A stretch of 64,000 nt of DNA from an uncultured Alphaproteobacteria bacterium (GTDB taxonomy: Bacteria > Pseudomonadota > Alphaproteobacteria > CADEGL01), in the NCBI GenBank assembly GCA_902826885.1, contig CADEGL010000001.1, forward strand, positions 72,957-136,956, read 5' to 3'. The notes beneath the pieces are model-generated. The model ran no database searches. It had not been told where the DNA came from and saw only the letters and a list, made by a program, of their open reading frames with translations. Shown here one piece after another: positions 1 to 64,000 of the stretch; position 1 is the first letter of the stretch; every line of letters starts with the position of its first letter. The translations under genes and the position numbers were made by a program.

Positions 1-89
1 GAAATTCGTTTAGCTAACAATAAGAAATAATATAATAAAAACTGTTATGAAATAGCCGTCCCCCGCCGAAACCGCATGGCTGGCCCGAC

Positions 90-953
90 CTAGAAGCGGG
101 GCCGGTGGAGCGCGATCCCCGCCATGACGAGGCCGATCCCGGCCAGATCGCGCGCCGAAGGGATTTGGCCCAGCACGAGCGCGCCGATCAGCGTCGCCAT
201 CGCGGGCAAAAGAGCCAGCATCAGCGCAAACGTATTGCGCGGCAGGCGCGACATGGCGAGCTGGTCGCAAACATACGGGATCACCGACGAGCACAGGCCA
301 ACGCCGATGCCGGCCGCGATCAGCCACGGCTCCGCGAAGGCGCGCGCCGCGTCGGCGAATCCGATCGGCATGACGAATGCAAAGGCGGCCGCCATTGCGG
401 CGCCCAGCCGCCCGACTCCCTCGCCCGCCCCCTCGCGCGCGATGCCGTGACCGAGCACGATATACGCCATGAACAACACGCCGTTCGCGACCGCATAGGC
501 CAAGCCCAGCGGATCGCTTGCCCAATGAACGCCGGTGAGGAGGAAGACCCCGGCCGCCGCCATGGACAAGGCCACGTGGTTACGCGGGGAGCGCAGGCCG
601 TGCGCCGCGACCGCGATCATGCCGGCGAACTCGATGGTCGCCACGAGGCCGAGCGGCAGGCGATCGATGGCCAAGTAGAAGACGCTGTTCATCGCCGCAA
701 GGCACGCGCCCAGCAAGATCAGGCGGATGCGCAGACGCCGGTTTGCCATGCGGAAGACGCGTCCGGGCCTGGTCCACACCGCGAACACCGCCGCCGCGCT
801 CGCGATGCGGAACCAGGCCACGCCCAATACGCCGACCGCCGGGAACAAAAGCACGGCGAAAGACGGTCCTAGATAGTGAAAGACCGCGCTGACCAAGAAC
901 CAAAGATGGGGCGGCACCGGTGCGGCGGCGCGGGATGTGAAAGGCGGTCGCAT
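90..953 (-). CDS. EamA/DMT-family (RhtA-like) inner-membrane exporter
   Basis: The 287-residue product is almost entirely hydrophobic, with about ten predicted membrane segments in the two-fold EamA repeat pattern. The family moves amino acids and related metabolites across the inner membrane. The repeats appear as an N-terminal half ending near the segment reading LGLVATIEFAGMIAV and a C-terminal half ending LAGIGLVMAGIAL. It resembles threonine/homoserine exporters of the RhtA group, which is family knowledge; the substrate is not visible. It is divergent from an Lrp/AsnC regulator gene, the usual arrangement when the regulator controls the exporter in response to an amino acid. The ATG at 953 gives the normal family length. 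Confidence 0.85.
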   Translation of the reverse strand: MRPPFTSRAAAPVPPHLWFLVSAVFHYLGPSFAVLLFPAVGVLGVAWFRIASAAAVFAVWTRPGRVFRMANRRLRIRLILLGACLAAMNSVFYLAIDRLPLGLVATIEFAGMIAVAAHGLRSPRNHVALSMAAAGVFLLTGVHWASDPLGLAYAVANGVLFMAYIVLGHGIAREGAGEGVGRLGAAMAAAFAFVMPIGFADAARAFAEPWLIAAGIGVGLCSSVIPYVCDQLAMSRLPRNTFALMLALLPAMATLIGALVLGQIPSARDLAGIGLVMAGIALHRPRF

Positions 954-1066
954 TCCTATTCAATGCCAGGCATACCGGATAAAATGCATGGGTAAACGGG
1001 CGCAAAACCGCCGCTTTTCCCTTCAAAGTCATGGCGAATCCGATGAAACGCCTTCGATACCGAAAC

Positions 1067-1519
1067 ATGGGCATGGACGATGTCGACGCGCGGCTTTTGC
1101 GCGCGCTGGAGGCCGATGGCCGGGTCTCTATCTCAAATCTCGCGCGCGGCCTGGGCCTGTCCGCGCCCAGCGTCTCCGAACGTCTCAAACGGCTGGAAGA
1201 AGCCGGGGTCATCCGCCGCTTCACCGTCGAGATCGAACCCGCGGCCGTGGGCTACGCACTGGCCGCCTATATCCGCATCCGTCCCATGCCCGGCCAGCTA
1301 CAGAAAGTGGTGGCGCTGCTCGGCCAGATCGCCGAGATCACGGAATGTGACCGGGTTACCGGCGACGACTGTTTCATCGCGAAAGCCTGCGTCCGTTCGG
1401 TCGACGATCTGGAACGCATCATCGACCGCATCATTCCTTTCGCGCAGACGAACACATCTCTGGTGCAGTCCTCGCCTGTCGCGCGGCGGCTGCCCGCACT
1501 GAACGGGAGTCATCCATGA
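1067..1519 (+). CDS. Lrp/AsnC-family transcriptional regulator
   Basis: The product has an N-terminal winged helix-turn-helix (the stretch [20 protein letters not shown]) followed by an AsnC-type ligand-binding RAM domain with a conserved G-x-D-D-C-like turn (VTGDDCF). Such proteins sense amino acids and act on neighbouring transport or catabolic genes. I place the start at the ATG at 1067, just before the MDDVDARLL helix where Lrp proteins normally begin. An in-frame ATG at 1031 would add twelve basic residues that the family lacks. The stop overlaps the pirin start by four bases (ATGA at 1516), so the two are probably co-translated. It diverges from the EamA exporter, its likely target. Confidence 0.88.
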
Positions 1520-2439
1520 GCAATCTTCCTTCGAACGCGCCGGACGAACGGCATCCGGAATCCTGCCCTCCGGTCGAGACGGTCGTCGTGCCCCGCGCGC
1601 GCGACCTGGGCGGCTTCGAGGTACGGCGCGTGCTGCCATCGATCGAGCGGCGGATGGTCGGCCCCTTCGTCTTCCTGGACCAGATGGGCCCGGTTACGTT
1701 CCCGGCCGCCACGGGCATCGACGTGCGCGCCCATCCCCATATCGGGCTGGCCACGGTCACCTATCTGTTCCGCGGCACGATCATCCATCGCGACAGCGTG
1801 GGCAGCATCCAGCCCATCGTGCCCGGCGATCTGAACTGGATGACGGCGGGGTCCGGCATCGTCCACTCCGAGCGCAGCGATCCCGAACTGCGGCGCAGCG
1901 CACACGAAGCCTATGGACTGCAGCTTTGGGTCGCGCTGCCGAAGAAATACGAGGAAACCGCGCCGCGCTTCGCCCATCATGGCGCGGCCAGCCTGCCCAC
2001 GGTCGAGGGCGATGGCTTGCGCGCGCGCATCATCGCGGGCTCGATGTTCGGCAAGACCTCGCCCGTGGAAACCCTGTCCGATTTGTTCTACGCGGACGTG
2101 ACCTTGGCGCCCGGCGCCCGCCTGGCCCTCGACGCCGCGCATGAGGAGCGTGCGGCCTATTTGCTGGAAGGCTCCATCGATGTCGCGGGCACCGCGTTCG
2201 AGCCCGGCCAGTTGCTCGTCTTCGCTCCCAAACGCGAGATCGTCGTCACAGCGCCCCACGGCGCCAAGCTGGTCGTCCTGGGTGGCGAACCGATGGACGG
2301 CCCGCGCCACATCTGGTGGAACTTCGTCTCCTCCAGCAAAGAGCGCATCGAGCAGGCCAAGGCGGATTGGAAACGCGACCGCTTCGGCACGCCAGTGCCC
2401 GGCGAACACGAGTTCATTCCCCTGCCCGAGGGCCCCTGA
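1516..2439 (+). CDS. pirin-family bicupin protein
   Basis: The 307-residue product is a pirin with both cupin barrels. The N-terminal metal site is intact: H73 and H75 in the [10 protein letters not shown] stretch and H117 and E119 in GSGIVHSE, the four ligands that bind iron in pirins. Family members act as quercetin 2,3-dioxygenases or redox-sensing regulators; which applies here cannot be read from the sequence. The C-terminal cupin domain runs to about residue 270. Translation is coupled to the upstream Lrp/AsnC gene by an ATGA overlap, and the aldo/keto reductase starts three bases after its stop, so this looks like one operon. Confidence 0.9.
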
Positions 2440-2442
2440 GCG

Positions 2443-3366
2443 ATGGCGCGGCCCCCCGGTCGCCGCGCATTCCTTCGCGCCCTGGGCGCGGGCGGCGCGG
2501 CGCTGGCCTTGCCGCGATGGGTTGCCGCGCAAGCCGCGCCCCTGGTCACCAAGCCGATCCCTTCGAGCGGCGAGGTCCTGCCTGTCGTGGGCCTGGGCAC
2601 CTGGATCACCTTCAATGTCGGCAACGACACGGCCGCGCGCGATTCGTGCGCGGCCGTGATGCGCGCCTTTTTCCGCGCGGGCGGCCGCATGATCGATTCC
2701 TCGCCCATGTACGGCTCGTCGGAAGAAGTGATCGGCTACGGGCTCAAGACGCTCGGCATGCCGAAGCAGCTTTTCTCGGCGACCAAGGTATGGACCTCGT
2801 CACGCAGCGAAGGGCGCGAGCAGATCGCCGCGTCCGAGCATCTATGGGGCATCCCCAAGTTCGATCTGGAGCAGGTCCATAATCTTCTGTCGTGGGAGGC
2901 GCATCTCGACACGCTGGCCGCGCTGAAATCCGATGGACGCTTGCGCTATGTCGGGATCACCACCTCGGAAGGGCGCCGCCACGACGAATTCGAGAAGGTG
3001 ATGCGCGCGCGAAAGCTGGACTTCGTGCAGGTCACCTACAATATCCGCGACCGCGAGGTGGAGGAACGCATCCTGCCGCTGGCCGCCGAGCGCGGCATGG
3101 CCGTGATCGTCAACCGCCCGTTCCGGCGCGGCGCGTTGATCGCCCAGCTCGAGAAGAAGCCCCTGCCCTCTTGGGCCGGCGAGATCGGCTGCACCAACTG
3201 GGCGCAGTTTCTGCTCAAGTTCGCCGTCTCGCACCCCGCCGTGACGTGTGCCATTCCGGCCACCAGCCGTGTGGATCATGTGGAGGAGAACATGGCCGCC
3301 GCCGCCGGCCGCATGCCGGACACCGCCCTGCGCACGCGCATGGCCGAGTACGTCAAAAGCCTGTGA
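2443..3366 (+). CDS. aldo/keto reductase with Tat signal peptide
   Basis: The protein starts with a twin-arginine signal (R7 R8 in RRAFLR, then an Ala/Gly/Leu-rich segment ending near AAQA at 31), so it is probably exported folded to the periplasm. The aldo/keto reductase catalytic tetrad can be placed as D85, Y90, K115 and H146. These enzymes reduce carbonyls with NADPH in a TIM barrel. A periplasmic location is unusual for a nicotinamide-dependent enzyme, although Tat-bearing AKRs of this type are common in alphaproteobacteria. It follows the pirin gene after three bases and overlaps the next gene by one base (TGATG at 3364-3368). Its substrate is unknown. Confidence 0.88.
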   Translation: MARPPGRRAFLRALGAGGAALALPRWVAAQAAPLVTKPIPSSGEVLPVVGLGTWITFNVGNDTAARDSCAAVMRAFFRAGGRMIDSSPMYGSSEEVIGYGLKTLGMPKQLFSATKVWTSSRSEGREQIAASEHLWGIPKFDLEQVHNLLSWEAHLDTLAALKSDGRLRYVGITTSEGRRHDEFEKVMRARKLDFVQVTYNIRDREVEERILPLAAERGMAVIVNRPFRRGALIAQLEKKPLPSWAGEIGCTNWAQFLLKFAVSHPAVTCAIPATSRVDHVEENMAAAAGRMPDTALRTRMAEYVKSL

Positions 3367-4031
3367 TGGCGGATTGGCTGACCTATTCGCCGTCGGATTT
3401 TCTGCTGTTCGCGCCGCGCACCTACTACCGGCTGTTCGCGCTTTATAACGAATCGATCTGGCCCGGCCAGTTTCTGGCCCTGGCCGTGGGCATCGCGATT
3501 GCCGCGCTTCTCTTGCGTCGCGATGCAAAACGCAACCGCGCCGTTCCGGTGCTCTTGGCCGCCTGCTGGCTATGGGTTGCCTGGGCCTATCTCTTGACGC
3601 GCTACGATACGATCAACTGGGCGGCCAAATATTTCGCCGCGGCCTTCGCCCTACAGGCCGTGCTGCTGATCGCGGTTTCGCTGCGCCGGCGAGTCCATCT
3701 CGGCCCGTCGTCGGACACGAAGAACCGCTTCGGCCTCGCACTGTTCATCTTCGCGCTTGCCGTTCAACCCTTGGCCGGGCCTCTTCTGTTCGATCGGCCC
3801 TGGATGCAAACGGAGCTCTTCGCCCTCGCACCCGATCCAACCGCTGTGGCCACGCTGGGCGCACTTCTATTGTCGGTGCGCGGACGCGCGGCATGGCTGC
3901 TGATGCCCGTACCGCTGGCCTGGTGCGCTGTCAGCGCCATGACACTATGGACGATGGGTTCGGCCGAGGCATGGGTAATGACCATCGCGCCGGCCGCTAC
4001 GCTTGCCTGCGCCACCTTGTTCCAGCGGTGA
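3366..4031 (+). CDS. DUF6064-like polytopic membrane protein
   Basis: The 221-residue product has about six hydrophobic segments and begins MADWLTYSPSDFLLFAPRTY, a start typical of the uncharacterised DUF6064 membrane family. The ATG overlaps the aldo/keto reductase stop, so translation is probably coupled. The same frame stays open for hundreds of bases upstream, but that part lies inside the reductase gene and is not real coding sequence. No catalytic residues are recognisable. Its operon position suggests a link to the pirin/AKR genes, but I assign no function. Confidence 0.7.
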   Translation: MADWLTYSPSDFLLFAPRTYYRLFALYNESIWPGQFLALAVGIAIAALLLRRDAKRNRAVPVLLAACWLWVAWAYLLTRYDTINWAAKYFAAAFALQAVLLIAVSLRRRVHLGPSSDTKNRFGLALFIFALAVQPLAGPLLFDRPWMQTELFALAPDPTAVATLGALLLSVRGRAAWLLMPVPLAWCAVSAMTLWTMGSAEAWVMTIAPAATLACATLFQR

Positions 4032-4115
4032 ATGAACATATTCGGGCGCAAGAACCGGAGTGCCGATTCCTTCTCGATTTCCTACATAAGACATGGAAAG
4101 AGGAAGGAGAGCGTC

Positions 4116-4646
4116 ATGACGAACACAACCATTCCAGCCAATATCGACGGCGAGACGATCCGCTTCGCCACCGGCTCTTGCTCGCTGGGCCTGATCTTGG
4201 CCGCCACCAGCAAGGACGGCCTCTGCGCGGTCCTGTTCGGTGACGAATCGGGCGAGCTTGTCCGCGATCTTCGAAACCGTTTCCCGCACGCCGGCCTGAT
4301 CGAAAGCGACCACGAAGCCAGCCAGGCGCTAGCCCAAATCGTGGATTTCATCGAGAGCCCGACCCAGGAGTTGGGCCTCGCCCTCGACCCGCGGGGCACG
4401 CCGTTCCAGCAGCGTGTGTGGAAGGCACTCCGGGACGTGCCAGCCGGCGACACGGTCAGCTATGGCGAGATCGCTAAGCGCATCGGACAACCGGGAAGCG
4501 CGAAGGACGTCGCCGAGGCCTGCTCGGCGAACGCGATCGCGGTGGCCATTCCCTGCCATCGGGTCGTGCGCGCGGACGGCTCCATCTCGGGTTACCGGTG
4601 GGGCGTGCGGCGCAAGCGTGCGCTCCTGGCGCGGGAGGCCGCATGA
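4116..4646 (+). CDS. ogt: methylated-DNA--[protein]-cysteine S-methyltransferase (Ada C-terminal type)
   Basis: The protein removes methyl groups from O6-methylguanine in DNA onto its own cysteine. The active-site motif AIPCHRV has C147 as acceptor, and the helix-turn-helix and arginine finger lie in residues 96-130. The sequence matches the C-terminal half of Ada rather than stand-alone Ogt (RFATGSCSLGLILAATS, then the YRWGVRRKRALL ending), but the N-terminal phosphotriester-repair and AraC domains are absent. The ATG at 4116 is chosen because AGGAAGGAGA lies just upstream. The in-frame ATG at 4032 has no such signal. The stop overlaps the following oxygenase start (ATGA at 4643), giving a small alkylation-repair operon. 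Confidence 0.9.
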   Translation: MTNTTIPANIDGETIRFATGSCSLGLILAATSKDGLCAVLFGDESGELVRDLRNRFPHAGLIESDHEASQALAQIVDFIESPTQELGLALDPRGTPFQQRVWKALRDVPAGDTVSYGEIAKRIGQPGSAKDVAEACSANAIAVAIPCHRVVRADGSISGYRWGVRRKRALLAREAA

Positions 4647-5362
4647 GCCGCGACGCCGCCGTTGGGGAGCGAATCGCGGCGCTTGACTGGAAGCACATCG
4701 CAGCATCGCTCGACGCGGATGGCCACGCGATCGTGAATGGTCTCCTGACGCCCAAGGAATGCCACGCGTTGTCCGCGCTCTACGCGGACAACGAACGTTT
4801 CCGCAGCCGCGTGGTCATGGCCCGTCACGGCTATGGGCGCGGCGAGTACCGCTATTTCGCCTATCCCCTGCCCAACCCGGTCGGTGAACTGCGCACGTCT
4901 TTGTATCCATGCCTCGCGCATCTGGCCAACCGGTGGAACGAAGCCATGGATCTTGAGACGCGCTATCCCGCCGATCACGCGGCCTATCTACGTGTCTGTC
5001 ACCGCGCGGGACAGACCAAGCCGACGCCTCTTCTGCTGCGCTACGAGACGGGCGACTACAACCATTTGCACCAAGACCTTTACGGTGACCACGTCTTCCC
5101 GCTGCAAGCGGCCATCCTGCTGTCCGCGCCCGGAAAGGATTTCACCGGCGGCGAGTTCGTACTCACCGAACAGCGCCCGCGCATGCAATCGCGCGTCGAG
5201 GTGATGCCGCTGAGCCAGGGCGACGCGGTGATTTTTCCCGTTCGTCACCGCCCCATCCGCGGGTCGCGCGGGTTTTATCGCGCGACCATGCGCCATGGCG
5301 TGAGCCGTCTGCGTTCCGGTCATCGCCAGACGCTGGGGATCATCTTCCACGACGCAAAGTAG
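4643..5362 (+). CDS. 2OG-Fe(II) oxygenase, probable alkylation-repair or protein hydroxylase
   Basis: The 239-residue product carries the iron facial triad: H143 and D145 in HLHQDLYG and H218 in RHGVS, with a 2-oxoglutarate-binding arginine downstream near residue 228. The double-stranded beta-helix core spans roughly residues 125-235. This group is repeatedly found next to ada/ogt genes in proteobacteria and is often listed as AlkB-like, although it is not classical AlkB. The ATGA overlap with the methyltransferase gene indicates coupled expression and supports a role in alkylation damage. The nature of the hydroxylated substrate is inference only. Confidence 0.8.
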   Translation: MSRDAAVGERIAALDWKHIAASLDADGHAIVNGLLTPKECHALSALYADNERFRSRVVMARHGYGRGEYRYFAYPLPNPVGELRTSLYPCLAHLANRWNEAMDLETRYPADHAAYLRVCHRAGQTKPTPLLLRYETGDYNHLHQDLYGDHVFPLQAAILLSAPGKDFTGGEFVLTEQRPRMQSRVEVMPLSQGDAVIFPVRHRPIRGSRGFYRATMRHGVSRLRSGHRQTLGIIFHDAK

Positions 5363-5378
5363 GCAGCGGCCGCCGAAC

Positions 5379-7064
5379 CTATCGCTGCGCCGACGCCCAA
5401 GCCGGATTGATCCAAACCTCCGCGTCGTCACGCGCCAACGGCGCGCGCGCGAGGATCATGTCGGCGGCCTTCTCGCCGATCATGATGGTGGGCGCGTTGG
5501 TGTTGCCGCTGACCAGGTCCGGCATGACCGAGGCGTCGACGACGCGCAGACGTTCGACGCCGACCACACGCAGTTCCGGATCGACCACGGCCATCGTGTC
5601 GCCAGCGGGCCCCATGCGGCAGGTGCTGACCGGATGCTTGGACGATCCCACATTGGCGCGGACCCAAGTATCGATCTGGGCGTCGCTCACGACCGACGGG
5701 CCGGGCTTGAGTTCTACGCCGCTATACGGCGCGAAGGCCGGCTGGGCGTAGATCTCGCGCACGAGCTTCACGGATTCCACGAGGGCGGTCGCGTCTTCCT
5801 TGGTCGCGAGGAAATTAACGAGCAGCTTCGGCTTGTCGTGCGGGTCGGCGCTCCGGAGCGTCAGGCGGCCCCGGCTGGTTGGGCGCAAAAGGTCGACATG
5901 GGTGGTGTAGGCATGCTGGCCGATGCTGGAGTCCATCAGCGAACCGTCTTTCACCTCGCCTAGCCCCACGGGCAGGAAGGTGAGCTGGAGGTCCGGGTGC
6001 TCGAGACCCGCGCGGCTGCGAATGAACGCCACGGCCTCGTATTGATTGCTCGCACCCACCCCATCGTGCAGCAGGAACCAGCGCATGCCGATTTTCGCCT
6101 TGCCCCACAGCGTCAGCGCGCTGTGCAGGGATACGGGCTTGAGGCACGCCTGGACGACGGGAATGTCGGGATGGTCCTGCAGGTTGCGGCCGACGCCCTT
6201 CAAGTCATGGACCAAGGGAATGCCATGGCGCGCCAGCTCATCGGCCGGGCCGATGCCCGAGAGCATCAGAAGCTGGGGCGAGTTGATCGCGCCGCCGGAG
6301 AGAATAACCTCGCGCGCGGCCTTGGCTTGGTGCTCGGCGCCATCCTGCTCATAGGCGACACCCGTGGCCCGGCGGCCTTCCATGAGCACCCGGGTGGCGA
6401 AAGCGCCGGTCGCGATGGTGAGATTCTTTCGGTGCCGGATCGGCGCGAGATACATCGTCGCGACATCGGCGCGCCGGCCATCGGGCGAGGTCGTGCGGTC
6501 CGACCGGCCGAAACCTTCCTGGCGCTTTCCGTTGACGTCCTCGCTGCGCGGATATCCGGCCTGGACGCCAGCCTCGACGAAGGCCTTGCACAACGGGTTC
6601 GTCATTTTCGACGCGGCGACGGCCAGCGGCCCCTCGCCGCCGTGGTAGTCATCCCCGCCCAGCTCGTGGCGTTCGGCGCGGCGGAAATACGGCAGCACGT
6701 CGGCATAGGTCCAGCCGCGGCACCCCGCCTGGCCCCAGCGATCGTAGTCGCGTGCGTGACCGCGGACATACATCATGCCGTTGATCGAGGTCGAGCCGCC
6801 GAGAACCCGGCCGCGCGGCTGGTCGATCACGCGTCCGCCCAGATGGGGCTCCGGCTCGGTCACGTACTGCCAGTTAAAGCGGGACCCCGTGATCGCTTGG
6901 GCCATCGCCGTCGGCATTTGGATTCGCCAGTCGCGATTTTCCGGCCCCGCCTCCAAGAGCAGAACGCGGGTCGCGCTGTCCTCGCTCAACCGGTGGGCCA
7001 GGACCGAGCCCGCCGAACCGCTGCCGACAATGATGAAGTCGTAATTGGACGATTGTTCCGGCAT
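5379..7064 (-). CDS. GMC-family FAD oxidoreductase (choline/alcohol dehydrogenase-like)
   Basis: The 561-residue length is typical for GMC oxidoreductases. An FAD-binding Rossmann motif GSGSAG sits at residues 14-19, the GMC signature GGSTSINGMMYVRG is near residue 90, and the catalytic histidine is H477 in SSKHPVSTCRMG. The family oxidises primary alcohols, with choline dehydrogenase BetA the best-known relative. No betaine aldehyde dehydrogenase or BetI regulator is nearby, so I do not assign betA. It ends 16 bases from the convergent oxygenase gene and stands alone on its strand. Confidence 0.9.
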   Translation of the reverse strand: MPEQSSNYDFIIVGSGSAGSVLAHRLSEDSATRVLLLEAGPENRDWRIQMPTAMAQAITGSRFNWQYVTEPEPHLGGRVIDQPRGRVLGGSTSINGMMYVRGHARDYDRWGQAGCRGWTYADVLPYFRRAERHELGGDDYHGGEGPLAVAASKMTNPLCKAFVEAGVQAGYPRSEDVNGKRQEGFGRSDRTTSPDGRRADVATMYLAPIRHRKNLTIATGAFATRVLMEGRRATGVAYEQDGAEHQAKAAREVILSGGAINSPQLLMLSGIGPADELARHGIPLVHDLKGVGRNLQDHPDIPVVQACLKPVSLHSALTLWGKAKIGMRWFLLHDGVGASNQYEAVAFIRSRAGLEHPDLQLTFLPVGLGEVKDGSLMDSSIGQHAYTTHVDLLRPTSRGRLTLRSADPHDKPKLLVNFLATKEDATALVESVKLVREIYAQPAFAPYSGVELKPGPSVVSDAQIDTWVRANVGSSKHPVSTCRMGPAGDTMAVVDPELRVVGVERLRVVDASVMPDLVSGNTNAPTIMIGEKAADMILARAPLARDDAEVWINPAWASAQR

Positions 7065-7287
7065 GGCGCGAAAACCTTTGGCGTTCGTTTAACCCCGAGC
7101 CCAGCGCGGCATATAAGTTCTCGCGCAGCGAAGCAAGACTCGGATATAGTCCCGGCCGACCGAATCGCGACGGCTAGGGGCTACGGCGTGCGTTCGGTTT
7201 CAGATACTTCAACCTTTGCGGCCTGGGTTTCTCTCGGCGTTGGCGACAACGTTCCAGCGCGCCCTCCGTTATGAATGCGTGAACAGC

Positions 7288-8481
7288 ATGCTTTCCCCCT
7301 ATGCAAAGAACGCCATTGTCCTCGGCCTGCTCGCGGCCATAGGCCCGTTCGCGATCGACATGTATCTGCCCGCCCTGCCGACCATCGCGGCCGATTTGGG
7401 CGCGACGACGGCGGCCACGCAAATGACGCTGATGTCGTTCTTCGTCGCGTTCGGCCTGTGCCAGATCGTTTATGGGCCGGTGTCCGACATGGTCGGCCGC
7501 AAAGCGCCGCTTTATTTCGGTCTCGGCCTCTTCACCGCCGGCTCGGTCGGCTGCGCCCTGGCCGGCAGCATCGAGTGGCTGATCTTTTTCCGCTTCATCC
7601 AAGGTATCGGCGCATCGGCCTCCATGGTGATTCCGCGCGCGATCATCCGCGACCTCCATACCGGGCTCGAAGCGGCGCGGCTGATGTCTTTCGTAATGCT
7701 GGTCCTAAGCGTCTCGCCCATCCTGGCGCCGCTGATCGGCAGCCTCCTGATCGCCCAATTCGGATGGCGCGCGGTTTTCGCCGCGGTGACCGTGGTCGCG
7801 GTTTCGGGGTTCGCCTTGACCGCCCTCTTTCTTCGCGAGACCCGGCCGCCATCGGAACGGATCGCGAGCGGATTCCTCAGCGCGTTCGCCGGCTTCTGGC
7901 GCCTTCTGCGCGATTGGCATTTTCTCGGCGTCACCTTCATCGGCGGGCTGGGGATGTCGAGCTTCTTCGCCTTCCTGGCCAGTTCGTCCTTTGTCTATAT
8001 CGGCCACTACGGCCTGACGCCGACCCAGTTCGGACTGGCATTCTCCGTGAACGCCATCGGGTTCATCGGCGCGTCCCAGCTCACGGCGAAATTGGGCGGC
8101 CGGTTCGGCATGGGGCGGCTCGTGATCGGCGCGGCTTTTCTGCACACGCTGTTCGCCCTGATCCTGTTCGCCGTGACCATGGCGGGAATCGACAGCTTGG
8201 CGGTCCTGATCGCGCTGCTGTTCTGCGCTTTCGCCTGCCTGGGCTTGGTCATCCCCTCGACCATGGTCCTGGCGCTCGACAACCACGGCCCCATCGCCGG
8301 CATGGCGTCCGCGCTCGGCGGTACGCTCCAAATGATGGTCGGCGGCCTCATGATCGCGGTCATCAGCCAGTTCTTCGACGGCACCGCCCTGCCCATGGTG
8401 TTGGCGATCGCCCTCTGCGGCGCCGGGGCGCTGATGCTGTCCCTTGTGACCTTGCGGCCGCGCGCGCCTCAAAGCGCTTAA
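7288..8481 (+). CDS. Bcr/CflA-type multidrug efflux MFS transporter
   Basis: The product has twelve predicted membrane segments. The first segment pattern, GPFAIDMYLPALPTIAADLG, is diagnostic of the Bcr/CflA subfamily, and the loop 2-3 motif is GPVSDMVGRKAPL. These are proton-driven drug exporters of the inner membrane (bicyclomycin, chloramphenicol and others). I choose the ATG at 7288; a GTG at 7279 and a TTG at 7216 are also in frame but add non-conserved residues. It is divergent from the GMC oxidoreductase across about 220 bases and followed closely by pyrB, which appears to have its own promoter. Confidence 0.88.
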   Translation: MLSPYAKNAIVLGLLAAIGPFAIDMYLPALPTIAADLGATTAATQMTLMSFFVAFGLCQIVYGPVSDMVGRKAPLYFGLGLFTAGSVGCALAGSIEWLIFFRFIQGIGASASMVIPRAIIRDLHTGLEAARLMSFVMLVLSVSPILAPLIGSLLIAQFGWRAVFAAVTVVAVSGFALTALFLRETRPPSERIASGFLSAFAGFWRLLRDWHFLGVTFIGGLGMSSFFAFLASSSFVYIGHYGLTPTQFGLAFSVNAIGFIGASQLTAKLGGRFGMGRLVIGAAFLHTLFALILFAVTMAGIDSLAVLIALLFCAFACLGLVIPSTMVLALDNHGPIAGMASALGGTLQMMVGGLMIAVISQFFDGTALPMVLAIALCGAGALMLSLVTLRPRAPQSA

Positions 8482-8497
8482 ACGGCACGGGCGATCT

Positions 8498-8531
8498 TGC
8501 CGCCCCCGGCGGACGGGCCCTATAGTCCGCC
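8498..8531 (+). promoter_or_regulatory. probable pyrB promoter with overlapping hairpin
   Basis: TTGCCG at 8498-8503 and TATAGT at 8521-8526 are separated by 17 bases, which fits a sigma-70-type promoter. A start of transcription about seven bases after the -10 box would fall within a few bases of the pyrB ATG at 8536, so the mRNA may be leaderless; no Shine-Dalgarno sequence is visible. A perfect inverted repeat (GGCGGAC at 8508-8514 and GTCCGCC at 8525-8531) overlaps the -10 region and could be an operator. Confidence 0.45.
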
Positions 8532-8535
8532 TTTA

Positions 8536-9513
8536 ATGAAAACCTCCGCCGCCCAGCCCAGCAATACCGGCTTTCCGCACCGGCATCTTTTGGGCATCGA
8601 GGGCCTGAAGCCGGCGGAAATCACGCTTCTTCTCGACCTCGCCGAATCCTACGTCGAACAGAACCGCCAGCCGGACAAAAAGCGCGCGGTCCTGCGCGGC
8701 CGCACGCTGATCAACCTGTTCTTCGAGACCTCCACGCGCACCCGCACCTCGTTCGAGCTGGCGGCCAAGCGCATGGGCGCCGATGTCATCAACATTTCGG
8801 TCGGCGACAGCGCCATCAAGAAGGGCGAAACGCTGCTCGACACCGCCATGACGCTGAACGCCATGCACCCCGACGTGCTGGTGGTGCGCACGCCCTTCTC
8901 GGGCGCGGTCAATCTTCTGTCCCAAAAGGTCAACGGCGCGGTTGTGAACGCGGGCGACGGCAGCCACGAGCATCCGACCCAGGCGCTGCTCGACGCGCTC
9001 ACCATCCGCCGGCGCCTCGGCCGCCTGCAAGGGCTCACGGTCGCCATCTGCGGCGATATCAGCCACAGCCGCGTGGCGCGCTCGAACGTCCACCTGCTCA
9101 ACACCATGGGCGCGCGGGTGCGCGTGGTGGCGCCGCCGACCCTTCTGCCCGGCCCCTTCGCGCGGCTGGGCGTCGAATGCTTCACCGACATGCGCAAGGG
9201 GCTGGAGGGCTGCGACATCGTGATGATGCTGCGGCTGCAATCCGAGCGCATGCAGGGCGCCTACGTGCCCTCGGTGCACGAATATTTCCGCTTTTGGGGC
9301 CTGGACTACGAGAAGTTGGAGACGGCCAAGCCCGACGCGCTGATCATGCATCCGGGGCCGATGAACCGCGGCGTCGAGATCGACAGCGAAGTGGCCGACG
9401 ATCTGGGCCGCAGCTTGATCCGCGAACAGGTGGAGATGGGTGTCGCCGTGCGGATGGCGTGCCTCGACGTGCTGACGCGCAATCTGGCGCCGGCCAACGG
9501 CGGTGCGGCCTGA
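8536..9513 (+). CDS. pyrB: aspartate carbamoyltransferase catalytic subunit
   Basis: PyrB joins carbamoyl phosphate and aspartate to give N-carbamoyl-aspartate, the committed step of pyrimidine synthesis. The carbamoyl-phosphate loop STRTRT starts at S66, the [11 protein letters not shown] segment lies near residue 150, and the HPGPMNRG segment is near the C-terminus. The 325 residues match class B/C catalytic chains. The ATG at 8536 directly follows a promoter-like element. The next gene, a dihydroorotase-like protein, begins two bases after its stop, as in ATCases that form a complex with an inactive dihydroorotase homologue. Confidence 0.97.
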
Positions 9514-9514
9514 G

Positions 9515-10858
9515 ATGGCGGCGCGCGACATCGCCCAGGGCGACGCCCGCAAGCCCGCGACCGGCCGCGTGGCCTATGTAAACGCGCGCCTGCTCGATCC
9601 CGCGAGCGGATTGGACGCCAAGGGCGGGCTGGTCACGGACGGCGAGGCCATCGCCGCGCTGGGGCCGGAGATTTCCGCCAAGGGCCAGCCCGAGGGCACC
9701 GCCATCGTCGATTGCGGCGGCCATTGCCTGGCGCCGGGCCTGGTCGACATGCGCGTGCAGGTGCGCGAGCCCGGCGAGGAGCACAAGGAAACCATCGCCA
9801 GCGCGAGCCGCGCGGCGGTTGCCGGCGGCGTGACCGCCATGGTCTGCCTGCCCAACACCGAGCCCTTGATCGACGACGTGGCCGTTCTGGAATTCGTCGC
9901 GCGGCGCGCGCGCGAGGTGAAGCTGTGCAAGATCTTCGCCTACGCGACCGTGACCAAGGGGTTGAAGGGCGAAGCATTGACCGAGATGGGTCTGTTGAAC
10001 GAGGCCGGCGCCACCGGCTTCACCGACGGCACGGCGGCGGTTTCCAACCCCCAGGTCATGCGCCGCGCCTTGTCATACGCCCGCGCGTTCGATGCGCTGG
10101 TGATCCAGCACCCGGAAGAGAAGCACCTGGCCGGCACGGGGGCCATGAACGAGGGCGAGATCGCGACGCGGCTCGGCTTGCCGGGCATTCCGGTCGCGGC
10201 CGAGCTGATCATGGTCGAACGCGACCTGCGCTTGGTTGAAATGACGCAAGGCCGCTATCACGCCGCGCACCTATCGACGGCCTTAGCACTCGACGAGATC
10301 CGCCAGGCCAAGCGCCGGGGGCTGCGCGTCACCTGCGATACGGCGCCGCCCTATTTCGCGCTGAACGAAAGCGCCGTGGGCGATTACCGCACCTTCGCCA
10401 AGCTGTCTCCGCCCTTGCGCAGCGAGGACGACCGCCGCGCGGTGGTGGCCGCGCTCAAGGACGGCACCATCGACGTGATCGCCAGCGACCACGCGCCGCA
10501 GGACCAAGATTCCAAGCGCGTGCCCTTCATGCAGGCGGAGTTCGGCACCTCGGGCCTCGAAACTCTCCTGGCCGTCTCGCTGGAGCTGTATCACGGCGGG
10601 CATCTGCCGCTCCTCAAGGTGCTGGAGCTGATGACAGTGCGGCCGGCCGACCTGTTGCGCCTGCCGCTCGGGCGCTTGAAGCCTGGCGCGCCGGCCGATC
10701 TGGTGCTGTTCGATCTCGACCGGCCCTGGCAGATCGACGCCGATCTTCTGGTCAGCAAATCCAAGAATTCGGCCTTCGACGAACGCCCGGTGCAGGGCGT
10801 GGTGCTGCGCACGGTGGTCGACGGGCGCGCCGTCTTCCTGCGCGACGCGGCGGGCTAG
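9515..10858 (+). CDS. pyrC: dihydroorotase-like protein PyrC, likely non-catalytic ATCase partner
   Basis: The 447-residue product aligns along its length with class I dihydroorotases: the PNTEP segment near residue 114, a histidine in YHAAHLST, and the aspartate in ASDHAPQ. The first metal motif, normally D-x-H-x-H-x-R, reads DMRVQVREPG at 78-87, so both histidines are replaced (R80 and Q82). In Pseudomonas and many alphaproteobacteria such proteins do not close the dihydroorotate ring but are needed to assemble active aspartate carbamoyltransferase. That role is inferred from the missing ligands and the position two bases behind pyrB. A separate active dihydroorotase should exist elsewhere in the genome. 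Confidence 0.9.
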   Translation: MAARDIAQGDARKPATGRVAYVNARLLDPASGLDAKGGLVTDGEAIAALGPEISAKGQPEGTAIVDCGGHCLAPGLVDMRVQVREPGEEHKETIASASRAAVAGGVTAMVCLPNTEPLIDDVAVLEFVARRAREVKLCKIFAYATVTKGLKGEALTEMGLLNEAGATGFTDGTAAVSNPQVMRRALSYARAFDALVIQHPEEKHLAGTGAMNEGEIATRLGLPGIPVAAELIMVERDLRLVEMTQGRYHAAHLSTALALDEIRQAKRRGLRVTCDTAPPYFALNESAVGDYRTFAKLSPPLRSEDDRRAVVAALKDGTIDVIASDHAPQDQDSKRVPFMQAEFGTSGLETLLAVSLELYHGGHLPLLKVLELMTVRPADLLRLPLGRLKPGAPADLVLFDLDRPWQIDADLLVSKSKNSAFDERPVQGVVLRTVVDGRAVFLRDAAG

Positions 10859-10861
10859 GCC

Positions 10862-11536
10862 ATGGAGCATCCTCTTCTCGAAGGCATGCCGCCGGCATGG
10901 GGACCGCTGGAGCAGGTCTGGCCGTTCTATGCCGCGGTGCTCGGCGGCTATCTGTTGGGCTCGATTCCGTTCGGCCTGGTCGTCACCTGGCTCGCGGGCC
11001 TGGGCGATGTGCGCCGCATCGGCTCGGGCAATATCGGCGCGACCAACGTGCTGCGCACGGGGCGCAAGGACCTGGCCGCGCTCACGCTCCTGCTCGACGG
11101 CGGCAAGGGCGCCGCCGCGGTCCTGATCGCCACGGCCTATCTGGGCGCGGGTGCCGGCATGATCGCGGGCGGGGCGGCGCTGCTCGGCCACTGCTTCCCC
11201 GTCTGGCTCCGCTTCAAGGGCGGCAAAGGCATTGCGACCGCCCTTGGCCTGGCACTGGCGCTCGACTGGAAGGCCGGACTGGCGATGGTTGTTATATGGC
11301 TCGTGGTCGCGGGCGTGACGCGGTTCTCGTCCTTGGCTGGCGTGCTCTCCGCCGTCGCGGCACCCGCCCTGTTCAAATGGCTGGGGACCGAGCAAATGGG
11401 CCAGTTCGCCATCGGCATCGCCATGCTGATCATCCTGCGCCACATAGCGAACCTGCGCCGCCTGATGAAGGGTCAGGAGCCGCGTATCGGCGAGACGAAG
11501 AACGACGACGGCACCCGCGCCGGCACCGGCGGCTGA
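10862..11536 (+). CDS. plsY: glycerol-3-phosphate acyltransferase PlsY
   Basis: PlsY is the inner-membrane enzyme that transfers acyl groups from acyl phosphate to glycerol-3-phosphate, the first step of phospholipid synthesis. Visible family motifs are GYLLGSIPFGLVV, the RRIGSGNIGATNVLR loop, the GKGAAAV loop and FKGGKGIATALG. The product has about five membrane segments and 224 residues, with a short hydrophilic tail. The gene starts three bases after the pyrC stop and is followed 14 bases later by dprA, so pyrB-pyrC-plsY-dprA is probably one transcription unit. Confidence 0.96.
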   Translation: MEHPLLEGMPPAWGPLEQVWPFYAAVLGGYLLGSIPFGLVVTWLAGLGDVRRIGSGNIGATNVLRTGRKDLAALTLLLDGGKGAAAVLIATAYLGAGAGMIAGGAALLGHCFPVWLRFKGGKGIATALGLALALDWKAGLAMVVIWLVVAGVTRFSSLAGVLSAVAAPALFKWLGTEQMGQFAIGIAMLIILRHIANLRRLMKGQEPRIGETKNDDGTRAGTGG

Positions 11537-11550
11537 AAGCGGAGGGCGCG

Positions 11551-12660
11551 ATGCCGGCCCTCTCGCCCCGTGAACGTCTTGACCGGCTGCGCCTCGCGCG
11601 GAGCGAGAATGTCGGACCCGTCACCTTCCAGCGCCTGATCGACCGTTTCGGCTCCGCGGGCGCGGCGCTGGAGGCGTTGCCCAATCTTGCGCGTCAAGGC
11701 GGCCGGCGCGGCCCCGTGCGCCTATGCCCGGAAGCAGACGCCCTTCACGAGGCCGAGGCAATCGAGCGGCTGGGCGCACGGCTGCTCGTCCTTGGCGACG
11801 ACACATACCCCGCGCCCCTGTCCGCCATCGCCGATCCGCCGCCCGCGCTTTCCGTGCTGGGCGACGTCGCCCTCCTGTCCCGCCCCGCGGTCGCCATGGT
11901 AGGCGCACGCAACGCGTCCGCAGCCGGCCGCCGCTTCGCCCGCACTTTGGCCGGAGAGATCGGTCAATCTGGCTTCGCCGTCGTCTCCGGCCTGGCGCGG
12001 GGCATCGACACGGCCTCTCACGAGGGTGCTCTCACCACCGGTACCATCGCCGTCGTCGCGGGCGGCGTCGACGTGATCTATCCGGAAGAGAACCGCGCGC
12101 TTCACGGCCAGATCGCAAGCCAGGGTACCATCGTCGCGGAAATGCCGCCCGGCACCGAGCCCATTGCCGCCCTGTTTCCCCGCCGCAACCGGACCATCTC
12201 CGGCCTGGCGTTGGGCACCGTGGTGGTCGAGGCCGCCCTGCGCTCTGGCTCCCTCATCACCGCCCGGCAGGCCTTGGATCAGGGCCGCGAAGTCTTCGCC
12301 GTCCCGGGCTCGCCCCAAGACCCGCGCGCCCGGGGCTCCAACGACCTGATCCGCCAGGGCGCCACCCTGGTGGAAGGCGCCGCCGACATTCTGGCCGTTT
12401 TGGCCCCGATCGCGGGAACTCACCCCAATTCGCGTGTTAAAATATTGAATACAAAAGATAACTTAGAGGACCTGTCCGCGCGTGACATGGACGAATCAAG
12501 GAACAAAGTCCTTATATTACTGAGCCCAACACCCGTCGCGGTTGACGAAATCGTTCGGCAATGCCAATTGTCACCCGCGACCGTCTCCTTGGTGCTTTTG
12601 GAGCTCGAGCTGGCGGGACGGTTGGAGCGGCACCCTGGCAATCAGGTGTCCATCCTTTAA
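11551..12660 (+). CDS. dprA: DNA-processing protein DprA (Smf)
   Basis: DprA loads RecA onto incoming single-stranded DNA during natural transformation. The Rossmann-like core is clear, with MVGARNAS, SGLARGIDTASHEGAL and FPRRNRTISGLA motifs, preceded by a helix-hairpin-like N-terminus and followed by a winged-helix C-terminus (about residues 305-369). The ATG at 11551 follows GGAGGGC. The same frame is open far upstream, but that part overlaps plsY and lacks DprA similarity. The last roughly 60 codons, after the core, are noticeably richer in A/T than the rest. Confidence 0.95.
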   Translation: MPALSPRERLDRLRLARSENVGPVTFQRLIDRFGSAGAALEALPNLARQGGRRGPVRLCPEADALHEAEAIERLGARLLVLGDDTYPAPLSAIADPPPALSVLGDVALLSRPAVAMVGARNASAAGRRFARTLAGEIGQSGFAVVSGLARGIDTASHEGALTTGTIAVVAGGVDVIYPEENRALHGQIASQGTIVAEMPPGTEPIAALFPRRNRTISGLALGTVVVEAALRSGSLITARQALDQGREVFAVPGSPQDPRARGSNDLIRQGATLVEGAADILAVLAPIAGTHPNSRVKILNTKDNLEDLSARDMDESRNKVLILLSPTPVAVDEIVRQCQLSPATVSLVLLELELAGRLERHPGNQVSIL

Positions 12661-12710
12661 ACCTTTGTAAAAACGGACTTTTTTGAATTCAACTGGGACA
12701 CCGGGTGAAT

Positions 12711-15326
12711 ATGAACGTCGTTGTCGTTGAATCGCCCACCAAGGCCAAGACCATCAATAAGTACTTGGGCAAGGACTACACGGTGATCGCCAGTTACGGT
12801 CACGTGCGGGACCTGCCGCCCAAGGACGGATCGGTGCGTCCAGACAGCGACTTCGAGATGCTCTGGCAGGTCGACGACCGGGCCGAGAAGCCGATCGGCG
12901 CCATCGCCAAGGCGCTCAAGGGCGCCAAACGCCTCATTCTAGCCACCGACCCAGACCGCGAGGGCGAAGCCATCTCTTGGCACGTCCGCGAGGTGCTCAA
13001 TCAGCGCAAGGCTCTGGACGACATTGAAGTGAAGCGTGTGGTCTTCCATGAGGTGACCAAGGACGCCGTCCTGGATGCCATGAAGCATCCGCGCGAGTTG
13101 AACCGCGAACTGATCGAGGCCTATCTGGCCCGCCGCGCGCTCGATTATCTGGTGGGTTTCAGCCTGTCGCCGGTGCTGTGGCGCAAGCTACCCGGCAGCC
13201 GCTCGGCCGGCCGCGTTCAGTCGGTCGCCCTGCGCCTGATCTGCGAGCGCGAAGCCGAGATCGAGGCCTTCAAGCCGCGCGAATACTGGACCATCGAGGT
13301 CGACTTCAAGACCAAGGACGGCGCGAGCGTGACCGCGCGCCTGACGCATCACGACGGCGTGAAGCTCGACAAGTTCGCCCTGCCCGACGAAAAGTCCGCG
13401 CGCGCCGTGGCCGATGCCATCGCAGCGCGCGAGTTCGCGGTCAAATCGGTCGAGAAGTCGCGCACGCGCCGCAACCCTTATCCCCCCTTCACCACCTCGA
13501 CCCTGCAGCAGGAAGCCAGCCGCAAACTGCGCTTCAGCGCCATGCGCACCATGCGCTTGGCCCAGCAGCTCTACGAGGGCGTGGAAATCGGTGGCGAATC
13601 GGTCGGACTCATTACTTATATGCGAACCGACAGTGTCCAGATGTCGAACGAGGCGGTCGCCTCCTCGCGCGCCATGGTGCAGTCCGACTACGGCGCGAAT
13701 TACTTGTCCGAAAAGCCCCGCGTCTACAAGACTAAGGCCAAGAACGCACAAGAGGCGCACGAGTGTGTGCGCCCGACCGATACGACGCGCCGTCCGAAGG
13801 ATGTGGCCAGCTATCTGGATGCCGATCAGCAGCGCCTCTACGAGTTGATCTGGAAGCGCGCGGTCGCGAGCCAAATGGCCAGCGCCGAGTTCGACCAGGT
13901 GGCTGCCGACATCGGCTCCGACGACGGCAAGATCGTATTGCGCGCGACCGGCTCGACCATGGTCTTCGACGGCTTCCTGACGCTCTACCAGGAAGACCGC
14001 GACGATCCAGCCGAGGATGAAGAAGGCGAAAGCCGCGCCCTGCCGCCGCTCACGAACGGCGACCGAATGGCGCGTGGCGCGGTCAAGCCCGAGCAGCATT
14101 TCACCCAACCGCCGCCGCGTTACAGCGAAGCCAGCCTGGTGAAACGGCTGGAAGAGTTGGGTATCGGCCGTCCGTCCACCTACGCCAGCATCCTCGAGAT
14201 TTTGCGCACACGTGAATATGTCCGCATGGACAAGGCGCGCTTCGTGCCCGAGGACCGCGGGCGTATCGTGACCGTCTTTCTGTCGAATTTCTTCGAGCGC
14301 TACGTCCAGTACAACTTCACCGCCGAGATGGAGGAAAAGCTCGACGAGGTCTCGGACGGCAAGATCGATTGGAAGGCCGTCTTGCGCGACTTCTGGCAGC
14401 ATTTCCATCAGGCCGTCGCCGGCACCAAGGACCTGTCGGTCTCGCAGGTCATCACCTCGCTGGACGAGCAATTGGGGCCGCATTTCTTTCCCGCGCGCGC
14501 CGACGGCACCGATCCGCGCGCCTGCCCGTCCTGCGGCGAAGGCCGCGTGGGTTTGAAACTCGGCAAGTTCGGCGCCTTCGTCGGCTGCTCGCGCTATCCG
14601 GAATGTAAATACACCGGCCAGCTCGCGGCGGGCGGCTTGAACGGCGGCGATGCCGAGCTGGCCGCGGGCCCCAAGGTTTTGGGCAACGACCCCGAGACCG
14701 GCCGCCAAGTGACCGTACGCAAAGGCCCTTACGGCTATTACTTCCAATTGGACGCGGCCGACGAGAAGGCCAAGCCCAAGCGCGTCTCGATTCCGAAGGG
14801 CAGCGATCCCGCCGCCGCGGAATTGGAAACGGCGCTAAAGCTCTTGTCCCTGCCTCGTCAGGTTGGCATCCATCCGGAAACGGGAAAGACGATCACGGCC
14901 GCCATTGGCCGTTTCGGCCCCTATATCCTGCATGACGGCACCTACCGTTCGGTCGAATCGACCGAGGATCTGTTCACCATCGGCGTGAACCGTGCGGTCG
15001 ATATGCTGGCGGAGGCACCCAAGCGCGGCGGCACGCGCCTGCGCACGGTCGGGGCTCATCCCGAGGACAATGCGCCCGTCGCAATCATGTCCGGCCGCTA
15101 CGGTCCTTATCTCAAGCACGGCAAGACCAACGCGCCCATTCCGAAGGACAAGAGTCCCGAGGAAGTCACGATGGAAGAGGCCGTGGCGCTCCTGGCCGCC
15201 CGCAAGGCCAGCGGCGGCGGCAAGCGCTTCGGCGGCCGCGGCAAAGCGAAGGCGCGCGCCGACGCGCCGCCCAAGGCCGCCGCCAACGCCAAGCGCAAGA
15301 CAGCGCGCCGGGCCGCCGCGGGCTGA
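12711..15326 (+). CDS. topA: DNA topoisomerase I
   Basis: This type IA topoisomerase relaxes negatively supercoiled DNA. The TOPRIM domain starts at the N-terminus (VVVESPTKAKTINKYLG, then ATDPDREGEAISWH). The catalytic tyrosine is Y303 in LITYMRTDS. One four-cysteine zinc finger (CPSC and two further Cys) lies near residue 605, followed by several C-terminal topoisomerase repeat units (GRFGPYI, GRYGPYL) and an Ala/Lys-rich tail. I use the ATG at 12711; a GTG at 12705 is equally possible. It sits 50 bases behind dprA and nine before rnr, the usual alphaproteobacterial order. Confidence 0.97.
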   Translation: MNVVVVESPTKAKTINKYLGKDYTVIASYGHVRDLPPKDGSVRPDSDFEMLWQVDDRAEKPIGAIAKALKGAKRLILATDPDREGEAISWHVREVLNQRKALDDIEVKRVVFHEVTKDAVLDAMKHPRELNRELIEAYLARRALDYLVGFSLSPVLWRKLPGSRSAGRVQSVALRLICEREAEIEAFKPREYWTIEVDFKTKDGASVTARLTHHDGVKLDKFALPDEKSARAVADAIAAREFAVKSVEKSRTRRNPYPPFTTSTLQQEASRKLRFSAMRTMRLAQQLYEGVEIGGESVGLITYMRTDSVQMSNEAVASSRAMVQSDYGANYLSEKPRVYKTKAKNAQEAHECVRPTDTTRRPKDVASYLDADQQRLYELIWKRAVASQMASAEFDQVAADIGSDDGKIVLRATGSTMVFDGFLTLYQEDRDDPAEDEEGESRALPPLTNGDRMARGAVKPEQHFTQPPPRYSEASLVKRLEELGIGRPSTYASILEILRTREYVRMDKARFVPEDRGRIVTVFLSNFFERYVQYNFTAEMEEKLDEVSDGKIDWKAVLRDFWQHFHQAVAGTKDLSVSQVITSLDEQLGPHFFPARADGTDPRACPSCGEGRVGLKLGKFGAFVGCSRYPECKYTGQLAAGGLNGGDAELAAGPKVLGNDPETGRQVTVRKGPYGYYFQLDAADEKAKPKRVSIPKGSDPAAAELETALKLLSLPRQVGIHPETGKTITAAIGRFGPYILHDGTYRSVESTEDLFTIGVNRAVDMLAEAPKRGGTRLRTVGAHPEDNAPVAIMSGRYGPYLKHGKTNAPIPKDKSPEEVTMEEAVALLAARKASGGGKRFGGRGKAKARADAPPKAAANAKRKTARRAAAG

Positions 15327-15335
15327 CCGGCGTCT

Positions 15336-17573
15336 GTGGTCAAGTCCCGCCGGCGCGGCGCACCGTTCCCCACCAAAGACCAGATTGTCGCTTTCATCCG
15401 CGACAATCCCTCGCGCGTGGGCAAGCGCGAGATTGCGCGCGCCTTCAACGTCACCGGCGCCGACCGCATCCCGCTCAAGGCCTTGCTGAAAGAACTTGAG
15501 GCCGAGGGAGTTCTGGTACGCGAAGCCGGACACCGCCTGGCACCGCCTGGCGCCTTGCCCGAGATCACCGTGATCGAGATCAGCGGCGTCGACCGCGACG
15601 GCGATGTTCACGCTCGCCCGGCCGAATGGGAATCGGACACGCCACCACCCAAGATCCTGGTTCAGTACACACGCAAACGCGGTTATTCCCCCGGAAAGGG
15701 CGAACGTGTCCTGGCCCGCCTACGGCGCGAAAGCGAAGGCGTCTACTCCGCCGAGGTCCTGCGCGCGGTCGAGAATGCCCCCGCCCGGGTCATCGGCGTG
15801 TTCGAGCGGCAAGGCGACGGCAGCGGCCGCGTGCGGCCGGCCGACCGGCGCAACAAGGCCGAGTACATCATTCCGGCGCGCGATGTGGGCAATGCCCGGA
15901 AGGGTGACATCGTAGCGGTGCTGCCATCCTCCGCCCCGCGCCTGGGGCCGATTCGCGCCCGGGTTGTCGACCGTATCGGCCGCGAGGACGATCCGCGCAC
16001 GATCAGCCTGATCGCCGCCCATACCCAGGGTATTCCGCTCGAGTTTCCCGCCGACGCGATCGCGCAGGCCGAGGCGTGCCGCCCCGCGCCGCTCGACGGC
16101 CGGACCGATCTGCGCCGCATTCCCTTGATCACCATCGATGGTTCGGACGCGCGCGATTTCGACGATGCCGTCTTCGCAGAAGCGGACCCGGACCATCCCG
16201 GCGGCTGGCACCTGATCGTAGCCATCGCCGACGTGGCTTGGTACGTGCGGCCGGGCGACGCGCTCGATCGCTCGGCGCTTCAGCGCGGCACGTCGGTCTA
16301 TTTTCCCGACCGCGTCATCCCGATGCTGCCCGAGGCGCTGTCGAACGACCTTTGCTCGCTGCGACCGCGCGAGGATCGCGCGACCTTGGCCGCACATATC
16401 TGGATCGATGCGCAAGGCCGCATCCGTCGCCATCGCTTCGAACGCGCCATGATCCGCTCGGCCGCGCGCCTAACTTACGATCAGGTGCAGGCTGCGCGCG
16501 ACGGCGCGCCCGATGACGCGACCGGCCCGTTGATGGAGCGCGTCATCGCCCCGCTCTATGGCGCCTATGAAGTCATGGCCGCCGCGCGCGACAAGCGCGG
16601 CGCGCTCGATCTCGACATGCCCGAGCGTAAGGTGGAGATCGGCGAGGACGGCCATATCAGCCGCATCGCGCCGCGCCGGCGCTTCGACAGCCACAAGCTG
16701 ATCGAGGAATTCATGATCGCGGCCAACGTGGCCGCGGCCGAGACGCTGGAGGCGCGCCACACGCCGTGCATGTACCGGGTCCACGATGTGCCGGACCCAG
16801 CCAAGGTCGCGGCCTTGGCGGACTTCGTCGCCGCGCTCGGCTTCCGCATGGCCAAGGGACAGGTCATGACGGCCACCCAATTCAACCGCCTTTTGGCTCA
16901 GGCGCGCGGGACGCCGCACTGGGAATTGATCAACGACATGATCCTCAGGACCCAGTCCCAGGCGGTCTATTCGCCCGACAATCTGGGTCATTTCGGCTTG
17001 GGCCTGCGACGCTATAGCCACTTCACCTCACCCATCCGGCGCTATGCCGACCTTCTGGTGCATCGCGGTCTGATCCGGGCGCTGGGATTGGGCGAAGGCG
17101 GCTTGCCCGACAGCGCCGAAGCCGCATTCGAGGACCTAGGCGTTCGTATCTCGGCCATGGAGCGGCGAGGCATGCTGGCGGAGCGCGAGGCGCTGGACCG
17201 CTATATCACCGCCTTCATGGCCGAACACGTAGAGGCCGAATTCCAGGGCCGTGTCACCGGGGTCACCCGGGTAGGGTTGTTTGTTACGCTCGACGAGACA
17301 GGCGCCAACGGGCTCATTCCCATCCGCAGCCTGGAGCCTCGAGATTTCTATTTCCACGATGAGCGCCATCAGCGCCTAGTAGGCGAGCGAACAGGCCGCT
17401 ACTTCTTGTTGGGAATGCGGGTCACTGTGCGATTGGTCGAAGCCAACACCCTGACCGGCAGCCTGCTTTTCGATCTGATCGAGGGGGGCGAAACCGGCTC
17501 CGTCAGCCGAGCTACAAAGACAAATTTCCAAAAACGCGGCAGCCAGCGCCGACATTTGCCCCGCCAGCGGTGA
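15336..17573 (+). CDS. rnr: ribonuclease R (RNB-family exoribonuclease)
   Basis: RNase R degrades structured RNA 3' to 5'. The N-terminal winged helix (residues about 20-75), cold-shock domains, central RNB domain with the catalytic aspartate cluster in DGSDARDFDDAVF, the SPIRRYADLLVHR motif, and a C-terminal S1 domain (VTGVTRVGLFVTLDETG) are in the normal order. The length of 745 residues fits the family. Translation starts at a GTG at 15336, ten bases after topA, and no ATG is available before the winged-helix domain. It is the last gene of the housekeeping block before the first polysaccharide block. Confidence 0.96.
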   Translation: MVKSRRRGAPFPTKDQIVAFIRDNPSRVGKREIARAFNVTGADRIPLKALLKELEAEGVLVREAGHRLAPPGALPEITVIEISGVDRDGDVHARPAEWESDTPPPKILVQYTRKRGYSPGKGERVLARLRRESEGVYSAEVLRAVENAPARVIGVFERQGDGSGRVRPADRRNKAEYIIPARDVGNARKGDIVAVLPSSAPRLGPIRARVVDRIGREDDPRTISLIAAHTQGIPLEFPADAIAQAEACRPAPLDGRTDLRRIPLITIDGSDARDFDDAVFAEADPDHPGGWHLIVAIADVAWYVRPGDALDRSALQRGTSVYFPDRVIPMLPEALSNDLCSLRPREDRATLAAHIWIDAQGRIRRHRFERAMIRSAARLTYDQVQAARDGAPDDATGPLMERVIAPLYGAYEVMAAARDKRGALDLDMPERKVEIGEDGHISRIAPRRRFDSHKLIEEFMIAANVAAAETLEARHTPCMYRVHDVPDPAKVAALADFVAALGFRMAKGQVMTATQFNRLLAQARGTPHWELINDMILRTQSQAVYSPDNLGHFGLGLRRYSHFTSPIRRYADLLVHRGLIRALGLGEGGLPDSAEAAFEDLGVRISAMERRGMLAEREALDRYITAFMAEHVEAEFQGRVTGVTRVGLFVTLDETGANGLIPIRSLEPRDFYFHDERHQRLVGERTGRYFLLGMRVTVRLVEANTLTGSLLFDLIEGGETGSVSRATKTNFQKRGSQRRHLPRQR

Positions 17574-17641
17574 ATGGGCCTTAGGGTCCGCCACACCTTT
17601 GTCACGCGTAATTCTATCCGTTGAGGTGCTGAATCCGCGGC

Positions 17642-18973
17642 ATGATCATCGTCGACAACGCCATCAAGTGGTGTGCGACCGAAAGGAGGCCTATCGGCGT
17701 CGCGCTGATCGGCCCGGGCTTCATGGGGCGCGCTGTCGCGCTGCAGATCGCGACAAAAGTTCCAGCCATCCGCCTTGTCTCGATCGTTACGCGCGATCCC
17801 CAACAAACGCTGGAAGCGTGTCCGGGTATCGGGATCGCGGATGCCGAGATCGCCGAGACAGCGGGTGACCTGCGCCGCGCGTTTCGCGACGGCAAGACCG
17901 CCATCATGGAAGATTGGCGGCCAAGCATCGAATCGGAACTGGTTGACGTCGTCCTCGACACGACCGGCTCGCTGGAATATGCGGCCGGCATACTGCTTCA
18001 GGCGATCGCGCATCAGAAGCATGTCGTGCTGATGAACGCGGAGCTCGACGGCACGATCGGGCCGCTTCTCAAGCGAAAAGCAGACGAGGCCGGCGTGGTC
18101 TACACGAACGTCGATGGCGATCAGCCTGGCGTCACTATGAATCTGTACCGATTCGTATGCGGTCTGGGAGTGACGCCGGTTCTCTGCGGGAACATCAAAG
18201 GCCTGCACGACCCCTATCGCACGCCGGAAACCCAAAAGGAATTCGCCACCCGCTGGGGTCAGAAGGCTGCGATGGTGACATCCTTTGCCGACGGCACGAA
18301 AGTCTCCTTCGAGCAGGCAATCATCGCCAACGCTACCGGCATGTCGGTCGGCAAAAGAGGCATGTTCGGCCCCAGCGTGCCCGCCGGAACGCCCATCGAA
18401 ACCGCGGCTGCGCTGTTTCCCGCCTCGATGCTTCTCGATTCAAATGGCATTGTTGACTACGTCATCGGGGCGGCGCCCGCCCCAGGCGTCTTCGTCCTGG
18501 GAACGACAGCGGACGAGCGGCAAAAACATTTTCTCGCGCTCTATAAGTTGGGCACCGGCCCAATCTACTGCTTTTACACGCCGTATCACCTTTGTCATTT
18601 TGAAGTGCCCAATACAATCGCACGCGCGGCTTTGCTGGGCGACGCGACGATCGCCCCCATCGGCGCGCCGCGCGTGGATGTCGTTGCGGCGGCGAAGCGC
18701 GACCTCAGGGCCGGAGAGACGCTCGACGACCTCGGCCACTTCATGACTTATGGGCTTTGCGAGAACGCAATCACAGCGCACTCGGAGCGCCTGCTTCCGA
18801 TCGGTATCGCGCCCGGCTGCCGCCTTACGCGCGATCTGCCGAAGGACGACATCCTGACCTACGACGACGTTGTCTTGCCCGGACATCGGTTGATCGACGA
18901 ATTACGCGCCGAACAAGATCAAACATTTTTTGAATCCGTTTCAGTATCGGAACCGCAAAAGGTCACCGCATAG
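17642..18973 (+). CDS. NAD(P)-dependent oxidoreductase with C-terminal SAF domain (homoserine dehydrogenase-like)
   Basis: The 443-residue product has an N-terminal Rossmann fold with GPGFMGRA near residue 23 and a catalytic domain like that of homoserine dehydrogenase-like proteins. A C-terminal SAF-type segment (AKRDLRAGETLDDLGHF through LTRDLPKDDILTYDDV) follows. Members of this group occur in sugar and surface-polysaccharide clusters, but their substrates are mostly unknown. It begins 68 bases after rnr and converges with the next glycosyltransferase, overlapping it by 11 bases. It opens the first surface-glycan block. The name describes the fold, not a proven reaction. Confidence 0.75.
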   Translation: MIIVDNAIKWCATERRPIGVALIGPGFMGRAVALQIATKVPAIRLVSIVTRDPQQTLEACPGIGIADAEIAETAGDLRRAFRDGKTAIMEDWRPSIESELVDVVLDTTGSLEYAAGILLQAIAHQKHVVLMNAELDGTIGPLLKRKADEAGVVYTNVDGDQPGVTMNLYRFVCGLGVTPVLCGNIKGLHDPYRTPETQKEFATRWGQKAAMVTSFADGTKVSFEQAIIANATGMSVGKRGMFGPSVPAGTPIETAAALFPASMLLDSNGIVDYVIGAAPAPGVFVLGTTADERQKHFLALYKLGTGPIYCFYTPYHLCHFEVPNTIARAALLGDATIAPIGAPRVDVVAAAKRDLRAGETLDDLGHFMTYGLCENAITAHSERLLPIGIAPGCRLTRDLPKDDILTYDDVVLPGHRLIDELRAEQDQTFFESVSVSEPQKVTA

Positions 18974-19955
18974 GCTTCGGCCAACCGCGCAGCAGAAACC
19001 TTTGGACATGCCGTATCGCTTGACCAGGTCGTATCACGGCACTCGCCACCTCATCCGCCGCCGCTCGGGCGAAAGCGGAAAGCGTCGGCTTGTGCCCTGC
19101 TTTGCGCATGCCATCCAGATGAAAACGCAGGAACTCCGACCCTGCGCCGGTCAACATCGAGCGAAGGATCACTCGGTGATGGTAGCGAAAATGCTTCCGA
19201 AGAAGGATCTCGCGCTCATCATCCAAGAAATATCGATGGCCATATTCCGCCATCAGCATCGGCCACTCTCGCAGAAACGTTCGTTTACGTTCGGCCACGG
19301 TCTGAGTGATCGACGCATCGTGGGTCCGGGAGAAGGCGAGGACCTCATGGCAAAAGCCGAAATTCGTATCGGCGAGAAAATCGAGATATGCCGCGATATC
19401 CGCGTGAAGATAGGTGGTCGGGTAGAACGGCTGCCGGGCGCGCACGATATCGGCGCGAATCATATTCGTCGTCGGCGCCATGGCGAACACTTCTCCGCGC
19501 ATGAACATGCGGGCGATTTCGCGACCCGGAAAAATCGACCGCTCCGGGGGCAATCCGCCGCACTGCACGATCTCCCCCCGCAGCCGCAAACTCCCGACCG
19601 CCCCCATGCTTGGATCCTGCTCGGCGAGAGCGACCATTTTCTCGATGCAGGCGGGATAAAGCCAATCGTCCGCATGAAGCGTGTGGCAATAGCGCGCATC
19701 GGGGGATATCGCCTCGACGGCGCTGTTCCAGTTCTGAACGAACGGCACCGTTACGTCGCGCGTGACAACCCTGACCCGCGAATCCCTCCGCGCGTAGCCT
19801 TCGGCAATGGCGCGCGTATCGTCGGTGCTCGCGTTGTCGACGATAATATGTTCGATCGTGCGGTAGCTTTGCGCGAGCGCGCTTTCCATGCACTGCCGAA
19901 TGAACGGCGCGGCGTTATAAGCCGGCGTGACGATCGATACGAGCGGGTCTGTCAT
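18963..19955 (-). CDS. family 2 glycosyltransferase
   Basis: The N-terminal GT-A fold starts at once with SIVTPAYNAAPFIRQCMESAL, followed by IIVDNASTDDT and a nucleotide-binding LHADDW motif near residue 98, which coordinates the metal and UDP- or dTDP-sugar. The C-terminal roughly 110 residues are helical and basic, consistent with peripheral membrane binding. It transfers one sugar in the assembly of a surface glycan; donor and acceptor are unknown. It is transcribed divergently from the GT4 gene at 20051, and its 3' end overlaps the upstream oxidoreductase gene. Confidence 0.88.
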   Translation of the reverse strand: MTDPLVSIVTPAYNAAPFIRQCMESALAQSYRTIEHIIVDNASTDDTRAIAEGYARRDSRVRVVTRDVTVPFVQNWNSAVEAISPDARYCHTLHADDWLYPACIEKMVALAEQDPSMGAVGSLRLRGEIVQCGGLPPERSIFPGREIARMFMRGEVFAMAPTTNMIRADIVRARQPFYPTTYLHADIAAYLDFLADTNFGFCHEVLAFSRTHDASITQTVAERKRTFLREWPMLMAEYGHRYFLDDEREILLRKHFRYHHRVILRSMLTGAGSEFLRFHLDGMRKAGHKPTLSAFARAAADEVASAVIRPGQAIRHVQRFLLRGWPKPMR

Positions 19956-20050
19956 CGGGCAAAGTTATCGGGTTTTCCGGGACGTGGCGACGCACGGCGG
20001 GTGCGCCTTGCCAGGAGCCCTTCCCCTATCTCGGTCCATGCTATCCGCCA

Positions 20051-21388
20051 ATGAGCGCTTGTACCGCACTCCCTCTTCGCGTCGTCCATGTTTCGCCCTC
20101 CGACATCGGCGGAGGGGCAGAGAAGGGCACCTATGCGATCCACAAGGCCCTACGCTCCTTGGGCGTCGATTCCGTCATGCTCGTTCAACGCAAATACAGC
20201 GTGGATTCGACCGTGAGGACGTCGAGCACCAAAGGCAACATCATTTCCGTCGCTCTTCGCGACCGGCTCGATCGCCTTCCTCTTACACTTTACCCCCATC
20301 GGAAAGACACGTGGTGGACCGTGGGCTGGCTGTACCTAGATATCGTGCAGGCGATACGCCAATTACAGCCGGACGTCATTCATTTTCACTGGACGGGTCG
20401 CGGACTCGCCCCCATTCAATTGCTGCGTTACCTCAAAGGGACGCCGATTGCCTGGACTCTACGGGACATGTGGCCGCTTACGGGCGGGTGCCACTATTCG
20501 CATGGCTGCGAGCGCTTCCTAAGCGGCTGTGGGAACTGTCCGCAACTGTCTTCCCGCCTGCCATATGATCTCAGCGCGTGGCAGTGGCGCCGAAAACGCG
20601 CTGCATGGAACGGCATCCCAATCACATTCATCGCGCTCAGCAATTGGATGGCCGATTATGCGCGGAAGAGCCCGCTCGTCTCGGACAACGAAGTCTCCCT
20701 GATTCATACAGGGATCGATCTGGGCGTCTATCGGCCCATGAATCGCAACGTTGCCCGCGAGTTATGGCGTCTTCCAAAAGACAGAAAGATCATCCTGTTC
20801 GGCGCCCTTCGCTGCACGACGGACCCCAGAAAAGGCTTCCGTTATTTCCGCGATGCGCTTCGCAAAATTTCGACGTGTTCGCCAGATAGCAAAAATGTCG
20901 TCGTCATCTTCGGAGCGGAAGATGGTCCGAAGGGCTTTGCTCCGGATACGCGTTATCTCGGCTCGCTCCAGGATTCGGTCAGCCTTGCCTCTCTCTACGC
21001 GGCAGCCGACGTGATGGTTGTACCATCCATAGAAGAAAATCTCGGAAAGACGGGACTCGAAGCCTTGGCATGCGGAACACCCGTGGTTGCTTTCGCAAAC
21101 TCGGGCCAAATCGACGTCGTCACGCACAAAAGCGACGGCTATCTCGCGGTAACCCAGTCATCCGACGACTTAGCCGCCGGGATCGAGTGGTGTCTAGACG
21201 ACTCGCGCGCCGCCCTCCTCCGTCAAAGCGCCCGCGCGAAGGCCGAGCGTCAATTCGACATACGAATCGCGGCAAAAAAACATATCTCTCTCTACCAAAG
21301 GTTGTCCGTGCCTCTGGGGATCCGCGAGCTCAATCGCGATGACTTGCCGTTTCCGACATTAGAATCTTCGCATGGAGCGAACCCATGA
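20051..21388 (+). CDS. GT4-family glycosyltransferase
   Basis: This is a GT-B enzyme of 445 residues. The N-terminal domain has [20 protein letters not shown], and the C-terminal donor-binding domain contains the E-x7-E-type segment around [23 protein letters not shown] cysteine-rich insert ([19 protein letters not shown], about residues 146-165) follows [10 protein letters not shown]. This insert recurs in WcaC-like colanic acid and exopolysaccharide glycosyltransferases and may bind a metal. The stop overlaps the start of the cytidylyltransferase gene (ATGA at 21385), tying it to the CDP-sugar genes behind it. Confidence 0.87.
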
Positions 21389-22158
21389 AAGTCGTGATTC
21401 TGGCGGGAGGCTTCGGGACAAGAATAAGCGAAGAAAGCGCCGTCCGACCAAAGCCGCTCGTGGAGATCGGCGGGCAGCCAATCCTCTGGCACATCATGAA
21501 GATATACGCCGCGCACGGACTGAACGAGTTCGTTATCTGCGGGGGATATAAATTCAACGCCATAAAACAATATTTTCGCGACTACATGCTGGCACGTTCC
21601 AATGTCACATTTGATTTGGCCAGGGATCGAATGGAGCTGCACCATTCCGACATAGAGCCCTGGCAAGTGACGTTGATCGACACTGGTGAACAGACCATGA
21701 CCGGCGGGCGACTGCGGCGCGTGAGGAGGCACTTGAACGGCCAAAGTTTTTGCCTCACCTACGGCGACGGAGTGTCCAACATCGACATCGGCGCGCTTCT
21801 TGCGTTCCATCGCCAGCGGGGACTTCTCGCGACGCTGACCGCCGTGCGGCAACCGGGGCGGTTCGGGGCGCTGTCGCTCTCATCGGAAGAACACAGCGTC
21901 AGGGCGTTCCGGGAAAAATCAAACGACGATGGCGGCTTCATCAACGGCGGCTTCTTCGTCCTTGAACCGAAGGTTCACGATTACATCCGCGGAGACGACA
22001 CGGTCTGGGAGAAGGATCCGCTCGAAAGCTTGGCCCGCGATGGACAGTTAGCGGCTTATCGCCACGATGGCTTTTGGCAGAACATGGACACATTGAGAGA
22101 TCGCCACCTTCTGGAGGGCCTTTGGCAAAAGGGAGACGCGCCATGGAAGGTGTGGTGA
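21385..22158 (+). CDS. rfbF: glucose-1-phosphate cytidylyltransferase
   Basis: The enzyme makes CDP-glucose from glucose-1-phosphate and CTP, the entry to CDP-linked deoxysugars. The nucleotidyltransferase signature [22 protein letters not shown] is at the N-terminus, and the family-specific WQVTLIDTG and [10 protein letters not shown] segments follow. The 257 residues equal the usual RfbF length. It overlaps both neighbours (4 bases with the GT4 and 16 with the SDR), so the four genes 20051-23814 form one unit. The expected partner CDP-glucose 4,6-dehydratase (RfbG) is not recognised here; the SDR that follows is of a different subgroup. Confidence 0.93.
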
Positions 22159-23234
22159 ACGGCGTGTCCAAGTGCACGCCCGCCAACACCCATATCCAGC
22201 GCATTCTGGTCACTGGAGCGGAAGGTTACATTGGCGCCACTCTCATGCCTCTTCTCCACGCGCAGGGCTACGCCGTCGAAGGCCTGGATACGGGCTACTA
22301 TCGCGCGGGCTGGCTCTACCATGACGCGCAGGACAAACCCCGAATAATCACCCGCGACACCCGCGTCATTCGCGCGGAGGATCTTTACGGCTATGACGCG
22401 ATCGTCCACCTGGCGGAGCTCTCCAACGATCCAACCTGCGAGATTGATGAATCCCTGACATACGACATCAATCACCGCGGTTCGGTTCGGCTCGCCGAGG
22501 AGGCGAAAAAGGCCGGCGTTGGCCGCTTTATTTATGCGTCTTCCTGTAGCGTTTACGGCGCGGGCGGTGATGGCGAGAAGACCGAGGCATCAGAACCAAA
22601 CCCCCAAACCGCGTATGCCCGCTGCAAGCTGATGGTCGAGCGCGACGTGGCGGCGCTGGCCGACCGATCCTTCGTTCCCACCTTTCTTCGCAACGCAACC
22701 GCGTTTGGCCCCTCCCCCCGGATGCGTTTCGATATCGTTCTAAACAACCTAGCCGGCCTTGCTTGGACCAAGGGCAAGATCCAACTCAGCAGCGACGGAA
22801 CCCCATGGCGGCCGCTGGTTCACGTCATGGATATCGGCCGTGCCGTGATCGAGGTCCTCAACGCCCCATCCGACGTGGTCTTTGCCGAGATCTTCAATGT
22901 AGGCTGCGATCGGCAGAACTATAGGGTGCGCGACATTGCCGAGGCGGTATCGTCGGTTTTCCCCGAATGCGACGTCACGACGGGATCGAACCAGGGCGAT
23001 AACCGTAGTTACCGAGTTTCTTTCGCGAAGATCCGAAAACATTTTCCCGCGTATACCGGCTTGGTCGAGGCCAAGACGGGTGCGCGGCAGTTGCGTTCGC
23101 TGTTCGAACGCATCCGCATGACGCGCGAGACGTTCGAAGCTCCTCCGTATACCCGGCTAAAGCAGCTTCAGGCCTTGCGCGACACTCGCCAGCTCGACGG
23201 ATCTCTATATTGGCAGCCCCATGCGATTTCTTGA
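22143..23234 (+). CDS. extended SDR: NAD-dependent sugar-nucleotide epimerase/dehydratase
   Basis: The protein has the extended short-chain dehydrogenase pattern: TGAEGYIG near residue 24 for NAD binding, SSCSVYG with the catalytic serine, and YARCK as the Tyr-x3-Lys pair. The C-terminal half binds the nucleotide sugar. The motifs [17 protein letters not shown] and GPSPRMRFD are shared with the SDR encoded at 61756-62760, so the two are paralogues. I start at the ATG at 22143, which overlaps rfbF by 16 bases; the open frame upstream lies inside rfbF. It is followed by an RfbC-like epimerase, which suggests joint processing of a CDP-hexose. Confidence 0.85.
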
Positions 23235-23814
23235 AACTCCGCTGCCGGGCGCGTTCGTGATCGAACTCGAGCGTCACAGCGACGGGCGTGGCTATTTCAC
23301 GCGGACATGGTGCCGCAAGGAATTCGAGACCCATGGCCTCGCCGGAGACTTCCCCCAGGCCAATCTTTCGCTTAGCGAGGAGGCTGGCACGATTCGCGGC
23401 ATGCATTACCAGGAGCCGCCGTACGCGGAGGCTAAGTTGGTGCGGTGCCTCCGTGGCGCCCTTCACGACGTCATCATCGACCTGAGGCCTGAATCAACGA
23501 CGTTCGGCCGGCATTACGGCGTTGATTTGAGCGAGGAGGATTATCGCGCGCTCTACGTGCCCGCGGGCTTCGCCCACGGCTTTCAGACCCATGTCGACCG
23601 CACCGAGGCACACTACATGGTGTCAGAGTTCTATACGCCCGCAGCGGAACGCGGGGTTAGGTTCGACGACCCTGCTTTCGGAATTCGCTGGCCCCATGCA
23701 GTGAGCCGCATATCGGAAAAAGATAAAAACTGGCCCCTTTTTGGCGGCGATCTGCGGCTTAGGACCGGTCACCGAGATGGTCCGCCAAACGCAGCGCAAG
23801 GGCCACGATTGTAA
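23221..23814 (+). CDS. dTDP-4-dehydrorhamnose 3,5-epimerase (RfbC/RmlC)-like cupin
   Basis: The cupin-type epimerase fold is plain: RGYFTRTW, NLSLSEEAGTIRGMHYQ with the catalytic-base histidine, KLVRCLRGALHDVIIDLR, and the later tyrosine in the HYMVSEFYTP stretch. RmlC proteins invert C3 and C5 of 4-keto-6-deoxyhexoses. No RmlA, RmlB or RmlD is seen in the window, and this copy follows a CDP-glucose gene, so its substrate is probably a CDP-linked keto sugar. It overlaps the SDR by 14 bases, and its last 56 bases overlap the convergent GMC oxidoreductase gene. Confidence 0.85.
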   Translation: MRFLETPLPGAFVIELERHSDGRGYFTRTWCRKEFETHGLAGDFPQANLSLSEEAGTIRGMHYQEPPYAEAKLVRCLRGALHDVIIDLRPESTTFGRHYGVDLSEEDYRALYVPAGFAHGFQTHVDRTEAHYMVSEFYTPAAERGVRFDDPAFGIRWPHAVSRISEKDKNWPLFGGDLRLRTGHRDGPPNAAQGPRL

Positions 23815-25312
23815 GCGTGGCGTTGGCGTACCCGCAGGTCGGAAAAACCGAGCTGCCTGCGATGTAAAGATTCGGTACGCCATGGACCTTGCAATTCCGA
23901 TCGACGACTCCCATCGATGGATCGTCGCTCATCCGAGTCGTCCCCATATGGTGGAAATGCCCTTCCAGATCGTTCCACGTCGTATCGTTGGCGAGAAACC
24001 AATCGTCTAATCTCATTCTGGCCAGCCCAAGCCGCCCGAGCTCTTCCCCCACGATCTTGCAGGCGACACGCACGCTCCGCTTATCGATGTGTGAAAGACG
24101 CCAATCAAGCTTCACACGGTGCGCGCCCAGGGCATCGCGTTCCGCGGAAAGTAGGACACGGCTGTCGGGATTGGGCGCTTGCTCGAAATTGGCGCCAAAC
24201 CAAAGAGCTTTTCGTCCCTTAAGTTCGCGATACAGTCCCGCGCCGGCGCCATCCAAATCCATCAGAACCCGCCATATGGCTTCGTCGACATCGCTCGGCA
24301 TGCGACCACGGCGCACGTTGCGGATAATATGATAGATGCCCAAGTAACCGGGGCTCCGATCGAATCCGTAACCCAGATCGATGCACCCGTTGAGGATTTT
24401 CAGTTCGCGCTGAGCGATCTCCGAGACCCCCGGCTTAACCTGGATCGGAATCCCGTCGACCTCAACGGAAGCGTAATATGCTTCGTATCGAGCGATCGGC
24501 GTCTCTGGGATGGCATAGGCGACGATGGCATGAGGATGCTCCAGGAAATAGCGTCCGACCAAGCCCCTGCGATTGCCGACACCATCGCGTTCAACACCGT
24601 TCGAATCGAGAAGCAGCCGGGCATTCTCGATGCCGCCGCATGCGAGAACGAACTGCCGCGCCCGGATCACGCCTTCCTTGCCGTCGAGGCTCTTCAACCG
24701 CACGCCCGTGACCTGTGCTCCGGACGGCGCGAGAACCACCTCGACTGCGTTGGCGTTCAAAAGCACGCTTACGGACCGCGATCGCTCAAGATCCTCGCGG
24801 AACTTTTCCCCGAACCGCGTGGGCGGACTGTATTGCCACATCCGATTCACCAGCCGCGTGGGCTGGAAGGGAATAAGAAACTCCGCGAGTTGCGGCCATT
24901 CATCGGCCACGTAGTTTGGGGGACCCAGATCGCACACTTTCTGCGCGCGAGCATAGAACGGCTCAAGCGTCGGCCGGTCGATGGGCCAGCCACTATGGGA
25001 AATCCAAGGGCGCACCTGGAAATCGATAGGATCTAGCGGCCGGCAATGACCGGCCCAGTGATTCGTCGTTCCACCGAACAACCGCAGCCTCGGCGTGTCC
25101 AGCGCGGGATAGGGCTCACCGACGACTTCGCCCTGGTAAAGCGCCTGCGTCGCCGCGTCGAACTCGAAATCGCCGCTTTCGACCAGGACCACACGACGGT
25201 GTGTGCGCGCAAGTTCGCACGCGATAGTGATGCCGGCCGCACCCGCACCAATAATGCAGATATCCGTATCTAACCGCGAGTTCTGGCCGAGTTTTCGGAA
25301 GTCCACAAACAC
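23759..25312 (-). CDS. GMC-family FAD-dependent oxidoreductase
   Basis: The 517-residue product has an FAD Rossmann motif (CIIGAGAAGITIACEL near residue 20), an E at the end of beta-2 (VLVESGDFEFD), and the GMC C-terminal domain with HFHHMGTTRMSDDP and NLYIAGSSVFPTCGYANAT. The residues HHMGTTRM and N in YANAT take the places of the catalytic His and Asn. This group is closer to glucoside and sugar-alcohol dehydrogenases than to BetA. It starts at a GTG six bases behind a small Tat-signal protein, which may be its accessory subunit. Its position inside the glycan block suggests oxidation of a sugar. Confidence 0.87.
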   Translation of the reverse strand: MFVDFRKLGQNSRLDTDICIIGAGAAGITIACELARTHRRVVLVESGDFEFDAATQALYQGEVVGEPYPALDTPRLRLFGGTTNHWAGHCRPLDPIDFQVRPWISHSGWPIDRPTLEPFYARAQKVCDLGPPNYVADEWPQLAEFLIPFQPTRLVNRMWQYSPPTRFGEKFREDLERSRSVSVLLNANAVEVVLAPSGAQVTGVRLKSLDGKEGVIRARQFVLACGGIENARLLLDSNGVERDGVGNRRGLVGRYFLEHPHAIVAYAIPETPIARYEAYYASVEVDGIPIQVKPGVSEIAQRELKILNGCIDLGYGFDRSPGYLGIYHIIRNVRRGRMPSDVDEAIWRVLMDLDGAGAGLYRELKGRKALWFGANFEQAPNPDSRVLLSAERDALGAHRVKLDWRLSHIDKRSVRVACKIVGEELGRLGLARMRLDDWFLANDTTWNDLEGHFHHMGTTRMSDDPSMGVVDRNCKVHGVPNLYIAGSSVFPTCGYANATLTIVALALRLADHLGDRS

Positions 25313-25318
25313 GAGCGT

Positions 25319-25648
25319 TCAGGCGAAGGTGAGAAGCGCGCAGAAGCGGGCCTCGCAACGTGCGAGCAACCAACCATCGACAATGATCGTGTCGGCTTTG
25401 GAAAAATCTTCTCGTTTCAAGTGGTCGAAATGCGCCTTCCAATCGCCGCTTTCCCGCGCGAATGGCACCACGCCAATTAATTCGCGCAGAAGATCGGCAT
25501 CGGCTTCATTGGGAACTTTCGAGAGATAGATGCGACCGATTCGAGTAGCCGCGCCATAGCCGCCTGCGTGGCGAAAGGTCTCGGCAAAAGGAAAAGAAGC
25601 CGTGGCAAAGAGAGCGGCCAAGGAGCCCAATACCGTACGCCTATCCAT
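25319..25648 (-). CDS. small exported protein with Tat-type signal, possible GMC oxidoreductase partner
   Basis: This 109-residue protein begins MDRRTVLGSLAALFATASFPFA, a twin-arginine-like signal followed by a hydrophobic core. The mature part is about 85 residues with a Cys in LLARCEARFC, and I find no motif for a known family. I choose the ATG at 25648 because GGGGA precedes it; an ATG at 25660 adds four residues. Its stop lies six bases before the GMC oxidoreductase start. By analogy with gluconate dehydrogenases, whose small subunit carries a Tat signal for the FAD subunit, it may escort the oxidoreductase out of the cell. This is inference only. Confidence 0.6.
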   Translation of the reverse strand: MDRRTVLGSLAALFATASFPFAETFRHAGGYGAATRIGRIYLSKVPNEADADLLRELIGVVPFARESGDWKAHFDHLKREDFSKADTIIVDGWLLARCEARFCALLTFA

Positions 25649-25725
25649 GGCTGTCCCCATTCGCTATTAGCGCTTGTTACCGACGCGTCTCTTGATCCCT
25701 TTGTTCCCGATTGGATTGAAAAATT

Positions 25726-27180
25726 TTAAGTTCGCTGAACGACCAGCCATGCCGCGCGCAGTCCAGCGGACAGCAGATCGCCCCTCATAATCGCGACGGT
25801 CAAAAAATAGACGGCAGCGCCGATCGAAATCGCGGCGATCAGCGCTGGCGCCGTGGGCCACATGCCCGAGAACAGATAGAATGAAAGCCTGCAGGCCACG
25901 ATCATCGCCGCCGCGCTGAGCCCCAGCGGCAATATCGGGTGTAGCAGCGCCGAGCCCGAAATCCCCATTGCCGCGCGCAAACATCGCAAGTGAAGCGGCA
26001 TCAATAAATATGAACGCACGGCCCATGCCACGACGACCACGGTGATCCCGGCCCACGCGAACGCGAGTACGCCGAAGAGTCCCGTGGACAGGTACGCCAG
26101 CGACATCCAGAGCACGAATTCCGGTCGTCCCAACGCGCGATACGATGCGCTGAAGAACATCGCGAAGAAGGATGTGAAAAGCTCCAACGCCAGGATCTGG
26201 AGCAGGAGAATGCTTGGTGCCCAGTTCTCTCCAAAAAACATGACGACCAAAGGGTCGCCGACCGCCACGAGGGTTCCTGCGACCAGGAATCCAGCCAGGC
26301 AACTGAACTCGGTCGCACGGATAAAGCCGCGGCGCTGGTCTTCTGGTTTGTCCTGCAGGCGCGAGAAGGCGCTGAAGCCGACATGATACATGGCGCCGGA
26401 GATGAGCCCGCGCACAAGCTGCACCATACGCCATGCGATATTGACGTATCCCAGAACAGTCGTGCCGAACAGCGCACCCGTGGCCAGATTAAGGAGCTGT
26501 TCGCTTGCTCCCGTCACGATTTGACCCGCAGATACCGTCGACCCGAAACGCCCCAACTCCCACAGCCGCGATTTCGACAGATTGAAGCCGGGCCGCCAGC
26601 CCCGGACGATGACGACGCCAACACTGGTGACCGCAACGCCCGAGACCTGTTGCCCCACCAAGCTCCACAGCCCCATGCCCGTGAAGGCCATGCCGATGCC
26701 GACAAGCGCTCCCATGGCGCGGCCGCAAACGGAAAGCAGGGCAAGTTCTCGAAATCTAAGATCGCGGCGATAAAGCGCCGCAGAGATATTGCCCACCGCG
26801 CCTAGAGGGATACTCAGCGCCAGGACTTCGAGAACTCGCTTCATGGCAGGCTCTCGAAACAGATCTGCCAACAGCTCCGCGCCAAGTATCAACGAGACCG
26901 AAAGTATAAGGGCGACCGCGATCGTGCCCCAGAAAGCGGTATCCTTCGCGGCCGCATCGAGTTCACGCCGTTGGACGATGGCATCCGCGAAGCAATGGCC
27001 CGCGACAAGATTGCAGAAGAAGACGAAGACGCCGGCCAGCGCCACGAGTCCAAAGTCCTGCGCGTCCAGGACGCGGGCCATCACGAAGAAAGAAGCGAAA
27101 GAGAGCGCGGTAACACCCACGCCTTCCAGAACGCTCCACAAGGCGCCCTTTAGGCTCCGGGCGGCCAGCGTGGCGGCCAT
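25726..27180 (-). CDS. Wzx-type lipid-linked oligosaccharide flippase (WzxC-like)
   Basis: The product is hydrophobic throughout, with about 12-14 membrane segments. It begins AARSLKGALWSVLEGVGVTALSFASFFVMARVL, the pattern of the polysaccharide transporter/MOP superfamily. These proteins flip undecaprenyl-linked repeat units across the inner membrane. The ATG at 27180 follows AGAGGG; the in-frame extension to 27279 lacks hydrophobicity. It is the leftmost-reading gene of a minus-strand unit with the small Tat protein and the GMC oxidoreductase. With the ligase/polymerase-like protein at 35967 it suggests a Wzx/Wzy-type pathway. Confidence 0.88.
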   Translation of the reverse strand: MAATLAARSLKGALWSVLEGVGVTALSFASFFVMARVLDAQDFGLVALAGVFVFFCNLVAGHCFADAIVQRRELDAAAKDTAFWGTIAVALILSVSLILGAELLADLFREPAMKRVLEVLALSIPLGAVGNISAALYRRDLRFRELALLSVCGRAMGALVGIGMAFTGMGLWSLVGQQVSGVAVTSVGVVIVRGWRPGFNLSKSRLWELGRFGSTVSAGQIVTGASEQLLNLATGALFGTTVLGYVNIAWRMVQLVRGLISGAMYHVGFSAFSRLQDKPEDQRRGFIRATEFSCLAGFLVAGTLVAVGDPLVVMFFGENWAPSILLLQILALELFTSFFAMFFSASYRALGRPEFVLWMSLAYLSTGLFGVLAFAWAGITVVVVAWAVRSYLLMPLHLRCLRAAMGISGSALLHPILPLGLSAAAMIVACRLSFYLFSGMWPTAPALIAAISIGAAVYFLTVAIMRGDLLSAGLRAAWLVVQRT

Positions 27181-27501
27181 CACACCCTCTTTTCGTGCGC
27201 GGGTGCCAGAATGGCAGCCGTTTGAATTCGTCACCGACACCGCTGACATGACGACTCTTGCGCCAGCCGGAAATTCCATTGAGCCGAGAGACGGTCGGCG
27301 AACAGAGGGATCGGGCTTGGTAAGAATTACTTACGTTCGTTGGAAGCCAGCGGCGCAGACGCCTTACTGTCATGGGACGCCTCCGACCCAGCTTAAAAGC
27401 ACTGCTTTCAGATCGCGATTGACCGATTCGCACCGGGACCGCATGATTTTGGCGCATTTATTGCGCCATCCCGAGACGATGTATTTGATGGCGCAAACCT
27501 C
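27181..27501. promoter_or_regulatory. divergent intergenic region with inverted repeat TGGCGCA-N5-TGCGCCA
   Basis: This 321-base gap between the flippase (minus) and the S41 protease (plus) contains no convincing gene. It must hold promoters for both. At 27450-27468 there is a perfect inverted repeat of 7-base arms with a 5-base AT spacer. The half-site TGGCGCA recurs at 27489-27495, seven bases before the protease ATG. The spacing is compatible with an operator for a dimeric regulator, but I cannot name it. Confidence 0.4.
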
Positions 27502-29082
27502 ATGCGGGGGCACGTGACCTTCTCGTCGGTTCCACGCTCGACCGTGCGGGCGACCGTTGGCCTGCTGGTTCTGGCTCTGGCGGCATGCTCGAGCTCGCCT
27601 GGAAACGACCACCCCTCGTTCGAAGCGAACTCCAACCGCCTGTTCACCGCGAGTTACGGCAGCATTTCCGACCGCTATCTGGAACCTGTCACGTTCGAGA
27701 CCCTGGCCATCAGTGGGCTCAACGGTCTGTCGTCCATCGATCCGACCGTGACCGCCAGCAAAGCGGACGGCAACATCAAGCTCGTGGCGCGTGGCCAAGA
27801 TGCTGGCACGTTCCCAATGCCCAAGAACAACGACCCGAAAAGCTGGGCCGCGTTGACGTCTAGCGCCATCATCTCTGTTCGCGTGGTCTCCCCAGCTGTC
27901 AACGCCGCGGACGACGATGCGGTCTATCAGGCGGTTTTCGATTCGGCCCTCGCCAAGCTCGATGGATTTTCCCGCTATTCGGGCCCCGAGACCGCACGCG
28001 AGGAACGCAATCGGCGGGTCGGATTTGGCGGTGTGGGCGTGCGGCTGCAAACCGCTGGCGGCCGGATCGAGGTCCTGTCCGTGATGCCCGACACACCCGC
28101 CGCACACGCGGGCGTTAAGGCCGGCGACCGGATTCTCCAGATCGATGGCGTGAGCATCAAAAACCGCGACGTAAAGGATATTATCGAGCAACTGCGGGGC
28201 GGTTCTGGAACCCAGGTCCAGCTCGTCATCGAACGCGCCAACGTGCCGGATTCCCTGACGTTCCAATTGGTGCGGGAGAAGATCATCCCGCGCACCGTGA
28301 TTTCCCAGATGGACGGCCGCGTTCTCGAGATCAAAGTCAGCGCATTCAATCAGGATACCAGCCGCGCGGTCTCTCAAGAGCTGGCCGAGGCGCTCGCGAA
28401 ACCGAACACCCAAGTATCTGCGGTCGTTCTGGATTTGCGGGACAATCCGGGCGGTCTCTTGGATCAAGCCATTCAGGTCGCGGATCTGTTCCTGGAAAAA
28501 GGCGCGATCATGACCGCCAAGGGACGCCATCCCGATAGCGTCCAGCATGTGGACGCGAGCGGCACGGACGTAACTGGCGGATTGCCGCTCGCCGTCCTGG
28601 TCAACGGCGGAACCGCGTCCTCCGCGGAGGTGCTGGCCGCTGCCCTGCAGGACAACGGGCGCGCCGTCGTTATCGGGACCAACAGCTACGGCAAGGGCAC
28701 GGTGCAGAGCGTCATCCACATGCCCAACGACGGTGAATTGGTGCTGACCTGGTCGCGGCTTTACGCCCCGTCGGGCTATTCGCTGCACCACTTGGGAATC
28801 CTGCCGATGCTATGCACCAGCGGTACTTCGGGGACGAGCGCATCGGCGGCCAAGATCTTGGAAAGCCAGCGGCGCCCCTCCGACCAGATGCAGGCAGCTG
28901 CCCAGCGTTGGCATGCCGTGACCTCGCCCGAATCGGACAGCATGTCCGAACTGCGCGCCACCTGCCGCTCCGAGCGGACCACCCGGGGGGTCGATATGGA
29001 AGTCGCACGCCAGGTTTTGGCCGATTCCGGCGCTTATCGGCAGGTTATCCGCCTGTCCATGGCCGAGGTTGCCGGCCGCTGA
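27502..29082 (+). CDS. S41-family carboxyl-terminal processing protease, lipoprotein
   Basis: The N-terminus is a lipoprotein signal with lipobox cysteine C29 (ALAAC), which predicts anchoring in the membrane facing the periplasm. A PDZ domain (about residues 175-260, GVGVRLQ and GVKAGDRILQIDGV) precedes the S41 catalytic domain, with serine S373 in the NGGTASSAEVL motif and lysine K398 in NSYGKGTVQ forming the Ser-Lys dyad. Such proteases trim C-termini of envelope proteins or peptidoglycan enzymes. The last roughly 100 residues are a family-variable helical tail. It sits just upstream of rpmG. Confidence 0.93.
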   Translation: MRGHVTFSSVPRSTVRATVGLLVLALAACSSSPGNDHPSFEANSNRLFTASYGSISDRYLEPVTFETLAISGLNGLSSIDPTVTASKADGNIKLVARGQDAGTFPMPKNNDPKSWAALTSSAIISVRVVSPAVNAADDDAVYQAVFDSALAKLDGFSRYSGPETAREERNRRVGFGGVGVRLQTAGGRIEVLSVMPDTPAAHAGVKAGDRILQIDGVSIKNRDVKDIIEQLRGGSGTQVQLVIERANVPDSLTFQLVREKIIPRTVISQMDGRVLEIKVSAFNQDTSRAVSQELAEALAKPNTQVSAVVLDLRDNPGGLLDQAIQVADLFLEKGAIMTAKGRHPDSVQHVDASGTDVTGGLPLAVLVNGGTASSAEVLAAALQDNGRAVVIGTNSYGKGTVQSVIHMPNDGELVLTWSRLYAPSGYSLHHLGILPMLCTSGTSGTSASAAKILESQRRPSDQMQAAAQRWHAVTSPESDSMSELRATCRSERTTRGVDMEVARQVLADSGAYRQVIRLSMAEVAGR

Positions 29083-29092
29083 CCCCTAGGGA

Positions 29093-29120
29093 TTGACAGG
29101 GCGCGGCAGGCCGCTATTCT
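29093..29120 (+). promoter_or_regulatory. sigma-70-type promoter of rpmG
   Basis: TTGACA at 29093-29098 and TATTCT at 29115-29120 with a 16-base spacer form a near-consensus promoter 29 bases before the rpmG start. It begins ten bases after the protease stop, so rpmG is expressed independently. Confidence 0.65.
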
Positions 29121-29149
29121 CCCGGCCTTCCGCACCCCGGAGAACGAAT

Positions 29150-29317
29150 ATGGCCAAGTCCAACACGGTCCTCATCAAGCTCGTCAGCAGCGCCGACACG
29201 GGCTTCTTCTACGTGGCCAAGAAGAACCCGAAGAAGGCGACGACGAAGCTCGAGATGCGCAAGTATGACCCCGTCGTGCGCAAGCACGTCGTGTTCAAGG
29301 AATCAAAGATGAAGTGA
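29150..29317 (+). CDS. rpmG: 50S ribosomal protein L33
   Basis: The 55-residue basic protein reads [20 protein letters not shown] at the start and matches L33 over its full length. It is the zinc-free paralogue type, since the two CxxC pairs are absent. It sits in the large subunit near the E site. The ATG at 29150 has GGAGA six bases upstream. A consensus promoter and a strong terminator flank it, so it is a single-gene transcription unit. Confidence 0.97.
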
Positions 29318-29342
29318 GCCGTCCAAACGGCTTACCGTTCCG

Positions 29343-29371
29343 AACGGCCGCCTTGGGCGGCCGTTTTCATT
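29343..29371 (+). terminator. Rho-independent terminator of rpmG
   Basis: A perfect 10-base stem (AACGGCCGCC at 29343-29352 and GGCGGCCGTT at 29356-29365) with a TTG loop is followed by TTCATTTTT. It lies 25 bases after the rpmG stop. On the other strand no T run follows, so it mainly serves rpmG. Confidence 0.85.
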
Positions 29372-29380
29372 TTTAGGCTT

Positions 29381-29803
29381 CTATTTCAAGAAGCGTTTCA
29401 CCGTCTCGAGGAACTGCGCCACCGAGATGGGCTTGGCGATATACGCCGAACATCCACCCCGCAGCATGCGCTCCTCGTCGCCCTTCATCGCGAACGCCGT
29501 GACAGCGATGACTGGGATGTGCCGGAGCGTTGGATCCGCCTTCATCACCTGGGTGATCTCTAGCCCCGAGATTTCAGGAAGCTGGATGTCCATGACGACC
29601 AGGTCGGGCCGGTGCTGACGCACGAGGCTTAGCGCATCCAGGCCATGAGCCGCGGATAGCACACGATAACCCTGGGTCTGCAGCAAATCCTCGAAGAGCT
29701 TCATGTTGAGCTCGTTGTCCTCGACGACGAGAACCGTCTTCGAGGACACGCCGGGGACGCGCGATCCGGACGACGTGGACGCAAGTAAACCCGATTCCAT
29801 CAC
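29381..29803 (-). CDS. divK: DivK-type single-domain response regulator
   Basis: The product is a lone receiver domain with the phospho-acceptor D72 in [14 protein letters not shown], acidic pocket residues in [12 protein letters not shown], and the conserved K in YIAKPISV. The motifs [30 protein letters not shown] and KPISV match DivK, the alphaproteobacterial cell-cycle regulator that acts on DivJ/PleC and the CtrA pathway. At 140 residues it is about 15 longer than Caulobacter DivK because of a Ser-rich N-terminus, so the true start could be an internal GTG. The common partner gene pleD is not next to it. Confidence 0.87.
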
Positions 29804-30017
29804 GGCACAGCCTTTCGCGGCCGGGGATAGGCAAAACAGACCCAGACGATGGATGGGGTCGTGTTCGGCAGGCCTGTATGGATACTGTCAGTCGCGTGAT
29901 GTTGCAATCTAATGTCCTTCGAAACCTAACCGCTTAGCAAAGCGTTCTGCCTCCCAAAAATAGGATACTCCCGCTTGGGTGGCCCCCTTATCCTGCTAAA
30001 TGCAAAGGAGAGGCCAT

Positions 30018-30926
30018 TTGCGCATTGGCGTCGATATCGGGGGTACAAAGATCGAGGCTGTCATCTTGGCGGCGACAGGGGCTATCGCGGCTCGCGAGCG
30101 CGTGCCCACGCCCCAGGGCGACTACGCGGGCACCGTCGCGGCCACGGCGGCTCTTGTCCGCGGCCTGCAACAGTCTCTCGGAAAGCCCACCTCCATCGGA
30201 ATTGGCATTCCTGGCACTTATTCGTCGGTAACTGGTCTGGTGACCAATTCGAACTCCGTGTGCCTGGTTGGAAAGCCGCTGCAAAAAGACTTGGAGGCCG
30301 CGATCGGTCAGGCCATTCGAATCGCGAACGACGCCAATTGCTTCGCCCTTTCGGAAGCAGCCGATGGTGCCGCCTCGGGGTTGCCAGTCGTTTTTGGCGT
30401 GATCCTGGGAACCGGAGTTGGCGGTGGTTTGGTTATCCGCGGGCAAGCCAATGACGGCCATAACGGAATCGCCGGCGAATGGGGCCACAACCCCCTGCCC
30501 GCCCCACGCGAAAATGAAACGCCGGGGCCAGACTGCTATTGCGGGCGCCGTGGCTGCATCGAACAATTTCTGTCCGGCCCGGCTTTTGCGCGCGACCACG
30601 CGGCCGCGACCGCCGCACCGCCGAAACAGCCCGCGCACATCGAGGCCGCGGCCCTGGCCGGCGACCGCGCGGCACGGGACAGCGTGGCACGCTATGCCGA
30701 CCGCTTGGCGAGAGCCTTAGGCACCGTCATCAACCTGGTCGATCCCGACGCGATCGTTCTGGGTGGCGGCATGTCCAAGATGAAATCCCTCTACGAGGAC
30801 GTACCGCGCCTATGGCACCGCTACGTTCACGCGGAGCGGATCAGCACGGCTCTGCTGCCGCCCCAACATGGCGATTCCAGCGGCGTCCGCGGCGCGGCCT
30901 GGCTGTGGCCAGAAACCACGCAGTGA
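30018..30926 (+). CDS. ROK-family sugar kinase (fructokinase/N-acetylglucosamine kinase-like)
   Basis: The protein starts RIGVDIGGTKIEAVIL (the ATP-binding phosphate-1 loop). It carries GIGIPGTY, the catalytic aspartate in ANDANCFALSEA, GTGVGGGLV, and the zinc motif CYCGRRGCIEQFLSGP near residue 175. ROK kinases phosphorylate free hexoses in the cytoplasm; this set of motifs fits fructokinase (Mak) or NagK. I choose a TTG at 30018 because AAGGAG at 30005-30010 lies seven bases upstream, whereas the ATG at 30000 has no such signal and sits before the ribosome site. It overlaps dinB by four bases (GTGA at 30923). Confidence 0.88.
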   Translation: MRIGVDIGGTKIEAVILAATGAIAARERVPTPQGDYAGTVAATAALVRGLQQSLGKPTSIGIGIPGTYSSVTGLVTNSNSVCLVGKPLQKDLEAAIGQAIRIANDANCFALSEAADGAASGLPVVFGVILGTGVGGGLVIRGQANDGHNGIAGEWGHNPLPAPRENETPGPDCYCGRRGCIEQFLSGPAFARDHAAATAAPPKQPAHIEAAALAGDRAARDSVARYADRLARALGTVINLVDPDAIVLGGGMSKMKSLYEDVPRLWHRYVHAERISTALLPPQHGDSSGVRGAAWLWPETTQ

Positions 30927-32185
30927 GCATAGCCGCGCCCGTCTGCCGTGACTGCGGCGCGGTCGCCCCGGACGAAGATATGCGCCGGTGCGGCACCTGC
31001 AGATCGCCCCGTCTCCTGTGCCACCCCGAACTGCACGCGCTGACCATCGCCCACGTCGATTGCGACGCATTCTACGCAGCCGTCGAAAAGCGCGATGCGC
31101 CGGAGCTGCGCGACCGCCCGGTGATCGTGGGTGGCGGAACGCGCGGCGTGGTCGCGGCCTGCTGTTATATCGCGCGGATGTACGGCGTCCGCTCGGCGAT
31201 GCCGATGTTCAAGGCGCGGAAGCTGTGCCCGGAGGCGGTGGTGATCCCGCCCGACATGAAGAAATACGCACGCGTCGGCCGCGAAGTGCGCCAGCTTATG
31301 CTGGAGACGACACCCATGGTCGAACCACTTTCGATCGACGAGGCATTTCTCGACCTATCAGGCACCGAGAAACTGCACGACGGCAGCGCTGCCCAGACAT
31401 TGGTCCGCTTCGCGCGCAAGGCCGACCACACACTGGGCATCACGGTGTCGGTCGGCCTCAGCTACAACAAGTTCCTGGCCAAACTGGCATCCGATATGGA
31501 CAAGCCGCGCGGGTTTTCCGTGATCGGGCGCGGCGATGCCTTGGCGTTTCTGGCGCCACGGCCCGTCGGCACCATCTGGGGCGTGGGCCCTTCGCTGCAG
31601 AAGACACTAGCCCGCGATGGGCTTTTGATCATCGGGCAATTGCGCGAATTGTCGGAAGATGACCTGGTTCGCCGCTATGGCTCCATCGGGCGACGTTTGT
31701 CGCGCTTTTCACGCGGTCAGGACGGCCGCACGGTGGAGCCCGATTCGCCCGCTAAAAGCATCTCCGCGGAAACCACCTTCGAGCGGGATCTGGCGTCCGA
31801 AGCGGCGCTCTCCAAGACGCTCTGGCCGCTGTGCGAAACCGTTTCCGAGCGACTGAAGACCGCAGGATTGGCCGGCCGAAGCGTCACGCTCAAGTTAAAG
31901 ACGGCCGACTTCAAGATCCGCACCCGAAGCCGAATGACCGACGCGCCGACCCAACTCGCCGAAGTCATTTTCCGCGCCGCCTCGAACCTCCTGAAGGGCG
32001 AGGTCGATAGCACCGCCTATCGTCTGATCGGCGTGGGCGTGAGTTCGCTTGAAAGCGCGGTCAACGCCGATCCGCCCGACCTGCTCGACCCGGATGCCAC
32101 ACGCCGCGCTCAAGTAGAGCGCGCCTTAGACCAAGTCCGAAAGAAGCTCGGTAAGGCCTCCATTGCCAAAGGGCGAGGGCTTTGA
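30923..32185 (+). CDS. dinB: DNA polymerase IV (Y family) with N-terminal zinc ribbon
   Basis: DinB performs translesion synthesis. The palm motifs HVDCDAFYAAVE and SIDEAFLDLSG hold the metal-binding acidic residues, and helix-hairpin-helix and little-finger domains follow. An N-terminal CxxC pair at residues 8-11 and another at 23-26 form a zinc ribbon seen in many alphaproteobacterial DinB proteins but not in E. coli. The start is the GTG at 30923 that overlaps the ROK kinase stop; the longer open frame upstream lies inside that gene. The total length is 420 residues. No beta-clamp motif could be assigned with confidence. Confidence 0.94.
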   Translation: MSIAAPVCRDCGAVAPDEDMRRCGTCRSPRLLCHPELHALTIAHVDCDAFYAAVEKRDAPELRDRPVIVGGGTRGVVAACCYIARMYGVRSAMPMFKARKLCPEAVVIPPDMKKYARVGREVRQLMLETTPMVEPLSIDEAFLDLSGTEKLHDGSAAQTLVRFARKADHTLGITVSVGLSYNKFLAKLASDMDKPRGFSVIGRGDALAFLAPRPVGTIWGVGPSLQKTLARDGLLIIGQLRELSEDDLVRRYGSIGRRLSRFSRGQDGRTVEPDSPAKSISAETTFERDLASEAALSKTLWPLCETVSERLKTAGLAGRSVTLKLKTADFKIRTRSRMTDAPTQLAEVIFRAASNLLKGEVDSTAYRLIGVGVSSLESAVNADPPDLLDPDATRRAQVERALDQVRKKLGKASIAKGRGL

Positions 32186-32231
32186 TGCGCTCTTGCCCGG
32201 CGCCGGGCGGAGCGGTACGACTGCCCCTGCC

Positions 32232-32753
32232 ATGCCTCCTTCATCCTCCCTTCGGCCAGCGGCTTTTCTCGACCGGGACGGAATCCTCAATCATGACACG
32301 GGGTACATCCATCGCTCCGCGGATTTCGTCTGGGTTGATGGAGCGATCGATGCGATCCGCTATCTGAACGAGCGGAACTATCTGACCTTCGTGGTGACCA
32401 ACCAGGCCGGGATCGCGCGCGGGCTTTATAGCGAGGCCGACGTATTGGCCCTTCATGGCTGGGTCGGCGAACAACTCGCGTACTCGAGCGCGCGGATCGA
32501 CGCGTTCTATTTCTGCCCCCATCATCCGACGGAAGGCGCGCCGCCCTACCGGATCACTTGCGAGTGCCGAAAACCGTCACCGGGAATGTTGCTCAGCGCG
32601 ATGCGGGAATGGCCGGTCAACCTAGCCGGCAGCTTTCTGATCGGCGACCGGCAGACGGATTTGGAAGCTGCGACGGCAGCTGGAATACCGGGATATCTTT
32701 TTTCGGGCGGCAATCTGCTGCCGTTCGTACGGCGCATCGTCGACCGCACATAG
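32232..32753 (+). CDS. gmhB: D-glycero-D-manno-heptose 1,7-bisphosphate phosphatase-like HAD protein
   Basis: The 173-residue product is a HAD-IIIA phosphatase. D14 and D16 in FLDRDGILNHD form the nucleophile/acid pair, TNQAGIARG is motif II, and GDRQTDLEAA carries the final aspartates. The zinc loop CPHHP plus CECRKPSP is the mark of GmhB, which removes the C7 phosphate in heptose activation for lipopolysaccharide or S-layer glycans. The related functions histidinol phosphatase and GDP-heptose pathway are possible. The ATG at 32232 fits the family start. The kinase/nucleotidyltransferase of the pathway is probably the protein at 46753. Confidence 0.82.
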   Translation: MPPSSSLRPAAFLDRDGILNHDTGYIHRSADFVWVDGAIDAIRYLNERNYLTFVVTNQAGIARGLYSEADVLALHGWVGEQLAYSSARIDAFYFCPHHPTEGAPPYRITCECRKPSPGMLLSAMREWPVNLAGSFLIGDRQTDLEAATAAGIPGYLFSGGNLLPFVRRIVDRT

Positions 32754-32762
32754 TCACGCCGC

Positions 32763-33794
32763 CTACTCGCCTTGAGAACCTATCCCCGGCGTACGCGGTC
32801 CGCGCATCAAGCGTTCCCACGCGCCGCGCCGTGCGATATGCCCGCGAATGAACATTCTTACCGAAACGGATGCGAACCGGGCCAGCACCAGCGTGCTAAC
32901 CACGGCCATAAAGCTCGATGGATAATAGGCCGTGAAATTCTTGCGCAGAAACCGGACCAGAGAACGATGCTTATGCGCCTCGACCCGGATGGGACGGGTA
33001 CGGCTACAAACGCCTTGGGTGTGCTCAACCACCGCGCTCGGCACGAACAGGATCTTAAATCCCGCCGACTGGAAGCGGAGGCACCAGTCCAGATCCTCGA
33101 AATGAAGGAAGTATCCGCTGTCCAAATAGCCCACCGCGTCGATCGCCGCGCGGCGCACCAGCATGCAAGCGCCGGAAATCGCCGGCACTTCCGACGGCCG
33201 GTCGGGCAGCACGGCGGCATCATAGGCAAAATCTCGAAACCGCGGATGGTCCGGCATCAGCCGATGCAAGCCGAACGCGACACAGAAGATTTGCCAGGGA
33301 TTGGGGATATCACGCCGGCAGCCGCGCTGCTCGCTGCCGTCCGGATTGACGATCAAAGGCCCGGTCATTCCCACGTCTGGACGCTCCTGAATCATCCATT
33401 TCAGAAGCGCCAAGGAGCCGTCATGCATCCGGCAATCGGGATTGAGGAGTAGAACCGCCCCCCCGCGCGATACCGTGATGCCGGCATTACAGGCGTGGGC
33501 AAAACCATAATTGCCGTCGAGTTCGATGATCCGGATGCTGCCGGCCGGCACGCGGGCTCGCAGGGACTGCAAACTGCCGTCCGATGACGCATTGTCGACA
33601 ACGATGACTTCCGTTTCGACTTCCGCTTGGCCCAAAACACTATCCACCGCTGCGGCGAGATAATCGCCAGCGTTGAAATTGACGATCACGACCGAGACGA
33701 GATCGTCTGAGCCGCCCGAAGTGTCTTTAACGGGCAAGATGCGAGACGGCGTGTTCACACCGGAACCTGCGTTATGAACCGCCGATATAGACAT
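32763..33794 (-). CDS. family 2 glycosyltransferase (rhamnosyltransferase-like)
   Basis: The GT-A domain begins SVVIVNFNAGDYLAAAVDSVL near residue 34, with VDNASSDGS, the NYGFAHACNAGI loop and LLLNPDCRM as the DxD equivalent. The motif GACMLVRRAAID and HFEDLDWCLRF place it with WbbL-type rhamnosyltransferases. The C-terminal 80 residues include a hydrophobic segment and many basic residues, which suggests membrane association. Its start overlaps the lipoprotein hydrolase stop by 23 bases, so both belong to one minus-strand unit. It converges with gmhB. Confidence 0.88.
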   Translation of the reverse strand: MSISAVHNAGSGVNTPSRILPVKDTSGGSDDLVSVVIVNFNAGDYLAAAVDSVLGQAEVETEVIVVDNASSDGSLQSLRARVPAGSIRIIELDGNYGFAHACNAGITVSRGGAVLLLNPDCRMHDGSLALLKWMIQERPDVGMTGPLIVNPDGSEQRGCRRDIPNPWQIFCVAFGLHRLMPDHPRFRDFAYDAAVLPDRPSEVPAISGACMLVRRAAIDAVGYLDSGYFLHFEDLDWCLRFQSAGFKILFVPSAVVEHTQGVCSRTRPIRVEAHKHRSLVRFLRKNFTAYYPSSFMAVVSTLVLARFASVSVRMFIRGHIARRGAWERLMRGPRTPGIGSQGE

Positions 33795-34644
33795 ATTGCT
33801 TCAGCAGCCCAGGCCACCGCTCCTCCCAACAGCAATCGTGATCCACACCCGGAACTTCGATGATATTGATCCGGTCGGGATCTGAAAATCGGCTGCGATA
33901 AGACTGAGCAACCTTTGGCGGCACGCTGGTGTCGTCCTGGCCGACGAAATGAATTTGCGGGATGCGGCTCAAAGAGGACGTCATATCGGCTGGGTTGAGC
34001 GAGGCCGAGAGCGGCGAAACCTTGCGAATCGAGGTCCAGGCGGCATGGTCGAGGTTACCGGCGACGGTCACAAGCTGAATCACGTCGGTACGGCGCGCCG
34101 CGATCAATGCCGCGACGGCGCCGCCGCCGGAATAGCCGAATAGCCGCAGGCGTTTAGCACCCGTGGCGCGCACCGTCTGATTGATCTCCGCATTCATCGC
34201 GGCGACCACCTCTTCCGAATACCGCGCGCCGGACCAGTATTTCGGGCTGCACCGCGCGAGCTCGGCTTCCGACTGGTATTGGCACGGCCGGGCCAGATAA
34301 AGCCGGTTGGCGGAGGGATCCTGCACCGCCAATTCCAGCGCGATCGGAATGCGCGGCGTCGGGTCGGAGGAAAGTTGAGTAGAGGTCACCCAGGCGAAGC
34401 CGTCGCCTTCGATATAGACGCTGAGATCGCTGTTGGACGGCGTTCGGATGGATCGGAAGCCAACCAGGCTGAAAGGGCCGGAGACGGTCTGAAAACGCTC
34501 CCAGCCGCTGCGCGCGGCCACCCGGTCGGCCAACTCGCGTCCGCCATAGAGGAACGCAGAATCGCCGCAAGCGGCCACCGACACGACGGCTAAAACGAAG
34601 AAGGCCCACCGTTTCAGGTGGGCCTTCGGACGTTCAGGTTTCAC
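33772..34644 (-). CDS. alpha/beta-hydrolase lipoprotein
   Basis: A signal peptide with lipobox cysteine C26 (VSVAAC) predicts an envelope lipoprotein. The hydrolase triad can be placed as S172 in the FGYSGGGAV elbow, D237 or D238 in VGQDDTSVP, and H269 in GVDHDCC. The substrate is unknown; envelope esterases of this kind often act on acyl or acetyl groups. The first codons (about 7-14) are encoded by the terminator hairpin of the preceding outer-membrane protein gene. An internal start would remove the signal peptide, so I keep the ATG at 34644. It is coupled to the glycosyltransferase downstream. Confidence 0.75.
   Translation of the reverse strand: MKPERPKAHLKRWAFFVLAVVSVAACGDSAFLYGGRELADRVAARSGWERFQTVSGPFSLVGFRSIRTPSNSDLSVYIEGDGFAWVTSTQLSSDPTPRIPIALELAVQDPSANRLYLARPCQYQSEAELARCSPKYWSGARYSEEVVAAMNAEINQTVRATGAKRLRLFGYSGGGAVAALIAARRTDVIQLVTVAGNLDHAAWTSIRKVSPLSASLNPADMTSSLSRIPQIHFVGQDDTSVPPKVAQSYRSRFSDPDRINIIEVPGVDHDCCWEERWPGLLKQYVYIGGS
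34601..34626 (-). terminator. terminator-like hairpin inside the hydrolase signal-peptide codons
   Basis: A perfect 10-base stem (AAGGCCCACC and GGTGGGCCTT on either strand) with a 6-base loop lies 22 bases after the outer-membrane protein stop. On the minus strand CTTCGTTTTA follows. It probably ends most transcripts of the barrel gene, and read-through would express the hydrolase. Confidence 0.6.
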
Positions 34645-34647
34645 GGA

Positions 34648-35709
34648 TCAGAACGCGTAACGGATGGTCCCCGAACCCGTGTAGGAGATGTAATCCGTCT
34701 GCCCCACCTGGGACTGGAACTGCACGCCACCCGAGAAACGCGGGCTGAGCGCGAACAGCAAGCCGCCACCGACATTGGCCGAGTTCTTATAGGCCGTCGG
34801 CTGCGTCTGCCCCGGGCCCACCGTCGGCAGGTCGTATTTGTAGGCATAGACATACTGGGCCAAGAGGTAGGGCTGCACGTTGCCGAACTGGTAGCCCACC
34901 TGGCCGCCCGCCAGGAACTGGCCGAAATGCACCGTCGTATCGGGCACGCTCGGGTTCCCGCCCGTCCCGGTCTCGCTGTAGCCGTCGATGCCCTGGTACA
35001 TCCAGTTGGCGCCGATCGAGGGCCGGAACTGGAAGTTGCCGGAGGCCAGCGTGGCCGTCAGGTTACTGGCCATGAAGAAGCGCGTGCCCGACGTATCACC
35101 CGTGATCGCGCCGTTGTTGCGCGTGAGGTCGATGCTGTTGCCGACATAACCCGCCGTCGCATCCAGATACAACTGGTTCGGGATCAGCTGCACCAGGACG
35201 TAGGGCGCCACCACCGCGCCGTTGGCGTCCCAGGTGCCGTTGTTGAAGTTGGTGTTGATGTCCTGGCGCTCATAACCGACCGACAGGCCCGCCAAGACCC
35301 AGTTGTTGATGCGGTAGTCCGCGCCCAGCGCGAAGGTGTAAACCTGACCGCTGGTGTCGATCGCGCTCTGGGTCTCGCTGAAGCCCGAGCCCGTGAAGTT
35401 CGACCAAACGCCGAAACGCTGCTCGTCGGCACCCGCCGAAGCACCGGTTGCCGCTCCGCTGTCCGCGAAGCCGCCGCCCTGGCGCTTCCCGTTCACCGCA
35501 TACTTCGATCCGGTGCCGGCGTCGCCCGTCTTTGTAAACATGCCGGAGGTGAAACCGCCGGAGATTGTATTGATCGAATTGCCGCTGGTGCCCGCAACCA
35601 CCGTCGACGAGCCGGTCGAGGTCGAGTTCGTGTTGTACGCGGCGAGCGCGCTGGCACTAAAAAGCGCGACGGCCACCGTAACACCGCAAGCCAATAACCG
35701 ATTGATCAT
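34648..35709 (-). CDS. outer-membrane beta-barrel protein (autotransporter-barrel-like)
   Basis: A clear Sec signal peptide (MINRLLACGVTVAVALFSASALAA) is followed by a Ser/Thr/Gly-rich stretch of about 70 residues. About 250 residues of alternating amphipathic strands then end in TIRYAF, the terminal aromatic residue recognised by the Bam complex. The domain resembles the barrel of autotransporters, but there is no passenger. It may be a porin-like or adhesion protein of the outer membrane. I choose the ATG at 35709 at the signal peptide; one at 35721 adds four residues. An inverted repeat upstream (35840-35855) could be its operator. Confidence 0.8.
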   Translation of the reverse strand: MINRLLACGVTVAVALFSASALAAYNTNSTSTGSSTVVAGTSGNSINTISGGFTSGMFTKTGDAGTGSKYAVNGKRQGGGFADSGAATGASAGADEQRFGVWSNFTGSGFSETQSAIDTSGQVYTFALGADYRINNWVLAGLSVGYERQDINTNFNNGTWDANGAVVAPYVLVQLIPNQLYLDATAGYVGNSIDLTRNNGAITGDTSGTRFFMASNLTATLASGNFQFRPSIGANWMYQGIDGYSETGTGGNPSVPDTTVHFGQFLAGGQVGYQFGNVQPYLLAQYVYAYKYDLPTVGPGQTQPTAYKNSANVGGGLLFALSPRFSGGVQFQSQVGQTDYISYTGSGTIRYAF

Positions 35710-35839
35710 AGACGTCCCCACCCGTGGCGATGGCCTTACGTTTGGCCTATTAACCCACCGGAATTTTTAAGGAACACCGGATCAGGAGTCCAGGATCATC
35801 CGAACCTCACAGCCGGTTCTCGATCGTTCACAACGGAAA

Positions 35840-35855
35840 GTTGCAATTTTGCAAC
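35840..35855. promoter_or_regulatory. 16-base palindrome GTTGCAATTTTGCAAC in AT-rich intergenic DNA
   Basis: The 245 to 257 bases between the outer-membrane barrel gene and the ligase-like gene hold no supported gene and are A/T-rich compared with their surroundings. A perfect palindrome (7-base arms, 2-base spacer) lies 131 bases upstream of the barrel start and is a candidate operator. The regulator is unknown. Confidence 0.35.
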
Positions 35856-35966
35856 ATACCAGAACCACAATATTTAGCGATAAAACGACCATCACCAACA
35901 AATGTTGCGTCATCATGTAATATTATTTGTTATCAGAGTCTTATCGGGTTTCGGCGCATTGCGCCG

Positions 35967-37952
35967 TCAGGGCCCATTGCCCACGAGCCGAGGGCGAAGG
36001 TTCGCCGGGACGGGCGAAACCCGCTCGATTCCCGATACCAAGCTTTGGCGCAGCAAACCGATGCCGTTCTCTCGGGTGGATGGGTCCGGCGAGTTCACAA
36101 GGACCATTCCAGCAAACCACAACCCGACGGGATCTGCCGGGTCTCGGGCCAGAAGCCGGCGCGCGAACGCCAAGACCGACGCATAGTCGCCACGTTCCAT
36201 GCGCCAAGCCAAATAGGGCCAAGCGATGTCGGTGCGCCGGGGCGCCCGCACAAGAAAGCGGTCCAATGCGCGCTCCCAGGTGCCGAAGAGATCGGCAAAT
36301 CGTGCCCGCATGTCTGGAAGCGCGGGATCGAACATGATCTCGCTGCGAAACAACACTGGCACGATCAATAGATCGGCGGAGCGGGTTTTGCCGGCCGCGC
36401 GTCCGACCGCGCAAAGAAGGCGCTCCATCCGACTCATGCGCCCGGCGGTTACAGGCTTGCCGTCGCGCTCGTCGGCAAAAACATCGCCATAGGAGGCGGC
36501 AAATGCCTGCGCGAGCGTATAGCTGCCGCGGTCGAGATCAAGCGGCAGCTTCTCGCAAATGAGCGACGGGTCGGGCGCGATACTCTCCGAAAAATAGGCA
36601 TGACGGAGAGAAAGGCCATAAACCGCAAGCCAGCCGGCCGCGCCCGCCGATGACAGGGCGCACAGCATTAGAACCGCAGCCCATCCGGAGCGCGTGCCCA
36701 GCGCACGGCGCAGCCTCCCTCTAAGCCGTACCGGTCCTACCAGCCAGCCGGCGGCCAGAGCGACAAGAGGAACCGTCACGACGACCTGGAACCACAGCGC
36801 CAAGAGCGCCGCGATCGCGGTCGCGAAGCCGGTCGCAACGGCCAGCATGCCGCGCCGCGCGTAAAACGGCACCATTGCCATCATCGCGAGAATGCCGAGG
36901 AACGCGGGCACTCCGGCGGCCAACACGGATTCGAACATGACGTTGTGGAGATCGGTGTAACGGCGAGTCGTCGCATCCCAACTTCCGTCCCATAAAACGG
37001 CCCCGCTGGCGTTGAAATGAATGTTGATGATCTCGCTTGCCCGCCCCCAGCCTTGGCCGATCAAAAGGGAGAGAGGCTGGTCCCGGATCGCTTCAAGCCC
37101 GATGCGGTCGAGATAGAGACGCGCGGTCAGCGAGCGAACCCATCCTTCGTATCCCACGAAAGCGGCGCCAAGGGTGGCCGCGGCAAGCGCGGCAGGGACC
37201 AGCGACGCGGCAAGCCAGCGGTCGCGCCGCGCCGCGGGCAATCCGTCACGTCCCAGCCAAAGGATGAACGCGGCCGAGAGGAGCGCGACGGCGAAAGCCC
37301 CCCATACCGTGTTGTTGTTGGAAAGAACCAGCGCGGGCACGCCCGCAACCAGCCCGAGCACGACTGCCGAGCGTGGCGGCAGGCGGCGGCAGGCCGCGAT
37401 CGCCAGCGCCGCCGAAGCGGGCGCAAAAAAAGAAACATACTCCGCGAAAAATTCCGGCCGCCCCACGTGTGCGGCGACCAGTGCAGGGATCAATGCGCCA
37501 AGGCCCACCCCGATGCCGGCCACCCAAGCGCCGATGCGGAAACGCCGCAACACCATGGCCGCCGCCATGAACAGCGCGATTTCGGCGTACATCAGGACAC
37601 CCTCGCCCGAGGAAGGACTCCCCAACAGCGAGTTGAACGGAAACTCCACAAACGGAGACAAAAGCGCGCTCCATGCCGACACAGCGAGAGCGGCAAGAAC
37701 CAGCGGATGGCCTAGGGAAGGGATCACGATCGCTGGGCGTTCGATGCAAACGAGCAAAAGACCGACAGCCAAAATCGCGGCGCCGGCATGCATCATGACG
37801 ATCATCGGCTCGATATCCGGCGACACGCCGAGATCGATTGGAATCAGCGATGCGAAAAAATTTGCGGTGGCAATCATCGCGCCGGCGGCGGCGAGGACGA
37901 GTCCTGCGCGCGCGAAACCGCCCGATCGGGCGCTTCGAACGGATAACGTCAT
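35967..37952 (-). CDS. O-antigen ligase/polymerase-like membrane protein
   Basis: The 661-residue product has about 12 membrane segments in its first 440 residues and a large soluble C-terminal region of about 220 residues. The segment RLYLDRIGLEAIRDQPLSLLIGQGWG followed by a periplasmic loop and DLHNVMFESVLAAGVPAFLGIL resembles the O-antigen ligase/Wzy core, where an arginine-rich loop and a histidine act on lipid-linked glycans. The C-terminal part looks helical and repeat-like (TPR-like). I choose the ATG at 37952, which overlaps the stop of the small membrane protein (ATGA). It is the last gene of a coupled five-gene operon. Polymerase and ligase cannot be told apart here. Confidence 0.72.
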   Translation of the reverse strand: MTLSVRSARSGGFARAGLVLAAAGAMIATANFFASLIPIDLGVSPDIEPMIVMMHAGAAILAVGLLLVCIERPAIVIPSLGHPLVLAALAVSAWSALLSPFVEFPFNSLLGSPSSGEGVLMYAEIALFMAAAMVLRRFRIGAWVAGIGVGLGALIPALVAAHVGRPEFFAEYVSFFAPASAALAIAACRRLPPRSAVVLGLVAGVPALVLSNNNTVWGAFAVALLSAAFILWLGRDGLPAARRDRWLAASLVPAALAAATLGAAFVGYEGWVRSLTARLYLDRIGLEAIRDQPLSLLIGQGWGRASEIINIHFNASGAVLWDGSWDATTRRYTDLHNVMFESVLAAGVPAFLGILAMMAMVPFYARRGMLAVATGFATAIAALLALWFQVVVTVPLVALAAGWLVGPVRLRGRLRRALGTRSGWAAVLMLCALSSAGAAGWLAVYGLSLRHAYFSESIAPDPSLICEKLPLDLDRGSYTLAQAFAASYGDVFADERDGKPVTAGRMSRMERLLCAVGRAAGKTRSADLLIVPVLFRSEIMFDPALPDMRARFADLFGTWERALDRFLVRAPRRTDIAWPYLAWRMERGDYASVLAFARRLLARDPADPVGLWFAGMVLVNSPDPSTRENGIGLLRQSLVSGIERVSPVPANLRPRLVGNGP

Positions 37953-38254
37953 GGCCCCCAAATGCGCCCTTCCCGGCGCCCATGATTCATGTAGTGCTCC
38001 CGCGCGCCCAAGACGCCCATGCCACCCTTTTCACCGTACAGCGGGCTCGCGGCCACGTCGGGATAGCGCGTCCAGTAGGCGCGCGCCAGCTTCTCCTCCG
38101 CCGCCGTGTCGATATCCGCCGTGCGCGCGAGGACACGCAGCATCTCGCCGGTCTTCTCATCCATGAGCGGCGACTGCAGCGCACCGGCGGCATAGATCGC
38201 GAGACCAACGGCGAAGGCCGCAAACCCGACCCAAGCTGGAAATCGGCTTCTCAT
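37949..38254 (-). CDS. small membrane-anchored protein with YPDV...HYxxHGxxEGR motif
   Basis: This 101-residue protein has one N-terminal membrane segment (residues 8-27). A C-terminal module follows that reads YWTRYPDV at 60-67 and then HYMNHGRREGR at 87-97. The same pattern occurs as a short repeat module at the ends of some surface or glycan-processing proteins, but no function is established to my knowledge. The start codon overlaps the sulfatase-like gene stop (ATGA at 38251), and its stop overlaps the ligase-like gene start, so its dosage is locked to both. I infer a structural or targeting role in the same envelope machine. Confidence 0.7.
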   Translation of the reverse strand: MRSRFPAWVGFAAFAVGLAIYAAGALQSPLMDEKTGEMLRVLARTADIDTAAEEKLARAYWTRYPDVAASPLYGEKGGMGVLGAREHYMNHGRREGRIWGP

Positions 38255-39885
38255 CGCTGGGATACCAGTTGGATGTCCAACCACTGGCTCCATAGATCGT
38301 TTCGGCCGGTGGGCCCGACACGAACGCGCACCCGGCCATAAGGGACGACCCACCGGTCCCAGTACGCGCGGTCGACGGCGCCGAAATCCTTCACGGTGCC
38401 CGTGACCTGCATCTCGCCAGAGAAGGCTTTCCAGCCTTCGCCGACCTCGTATTGAATCACATAGGACTGATCTACGGCGCCGGTCCATTCCATACGGAAC
38501 TTCCCGCCGAAATCGTCATAGCCCATCACCGGCTGTCCGACCGGATAGACCCACACAGGACGCTCCGCCGAAGTCACCGCATTGGCCGCTCGCGCGGGCG
38601 ATGGCGGCCGCATATTCGCGCGCTCGGCCATGAGCGCCGCCTCCATGCCAGCGGCGCGCTCGGCTTCGTCGCCAATCCGGTTTCGCAACTCGCCAGGATC
38701 CTGGGCCAGGTTGTAAAGCTCCCGCTTCGTGACCGCACCGTCGATGATTTCGATCTGCAGCTTCCACGGTCCGTCCTTGCGCGCGAAGACATAACGCCGG
38801 ATTTGGTTCGGATCAGGCTCGGCGTAGCCAGCACCGCTGGTCACTGCGCTCCAGACACGGTTTTCGGAAGGCGGCATCAGGACGCTGCGGCCCACGAGCG
38901 TCACCGATGGCTTGCGTCCGAGCAGATCAAGCACGGTCGGCATGAGATCGGTATGCCAAGTCTCGTCTTCCCGCACCCCCGGCGCCATGCGTCCGGCCAG
39001 GCGCGGCGGTAACCAGATCACGAGCGGCACATGCACGATCTCTTCCGGCATGTGCCCATGCCGGTTGGTCGACGCATGCCCGAGTTCACCGTGGTCGAGC
39101 TGCTCATCGCCGTGGTCGGCCGTAAGAATAAGGATGGTGTCGTCGCGCAGGCCGGAACGATTGAAAAATTCCCAAAAGGAGCCGAACCAGTCATCGAAGC
39201 CGCGCAGGTTGGCCAGATAAAGCGCGCGGATGGCCGGGCGATCGGTAGCTTGAAACGCTATCGAACCAGAAGGAATGACCGGCTCCGTCATCACCGCTTC
39301 CAGCCTCTTTTCGGCGGCGGCGTCGCCCGGCGGCAAAAGCGCGCGCCAGTCCGGCAGACGCTCCGCCGAGGGCGCATAGGGCAGATGGGTGGGAAGGTAG
39401 TGATACCAGAGCACGAACGGCTGCCGGTTACGAACCCGCACCGCGAGCCATCCGTTCAGATCTCGTTCGGACTCGACCGATAGGCTTAGATGATCAAAGA
39501 CGCTGATCGCCATAAAGGATTGCAGGCCGGCGACGCGCCAACCGTCCTTGGCCATCTCGGAAAGCGGGGTCGCGACGTCCTGCGGCAGGGACTGATCGCG
39601 CGCATGCACGCCTTGCGCGAAGGGAGAGAGACCCGACAGCACGGCGATGATGTTGGGAGCGGTCCATGCCGAGACAGCGCGATGATTGACGAAACGCGTG
39701 CCGCTGCGTGCGGCGGCGAAGACCGCGGGAAAATTCGCCTCGGTAAAATCCGACGCCCGCGTGCTTTCCACCGTCAAGACGATGACGTTCAACCGGCGCG
39801 ACAAGGCAAGCTCGCCGATGGCCATAGCCGCCGCAGCAGCAAACGCGAGGGCTGCGAGGCTAGTTGAAAGCCAGCGGCGCGACAT
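38251..39885 (-). CDS. sulfatase-superfamily enzyme with threonine at the nucleophile position
   Basis: The alkaline phosphatase/sulfatase fold is clear: LTVESTRASD near residue 38 (metal-binding glutamate), WTAPNIIAVLSG near 74, and the metal site TADHGDEQLDHGELGHAS near 255. A true sulfatase has C/S-x-P-x-R that is converted to formylglycine. Here T75 occupies that place and the arginine is absent, as in LtaS and phosphoethanolamine transferases. It may therefore transfer or cleave a phosphodiester rather than a sulfate. An N-terminal hydrophobic segment anchors it, and a beta-rich domain of about 100 residues ends the protein. It overlaps the VanZ-like gene by 26 bases. Confidence 0.8.
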   Translation of the reverse strand: MSRRWLSTSLAALAFAAAAAMAIGELALSRRLNVIVLTVESTRASDFTEANFPAVFAAARSGTRFVNHRAVSAWTAPNIIAVLSGLSPFAQGVHARDQSLPQDVATPLSEMAKDGWRVAGLQSFMAISVFDHLSLSVESERDLNGWLAVRVRNRQPFVLWYHYLPTHLPYAPSAERLPDWRALLPPGDAAAEKRLEAVMTEPVIPSGSIAFQATDRPAIRALYLANLRGFDDWFGSFWEFFNRSGLRDDTILILTADHGDEQLDHGELGHASTNRHGHMPEEIVHVPLVIWLPPRLAGRMAPGVREDETWHTDLMPTVLDLLGRKPSVTLVGRSVLMPPSENRVWSAVTSGAGYAEPDPNQIRRYVFARKDGPWKLQIEIIDGAVTKRELYNLAQDPGELRNRIGDEAERAAGMEAALMAERANMRPPSPARAANAVTSAERPVWVYPVGQPVMGYDDFGGKFRMEWTGAVDQSYVIQYEVGEGWKAFSGEMQVTGTVKDFGAVDRAYWDRWVVPYGRVRVRVGPTGRNDLWSQWLDIQLVSQR

Positions 39886-40675
39886 GAGAGATCACCGGAT
39901 AGAGCGCGGTCGCGCCCGCGAGAAGAATAAGAACGACGAGCGCATGGCGCCATCCCTCGCCGTAGCCTGAAACGGCATCGGCGTATGCCCAAGCCAGCAC
40001 GCCGCCGAGCAACGGCAAGATCGTCCAATAGGGTAAAATGGCCTCCTTGAACGCATTGAGTGCGACGAGTTCCAATCCTACCCCGGCCAGCACACTCAGC
40101 ATCGCAACGATCACGGCCCGGGGCGGCGGTACGCCGTTCGGCCGGCCGGCTTCCATCCAGCCAAAGCCGTGGGCCAGCAACGATCCCGCCGCGGCGCCCC
40201 ATGCATTGGTCAGAACATCAACCAGACCGAATGTCCGTTGCGGATGGAAACCTTGAATGAGTTCATCATGGCAGCCGAGAATGACCGTAATAAGCCAACC
40301 AGAAAGGGTCAGAGGCCATCCCGATACGCGGGAGCACAAACCGCGGCGGACCACCAGCGCCAGCGCGATATACTGGGGCACATGGATGCGCTTGGATGGA
40401 AATTCGGGATCGGTCGCCAATAGCCCGATCAACGCGCAGGCCAACGCCAAAACGACAATGAACCAATCCGTTCGCGCTCGCGTGCGTGCGGTCCGCACGG
40501 CGGCCACACCGAGACAGGCAAGCACGAGTAACGTGGCGACATATGGCACGTTGCCCGCCGCGTCCCCCATCAGCGCGGATATCTCGCGCCAGAGCGCGAA
40601 CATGTTGACGAAAGTCGCCATGAGCGCGAGCGCGACGCCATACCAGACGAATGGCGCCAGCCGCGCAGCCTTCAT
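39860..40675 (-). CDS. VanZ-family membrane protein
   Basis: The 271-residue product has about eight membrane segments and the VanZ signature (DELIQGF, PQRTFGLVDVLTNAWGAAAG). VanZ proteins are best known from teicoplanin resistance, but most environmental homologues sit in glycan operons with unknown roles. I choose the ATG at 40675, which overlaps the stop of the upstream gene by four bases (ATGA). An ATG at 40708 lies inside the upstream gene. The stop lies within the start of the sulfatase-like gene, which fits tight coupling. Confidence 0.8.
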   Translation of the reverse strand: MKAARLAPFVWYGVALALMATFVNMFALWREISALMGDAAGNVPYVATLLVLACLGVAAVRTARTRARTDWFIVVLALACALIGLLATDPEFPSKRIHVPQYIALALVVRRGLCSRVSGWPLTLSGWLITVILGCHDELIQGFHPQRTFGLVDVLTNAWGAAAGSLLAHGFGWMEAGRPNGVPPPRAVIVAMLSVLAGVGLELVALNAFKEAILPYWTILPLLGGVLAWAYADAVSGYGEGWRHALVVLILLAGATALYPVISHVAPLAFN

Positions 40676-41781
40676 CGCGCCCACGTCAATTGAGAGCGCG
40701 ACAGCCATCCAGCCTTATCGGCAAGAATCAGCAGCACCCAACCATCCGCCTTCTCTTCGGCGATATAGCCTTGATAACGGCCCTTCGCGATCTGCCCGAC
40801 GATTGCACATTCACCAGCGCCGCAACGCCTTAAATCCGCGGTATCGGTCACCTCGATCGATATGAACTTGGCTGGCACGACGCTTTTCGGCGTGAACACG
40901 AGTGCCCCCGGGGGATCGTTACCGGATCGCTTTTCCGCGAGTGGCAGTCTCACGGGAACCGGATCGCCAACGGGCACGACGGTGGAACTACCAGGGATCG
41001 CGCCCAAGACCTGAATCGCCGCGTTGGGGCAGTAGGGCAGATATGCGACATAAAGCCGTCCGCGCCAGCCAGACGGTTCGAGGTTCGGATGAACGGTCTT
41101 CGCGACGTCCGGCCGAGGTGAACCGATCTTGGCATGCCCCACGATCTTGCCGCACATGCCGAACAGCACATCTTTGAAGCGCATACCGAGAGCCGGATCA
41201 CCGCTCCAACCCGACAGCTCGATAAAGTCTGTCAGCTTTGGCATGACGTTGCCCAGCTTGCCGCCCGTGGAAGCGATTACGGCCGCGTCCACAAAACCCG
41301 CGTGTGCATCGAGCTTGCGCCATTCGGCGGCTGGATACTGAGCGGCCGGGAGGAACGAAGACGTAGCATGACCTGCGGGAGCGGAAAGCACCGCGGGCGG
41401 CGGCACCGCGGCGGCCGGCGGCGAGGGCTTACGGCGCTTGGCAAAGCTCGGAGGGGTATCCGCCACCTCCTCGGCCAGCGCGATCGGTCCCGCGGCTTCC
41501 ATGGCGGACTGGAGCCGGAGAGACTCCGACAAATCACGCTCCCGCCCGCTTCCGGCCACCACGGATTCTCCAGCCGTGGACGTCTCCTCCGCCGCCACGC
41601 CCGGCTCCGCGGGCGCGCGGGCCGGAGCGTCAGTGCTCACCCCATAGATGAGCCGAATGACCTGCTCCGGGAAAAAATGGGCAATTAGGAATCCACAGAA
41701 CAGTCCGCTGAAGATGAAAAAGAACACCGCCCATACGCCAACGAGGGAAAGGCGTGTCCGTTTTTCGAGGCCGACGATCAC
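40672..41781 (-). CDS. membrane-anchored protein with Pro/Ala-rich linker and SH3-like C-terminus
   Basis: The 369-residue product has one membrane anchor (residues 13-37), then a low-complexity Pro/Ala/Glu linker to about residue 150. A globular domain with several cysteines (FGMCGKI, PYCPNA, RRCGAGEC) follows. The last 55 residues (GQIAKGRYQGYIAEEKADGWVLL, ending GWLSRSQLTW) look like a bacterial SH3 fold, a module that often binds peptidoglycan. I do not recognise the middle domain. It is the first gene of the coupled minus-strand operon, and the promoter should lie in the 150 bases shared with the divergent permease-like gene. Confidence 0.68.
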   Translation of the reverse strand: MIVGLEKRTRLSLVGVWAVFFFIFSGLFCGFLIAHFFPEQVIRLIYGVSTDAPARAPAEPGVAAEETSTAGESVVAGSGRERDLSESLRLQSAMEAAGPIALAEEVADTPPSFAKRRKPSPPAAAVPPPAVLSAPAGHATSSFLPAAQYPAAEWRKLDAHAGFVDAAVIASTGGKLGNVMPKLTDFIELSGWSGDPALGMRFKDVLFGMCGKIVGHAKIGSPRPDVAKTVHPNLEPSGWRGRLYVAYLPYCPNAAIQVLGAIPGSSTVVPVGDPVPVRLPLAEKRSGNDPPGALVFTPKSVVPAKFISIEVTDTADLRRCGAGECAIVGQIAKGRYQGYIAEEKADGWVLLILADKAGWLSRSQLTWAR

Positions 41782-41932
41782 AAAAGCTGGCTCTATGTTT
41801 TTTCTAGCGCCCAGGCATTCGGGCCGTCATGAGTGTCCGAAATCGAACGCGTGTCGGCAAGATACCGGACCTGGCCACGGGATATCTCTGATTCTGGCCC
41901 CGAGAATTTCCTGATATATTGCGGCATTCCTA

Positions 41933-43318
41933 TTGCCTGAACGTATTGAACAAATGCAGGTCAACGCGCACGCAGCCCGGCATGGATTGCTCCGCACGCT
42001 CATGGCGGTGTCGATCAATGCCTGTGTGGTTCGCTACCGTCTCGACCGGCCAGTGGGCGCACTCTATCTGCTGGCGGCAACGCTCGACCCGTTCATCTAT
42101 AGCGCCACGATCTATTTCGTGCTCGCCACGGTTTTCGATCGCTCCGAACCTCTGCGATTCTATTTTCTCTTGCTTGGACTGATTTCATTTCGTTGGACCC
42201 TCAGCTGTCTTTTCCAAGCTCTGAATCTGCATGTCATCCGCACGCGCCTTTCCGAAGTCACGCGCTATGGCCATATCGGCGCCATCGTCGCGGTGATGAC
42301 CCCTTCTACGCTCGCGTTCCTACTGTCTCTCTCGCTCGCCCTGGCATGGCTGATCGCGGTACGTGCGGAAGGGCAGTCTTTGGCCACACTGTGGGCCCTT
42401 CCTGTCGTCATTCTTTTTCAATGTCTCTGGACAGCAGTTCTCGTAATCGTCGTCGATATTCTGCATCGTGCGAGAGTCGTGGTTAGCCAGGCCCCGATCA
42501 TCGCCTTCGCGGTGCTTGTCTGGTTCCTTTCGCCCTTCATGTACGGGATGGAAGATATCCCGCCTTCGGCCAGCCGCATTTTGACCAGCTATAATCCGGT
42601 GACGCACGTTCTCGCCGCATACCGGCATACCTACTGGTACGGCACCATGCCTAGTTTGACCGTGCTGCCCGCCGCCGCCCTGCTCATGGTCGCCGGCATC
42701 ATCGCATTTCGCCGCCTAGGCTCCCCAACACGGACCGTGGTGAATTCGACTTTCGTGGCCTCGTCCCACACCGCACCGATGCTGGTGATGATCACGGGCA
42801 CAGTTCCCCCGCTGAGATTGATCAAGTCAGACCGGCCCGAAATCGAAATCTCCCTTTTCACGCGATGGCACGGACAAATTGGCGGCTTCAGCGGCGCGGG
42901 AATGGCGCGCTTAATACTGGCCGCGCAAGGAGCCTCCCGAGGGATCACCGTCAGGTTGAAAGAAGTTCAGGCAGCCAGCGGCGTAGGCCGATTGTTCGAA
43001 CAAGAGCTCTCTATTTATCCTGACTGGGCTCTCGATCAATTGGCGTTCGCGCTCGCCATTTCTTCACCGGCCCACAACTTGATCCTCAACGGCTTGTTGA
43101 GCGCCACTACCGCCGAATTTACGGCATCCGCTTGGCACCGCGTGGAAGCGGACCTGGGAAAAGGCCGACTGATCACCGTCGTGACAGACCGCCCGGTTTC
43201 ATTGCCCGCCAACGCATGCGGGCACTATCGCATTGTCGGCCCGAGCGGAATTATCGCCGAGGGTGACCTAAGAGAGGGCATGGAGGCGATCAAATCGGCC
43301 TCCAACCTCCGTCCCTGA
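41933..43318 (+). CDS. ABC-2-type polysaccharide permease fused to a degenerate KpsT-like ATPase domain
   Basis: Residues 20-262 form about six membrane segments of the KpsM/Wzm export permease type (FLSPFMYGMEDIPPSASRIL, then YNPVTHVLAAYRHTYWYG). Residues about 285-455 align by pattern with KpsT/Wzt ATPases, but every catalytic element is altered. The Walker A-like GFSGAGMA (318-325) has M for Lys and A for Ser. The Walker B-like LILNG (383-387) has N and G for Asp and Glu. The switch histidine is D419 in VVTDR. It probably cannot hydrolyse ATP on its own. No intact ATPase partner was found nearby. It is divergent from the operon at 41781 and ahead of a GT2 gene. Confidence 0.75.
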   Translation: MPERIEQMQVNAHAARHGLLRTLMAVSINACVVRYRLDRPVGALYLLAATLDPFIYSATIYFVLATVFDRSEPLRFYFLLLGLISFRWTLSCLFQALNLHVIRTRLSEVTRYGHIGAIVAVMTPSTLAFLLSLSLALAWLIAVRAEGQSLATLWALPVVILFQCLWTAVLVIVVDILHRARVVVSQAPIIAFAVLVWFLSPFMYGMEDIPPSASRILTSYNPVTHVLAAYRHTYWYGTMPSLTVLPAAALLMVAGIIAFRRLGSPTRTVVNSTFVASSHTAPMLVMITGTVPPLRLIKSDRPEIEISLFTRWHGQIGGFSGAGMARLILAAQGASRGITVRLKEVQAASGVGRLFEQELSIYPDWALDQLAFALAISSPAHNLILNGLLSATTAEFTASAWHRVEADLGKGRLITVVTDRPVSLPANACGHYRIVGPSGIIAEGDLREGMEAIKSASNLRP

Positions 43319-43339
43319 TCGCCCTGGAATCAAAGACTG

Positions 43340-44362
43340 ATGTCCGCCGGCCCCCCGTTCTTTTCCGTTCTGATCGTCAACTACAATGCCGGCGAGTATT
43401 TGGAACGGTGTCTGAAGGCCTTGCGCGCGCAGAGCTTTGACGCGTTCGAGGCGATCATCGTGGACAACAACTCCCAAGACAATTCACTTTTCCACTGTCA
43501 CGAACATTTGTCGGACCCCCGCATTCAGCTCATCCGTATGCCGCACAACGTCGGTTTCGCCGCGGGTAACAATCGCGGCGCGAGCGTTTCCAGGGGCGAG
43601 TGGTTGGTCACGCTTAATCCTGACGCCTTCCCATCTCCCGACTGGCTATCCGAGTTGAGCGCCGCCACACAAAAATATTCCGCCGCTGATATGTTTGGCT
43701 CTACTCAAATCAACGCACGGTCTCCGACCGAGTTGGATGGCGTCGGCGATGCGTATTTGGCGATAGGCATTCCTTGGCGCGGCGGCATGGGGCATCCCGT
43801 GGAAACAGCCCCACAGGATTACGAAACGTTCGCCCCATGCGCCGCCGCTGCCGCGTACCGGGCATCGTCCTTTCGCCAGGTAAAGGGCTTCGACGAAGAC
43901 TTTTTTTGTTATGTTGAAGACGTGGATCTGGCGTTCCGGCTTAGACTCATGGGCAGCAAATGCATCCAGCTGAAAAACGCACAGGTGTATCACATTGGCG
44001 GCGCTACCAGCGATGCAGCGGGCTCCTTTGCCCGCTATCACGGCATTCGAAACCTGATTTGGGTCTTCGTGAAAAACATGCCTGCGGCGATTTTCTGGCT
44101 AATGCTTCCGCTCCACGTCTTGGCACTCCTGGTCCTGTTCGTAAAAGCGGTGCACCGCGGCAATGCTAGCGTGACGTCCAAGGCTATTCTCGATGGAGTG
44201 CGGGGTCTGCCGCCGGTTTGGCTGCAACGACGGAAGATACAGGCTGTCCGGCGCGCTTCCACCGCGGACGTGGCAAGCGCGTTATGTTGGAATCCGAAAA
44301 CCTACTTCCAGCGGGATGCCTATGTGATCAGACCTTCGGCCAAAGCGCCCACACGGAGCTAG
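43340..44362 (+). CDS. family 2 glycosyltransferase (rhamnosyltransferase-like)
   Basis: The GT-A domain begins SVLIVNYNAGEYLERCLKAL, with IIVDNNSQDNS, the HNVGFAAGNNRG loop and TLNPDAFPSP as the DxD-like site. The later FDEDFFCYVEDVDLAFRLR segment marks the WbbL-type subgroup. It is a paralogue of the enzyme at 32763-33794. The C-terminus has one or two membrane-associated helices (FWLMLPLHVLALLVLFV). It follows the permease-like gene by 21 bases and converges with the SIS-domain gene, so it may glycosylate the glycan that the fusion protein helps export. Confidence 0.88.
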   Translation: MSAGPPFFSVLIVNYNAGEYLERCLKALRAQSFDAFEAIIVDNNSQDNSLFHCHEHLSDPRIQLIRMPHNVGFAAGNNRGASVSRGEWLVTLNPDAFPSPDWLSELSAATQKYSAADMFGSTQINARSPTELDGVGDAYLAIGIPWRGGMGHPVETAPQDYETFAPCAAAAAYRASSFRQVKGFDEDFFCYVEDVDLAFRLRLMGSKCIQLKNAQVYHIGGATSDAAGSFARYHGIRNLIWVFVKNMPAAIFWLMLPLHVLALLVLFVKAVHRGNASVTSKAILDGVRGLPPVWLQRRKIQAVRRASTADVASALCWNPKTYFQRDAYVIRPSAKAPTRS

Positions 44363-44371
44363 GCAAGCGCC

Positions 44372-44962
44372 TTAGCTCGTGGGCTTCGTCCGCAATGGCT
44401 TGGATGCGGAATAGACCGGACTGCCGATCAACAGATCGACCGCGGCCATCAACCAAAACTGATGCGACGTCTCCACAATATTGTAGGAGTCGGAATCGCA
44501 CCAAAGCGAGGGGGTGCCCAGCGCGCGAAGCGGGTTATCGGCCGCCATGCCCGTTAATGTTGCCACGGAAAGCTTGCGTTCCCGCGCCCGCGCGGCTGCC
44601 GCGATCGTATTGAGGGATTTTCCTGACGAACTGATCACCACCACTGAGTCGGCCGGCGTCGCCCAGATGTCGATGGCGCTGCGCATCCAGTTCTCATGTC
44701 CGTAATCGTTCGCCAAGCAAGTGACCGCGGCCACATCGAATGACATTGCCGGAATGCCGGCATTCTTCGACAAGTCGATGGCGATGTGGGCACAGATTGC
44801 GGCCGAGCCGCCGTTGCCGAACAGAAGCACGCGACCGCCGGCTTTGCCCGTCTTCCGCCATGCGTCGCGAAGCTGGATGATGCCTTCCCCCAAGGCCCCA
44901 TCGACCCGCGCCGCGCGGCACAGGCGTGCGTAGTAATCGTCGAGGAACTCGCGGTCGTTCAT
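44372..44962 (-). CDS. SIS-domain sugar isomerase, phosphoheptose isomerase (GmhA)-like
   Basis: The fold is a SIS domain with GNGGSAAICAHIAIDL (phosphate loop), ANDYGHENW and SSSGKSLN. These are the landmarks of GmhA, which converts sedoheptulose-7-phosphate to heptose-7-phosphate. The zinc ligands of E. coli GmhA are only partly kept: the H in AHIAID is present, but the next acidic ligand is D and the C-terminal Gln/His pair is not obvious in IVETSHQFWLMAAVDLL. It may use a related ketose phosphate. I start at the ATG at 44962 (MNDREFLDDYY); one at 44998 adds 12 residues. It is divergent from the DegT gene. Confidence 0.78.
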   Translation of the reverse strand: MNDREFLDDYYARLCRAARVDGALGEGIIQLRDAWRKTGKAGGRVLLFGNGGSAAICAHIAIDLSKNAGIPAMSFDVAAVTCLANDYGHENWMRSAIDIWATPADSVVVISSSGKSLNTIAAAARARERKLSVATLTGMAADNPLRALGTPSLWCDSDSYNIVETSHQFWLMAAVDLLIGSPVYSASKPLRTKPTS

Positions 44963-45067
44963 GAAGGCCCCATTGACGGCCAATTTCCAATCGCGCATCG
45001 GATAAGGCTTGCGATGGGCCGGAAGCGGCTATTATCAATAACCTTGGACCATATCAAGGCAAGCCAG

Positions 45068-46174
45068 ATGCCCCACCCCGTACCCTTCGTCGACTTTCCG
45101 GCCCAGTACAAAGAAGAGAAGTCGGAGATCGCGGAGATCGTCGACCGGGTCTTTTCCCGGGGCGAGTTCATCGGCGGAACCGAGGTCGAAAGTCTCGAAA
45201 AGGACCTAGCAGCCTATTTGGGAGTCCGCGATGTGATCGCGTTGAACTCTGGCACCGACGCGCTCATCCTGGCCATGGCCGGGTTGGGCATCGGCGCCGG
45301 CGACGAAGTCATCACGCCGCCCAATTCCTTCGTCGCCTCTACGGCGGCCATCGTTCACCTGGGCGCTCAACCGGTGTTCGCCGACGTAGGCGACGATCAG
45401 AATATTGACGTCGCCGACATCCGCCGCAAGATCACACCGCGCACGAAAGCGATCATGCCCGTCCACCTGACTGGCCGGATGTGCCGCATGGACGAGATCA
45501 TGGCGCTGGCGCGCGAGTTCAACCTCAAGGTCATCGAGGATGCGGCCCAGTCCATTGGCTCGCGTTATCGCGGCCGTCTCTCCGGCACGATCGGAGACGC
45601 GGGCTGCTTCTCCTGCCATCCGTTAAAAAACCTCAACGCAGCGGGCGACAGCGGCTTCGTCTCGACGAACGACCCTGCTCTGGCCTCCTGGATCAGGTTG
45701 GCACGCAACCACGGCCTGAAGGACAGGAACACCGTCGTCCGCTTCGGCTTCGTGTCCCGCATGGACGCGCTACAAGCCGCCATCCTGCGCATGCGTCTCA
45801 GCAAGTTGGACGCCGTTATCGAGCGGCGGCGGCAAAACGCCGCGATTTACCGCGAGCACATCAAGACCAATCACGTTCAGGTTCCAGTCTGCGAGAAAGA
45901 TGAGTTCAACAGTTTTCACTTATTCGTCATCCAGGCCGATCGGCGCGACGAGTTGCAGCGCCACCTGGGCGAGCACGGGATCGGGTCGTCGATCCATTAC
46001 CCCATTCCCATCCATCTGCAGCCTGCCGCGACGGGCTTAGGTCATGGCCCCGGCAGCCTGCCCGTCTCTGAGCGCCAGTCCGGCCGTATCCTCTCACTGC
46101 CCATCCATCAGTTCGCATCTGGACGGCAGATCGAAGGGGTGGCGCGGACTATCAACGAATTTTTCGGCGCCTGA
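45068..46174 (+). CDS. DegT/DnrJ/EryC1/StrS PLP-dependent sugar aminotransferase
   Basis: The enzyme transfers an amino group, normally from glutamate, to a keto sugar nucleotide. The PLP-binding lysine is K187 in SCHPLKNLNAAGDSG. The N-terminal VPFVDFPAQYKEEKSEI and the SGTDALILAMAGLGI and EDAAQSIGSRY segments are typical of the family. The C-terminal HYPIPIHLQPA motif fits 3-amino- or 4-aminodeoxysugar makers of the FdtB/QdtB/DesV type. I choose the ATG at 45068 at the conserved N-terminus. It starts the plus-strand run to 51497 and has a paralogue at 50394. Confidence 0.92.
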   Translation: MPHPVPFVDFPAQYKEEKSEIAEIVDRVFSRGEFIGGTEVESLEKDLAAYLGVRDVIALNSGTDALILAMAGLGIGAGDEVITPPNSFVASTAAIVHLGAQPVFADVGDDQNIDVADIRRKITPRTKAIMPVHLTGRMCRMDEIMALAREFNLKVIEDAAQSIGSRYRGRLSGTIGDAGCFSCHPLKNLNAAGDSGFVSTNDPALASWIRLARNHGLKDRNTVVRFGFVSRMDALQAAILRMRLSKLDAVIERRRQNAAIYREHIKTNHVQVPVCEKDEFNSFHLFVIQADRRDELQRHLGEHGIGSSIHYPIPIHLQPAATGLGHGPGSLPVSERQSGRILSLPIHQFASGRQIEGVARTINEFFGA

Positions 46175-46188
46175 CGGAACGCTCCGCC

Positions 46189-46656
46189 ATGGCTCGCCGC
46201 AACCTGCCGACGGTGGTGGATGTGGCCGCCCTTCTCCATACGCCGGACGGGCGATATCTCATGCAAAAGCGCGATGCCAAACCCTGGCTGCGCGTGGCCG
46301 GTCATTGGGCGCTTTTCGGAGGCGGGGCCAAGCCAGGCGAGACGCCTAAGGTCGCCCTCCTCCGTGAACTGGATGAGGAACTGGGTTTCCACCCTGCGGT
46401 CGCGCACCAATTTACGGAGATGGCGTTTAGCCTGCCCCAGCTCGGCGTGCCGTCCCGGCGCAAGCTGTTCTTCGACGTCCCTATCCAGCCCGGCGATATC
46501 CGCCGCATGGAACTCCGCGAAGGCGAAGCGATGCGCCTGTTCCGGGTGAACGATCTGATCCGGCAACGCCTTGTGGTGCCATGGGACGCCTATGGGCTCT
46601 TTCTCCACGTCCGGCGCGAAACGACGTTCCAGCCGCCTCGCCCGCGGAAACGCTAG
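46189..46656 (+). CDS. NUDIX hydrolase
   Basis: The 155-residue protein has a full NUDIX box, GGGAKPGETPKVALLRELDEELGF (G-x5-E-x7-REUxEExGU), that binds the metal for diphosphate hydrolysis. The preceding GHWALFGG is also typical. Substrates of the group include nucleotide sugars and damaged nucleotides; some members (GDP-mannose mannosyl hydrolases) hydrolyse sugar nucleotides. It lies 14 bases behind the DegT gene and before the heptose nucleotidyltransferase gene, so a role in turnover of a nucleotide sugar is plausible but unproven. Confidence 0.88.
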   Translation: MARRNLPTVVDVAALLHTPDGRYLMQKRDAKPWLRVAGHWALFGGGAKPGETPKVALLRELDEELGFHPAVAHQFTEMAFSLPQLGVPSRRKLFFDVPIQPGDIRRMELREGEAMRLFRVNDLIRQRLVVPWDAYGLFLHVRRETTFQPPRPRKR

Positions 46657-46752
46657 GACAAACCTCGACAAGGCCTGGGAAAGGATGTTTTCTCTTGCCC
46701 TGCCGACGCCGCCCATTCCGCGAAACGGCTCGTTTCAGGCCAAGAGTCGGTG

Positions 46753-48294
46753 ATGCCGGATGTGCCGCACATGATCACTTCCAAGATCAAGGATCTTAAG
46801 GATCTGGGTCGCATTGCCGCCGACCTCAAAAAGGACGGCGCGCGAATCGTGTTGTGCCATGGCACGTTCGATTTGCTTCATATCGGCCACGTCCGCCATC
46901 TCATGCAGGCGCGCCGGCATGGCGATGTGCTGATCGCCACGGTAACCAGCGACCGCTATGTGCGTCGGGGACCGGACCGGCCGGTTTTCCCGGCCGAACT
47001 GCGCGCGGAAATGCTGGCGGCGACCCAATATGTCGATTGGGTTGCAATAAACGACAGCCCCACGGCCGAACCACCAATTCGGATCATTCAGCCGTCCTTT
47101 TACGTGAAAGGCGCGGACTACAAGAACACGTCGGAGGACGTTACAGGAAAAATCCTGGACGAACGGCGCGCAGTTGAGGAAGGCGGAGGACAGCTTGTCT
47201 TCACCGAAGACATCACCTTTAGCTCCTCCTCGCTCATTAACCGATACGGCAACATTTATCACGACGAGTTGCGCAACTATCTGGAAACCGCGCGGACTCG
47301 CAACGCGGCCCCCCGGATCAACGATCTCATCGAACGGGCTGCCGACCTGAAGGTCGTTCTGATCGGCGACGCGATCGTCGACGAGTATCATTACGTGGAT
47401 CCGATGGGGAAATCCTCCAAGGAGAACCTCGTCCCAACCCGCTTCCATCAGTCTGAAATCTTCGCGGGCGGTATTTTCGCCGCTGCTAACCACGTGGCTG
47501 ATTTCTGCAAAGAAGTCGAAATCGTCACGGTTTTGGGCGAAGACGACTCAAACACGGGCATCATTCGCACGGCCTTGAAGCCAAACGTCTGCCTTACGCC
47601 GATCTTCCGCCCCAAGGCACCTACAACCCGAAAGGTGCGATTCGTCGACCTTAGTTACGGGCGCAAGCTGTTTGAGGTCTACCACATGGACGACACGCCA
47701 CTGCACGGCTCGCTGGAAGACGAGGTGCAGTCGACGGTCGACAAGGCGATTCGGGCCGCGGATGTCACCATCGTTACGGATTTCGGTCACGGTTTCATGA
47801 CCCCGGCCATGCAGGACTGCGCCTATGGCGCAAAATTTTTGGCAGTCAACGCGCAAACCAATAGCGCCAACGTCGGTTTCAACCTGATCACGCGCTACAG
47901 AAGAGCGGATTACGTTTGTGTCGACGCCCCAGAGGCTCGGCTGGCGTGCGGCGCGCGCAGCGCGTCCATCGAAGAATTGGCATCGACTCTACTGCCCGAC
48001 CGTATCGATTGCGACCGGATCGTCGTTACCCATGGACGCCATGGTTGTGTTGGATGGCGGCGCGCTCAAGAGCCTGTGCGGGCACCGGCTTTCACACGCG
48101 ACGTTCTAGACACCATGGGAGCGGGCGACGCTTTCTTTTCGGTCACAGCCCCTTTGATTGCCATAGACGGTGAGATGGACGATATCATCTTCATCGGAAA
48201 CGCCGCCGGCGCGCTTAAAGTCAACATCGTCGGTCACCGCAAATCCGTCGGCAAGATCGACCTTTTGAAATACTGCCACACACTGCTCAAATGA
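46753..48294 (+). CDS. HldE-like bifunctional heptose nucleotidyltransferase-kinase, reversed domain order
   Basis: Residues about 10-150 are a cytidylyltransferase-fold adenylyl/nucleotidyltransferase, with GTFDLLHIGHVRHL holding the HIGH motif at 43-46. Residues about 195-510 are a PfkB (ribokinase) kinase with VLIGDAIVDEYHYVDP and the catalytic aspartate D459 in TMGAGDAFF. In E. coli HldE the kinase comes first and the transferase last, so this fusion has the opposite order. The pair of reactions phosphorylates heptose-7-phosphate at O1 and then transfers a nucleotide. The stop overlaps the E1 alpha start (ATGA at 48291). The ATG at 46753 follows a GTG at 46750. Confidence 0.85.
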   Translation: MPDVPHMITSKIKDLKDLGRIAADLKKDGARIVLCHGTFDLLHIGHVRHLMQARRHGDVLIATVTSDRYVRRGPDRPVFPAELRAEMLAATQYVDWVAINDSPTAEPPIRIIQPSFYVKGADYKNTSEDVTGKILDERRAVEEGGGQLVFTEDITFSSSSLINRYGNIYHDELRNYLETARTRNAAPRINDLIERAADLKVVLIGDAIVDEYHYVDPMGKSSKENLVPTRFHQSEIFAGGIFAAANHVADFCKEVEIVTVLGEDDSNTGIIRTALKPNVCLTPIFRPKAPTTRKVRFVDLSYGRKLFEVYHMDDTPLHGSLEDEVQSTVDKAIRAADVTIVTDFGHGFMTPAMQDCAYGAKFLAVNAQTNSANVGFNLITRYRRADYVCVDAPEARLACGARSASIEELASTLLPDRIDCDRIVVTHGRHGCVGWRRAQEPVRAPAFTRDVLDTMGAGDAFFSVTAPLIAIDGEMDDIIFIGNAAGALKVNIVGHRKSVGKIDLLKYCHTLLK

Positions 48295-49283
48295 CACCGA
48301 ACCCCATCACCGAAAGCCATGCGCGCTTGGAAGAGCTGGTGCCGCTGTACTCGGCCATGCGGCGAATCCGGCAGATCGAGTTGGAGATCGCCAAGCGCTA
48401 TGCCGAGCAAAAAATGCGCTGCCCGGTGCACCTTTCCATCGGCCAAGAGGCCATCGCGGTTGGTGTCTGCGCTGCCCTCAAGCGCACTGACCAAGCAGTT
48501 AGCACCCACCGTTGCCACGCCCATTATCTGGCCAAAGGTGGTGACCTCAACGCCATGATTGCCGAACTCTACGGTAAAAGTACCGGCTGTTGCGGCGGGC
48601 GCGGCGGCTCAATGCACCTTTTCGATACGGGTGCAGGCCTGCTCCTCTCGCTGCCTATCGTCGCTAGCTCGATCCCAATCGGCGTGGGCGCCGCGTTCGG
48701 CTTCGCGCGCCGCGGCGAGCCGCACGTGGCGGTAGTCTTCCTGGGCGACGCCTCGCTCGAGGAAGGCGTATGGCATGAAAGCGCTAACTTTGCTGCGCGG
48801 CACAAACTGCCAGTGATCTTCGTTTGCGAAAACAATCTTTATTCGGTCTATACCCATTTGGACGACCGTCAACCAAGCCGCCCCTTGACTAAGTTGGCGG
48901 AAGCGCACGGCATCCGCGCGCAGCATGTGGACGGTAATGACCTTAGCGCGCTGCTGCACGTCATGTCAGAGATGGTCGACCAGGCACGGAACAGCGAAGG
49001 ACCGAGCTTCCTTTTGGCCGACACGTATCGCTGGCTCGAACATTGCGGCCCGAATTACGATAACCATATCGGCTACCGCACCGAAGACGAGTTCAACGCT
49101 TGGCGCATTCGATGCCCGGTGGAGAGGCTGCGCAACAAGCTCGAGAAGAGCGGTCTATGGAACGCGGCGCGCGAGGACACGCTCACCGCCCGCATCCAAA
49201 CCGAGATCGACGCAGCCTTCCGCTTCGCTGAAGATTCCCCCTTCCCCGAATTGCGCACAGCCGCGGAAGGCGTTTATGCCTGA
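48291..49283 (+). CDS. TPP-dependent dehydrogenase E1 component, alpha subunit
   Basis: The 330-residue product has the E1 alpha pattern: HLSIGQEAIAVGVCAAL, STHRCHAHYLAKGGD, GGSMHLFD, and the thiamine-diphosphate motif GDASLEEGVWHESANFAARHKLPVIFVCENN. Pyruvate, acetoin and branched-chain 2-oxo acid dehydrogenases share it. No E2 lipoyl transferase or E3 gene is nearby; the neighbours are sugar-nucleotide enzymes. The start overlaps the HldE-like gene stop, and its stop overlaps the beta subunit start, so the three are co-translated. A role as a carboligase on a sugar substrate is my inference. Confidence 0.88.
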   Translation: MTPNPITESHARLEELVPLYSAMRRIRQIELEIAKRYAEQKMRCPVHLSIGQEAIAVGVCAALKRTDQAVSTHRCHAHYLAKGGDLNAMIAELYGKSTGCCGGRGGSMHLFDTGAGLLLSLPIVASSIPIGVGAAFGFARRGEPHVAVVFLGDASLEEGVWHESANFAARHKLPVIFVCENNLYSVYTHLDDRQPSRPLTKLAEAHGIRAQHVDGNDLSALLHVMSEMVDQARNSEGPSFLLADTYRWLEHCGPNYDNHIGYRTEDEFNAWRIRCPVERLRNKLEKSGLWNAAREDTLTARIQTEIDAAFRFAEDSPFPELRTAAEGVYA

Positions 49284-50370
49284 CGCCAGCCAGACAGAGC
49301 GAATACTGACCGCCGCGGAAGCCATTCTCGAAGCGCAAGATTTAGCGCTGGCGCGCGACCCCAACGTCTACCTGATGGGCGAAGGTGTTTGCGACCCCAA
49401 GGGCATATTTGGTACGACCAGCGGCTTGGTTGAGAAGTACGGTCCTCAGCGCATCGTCGAGATGCCGGTCGCGGAGAACGGCCTAACCGGTATTGCCATA
49501 GGCTCGGCGCTGGTCGGCATGCGGCCGATCATGATCCACCAGCGCGTCGACTTCGCGTTGCTGGCCCTGGAACAGATCTTCAACAATGCGGCCAAGACGC
49601 ACTATGTTTCGTCAGGCAAGCACCGCGTGCCGCTCGTGATCCGCATGATCGTCGGCCGTGGCTGGGGACAAGGCCCTGCTCATTCCCAGAGCCTGGAAGC
49701 AATCTTCTCCCATATTCCTGGACTGAAGGTCGTGATGCCAGCGACACCGGCTGATTGCAAGGGGCTCTTGCTCGGCGCGATCGAAGACGGGAATCCGGTG
49801 GTCTTCATCGAACATCGCTGGATTCACTACGTCAAAGGCACCGTCCCGGCTGGCTACACCCCCCTGCCCCTCGATGGGCCGCGACGCATCGCCGAGGGCG
49901 ATGGCGCCACCATCGTGGCCACGTCGTTGATGGCGATCGAGGCCCGCCTCGCGGCGGAAGCGTTGGCGGAGGCGGGCGTGAAATGCGACGTCTTCGACAT
50001 GCGGGTTCTGCGGCCCTTGCGAACCGAGCCGATCATCGAATCCGTGCGGCGCACGGGTGGCTTGGTGGTGATCGATTCCGGATGGAAGACCGGCGGCTTC
50101 GGAGCCGAAATCGTCGCCAGAATCGCGGAATCGTGTCTGGGCGACTTGCGCGCACCGCCGGTTCGCCTCGGTCTGCCCGATCATCCGACCCCATCGACCC
50201 GCGCGCTCATGGAGGGCTTCTACCCCAGCAGCGACGCCATCGCGGCGGCGGCCGGAAAGCTGGCCGGGGCGTCCGCCGCACAGATCGACCGCGCCGTGTC
50301 CGCCTTGCGCCAGCAACGCGCGAAGGTTTCCATCGACCAGCCGAACCCGGCTTTCGCCGGCCCGTTCTGA
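49276..50370 (+). CDS. TPP-dependent dehydrogenase E1 component, beta subunit
   Basis: The 364-residue product has the transketolase pyrimidine domain (residues about 20-195), with EMPVAENGLTGIAIGSALVGMRP carrying the conserved activating glutamate and the HSQSLEAIFSHIPGLKVVMPATP segment. The C-terminal transketolase domain follows (SLMAIEARLAAEALAEAGV, DMRVLRPL). It pairs with the alpha subunit to form the active site. I choose the ATG at 49276, which overlaps the alpha gene by eight bases; the open frame further upstream lies inside that gene. It is followed 23 bases later by a second DegT aminotransferase. Confidence 0.9.
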   Translation: MPDASQTERILTAAEAILEAQDLALARDPNVYLMGEGVCDPKGIFGTTSGLVEKYGPQRIVEMPVAENGLTGIAIGSALVGMRPIMIHQRVDFALLALEQIFNNAAKTHYVSSGKHRVPLVIRMIVGRGWGQGPAHSQSLEAIFSHIPGLKVVMPATPADCKGLLLGAIEDGNPVVFIEHRWIHYVKGTVPAGYTPLPLDGPRRIAEGDGATIVATSLMAIEARLAAEALAEAGVKCDVFDMRVLRPLRTEPIIESVRRTGGLVVIDSGWKTGGFGAEIVARIAESCLGDLRAPPVRLGLPDHPTPSTRALMEGFYPSSDAIAAAAGKLAGASAAQIDRAVSALRQQRAKVSIDQPNPAFAGPF

Positions 50371-50393
50371 CCCCAGACGATCCGCGTGGATTC

Positions 50394-51497
50394 ATGAAAG
50401 TACGCTATTCCTACCTGCCTCAGCAATTCGGGCAAATCCATGATTTGCTCGACGCCATCGCCAAGTTCGTGCCCACGGGCGATTTCACCCTGGGCGCGCC
50501 CTTGCGTGAGTTCGAAACGCGGTTCGCCAAACTGATTGGCGCGAAGCACGCCATCGGAGTTGGATCCGGCACCGACGCCATCAAGCTGCCTCTCAAGGCG
50601 CTGGGCGTAGGCCACGGCGACGAGGTGATCACCGCAGCCAATACCTTTATCGCCACGGTCGGCGCCATCGCCGAAATCGGCGCAAAGCCGGTCTTCGTCG
50701 ATTGCGATGACACGTTCTGCATGAACGTGTCGCAGGTCGAACGCGCCATCGGGCCGAAGACCAAGGCCATCGTGCCCGTCCACTTCACCGGCTACATGAC
50801 GGAGATGGAGCCGTTGATGGCGATCGCCGCCAAGCACGCGCTGCCCATGGTCGAGGATGCCTGCCAGGCGATCCTGGCGGACATCGGCGGGAAGCGTGCG
50901 GGTACCTGGGCCGCAGCGGGCGCGTTCTCTCTTCACCCGCTCAAGAACCTCAACGTCTGGGGCGACGGCGGCGTGGTGGTCACCAACGACGACGCCATGG
51001 ACAAGAAGCTGCGCCTCTTGCGCAACCACGGTATGCGCAACCGGGACGAGATCGAAATCCTGGGCTACAACTCGCGCCTCGATACACTCCAGGCGCTCGT
51101 TGGCAATTGGCTGATCGACCAAACCGGCGACATCACGGCCAAGCGGATCGCCAACGCCGAGTACTACGACGCCCATCTAGGCAAGATCAAAGGCATCCGC
51201 ATCCCACCCCGCCAGGCAAACCGGCGGCGCGTCTATCATCTCTATGTCGTCTTCGCCGAACGTCGAGACGAACTCCTCGCCCACTGCGTCAAGCATGGCA
51301 TCGAGGCCAAGGTACACTATCCGATCCCGCTCTACCTGCAGGACGGGCTTCGCCACCTAGGCTACAAGGAGGGTGATTTCCCGATCTCCGACGCTCATGC
51401 CACCAGCATCATCACCTTCCCGACGGATCAGCATCTGTCGCGTGAAGAGCAGGATCACGTGATCAAGACGGTCCGGGAATTCTATTCGGGCCGCTAA
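50394..51497 (+). CDS. DegT/DnrJ/EryC1/StrS PLP-dependent sugar aminotransferase (second copy)
   Basis: The 367-residue enzyme has the PLP lysine K184 in SLHPLKNLNVWGDGG, the N-terminal VPTGDFTLGAPLREFE (active-site loop), SGTDAIKLPLKALGVG, and the C-terminal HYPIPLYLQDGLRHLGY. It shares the fold and several motifs with the enzyme at 45068 but differs enough that the two probably aminate different positions or sugars. I start at the ATG at 50394 (MKVRYSYLP). Together with the E1 pair upstream it suggests a keto sugar that is first carbon-extended and then aminated. It ends 13 bases before the convergent Gfo/Idh gene. Confidence 0.92.
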   Translation: MKVRYSYLPQQFGQIHDLLDAIAKFVPTGDFTLGAPLREFETRFAKLIGAKHAIGVGSGTDAIKLPLKALGVGHGDEVITAANTFIATVGAIAEIGAKPVFVDCDDTFCMNVSQVERAIGPKTKAIVPVHFTGYMTEMEPLMAIAAKHALPMVEDACQAILADIGGKRAGTWAAAGAFSLHPLKNLNVWGDGGVVVTNDDAMDKKLRLLRNHGMRNRDEIEILGYNSRLDTLQALVGNWLIDQTGDITAKRIANAEYYDAHLGKIKGIRIPPRQANRRRVYHLYVVFAERRDELLAHCVKHGIEAKVHYPIPLYLQDGLRHLGYKEGDFPISDAHATSIITFPTDQHLSREEQDHVIKTVREFYSGR

Positions 51498-51510
51498 CCG
51501 ATTGACGGCA

Positions 51511-52380
51511 TCACTCTTGAATTCTCACCGTCTGACCATCGGCTTCAACGGAGCGTTCGGCCGCCGCGATAGCACGGACGACGGCCAGGCCTATTTCCAA
51601 GTGAGGCGAGTCCATCCGTCTCGACCGGACAGCCTGTAGGAACGCCTCGATCTCGCGGGTAAGAGGCGGCTCATCGGAATAAGACGGATACGATATCTCG
51701 CCGTCCTTCCGGTAAAGCGCGAGCCGCCGGGCGGCCTTGTCGTCGAAGATCAGGGTCGCTTTCTCGCAAACGATGGTGATCTTCCTGGTACGCACGAGAG
51801 AATGCCAGCTCATCGTGGAAACGACGCCGACGTCACCGAACTGGAAAATAGACACGGCTACTTCCGCGCGCGCGCGTCCCAGAAGCTTCCAGGCCTTCGC
51901 CATGCTGGCATCACAGCCGAAAATCGCGCGCGCCATAGAGAGGTCGTGGGGGAGCCAATCCCACAGCACCGATGAGTCCGCACGCGGACTGTCGTTGGCT
52001 CCTTCGCAATGCAAATAGCGAATCAGCCCCAGCTCCGGCAGCAACCGCAAGGCGGTCGAGAATGCCGGGTTATATAAAAAAATATGCCCCACGAAGACCG
52101 GCGCACCGGAGCGGGCGGCCGCGCTCCGGATACGGTCGGCGTCCTCGACCGATGTGGCCATCGGCTTTTCGATGAAGGTGGCGATGCCCGCTTCGATATA
52201 CGGAAGGGCTACTTCAGCATGGGTCGCGCTCGGGGTGGCGATCAAAACGCCGTCAAGCGCCTCCTGGCAGCCACCCTCCCGCGATATCGGAACGATCGAT
52301 ACGTCAGGGAACAGCAGCAGTACGCGCTCGATGTTCCGCCCCCAGCGCCCGCGCCCCACCAGTCCCAGCCGCAGAGCCAT
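51511..52380 (-). CDS. Gfo/Idh/MocA-family NAD(P)-dependent oxidoreductase
   Basis: The Rossmann motif GLVGRGRWGRNI is at the N-terminus and the family EKP lysine motif is in ATFIEKPMATS near residue 91. The usual C-terminal alpha/beta domain has a DWLPHDLSMARAIFG segment carrying the catalytic histidine. These enzymes reduce or oxidise keto groups of (often nucleotide-bound) sugars, for example in WlbA or QdtA-type pathways. At 289 residues it is shorter than the typical 330-350. The ATG at 52380 is preferred to a GTG at 52383. It belongs to the minus-strand run with the SDR and methyltransferase, 45 bases downstream of the SDR. Confidence 0.85.
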   Translation of the reverse strand: MALRLGLVGRGRWGRNIERVLLLFPDVSIVPISREGGCQEALDGVLIATPSATHAEVALPYIEAGIATFIEKPMATSVEDADRIRSAAARSGAPVFVGHIFLYNPAFSTALRLLPELGLIRYLHCEGANDSPRADSSVLWDWLPHDLSMARAIFGCDASMAKAWKLLGRARAEVAVSIFQFGDVGVVSTMSWHSLVRTRKITIVCEKATLIFDDKAARRLALYRKDGEISYPSYSDEPPLTREIEAFLQAVRSRRMDSPHLEIGLAVVRAIAAAERSVEADGQTVRIQE

Positions 52381-52425
52381 CACACCTCGCGCCGTTCCGA
52401 TGCGGTCCAGGCCCGCCGACCGTTG

Positions 52426-53511
52426 CTAGCCGTCCGGCTGCCCTCGATAGCTTTCGCGCTCGCTTGCCCACGTCACGAAGCGCCGTAATCCCTCTTGCAA
52501 TTCGATCTTCGCATCATAACCCAAATCTTTTCTGGCCTTCGCGAGATCTGGGCAACGACGTTGCGGCTCACCAGCGGGATATGTGTTGGGATAAGGGATG
52601 AAACGGACCGTCGAGCCCGGCACCACGCGCCCATACATCTTGGCGAGGTCCGCCATGGAGATCTCGTTATTGCTATTGCCGATATTGTACGCGTCGCCGC
52701 GCTTTCCCTTGAGCAGCGCCTTGAGGAACCCCGAGATCGCGTCGCTGATGTAGCAGAACGTGCGGGTCTGAATCCCGTCACCATGAACCGGAAGCGCGCG
52801 CCCATTGAGCGCTTCGTACGTGAACATCGGGATGACGCGCCGATCGTTGTGCTGCATGCCGGGACCGAACACGTTGAACGGCCGCACGATCGTGACCGGG
52901 ACGCCATAACGCTGCTGGTACACGGTCGAAATGGTCTCACCCAGGCGCTTGGATTCGTCGTAGCAGGCACGCGGGCCAACGCTGGAGACGTAACCGTGAT
53001 AAGTTTCGGGCGTAGGCACCGACTTCGGATCGGGGTCGCCGTATATTTCGCTGGAGCTGAAGTACAAAAATCCTTCAAGTCCCTTGTTCAGGCGCGCAAG
53101 CTCCAAAAGATTCTTCGTGCCCTGTACGGCACCTTCGATCGTCTCCAACGGATACTTCATGTAGTAGACCGGGGAAGCGATGCCAGCCGCGTGGATCACG
53201 AAGTCCAGCTTTTCACGGACCGGCAGCGGATAAGTGATATCCGCCCAGACGCTGACGATGCTGGGATCGTCGCGGCTATCCTCGGACAGCGCCACTTTGT
53301 CGCCGGTGATGAAGTTGTCGGCCGATAGCACCTTGCATGGTTCGGACAAAACCTCCTTGTTCAGGAAGCGGAAGACTGAAATGAAATGGCGCCCGAGAAA
53401 ACCGGCGCCGCCCGCCAGAAGAACGGTCTTGCCCGAAAACCGATGCGCATCGGCGCCAAGATTCCGAACCACGGCCCGGATGTCTTCCTGCATATGGTCG
53501 GCCGCGTTCAT
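52426..53511 (-). CDS. extended SDR, UDP-glucuronate decarboxylase (UXS)-like
   Basis: The NAD motif GGAGFLGR is near residue 34, the serine/glutamate in SSSEIYGDP is near 152, and the Tyr-x3-Lys in CYDESKR is near 184. The pattern GPRACYDESKRLGET and ICDVR-like FCYISDAISGF are those of UDP-glucuronate decarboxylases and close relatives. The last domain is for nucleotide-sugar binding. It could make UDP-xylose or a 4-keto pentose, or act as a dehydratase for the sugar made here. Its start overlaps the C-methyltransferase stop by four bases (ATGA), and the Gfo/Idh gene follows. Confidence 0.85.
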   Translation of the reverse strand: MNAADHMQEDIRAVVRNLGADAHRFSGKTVLLAGGAGFLGRHFISVFRFLNKEVLSEPCKVLSADNFITGDKVALSEDSRDDPSIVSVWADITYPLPVREKLDFVIHAAGIASPVYYMKYPLETIEGAVQGTKNLLELARLNKGLEGFLYFSSSEIYGDPDPKSVPTPETYHGYVSSVGPRACYDESKRLGETISTVYQQRYGVPVTIVRPFNVFGPGMQHNDRRVIPMFTYEALNGRALPVHGDGIQTRTFCYISDAISGFLKALLKGKRGDAYNIGNSNNEISMADLAKMYGRVVPGSTVRFIPYPNTYPAGEPQRRCPDLAKARKDLGYDAKIELQEGLRRFVTWASERESYRGQPDG

Positions 53512-54689
53512 GTCAATTCCCTTGGCGGAATAGGTTGCAGATACCGATATCGGCCGTTGGTCTTCTTTCGAATGTCGGCGAAGTACTCGTATGCGAAAAC
53601 CACGAGGACATCCGGCTTATGGCTGTCCAAGTGCATCTTCGGCACGATCGGAATATGGGTTCCGGGCGTGAATCTGTTTTGCTTAAGCGGACTGTCGTCC
53701 ACCGTGAAAGCAACTAGGGACGGGCCGATGTCGCCAAAGTTGCAAATCGTCGAAACGCGCGCGGGCGCGCCGTAGCCGGCCACCTTCAAGTTCGACTTCT
53801 TGTAGCTGGTTAACAGATCGCGAAACGCAGCAACCTGGACATCGACGCTCTCCTTGAACTCCCGGAGCCTAGCGATCGTGAGGCTCTGCTCCTCCTCAGC
53901 CAGCAGCGACGCCACGCGCACGGATGGAACGGCGTCGCCTTTACGCTGGATCGTCACCTGCAGAGATCCGCCGTGCGGTTCGACATGCTCCGCGTCGACG
54001 ATTGCCATATCATGCGCGTCGAACAGATGTTTCAGCGACGTAAGCGAGTAGTAGAAGATTCGGTCCAGGTAAAACCGTTCGAATTGCGTATGCCGGAGGA
54101 TGTTGCCGATATACTCGACTTCGATGATGAACTTGCCCTTGGCGTCGAGAAGCGCGCGCACCGTATCGATGAAATCGTGTGGATTCTCAAGATGCGTGAA
54201 GACGCTGCTGGCGACGATGACGTCGGGCTTGCCGTGTTGCTTCTCCACCTCGGCGGCGGAGGCCGCGTCGAAGAACGCGCAGACGGTGGTCAACCCCCGA
54301 TCGTTGGCGATCTTGGAAACGTTGAGCGACGGCTCGATGCCGACGCACTTCACGCCGCGCGCCTTCAGCGGTTTGAGCAGGATGCCGTCGTTCGAGCCGA
54401 CATCGACGACGAAGCGCGCCCCGGCCAGCTTCTCGGCCAACCCCTCGAAGTGCCGGACCAGGCCGGCATTGACCGAGGAGAGATAGTAATAGTCCTCGAA
54501 CATCAGCTCGCGAGACACGATGGTCGTCAACTGCACGTTCTTGCAGTTGGGACAGAAGAACATCGCCAACGGGAAAAACCGCTCGGCTTGGAACTGCGCT
54601 TCGGTGGGGTACTTGTTGGCGAGAGGCTGCTTCCCCAAGTCGAGGAATTCGACGAGATCAGCGCCGCGGCACAATTGGCATCTTATCAT
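53508..54689 (-). CDS. sugar C-methyltransferase (SAM-dependent, zinc-binding N-terminus)
   Basis: The 393-residue product has a CxxC near residue 4 (MIRCQLC) and CPNC near residue 49, the N-terminal zinc-binding domain. The SAM-binding core is FVVDVGSNDGILLKPLK, and the helical C-terminal methyltransferase domain includes GYGAPARVSTICNFG. This layout is that of TylC3/NovU-type enzymes that add a methyl to C3 of a 4-keto deoxysugar, producing a branched sugar. I start at the ATG at 54689 at the zinc domain; the frame to 54803 adds a non-conserved head. It is coupled to the UXS-like gene. Confidence 0.88.
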   Translation of the reverse strand: MIRCQLCRGADLVEFLDLGKQPLANKYPTEAQFQAERFFPLAMFFCPNCKNVQLTTIVSRELMFEDYYYLSSVNAGLVRHFEGLAEKLAGARFVVDVGSNDGILLKPLKARGVKCVGIEPSLNVSKIANDRGLTTVCAFFDAASAAEVEKQHGKPDVIVASSVFTHLENPHDFIDTVRALLDAKGKFIIEVEYIGNILRHTQFERFYLDRIFYYSLTSLKHLFDAHDMAIVDAEHVEPHGGSLQVTIQRKGDAVPSVRVASLLAEEEQSLTIARLREFKESVDVQVAAFRDLLTSYKKSNLKVAGYGAPARVSTICNFGDIGPSLVAFTVDDSPLKQNRFTPGTHIPIVPKMHLDSHKPDVLVVFAYEYFADIRKKTNGRYRYLQPIPPRELT

Positions 54690-54886
54690 ATACGGCAATT
54701 TTCTGGATGTGATCGCGCGGCCGATTAGTACTATGAAAGGTCTTCGAGTTTCAACGGCGGCTGAGGGCGAGATAGAAGAATGACGCCTCACAGCCGCGTG
54801 CAATAGCGGCGCTTGAGACGCCGCCGAAAACCTGATTTAAGTGACGAGCGATCCTCGGGGGATCGACAGGATCAAGCCGGTACGAC

Positions 54887-55888
54887 ATGGGGTCTTCGCA
54901 AGACGATCGGCCAACGCAAGTCGACATGTGCGTCTTGCTGCCCGTCTACAATGATTGGGCTTGTTTCCCTAGACTGTTGGCCGAGATCGACCGGGCGCTG
55001 ATCGACAGCCGACGCACCGCGATCGTGGTCGTCATGAACGACGGCGGTGCTTCAAGCCCGGCGGATGCCGACTTTTTCACCAGAAAATATGAACGTATCA
55101 GCGAATTTCGAGTGGTCGAGTTGGTTCGAAATCTCGGGAATCAGAATGCGTTGGCCGTTGGCCTGAGCTTCGTTCGCGACGAAGTTCCCTGCGAGACAGT
55201 GGTCGTCATGGACTCCGATGGGCAGGATATTCCGGGCGATCTCGCGAAACTTCTCGCGGCGCACGACGGTCATCCGTCTTCCCTGATCGTCGCCGAGCGG
55301 AGCGGCCGGTCGGAAGGCCTAGTCTTCAAGCAATGCTATAGACTGTATCGCGCGATGTTCAGGGTGCTCGTCGGCCAGCACATGACCTTCGGAAACTACT
55401 CCGTGATACCGCGACGCCATTTGCCACGTCTGTGCGCGATGGCCGAACTGCCGGTCAATCTTGCCGCGACGTTCATGAAATCGCGCCTTCCCATTGAGCG
55501 CGTACCGTGTTTCCGCGGCGCTCGTTATGACGGTCGCACGTCCCAGAATATCGTCAGCCTGATCATCCATGGTGTGAACGGCATCTTGGTCTTCAGCGAA
55601 ATCGCGCTCGTCCGAGTCACGTTGTTGTCGGCGGCACTCATCCTTTGCGGTTTGGTTGGCATCGCGGCGGTTACAGCGATCCGTCTTTTCACGAACTATG
55701 CGGTTGCAGGATGGGCGACCTATGTCATCGGAATTCTCGCGCTATTGATTGGTCAGGCCGTGCTATTCGCCCTTCTGGCGACTCTTGCCCGCGGCAGAAA
55801 TCCGATCTCGCTTATCGTGGAGCCCGAGCGTTATAGGTTTGCGATTTCATCGGTGACTTCCATCGATTGTGCCAGAGCACACCGATAG
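54887..55888 (+). CDS. family 2 glycosyltransferase, polyprenyl-phosphate type (GtrB/DPM1-like)
   Basis: The GT-A domain starts VLLPVYNDWACFPRLLAEI and contains VVMDSDGQDIPGDLAKLL as the DxD site and the conserved RSGRSEGLVFKQCYRLYRAMFR loop. Two membrane segments lie at the C-terminus (residues about 232-260 and 270-300). These enzymes load a sugar onto undecaprenyl phosphate in the inner membrane for later transfer on the periplasmic side by GT-C enzymes. The YfhO-like membrane protein at 56673 could be the partner that uses such a donor, which is an inference from adjacency. Confidence 0.87.
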   Translation: MGSSQDDRPTQVDMCVLLPVYNDWACFPRLLAEIDRALIDSRRTAIVVVMNDGGASSPADADFFTRKYERISEFRVVELVRNLGNQNALAVGLSFVRDEVPCETVVVMDSDGQDIPGDLAKLLAAHDGHPSSLIVAERSGRSEGLVFKQCYRLYRAMFRVLVGQHMTFGNYSVIPRRHLPRLCAMAELPVNLAATFMKSRLPIERVPCFRGARYDGRTSQNIVSLIIHGVNGILVFSEIALVRVTLLSAALILCGLVGIAAVTAIRLFTNYAVAGWATYVIGILALLIGQAVLFALLATLARGRNPISLIVEPERYRFAISSVTSIDCARAHR

Positions 55889-55907
55889 ATAACGGCCGAG
55901 AGTCACC

Positions 55908-56621
55908 TTGCCGTACGCAACAGCAAATCTTACAGCCGAACTTGAGCTCTTCGACAACGCCAAAAATTGGAAATCCTACTGGGCGAGCATCATTCGACCA
56001 TACGTACGCGGGCGCGTACTGGAGGTCGGCGCCGGCAGCGGCGGATCGACCCCGTTTCTCGCCGCCGCCGCTGCCGAATGGATTTGCTTGGAGCCGGACC
56101 CGACGCTGGCGGCCCGGCTGCACCAAAAGCTCGATTCCGGTTCACTGCCGCCGCATTGCCGCCTGGAGACCTCCACGCTGCAGAACTTACCGGTCGACGA
56201 GCGCTTCGATGCTATTCTGTATTTGGATGTGCTCGAGCATCTGCCCGATCATCGCGGTGAAGCAGCGCTAGCTGCCCAACACTTGGCGCCTGGTGGGGCG
56301 TTGATCGTGTTGTCCCCCGCGCATCAATTCCTCTTCAGCCCGTTCGACAAAGCCGTGGGGCACCATCGACGTTACAGCCGCAGCAGCCTGCGGGCGGCCA
56401 TTCCCGACTCCCTCAGCTTGGTAAAGCTGGTCTACTTGGATAGTGTCGGCATATTGCTATCGCTCGCTAATCGCCTGATCTTACGGAGCGCAGCACCCTC
56501 CGAAGCTTCGTTGCGGATTTGGGACGGCTGGGTTGTCCCCGTATCTCAACGCCTGGACCCGCTCTTTGGATACTCTATTGGCAAGTCCGTGCTTGGAATC
56601 TGGCGAAAGCCTACAGCGTGA
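55908..56621 (+). CDS. class I SAM-dependent methyltransferase
   Basis: The 237-residue protein has the SAM site VLEVGAGSGGSTPFLA, the acidic turn CLEPDP and motif FDAILYLDVLEHLPDH. The C-terminal half includes HHRRYSRSSLR, found in methyltransferases that sit in polysaccharide clusters. The substrate is unknown. Translation appears to begin at a TTG at 55908, since no ATG or GTG precedes the conserved part, 19 bases after the GT2 gene. It converges with the YfhO-like gene. Confidence 0.85.
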   Translation: MPYATANLTAELELFDNAKNWKSYWASIIRPYVRGRVLEVGAGSGGSTPFLAAAAAEWICLEPDPTLAARLHQKLDSGSLPPHCRLETSTLQNLPVDERFDAILYLDVLEHLPDHRGEAALAAQHLAPGGALIVLSPAHQFLFSPFDKAVGHHRRYSRSSLRAAIPDSLSLVKLVYLDSVGILLSLANRLILRSAAPSEASLRIWDGWVVPVSQRLDPLFGYSIGKSVLGIWRKPTA

Positions 56622-56672
56622 AGCCAGTCGATTCACCCGGCGCACCAAAGCGACCGAGCCACTCTGGTAGAA

Positions 56673-59357
56673 CTAGACCCGGACGCCATCCGCCTGCCCG
56701 CCGGCCGGACGCCGCAGGCGTCGGTAAGCATACGTCGCGGCAAATCCGATCAGCATCACCAAAAACGTGGCCGCACTGACCGCCACTCCAATCCAGACGC
56801 TATAAGGACGAAGAGTAACCATCACTTCTGATTTTCCGGCTGGGACCTGTACCGCCGCAAATATTCCATTCGCTCGAATAAGAGGTGCTGGCTGCCCATT
56901 AACGGTCACCTTCCACCATGGGTCGAACTTGGTTCCGATAAGCACAAGTGCCGAAGTGTCGGCCTCGACCTCTAGTTGAGTCCAACTGCCGGCTTCACCA
57001 TCCGCCTTAACGATCTTTCCGCTCTGCCGAAATGTCTTCACACCACTTTCCGCCGTGATCCGCGCCTCAAATTCTGGGGCAAGCATGGCAAGAGCCTGCT
57101 CAGGGATAGCGGCTGTAGGAATCCACGGCTGATCAGGGCTTTCTAGCGCGCGGAGCGCGTCGCTTGCGCGATCCCCGAAAACAATACGGTCGGGCACATC
57201 GAACGCTGGCCGCGCGCCCAGATATTCGTAGAGACGATATGTGCTATCGGAGTAGATGAGTCTGCTCGACGCCAAAAACCGCTGCTCCCAACGATCAGCT
57301 GCGAAATCTTGGCGTCCGTTAAGCTTATCAATGACATCCGGCTGATGACGTAGAACCCATCGGATACTGAACGCGTCCATAATATAGGGATGAAGTGTCG
57401 CCCGTTCTCCCATCGCCCGCCAAAACGGTTGGCCATAGTGCGGAATCATCATGTCCGTATATTCGTTCGCTTGGGGCACGACATTTTGATATCCGGTTGT
57501 AACAGGGATTCGTTCACCGGCGAGAGCATTTGGCAATGTTCGGAAGCGGTTCTCTTCTGGACTGGCGCCTGTTATGCGCCACGTTTGCTCGGCTCCCGTT
57601 CTTTGCTCCTGGAAGTAAATATCGACATGCATCCGATACTTAACTGGGCCATGGGATACCTGCGCACCTGCCGCAATTAGAGCGTCCTCGACAGGATGCC
57701 GAACGCTCAACGAAGCCACCCTCCCTCCGCCCTCTGCTTTTTCGCGATCGATCACCTTGGCATACATCGCCCGAATTCCGGTGCTCTCGGAGTATGAATA
57801 AGCTTGGGCCAGTGCGAGAAGGCAAAGTAATGCGGTCAAGACTGCAGGGGTGACATATCCGCGTTCGGTGGCTCGACTTCGCAGACGAATAAAAGCCATA
57901 GCGGCGATCAACGACGACGAGATCGCCCAAATAAATGGCTGGCCGAACTCTTTCGTCAACGCTGCTGAATAGCTTCTGTAGAAGTTCCCTGCGGCGGATG
58001 GATCATAAGCAAGGTTGAATGCCGCCCTGGCGAAAGAGAAAGCATATTCGACGATAGCTTCCGGAAATTTGAAAAGCAGAATCGAGAAAAACAATATTGA
58101 AAACGCCAAACACCAAAGCGTGAATGCACCAGCAATTTTTCGATCATGATTGATCCGATATAGCGCATAGCCAGCGATGATCGGGGTAACGATTTCCAGC
58201 AGCGCCGTCTGGCGTCCATAGGGCACCTCGGCCCCCAGGTTAATGAAATAAAGCGCCATCACCCCAAACGACGTCACGACCGAAACAACGAGCAGGATGT
58301 ACATGGCCCGAAAAAATCGAGGCGTACTCGAAAGAAATAGTCCGAACACAGCGAGCATCGCGATCGGCAGGCCTTGGTAAACGCTAAACGATTCCAGCTC
58401 GCTCCAATTGCTTTCCCGAAGTGGCCACCAAGGAGCCGCGTGATCTTCGATGCCGGGAACGAATAGGCGAATAAGATAAAAATCGGGGACGAGCTGTCGC
58501 ATTATGTTTAGCTTGTCCGCGACTCGCGCCGCCGAAGAGCCCTCGGCGATGTATAAATTATCGACGAGCGGGATGAGAAAGTGAGCGCTTGCTAGTGTCG
58601 CCACGATGCCGGAAGCCGCCAGCAGCGCTGTAACACGGGCTTTTTTGGGCCAAGGCGCCCAGAACAGGGCAAAAAACAAGGCCAACCAAATCACATACAC
58701 GGAAAATTGAAGAAAGCCGTACGCAAATTGAACGTAAAGAAGGAAAAATAACGCGGCAAAGATACAGCCTGACGGAGAATTTTGCGCCCGAACCAGGAAA
58801 TATAAGATCCAGGGCAGTATGGAAAAATGCAAAGACATAGTGGGAAAAACGAGAAACACGGCATATCCAAGCGAGAACGAGTAGGCCACCGCCAAGATCG
58901 CGCGCGTGTAACTCGGTATCTTGATGCCCAAGGCACCGAGCAAAAAGAAAATACCGAAATAGCCTACCAGTGGTTCCAGGATATAGGCCGGATTGAGAGG
59001 TCCATAGATCGCACTGGACCCGAAGAGAAAACCGACAAGCAATTGGATGGGGTTGGGCTGAAAAGTCGCATTTCCTAACAAGCGCTCGCCGGCGAAAAGA
59101 AATGGGTGATAGTAGAAAATCTCACCCTGTTTCATACCGTCGATGAAGTAGGTGAACAGCGGATAATAAGCATCCAGGCTATCCCCGTTGAGCAACATAT
59201 ACGGAAATTTCGCCGCCAGAAGCGGCATGCCGGACAAGAGAATAAAAATAGCTCCAAGAACGGCTGGCCCGAACTTCGCCATGGCGCCCAGAATCAACTG
59301 AGGGTTATCCGCCAGCCGCTTAAGAACGCGCGGCGAATTCGTGTTAATCATGGCCAT
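56673..59357 (-). CDS. YfhO-like large membrane protein (possible GT-C glycosyltransferase)
   Basis: The 894-residue product has about 12-13 membrane segments and a long C-terminal periplasmic region. The C-terminal pattern DPWWKVTVNGQPAPLI followed by IFAAVQVPAGKSEV and a final membrane helix is typical of YfhO. The N-terminal loop with YPLFTYFIDGMKQGEIFYYHP resembles GT-C proteins that take polyprenyl-phosphate sugars. YfhO of Bacillus is thought to glycosylate lipoteichoic acid. The gene is visibly richer in A/T than its neighbours, so it may have been acquired separately. It lies next to a polyprenyl-phosphate glycosyltransferase gene. Confidence 0.8.
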   Translation of the reverse strand: MAMINTNSPRVLKRLADNPQLILGAMAKFGPAVLGAIFILLSGMPLLAAKFPYMLLNGDSLDAYYPLFTYFIDGMKQGEIFYYHPFLFAGERLLGNATFQPNPIQLLVGFLFGSSAIYGPLNPAYILEPLVGYFGIFFLLGALGIKIPSYTRAILAVAYSFSLGYAVFLVFPTMSLHFSILPWILYFLVRAQNSPSGCIFAALFFLLYVQFAYGFLQFSVYVIWLALFFALFWAPWPKKARVTALLAASGIVATLASAHFLIPLVDNLYIAEGSSAARVADKLNIMRQLVPDFYLIRLFVPGIEDHAAPWWPLRESNWSELESFSVYQGLPIAMLAVFGLFLSSTPRFFRAMYILLVVSVVTSFGVMALYFINLGAEVPYGRQTALLEIVTPIIAGYALYRINHDRKIAGAFTLWCLAFSILFFSILLFKFPEAIVEYAFSFARAAFNLAYDPSAAGNFYRSYSAALTKEFGQPFIWAISSSLIAAMAFIRLRSRATERGYVTPAVLTALLCLLALAQAYSYSESTGIRAMYAKVIDREKAEGGGRVASLSVRHPVEDALIAAGAQVSHGPVKYRMHVDIYFQEQRTGAEQTWRITGASPEENRFRTLPNALAGERIPVTTGYQNVVPQANEYTDMMIPHYGQPFWRAMGERATLHPYIMDAFSIRWVLRHQPDVIDKLNGRQDFAADRWEQRFLASSRLIYSDSTYRLYEYLGARPAFDVPDRIVFGDRASDALRALESPDQPWIPTAAIPEQALAMLAPEFEARITAESGVKTFRQSGKIVKADGEAGSWTQLEVEADTSALVLIGTKFDPWWKVTVNGQPAPLIRANGIFAAVQVPAGKSEVMVTLRPYSVWIGVAVSAATFLVMLIGFAATYAYRRLRRPAGGQADGVRV

Positions 59358-59545
59358 GTCCGTGGAAGTTTTTGATTTCCTGGCAGAGCTTTGCCAGCTT
59401 AAGTGCCCGCAGATCAGCTATCCAATATAGCGTAGTCAAACGCATAGTTCGCAAGCTTGGTGCGGTTCGCACTTTATTTCTTCCCAAAAAGTCACGTTCG
59501 TTTGAGAACTGCACGTCGTGCATTACCGATCGGGATGAAAACGTC

Positions 59546-60736
59546 ATGCAACGGGTGCGGCATAAATTAGCCATAGGACTGCGGCGATTGTCCGCGCCGG
59601 GCCGCGCGAAGGCTCCGCTTCGCATCGGACGGCCATGGGTCACAGGGTTTCTGCGTAGCCCGAGCGGTATTGGAGCGGCAGGCCGGCTGACGTGGACGGC
59701 ATTGTCCGACCGAGGCCTCGCTCCGGCGGCGGTCGATCTGTCCGCGCGCTTCCAACCCGAGGACATGATCTCCCCCTTGCCGGCGGAGCCGCCGCGTCAA
59801 ACGGATGAGGGTCCGATCCTTTTCCATGCCAATCCGCCGGAATTCTGGGTGGCATTGACGAAGATTCGACGGCGCCATTTGGCGGGCCGAATGCGCATCG
59901 GCGCCTGGGTGTGGGAGCTGCAAGAACTGCCGCGCGCCTGGCGTTCCGCCGCCAACCTCGTCGACGAGATTTGGGTTCCCAGCCGATACTGCGCGGAGGT
60001 TTTTACGGGTTTGGGCCGGCCCGTTCGCGTCGTGCCTCACCCCGCCGCGGCGGGCTTTTTCGCCGCGCCGCGCGATCGCACCGCCTTCGGTCTGCCGGAA
60101 GAAAAGGTTATTTTCCTGGCTGTCTGCGATCTTCGGTCCAGCTTGGCGCGGAAAAACCCCTTGGGTGCGATTCAAGCCTATGCGTCCGCGTTCGACCAGA
60201 CGAGCGCCGACCGCCCTGTTCTCGTGCTGAAGGTCGGCGGATACGCCGGTCACGAACATCTACTTGACAAGATCGGCGTGGCGGCTGGACGCGCGGGCGT
60301 GCGCCTCGTCACCGATGCACTTTCGCAAGAAGGCATGGATGCCCTGATCGCGGCCTCCGACGCCTTTGTCTCGCTCCATCGCGCGGAAGGATTCGGCCTG
60401 GTCGTCGCGCAGGCGATGCTGGCGGGCAAGCCCACGATCGTGACCGATTGGTCCGGCACGCGGGATTTCACCGACGACACGACCGCTTGCCTCGTGCCCG
60501 CCAAGGAGGTGCCTGTCGCGGACCCGCAAGGCATCTATCCGCCGACCGGGATCTGGGCCGAACCGGACATGGAGACGGCGATCGCCTGGATGCGCCGATT
60601 GACCAACGAGCCCAGCCTGCGCCAGGAAATGGGCGCGCGGGCCACCATGAAAGCTCGCTCGATCCTCTCGGTCGATGCCTGGTGGCGCAATGTGGGAGCA
60701 GATTTCCGAAACGCTTGTGGTGTTGCGGACGAATAA
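59546..60736 (+). CDS. GT4-family glycosyltransferase
   Basis: The 396-residue enzyme has a GT-B fold. The N-terminal half has IGRPWVTGFLRSPSGIGAAG and AWVWELQELP, and the C-terminal donor domain has AVCDLRSSLARKNPLGAIQAY and the E-x7-E-type LHRAEGFGLVVAQAMLAGKPTIVTDWSG. The usual length and motifs fit polysaccharide GT4 enzymes. I choose the ATG at 59546 at the start of similarity; the in-frame open stretch to 59372 is A/T-rich and unconserved. It is divergent from the YfhO-like gene and converges with an epimerase gene. Confidence 0.88.
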   Translation: MQRVRHKLAIGLRRLSAPGRAKAPLRIGRPWVTGFLRSPSGIGAAGRLTWTALSDRGLAPAAVDLSARFQPEDMISPLPAEPPRQTDEGPILFHANPPEFWVALTKIRRRHLAGRMRIGAWVWELQELPRAWRSAANLVDEIWVPSRYCAEVFTGLGRPVRVVPHPAAAGFFAAPRDRTAFGLPEEKVIFLAVCDLRSSLARKNPLGAIQAYASAFDQTSADRPVLVLKVGGYAGHEHLLDKIGVAAGRAGVRLVTDALSQEGMDALIAASDAFVSLHRAEGFGLVVAQAMLAGKPTIVTDWSGTRDFTDDTTACLVPAKEVPVADPQGIYPPTGIWAEPDMETAIAWMRRLTNEPSLRQEMGARATMKARSILSVDAWWRNVGADFRNACGVADE

Positions 60737-60748
60737 CGCCGCAGCCGG

Positions 60749-61759
60749 TCAGGCCGTTCGTGCCGGATTGGTGAGATAGCGGAACCACGTCTCCGTCGCC
60801 TCGGCAATCGACGCCTGGTCCCAAAGCGGCGCATTGCGCCAGTAGTCGATGTTCTCCACTACCGAGGCGACCCCCTCCTCGAAACTCACCTGCGGCGCCC
60901 ATCCGAGCAGGCGCTTCGCCTTGCCGATATCGGCCCAGGTGCAATCGGGCTCGCCAGGGCGCTTTGGCACGCTGACGGTTTCGCCACCCAACAGATCGAC
61001 CAGCCGATTGACCGATTGGGGGTTTCCGGCTCCAACGTTGAATGCCTCACCCACCACCGGCGCTTCCGCTGCCGCCAGGAAGCCTCGCGCCACGTCGGTG
61101 ACGTAGATGAAGTCCCGAGTCTGCGTTCCGTCGCCCACCACGGTGAACGGCTTGCCGGCCAGCTTCTGCCGCAGAAACACACCGAAGACCGCGCCATAGG
61201 CCCCGGAGGTGCGAGAGCGCGGGCCATAGGCGTTGAACAACCGAATCGCGTTGACCGGCAGGCCATAGACCTGATGCCAATGCATCACGGCCATTTCGCC
61301 GAGATACTTCGACAAAGCGTAAGGATATTGGGGTTGGATCGGATGGGTCTCGGCGGTCGGCGTTTCGGCCAAGCCGTAGCACGACGACGACGCGGCATAG
61401 ACAGTCTTCGCCACCTTGGCCGCGCGCGCCGCCTCCAGGACCTTGACCGTGCCCTGGATATTCACGTCCATGTACTCGGCGGGCTTTTCAATCGACGGGA
61501 CGATGTCTCCGATGCCGGCGAAATGGAAAACGTAAGTGGCGCCTTCGAACAGGGAATCGTCCGCCGATAGCGAACGGATATCCCGCTCGTCGAGGACGAC
61601 ACCCGCATCGCGGGCGTGATGCGCCAGATTCTCGGCCCGGCCGCCGACCAGATTGTCGATCACACGCACGCCAAAGCCGCGCGTCAGCAGAAGGTCCACC
61701 ATGTGGCTGCCGACGAAGCCCGCCCCGCCGGTCACGACCGCGATCTTCTTCGCCGTCAA
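60749..61759 (-). CDS. extended SDR, UDP-sugar 4-epimerase/dehydratase-like
   Basis: The 336-residue protein has TGGAGFVGSH at the N-terminus, ASSSCYG, and YALSK as the Tyr-x3-Lys pair. NAYGPRSRTSGAYGAVFGVF, GDGTQTRDFIYVTDVARGF and FNVGAGNPQSV follow, in the order of UDP-glucose 4-epimerase and WbpP-like enzymes. It may epimerise or dehydrate a UDP-hexose for the glycan made here. It is co-transcribed with the upstream SDR, whose stop overlaps its start by four bases (61756-61759). Confidence 0.88.
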   Translation of the reverse strand: MTAKKIAVVTGGAGFVGSHMVDLLLTRGFGVRVIDNLVGGRAENLAHHARDAGVVLDERDIRSLSADDSLFEGATYVFHFAGIGDIVPSIEKPAEYMDVNIQGTVKVLEAARAAKVAKTVYAASSSCYGLAETPTAETHPIQPQYPYALSKYLGEMAVMHWHQVYGLPVNAIRLFNAYGPRSRTSGAYGAVFGVFLRQKLAGKPFTVVGDGTQTRDFIYVTDVARGFLAAAEAPVVGEAFNVGAGNPQSVNRLVDLLGGETVSVPKRPGEPDCTWADIGKAKRLLGWAPQVSFEEGVASVVENIDYWRNAPLWDQASIAEATETWFRYLTNPARTA

Positions 61760-62760
61760 CTGACGCCTCGGCTCTTGAGGACCTTGACGTTCGAATAACG
61801 CTCGTCGGTCATGCTTTCCGGCAGCTTGCCTTCCTTCATGGCGGCGCAGAGGTCGCGCACCGCGTCCTCGATGCTGTGGCGGGGCACGAAGCCAAGCTCG
61901 TTCGCGATCTTGTCGGAATTGACGTGGTAGGAACGCAGGTCGTTCGTCGACACTTTCGCGATCTCGACCGGCTTGCCGGCGAATTCCGCCTCGACCACGT
62001 GCTTCACCATCTGAGCGATCTCGTCGACGGTGTAATTCTGATAGCCGGCGTTGTAAGTCCGGCCGGCGATCTTCGCCCCCTCGATATCGAGCAGGAGTTT
62101 ATAGACGTCGCAGATGTCCTGGATGTGGATGTTCGGGCGTTTTTGCGAACCGCCGAACACCGTGATCTTGCGGGCGTTGACAGCATGATTCGTCAGGATG
62201 TTGACCGTGAGGTCGAACCGCATGCGCGGGCTGTAGCCGCACACGGTGGCCGGCCGTACCGTCACGCAGACGAAATCCTGCGCCTGGTGGCGCTTCAGGA
62301 CCTCCTCGCACATGCCCTTGTATTTGCTGTAGAGCGTCAAGGGCAGCAACGGATGCTCCTCGCGCACGTCCGGTGCGTCCGACACGCCGTAGACCGAGCT
62401 CGACGACGCATAGATGAAGCGGCGGACGCCTTGCCGTTTGGCGGCCAGCACCAGAGGCTCGAAGCAGTCGAAGTTGATCGACGTCGATAGGGTTTCGTCG
62501 AGCTCGAAGCTTGGGTCGTTGGAGATGCAGGCCAGATGAATGACCGCATCGACCCCCCAAAGCGCCTCCTCGACCTTTTCTGCGTCCCGGATATCGCCTT
62601 GGACAAGCTTCAGGCGGGGCTGGGACTGGAGCTCGCAACCAAACCACATCGTGTCGAACACGGTGACGGAATGGCCAGCGGCAAGCAATTGCGGCGCCAG
62701 CACGGTGCCCACATAGCCGGCTCCGCCGGTCACCAAGACGTTCTTAAGATCGGGATTCAT
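61756..62760 (-). CDS. extended SDR, NAD-dependent epimerase/dehydratase (paralogue of the 22143 gene)
   Basis: The N-terminus reads VLVTGGAGYVGTVLAPQLL (NAD site), then ASSSSVYG and YSKYK as catalytic residues. The motifs HLACISNDPSFELDETL and GYSPRMRFD match those of the SDR at 22143-23234, so these are paralogues. The C-terminal half differs in RPNIHIQDICDVY. It probably acts on another nucleotide sugar in the same pathway network. It starts at an ATG at 62760, and its stop overlaps the downstream SDR start. About 67 bases separate it from the divergent, unidentified reading frame. Confidence 0.87.
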   Translation of the reverse strand: MNPDLKNVLVTGGAGYVGTVLAPQLLAAGHSVTVFDTMWFGCELQSQPRLKLVQGDIRDAEKVEEALWGVDAVIHLACISNDPSFELDETLSTSINFDCFEPLVLAAKRQGVRRFIYASSSSVYGVSDAPDVREEHPLLPLTLYSKYKGMCEEVLKRHQAQDFVCVTVRPATVCGYSPRMRFDLTVNILTNHAVNARKITVFGGSQKRPNIHIQDICDVYKLLLDIEGAKIAGRTYNAGYQNYTVDEIAQMVKHVVEAEFAGKPVEIAKVSTNDLRSYHVNSDKIANELGFVPRHSIEDAVRDLCAAMKEGKLPESMTDERYSNVKVLKSRGVS

Positions 62761-62827
62761 CGGCCAACAGGGTAACAGCGAAAAATAGAAAAGATCTGCG
62801 GAGACGAGTATTCACCTAATACATCCC

Positions 62828-64000
62828 ATGGACCGGGGGCGTATCGAGGCAAATATCTTCCGGTTTCGAGAGCATGCGCGCTACAATGCCTCCGACGTCT
62901 CCACCGCACAACCAGGGCCTTTATCCATCCAAATGGACCGTCTGGATTACGACCGGCTTGCCCGCGAATACAACACGTCCTTGACCGACAAGTTGCGCGG
63001 GCACGGTGCCCAGGGCACCTTCCTCGAGCACTGGGTTCCCGACGAAGACCCGATTCGCGGTCTTCTTAACATGATCGAGGCGGCCGAAATAGACCGTCTC
63101 GATGCCATATCGATTCAGGTTTCGGCGCAAACGCTTGGCATGGGCGATCTCGGGCGTTTGCGCGAGATGGCCGAAGGGCTGGCCTCGATCGACATCACCG
63201 CGCAGGAGGCCAGCTTCCTTATCGAGGCCACGGGCATCGGCCGACAAAGCGCCATAGCCCGCCGGGGGCACGGGCCCTCCCCTTCTTCGACCGCGGCGGC
63301 AAGGAACAGAAGCGAGTCGTCAGGCAAGCGGCGGGAAACAGCCGGCATTCACCCGAGCCTGGCCGCCAACCTCGCCACAGCGCACGGCAAGATCTCGCGC
63401 GAGGGATTGGTCGCGGTTCCGCAAGGTTCGGTCCGCTATCTGTGTCAACAGGACGGGGATACTCTGTCGCTCGATGTGATGCCTGACGGACGAATCGCCC
63501 AGGCCCGTCACCAGGCGATCGCTTCCGCGGACCGCAAGACGCTCGTCGACCTGATGTGCCAACTGATCGAAGGTCGGACCGTCCAGGACGCCAGCGACCA
63601 TGCGGGGATACTTGTTATCGACCGGCTGCGCACGGCATCCGGCACCCCACGCACCGTTCCCGGCGTTCTGCTGGTGGCCAACGCGGGACAAGACGTGGCG
63701 GCCGCCCTTCGCCTCGTCCGCGGCGCATGTCAGGCCCATGCGGCCGCGACGGGAGCCGCCGGAACCGCCAACTTCTTCGAGGCCCCGCCCGCTCCGCAAT
63801 GGCTCGCCCTGAAGCCGGAAGCCCGGCTGGAGCGCATTTCGGCCGCGGTAGCGGCCTTTATCGTCTCGGGCGGCTGGCCCTCCGGCACCATCCAGCCGCT
63901 GTCGTTGGACGAAGATTTGCTTGGGTACCCGGTCCGCGTTTTGGTAGAGTTGGGCGACGGTTTGTCAACCCAAACAAAGCCTTCGGTCCTTAGGGACTTG
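62828..64000 (+). CDS. unidentified protein, 3'-truncated by the window end
   Basis: A reading frame opens at the ATG at 62828 and stays open for 391 codons to the last base, so the gene continues beyond the window. It has the G/C-rich third positions of its neighbours, while the frames on the other strand at 62921-63271 and 63320-63799 are probably shadows. An ATG at 62933 is another possible start. The N-terminal 110 residues look helical, followed by a Ser/Arg-rich linker and a globular part (EGRTVQDASDHAGILVIDRL near residue 245). I do not recognise the family. Its direction away from the SDR pair suggests it is not part of that operon. Confidence 0.6.
   Translation, partial: MDRGRIEANIFRFREHARYNASDVSTAQPGPLSIQMDRLDYDRLAREYNTSLTDKLRGHGAQGTFLEHWVPDEDPIRGLLNMIEAAEIDRLDAISIQVSAQTLGMGDLGRLREMAEGLASIDITAQEASFLIEATGIGRQSAIARRGHGPSPSSTAAARNRSESSGKRRETAGIHPSLAANLATAHGKISREGLVAVPQGSVRYLCQQDGDTLSLDVMPDGRIAQARHQAIASADRKTLVDLMCQLIEGRTVQDASDHAGILVIDRLRTASGTPRTVPGVLLVANAGQDVAAALRLVRGACQAHAAATGAAGTANFFEAPPAPQWLALKPEARLERISAAVAAFIVSGGWPSGTIQPLSLDEDLLGYPVRVLVELGDGLSTQTKPSVLRDL

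Follow-up and report, generated by a model that had tools for sequence, protein, structure and literature searches.

The locus described here raises two questions: can a Wzm-type channel function when it has no motor of its own, and which parts of a nucleotide-binding domain (NBD) serve coupling and which serve catalysis? A conserved fusion of such a permease with part of an NBD would be a natural test of both. The fused gene lies in the window, a 64,000-nucleotide stretch of DNA from an uncultured alphaproteobacterium, at positions 41933 to 43318 of the forward strand, and comprises 461 codons in a single uninterrupted frame. Its start is uncertain (TTG at 41933, ATG at 41954, or ATG at 42002), and the length of 461 amino acids is counted from the TTG. 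Scans of the whole protein gave no Pfam or NCBIfam match. The architecture, a Wzm/KpsM-type permease joined in one frame to a partial, degenerate Wzt/KpsT-type NBD, is well supported by the open frame and by orthologues. An initial annotation, made from the sequence, had proposed a full-length fusion, without a stop, of an export permease and a dead KpsT-like domain, and this general reading is borne out by the profiles, fold, orthologues, and selection described below.

The permease part (residues 20-262; 41990 to 42718, forward strand) was delimited by a Wzm HMM, AF2 helices, and invariant columns. It contains an N-terminal helix, six TM-like helices, and the motif SPxxY..DIP..S..TS.NP..H..A.Y, and its typical Wzm permease motifs are the most conserved part of the fusion protein. 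The HMM, which was built from 35 permeases with members of the fusion family excluded, matched the window protein (P0001) at 1.9e-9 and the orthologue L019 at 7.7e-13. The order of helices predicted by AF2, with low confidence at residues 199-245 of the window protein, fits an N-terminal helix followed by TM1 to TM6, the last two separated by short helices. Profile and predicted helices together indicate membership in the Wzm/KpsM (ABC-2) polysaccharide permeases.

There is strong evidence from both sequence and fold that the C-terminal part (residues 309-446; 42857 to 43270, forward strand), delimited by hhalign and Foldseek, is homologous to the KpsT/Wzt NBD. When an alignment of the nine orthologues was compared with 13 intact Wzt sequences, hhalign returned a probability of 97.3% (P=1.7e-11), and P0001 alone against intact Wzt gave P=2.5e-8; the real score of 86 compares with 22 for the best of 60 column shuffles and 12 for the reversed alignment. 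A. aeolicus Wzt ranked first in a profile search of PDB sequences (E=9.8e-8) and was also the top Foldseek match of the half-NBD model (8dne_C). In the AF2 model, where pLDDT in this region is mostly about 80-94, helices and strands follow the ABC order, as they also do in the L020 model, and the recognizable elements are a WxG/TGR motif, the helical subdomain, a degenerate signature, Walker B, the switch strand, and a C-terminal hairpin. The profile search and structural prediction that the initial annotation had suggested thus found an ABC ATPase match and the Wzt fold, rather than no match or a different fold.

The individual motifs show how far this domain has departed from an ATPase. GFSGAGMA (42884 to 42907) had been read as a Walker A-like element, and this was wrong: the 51 residues that separate it from QLAF, together with TGREL, TGRD, or RGRDL at its position in the orthologues, identify it as the counterpart of the Wzt/KpsT LTGREN motif, which lies downstream of Walker A. 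In the intact Wzt of the same genome, Walker A is 95 residues from RLAF and the LSGREN motif is 56, and hhalign places GFSGAGMA on the LSGREN motif of Wzt. KpsT also carries a TGREN motif, a feature shared with the half-NBD. Motif alignment upheld the other placements, all on the forward strand like GFSGAGMA. DQLAFALAIS lies at the signature helix, where YPDWALDQLAF (43016 to 43048) stands in place of the ABC signature YSSGMxxRLAF; LILNGLLS (43079 to 43102) occupies the Walker B position, with Asp changed to Asn and the catalytic Glu to Gly; and LITVVTDRP (43169 to 43195) occupies the H-loop, or switch, position, with His changed to Asp.

All catalytic residues had been described as replaced, which holds for Asp, Glu, and His in the window protein but not for the Walker A half, which is absent and not substituted. 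A pattern search for GxxGxGK[ST] found no occurrence in any of the nine members, whose Walker A segment is not alignable, and the first ~90 ATPase residues have no detectable counterpart in the fusion protein, homology beginning at the LTGREN-type motif. Where the first half of the NBD and its P-loop would be, there is a linker of 46 residues (residues 263-308; 42719 to 42856, forward strand), marked by pN about equal to pS, no P-loop pattern, and low pLDDT. The AF2 model of the window protein has pLDDT <50 at residues 263-278 and 297-302, and its strands at 283-288 and 306-310 are not joined by a P-loop helix. These comparisons indicate that the half carrying Walker A has been lost or can no longer be recognised, and has not simply been mutated. 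Because the P-loop half is absent, the claim that the KpsT spacing is kept from Walker A onward is not supported.

Not all of these substitutions recur in the orthologues. Among the eight members readable through the domain, the signature (SSGM/SGGQ) is lost throughout, with YPD(W/Q)A and variants instead, and the catalytic Glu is likewise always replaced (by Gly in seven and Arg in one). The switch His is replaced in seven of the eight, L020 being the member that keeps it, whereas the Asn at the Walker B Asp belongs to the window protein and the other seven retain Asp. Judged by its Walker A, signature, catalytic Glu, and switch His, the window protein does not appear to be a functional Wzt/KpsT ATPase.

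Single-sequence and profile searches yielded eight orthologues, all from Alphaproteobacteria: G314, G300, G401, G386, G410, and the MAGs MarineAlpha10_Bin3 (L019), L_MB362 (L020), and casp40-mb.248 (L021), where G314, G410, and G386 are the same records as L023, L022, and L024, respectively. The window protein as a single query against genome contigs gave no match, but an alignment-based scan of them succeeded. The fusion-bearing Alphaproteobacteria are distantly related and mostly known from environmental metagenomes. The fusion is rare among the genomes searched (385 of the class and 398 of the phylum, the latter seemingly also mostly of the same class) and was not found in plasmids or phages, both of which were searched. 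On a tree of the permease parts, all nine members group together at the end of a long branch (SH-aLRT 100), and the fusion has a single origin. An NAD-dependent epimerase domain is fused in frame behind the half-NBD in three orthologues (L019 2616-3557, L020 11426-12331, and L021 3150-4046), while the epimerase of G410 is a separate frame overlapping the fusion gene. A gene resembling GDP-mannose 4,6-dehydratase follows the epimerase domain in L019 and L020.

Selection was assessed in comparisons of L019, L020, and L021. Because synonymous sites are near saturation, the values are compared proportions and not exact rate ratios: pN was 0.14-0.22 against pS of 0.63-0.67 in the permease, 0.33 against 0.57-0.78 in the half-NBD (51-54% identity), and 0.54-0.56 against 0.66-0.83 in the linker, which is almost without constraint. 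Although it evolves more quickly than the permease, the half-NBD is under purifying selection, while the segment where the P-loop used to lie is not maintained.

The fusion gene belongs to a conserved polysaccharide locus. On the reverse strand of the window, this locus comprises a GT2 glycosyltransferase (32763 to 33794), an alpha/beta hydrolase (33772 to 34644), an autotransporter-type beta-barrel (34648 to 35721), an O-antigen-ligase-like membrane protein of 664 amino acids (35967 to 37961), a sulfatase-family membrane enzyme (PF00884; 38251 to 39885), and a VanZ-like protein (39860 to 40708). The adjoining membrane-anchored protein (40672 to 41781, reverse strand), labelled SH3-like by eye and without a Pfam match, is also present in G002. 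A second GT2, not orthologous to the first, lies 22 bases downstream of the fusion gene (43340 to 44362, forward strand). The ligase-like protein has no Pfam match itself, and homologues occur in G314, with a weak Wzy_C match below the cut-off, and in G300; it may be a divergent O-antigen ligase. In G314, the fusion is surrounded by homologues of the GT2, hydrolase, barrel, ligase-like, sulfatase, and VanZ genes, and in G300 by the same set except VanZ. The short loci of G386 and G401 show fewer of them.

We tentatively suggest, as the best explanation, that the permease operates without a canonical ATP cycle and that the half-NBD serves as a scaffold. One in-frame deletion across the wzm-wzt operon boundary could have taken out the stop codon of wzm together with the initial ~90 codons of wzt, and with them the beta strands, the Walker A P-loop, and the first helix of Wzt; the signature and catalytic Glu would have been lost afterwards. 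Under the established ABC mechanism, the half-NBD presumably cannot form either side of the canonical ATP sandwich because the P-loop and signature are both gone. The fusion would then form no ATP site in cis and offer no signature to the ATP of a partner, and it would be independent of ATP. The helical subdomain of ABC proteins lies towards the membrane domain, and since the kept half includes this subdomain while providing no sandwich side, a scaffold or clamp role is favoured. The half-NBD would fill the cytoplasmic docking face of the permease and, in some lineages, hold the fused NAD-dependent sugar epimerase, whereas movement of the lipid-linked glycan or glycolipid would be driven by neighbouring synthesis or another machine. 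It is possible, with rather more doubt, that a whole lineage of ABC-2 glycan permeases works without any ATP site and employs the half NBD both to clamp the structure and as a scaffold for enzymes.

The main rival reading is a heteromer, in which the fusion would be the inactive side of an asymmetric exporter, paired with an intact Wzm/Wzt half or with separate Wzt subunits. A motor acting in trans is conceivable because four of the six fusion genomes (G000, which is the window genome, G300, G401, and G410) encode one intact Wzt-type ATPase each, against 52 of 142 class genomes (about 37%) at the same cut-off, and G386 has a Wzt fragment (L024 5815-6978, reverse strand), truncated where the contig stops and carrying a long C-terminal domain. 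This fragment lies about 2 kb from the fusion, and Wzt lies about 24-25 kb away in G000 and G300; degenerate-site heterodimers are, moreover, a known class (PMC12038006, PMC8403869). However, these numbers are small and confounded by the size of the genomes, and with Walker A and signature both gone, each of the two composite ATP sites would lack a part. Known degenerate NBDs, by contrast, keep Walker A. No Wzt was found in G314 (86% complete), and the locus that G000, G300, and G314 share contains no gene for an intact ATPase in any of the three. A related Wzt clade shared by the fusion-bearing genomes was rejected, as their Wzts are scattered on the Wzt tree; because of this, and because a Wzm permease adjoins Wzt in G000, G401, and G410, a fusion protein independent of a dedicated ATPase is favoured, without being proven. 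A dedicated intact partner such as degenerate-site heterodimers have was not seen, and we consider the heteromer unlikely. The intact Wzm/Wzt pair of G000 is located outside the window (contig 1, ~140.9-142.4 kb; L006 10909-12449), and its very divergent Wzt has the longest branch on the class tree.

It is distinctly improbable that the permease moves no substrate and only anchors the glycosyltransferase and epimerase at the membrane. The orthologue of the first GT2 lies directly upstream of the fusion gene and overlaps its start in L019, L020, and G300, which would suit such an anchor, as would the fused epimerase of three orthologues, but the high conservation of Wzm-typical permease motifs suggests a kept transmembrane function. 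Far less credible still is a decaying relic or assembly artefact, that is, a pseudogene whose frame is open by chance. Conservation is lower in the half-NBD than in the permease, and towards its C-terminus the G300 copy has diverged strongly, yet the fusion is kept in nine members from independent assemblies, and a half-NBD that is constrained while the linker is near neutral already contradicts decay. The initial annotation had also argued against simple decay, in agreement with orthologues that have the fusion in common, along with the loss of Glu and signature, and with pN well below pS.

The fusion differs from each of the systems it resembles. The Wzm/Wzt O-antigen exporter of A. aeolicus (PDB 8dne, 7k2t, 6m96) has the same permease and NBD families, and its Wzt is the best match of the half-NBD in sequence and fold, but there the permease and the NBD are separate proteins and P-loop, signature, and catalytic Glu are all intact, whereas the fusion is one chain without the P-loop half, signature, or Glu. 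The TagH/TarH teichoic acid exporter ATPases (7dd0, 9cfl), which also matched the fold of the half-NBD in Foldseek, are active and separate, unlike the half-NBD. The KpsM/KpsT group 2 capsule exporter belongs to the same superfamily as the fusion, and KpsT is an active ATPase. KpsM/KpsT works with KpsE and KpsD. The degenerate-site heterodimers ABCG5/G8 (PMC8403869) and MsRv1273c/72c (PMC12038006) share with the fusion an impaired NBD in one chain with a membrane domain. The fusion is unlike them in having lost the half with the P-loop and in showing no dedicated partner. Degenerate-site heterodimers keep their P-loops, one working site, and a dedicated partner. Many ABC transporters contain degenerate NBDs, but to our knowledge these retain the P-loop and pair with an active site. 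Searches of open-access papers for such fusions or dead NBDs listed no description of this one; the papers used for comparison were PMC9445017, PMC8403869, and PMC12038006.

An ancestral intact wzm-wzt was looked for at this locus in G001 and G002 and not found, as G001 has lost the region and the contig of G002 breaks off within the SH3-like gene, short of the fusion site. G001, of the same genus, represents a partial loss of the polysaccharide locus: the GT2, the hydrolase, and 49 amino acids of the barrel gene are kept, after which the sequence diverges, without the fusion (L092 1-2355). Elsewhere in the window, the translation of 46750 to 48294, read by eye, resembles a fusion of a cytidylyltransferase with an ADP-heptose-kinase-like part, the reverse of the usual HldE order.
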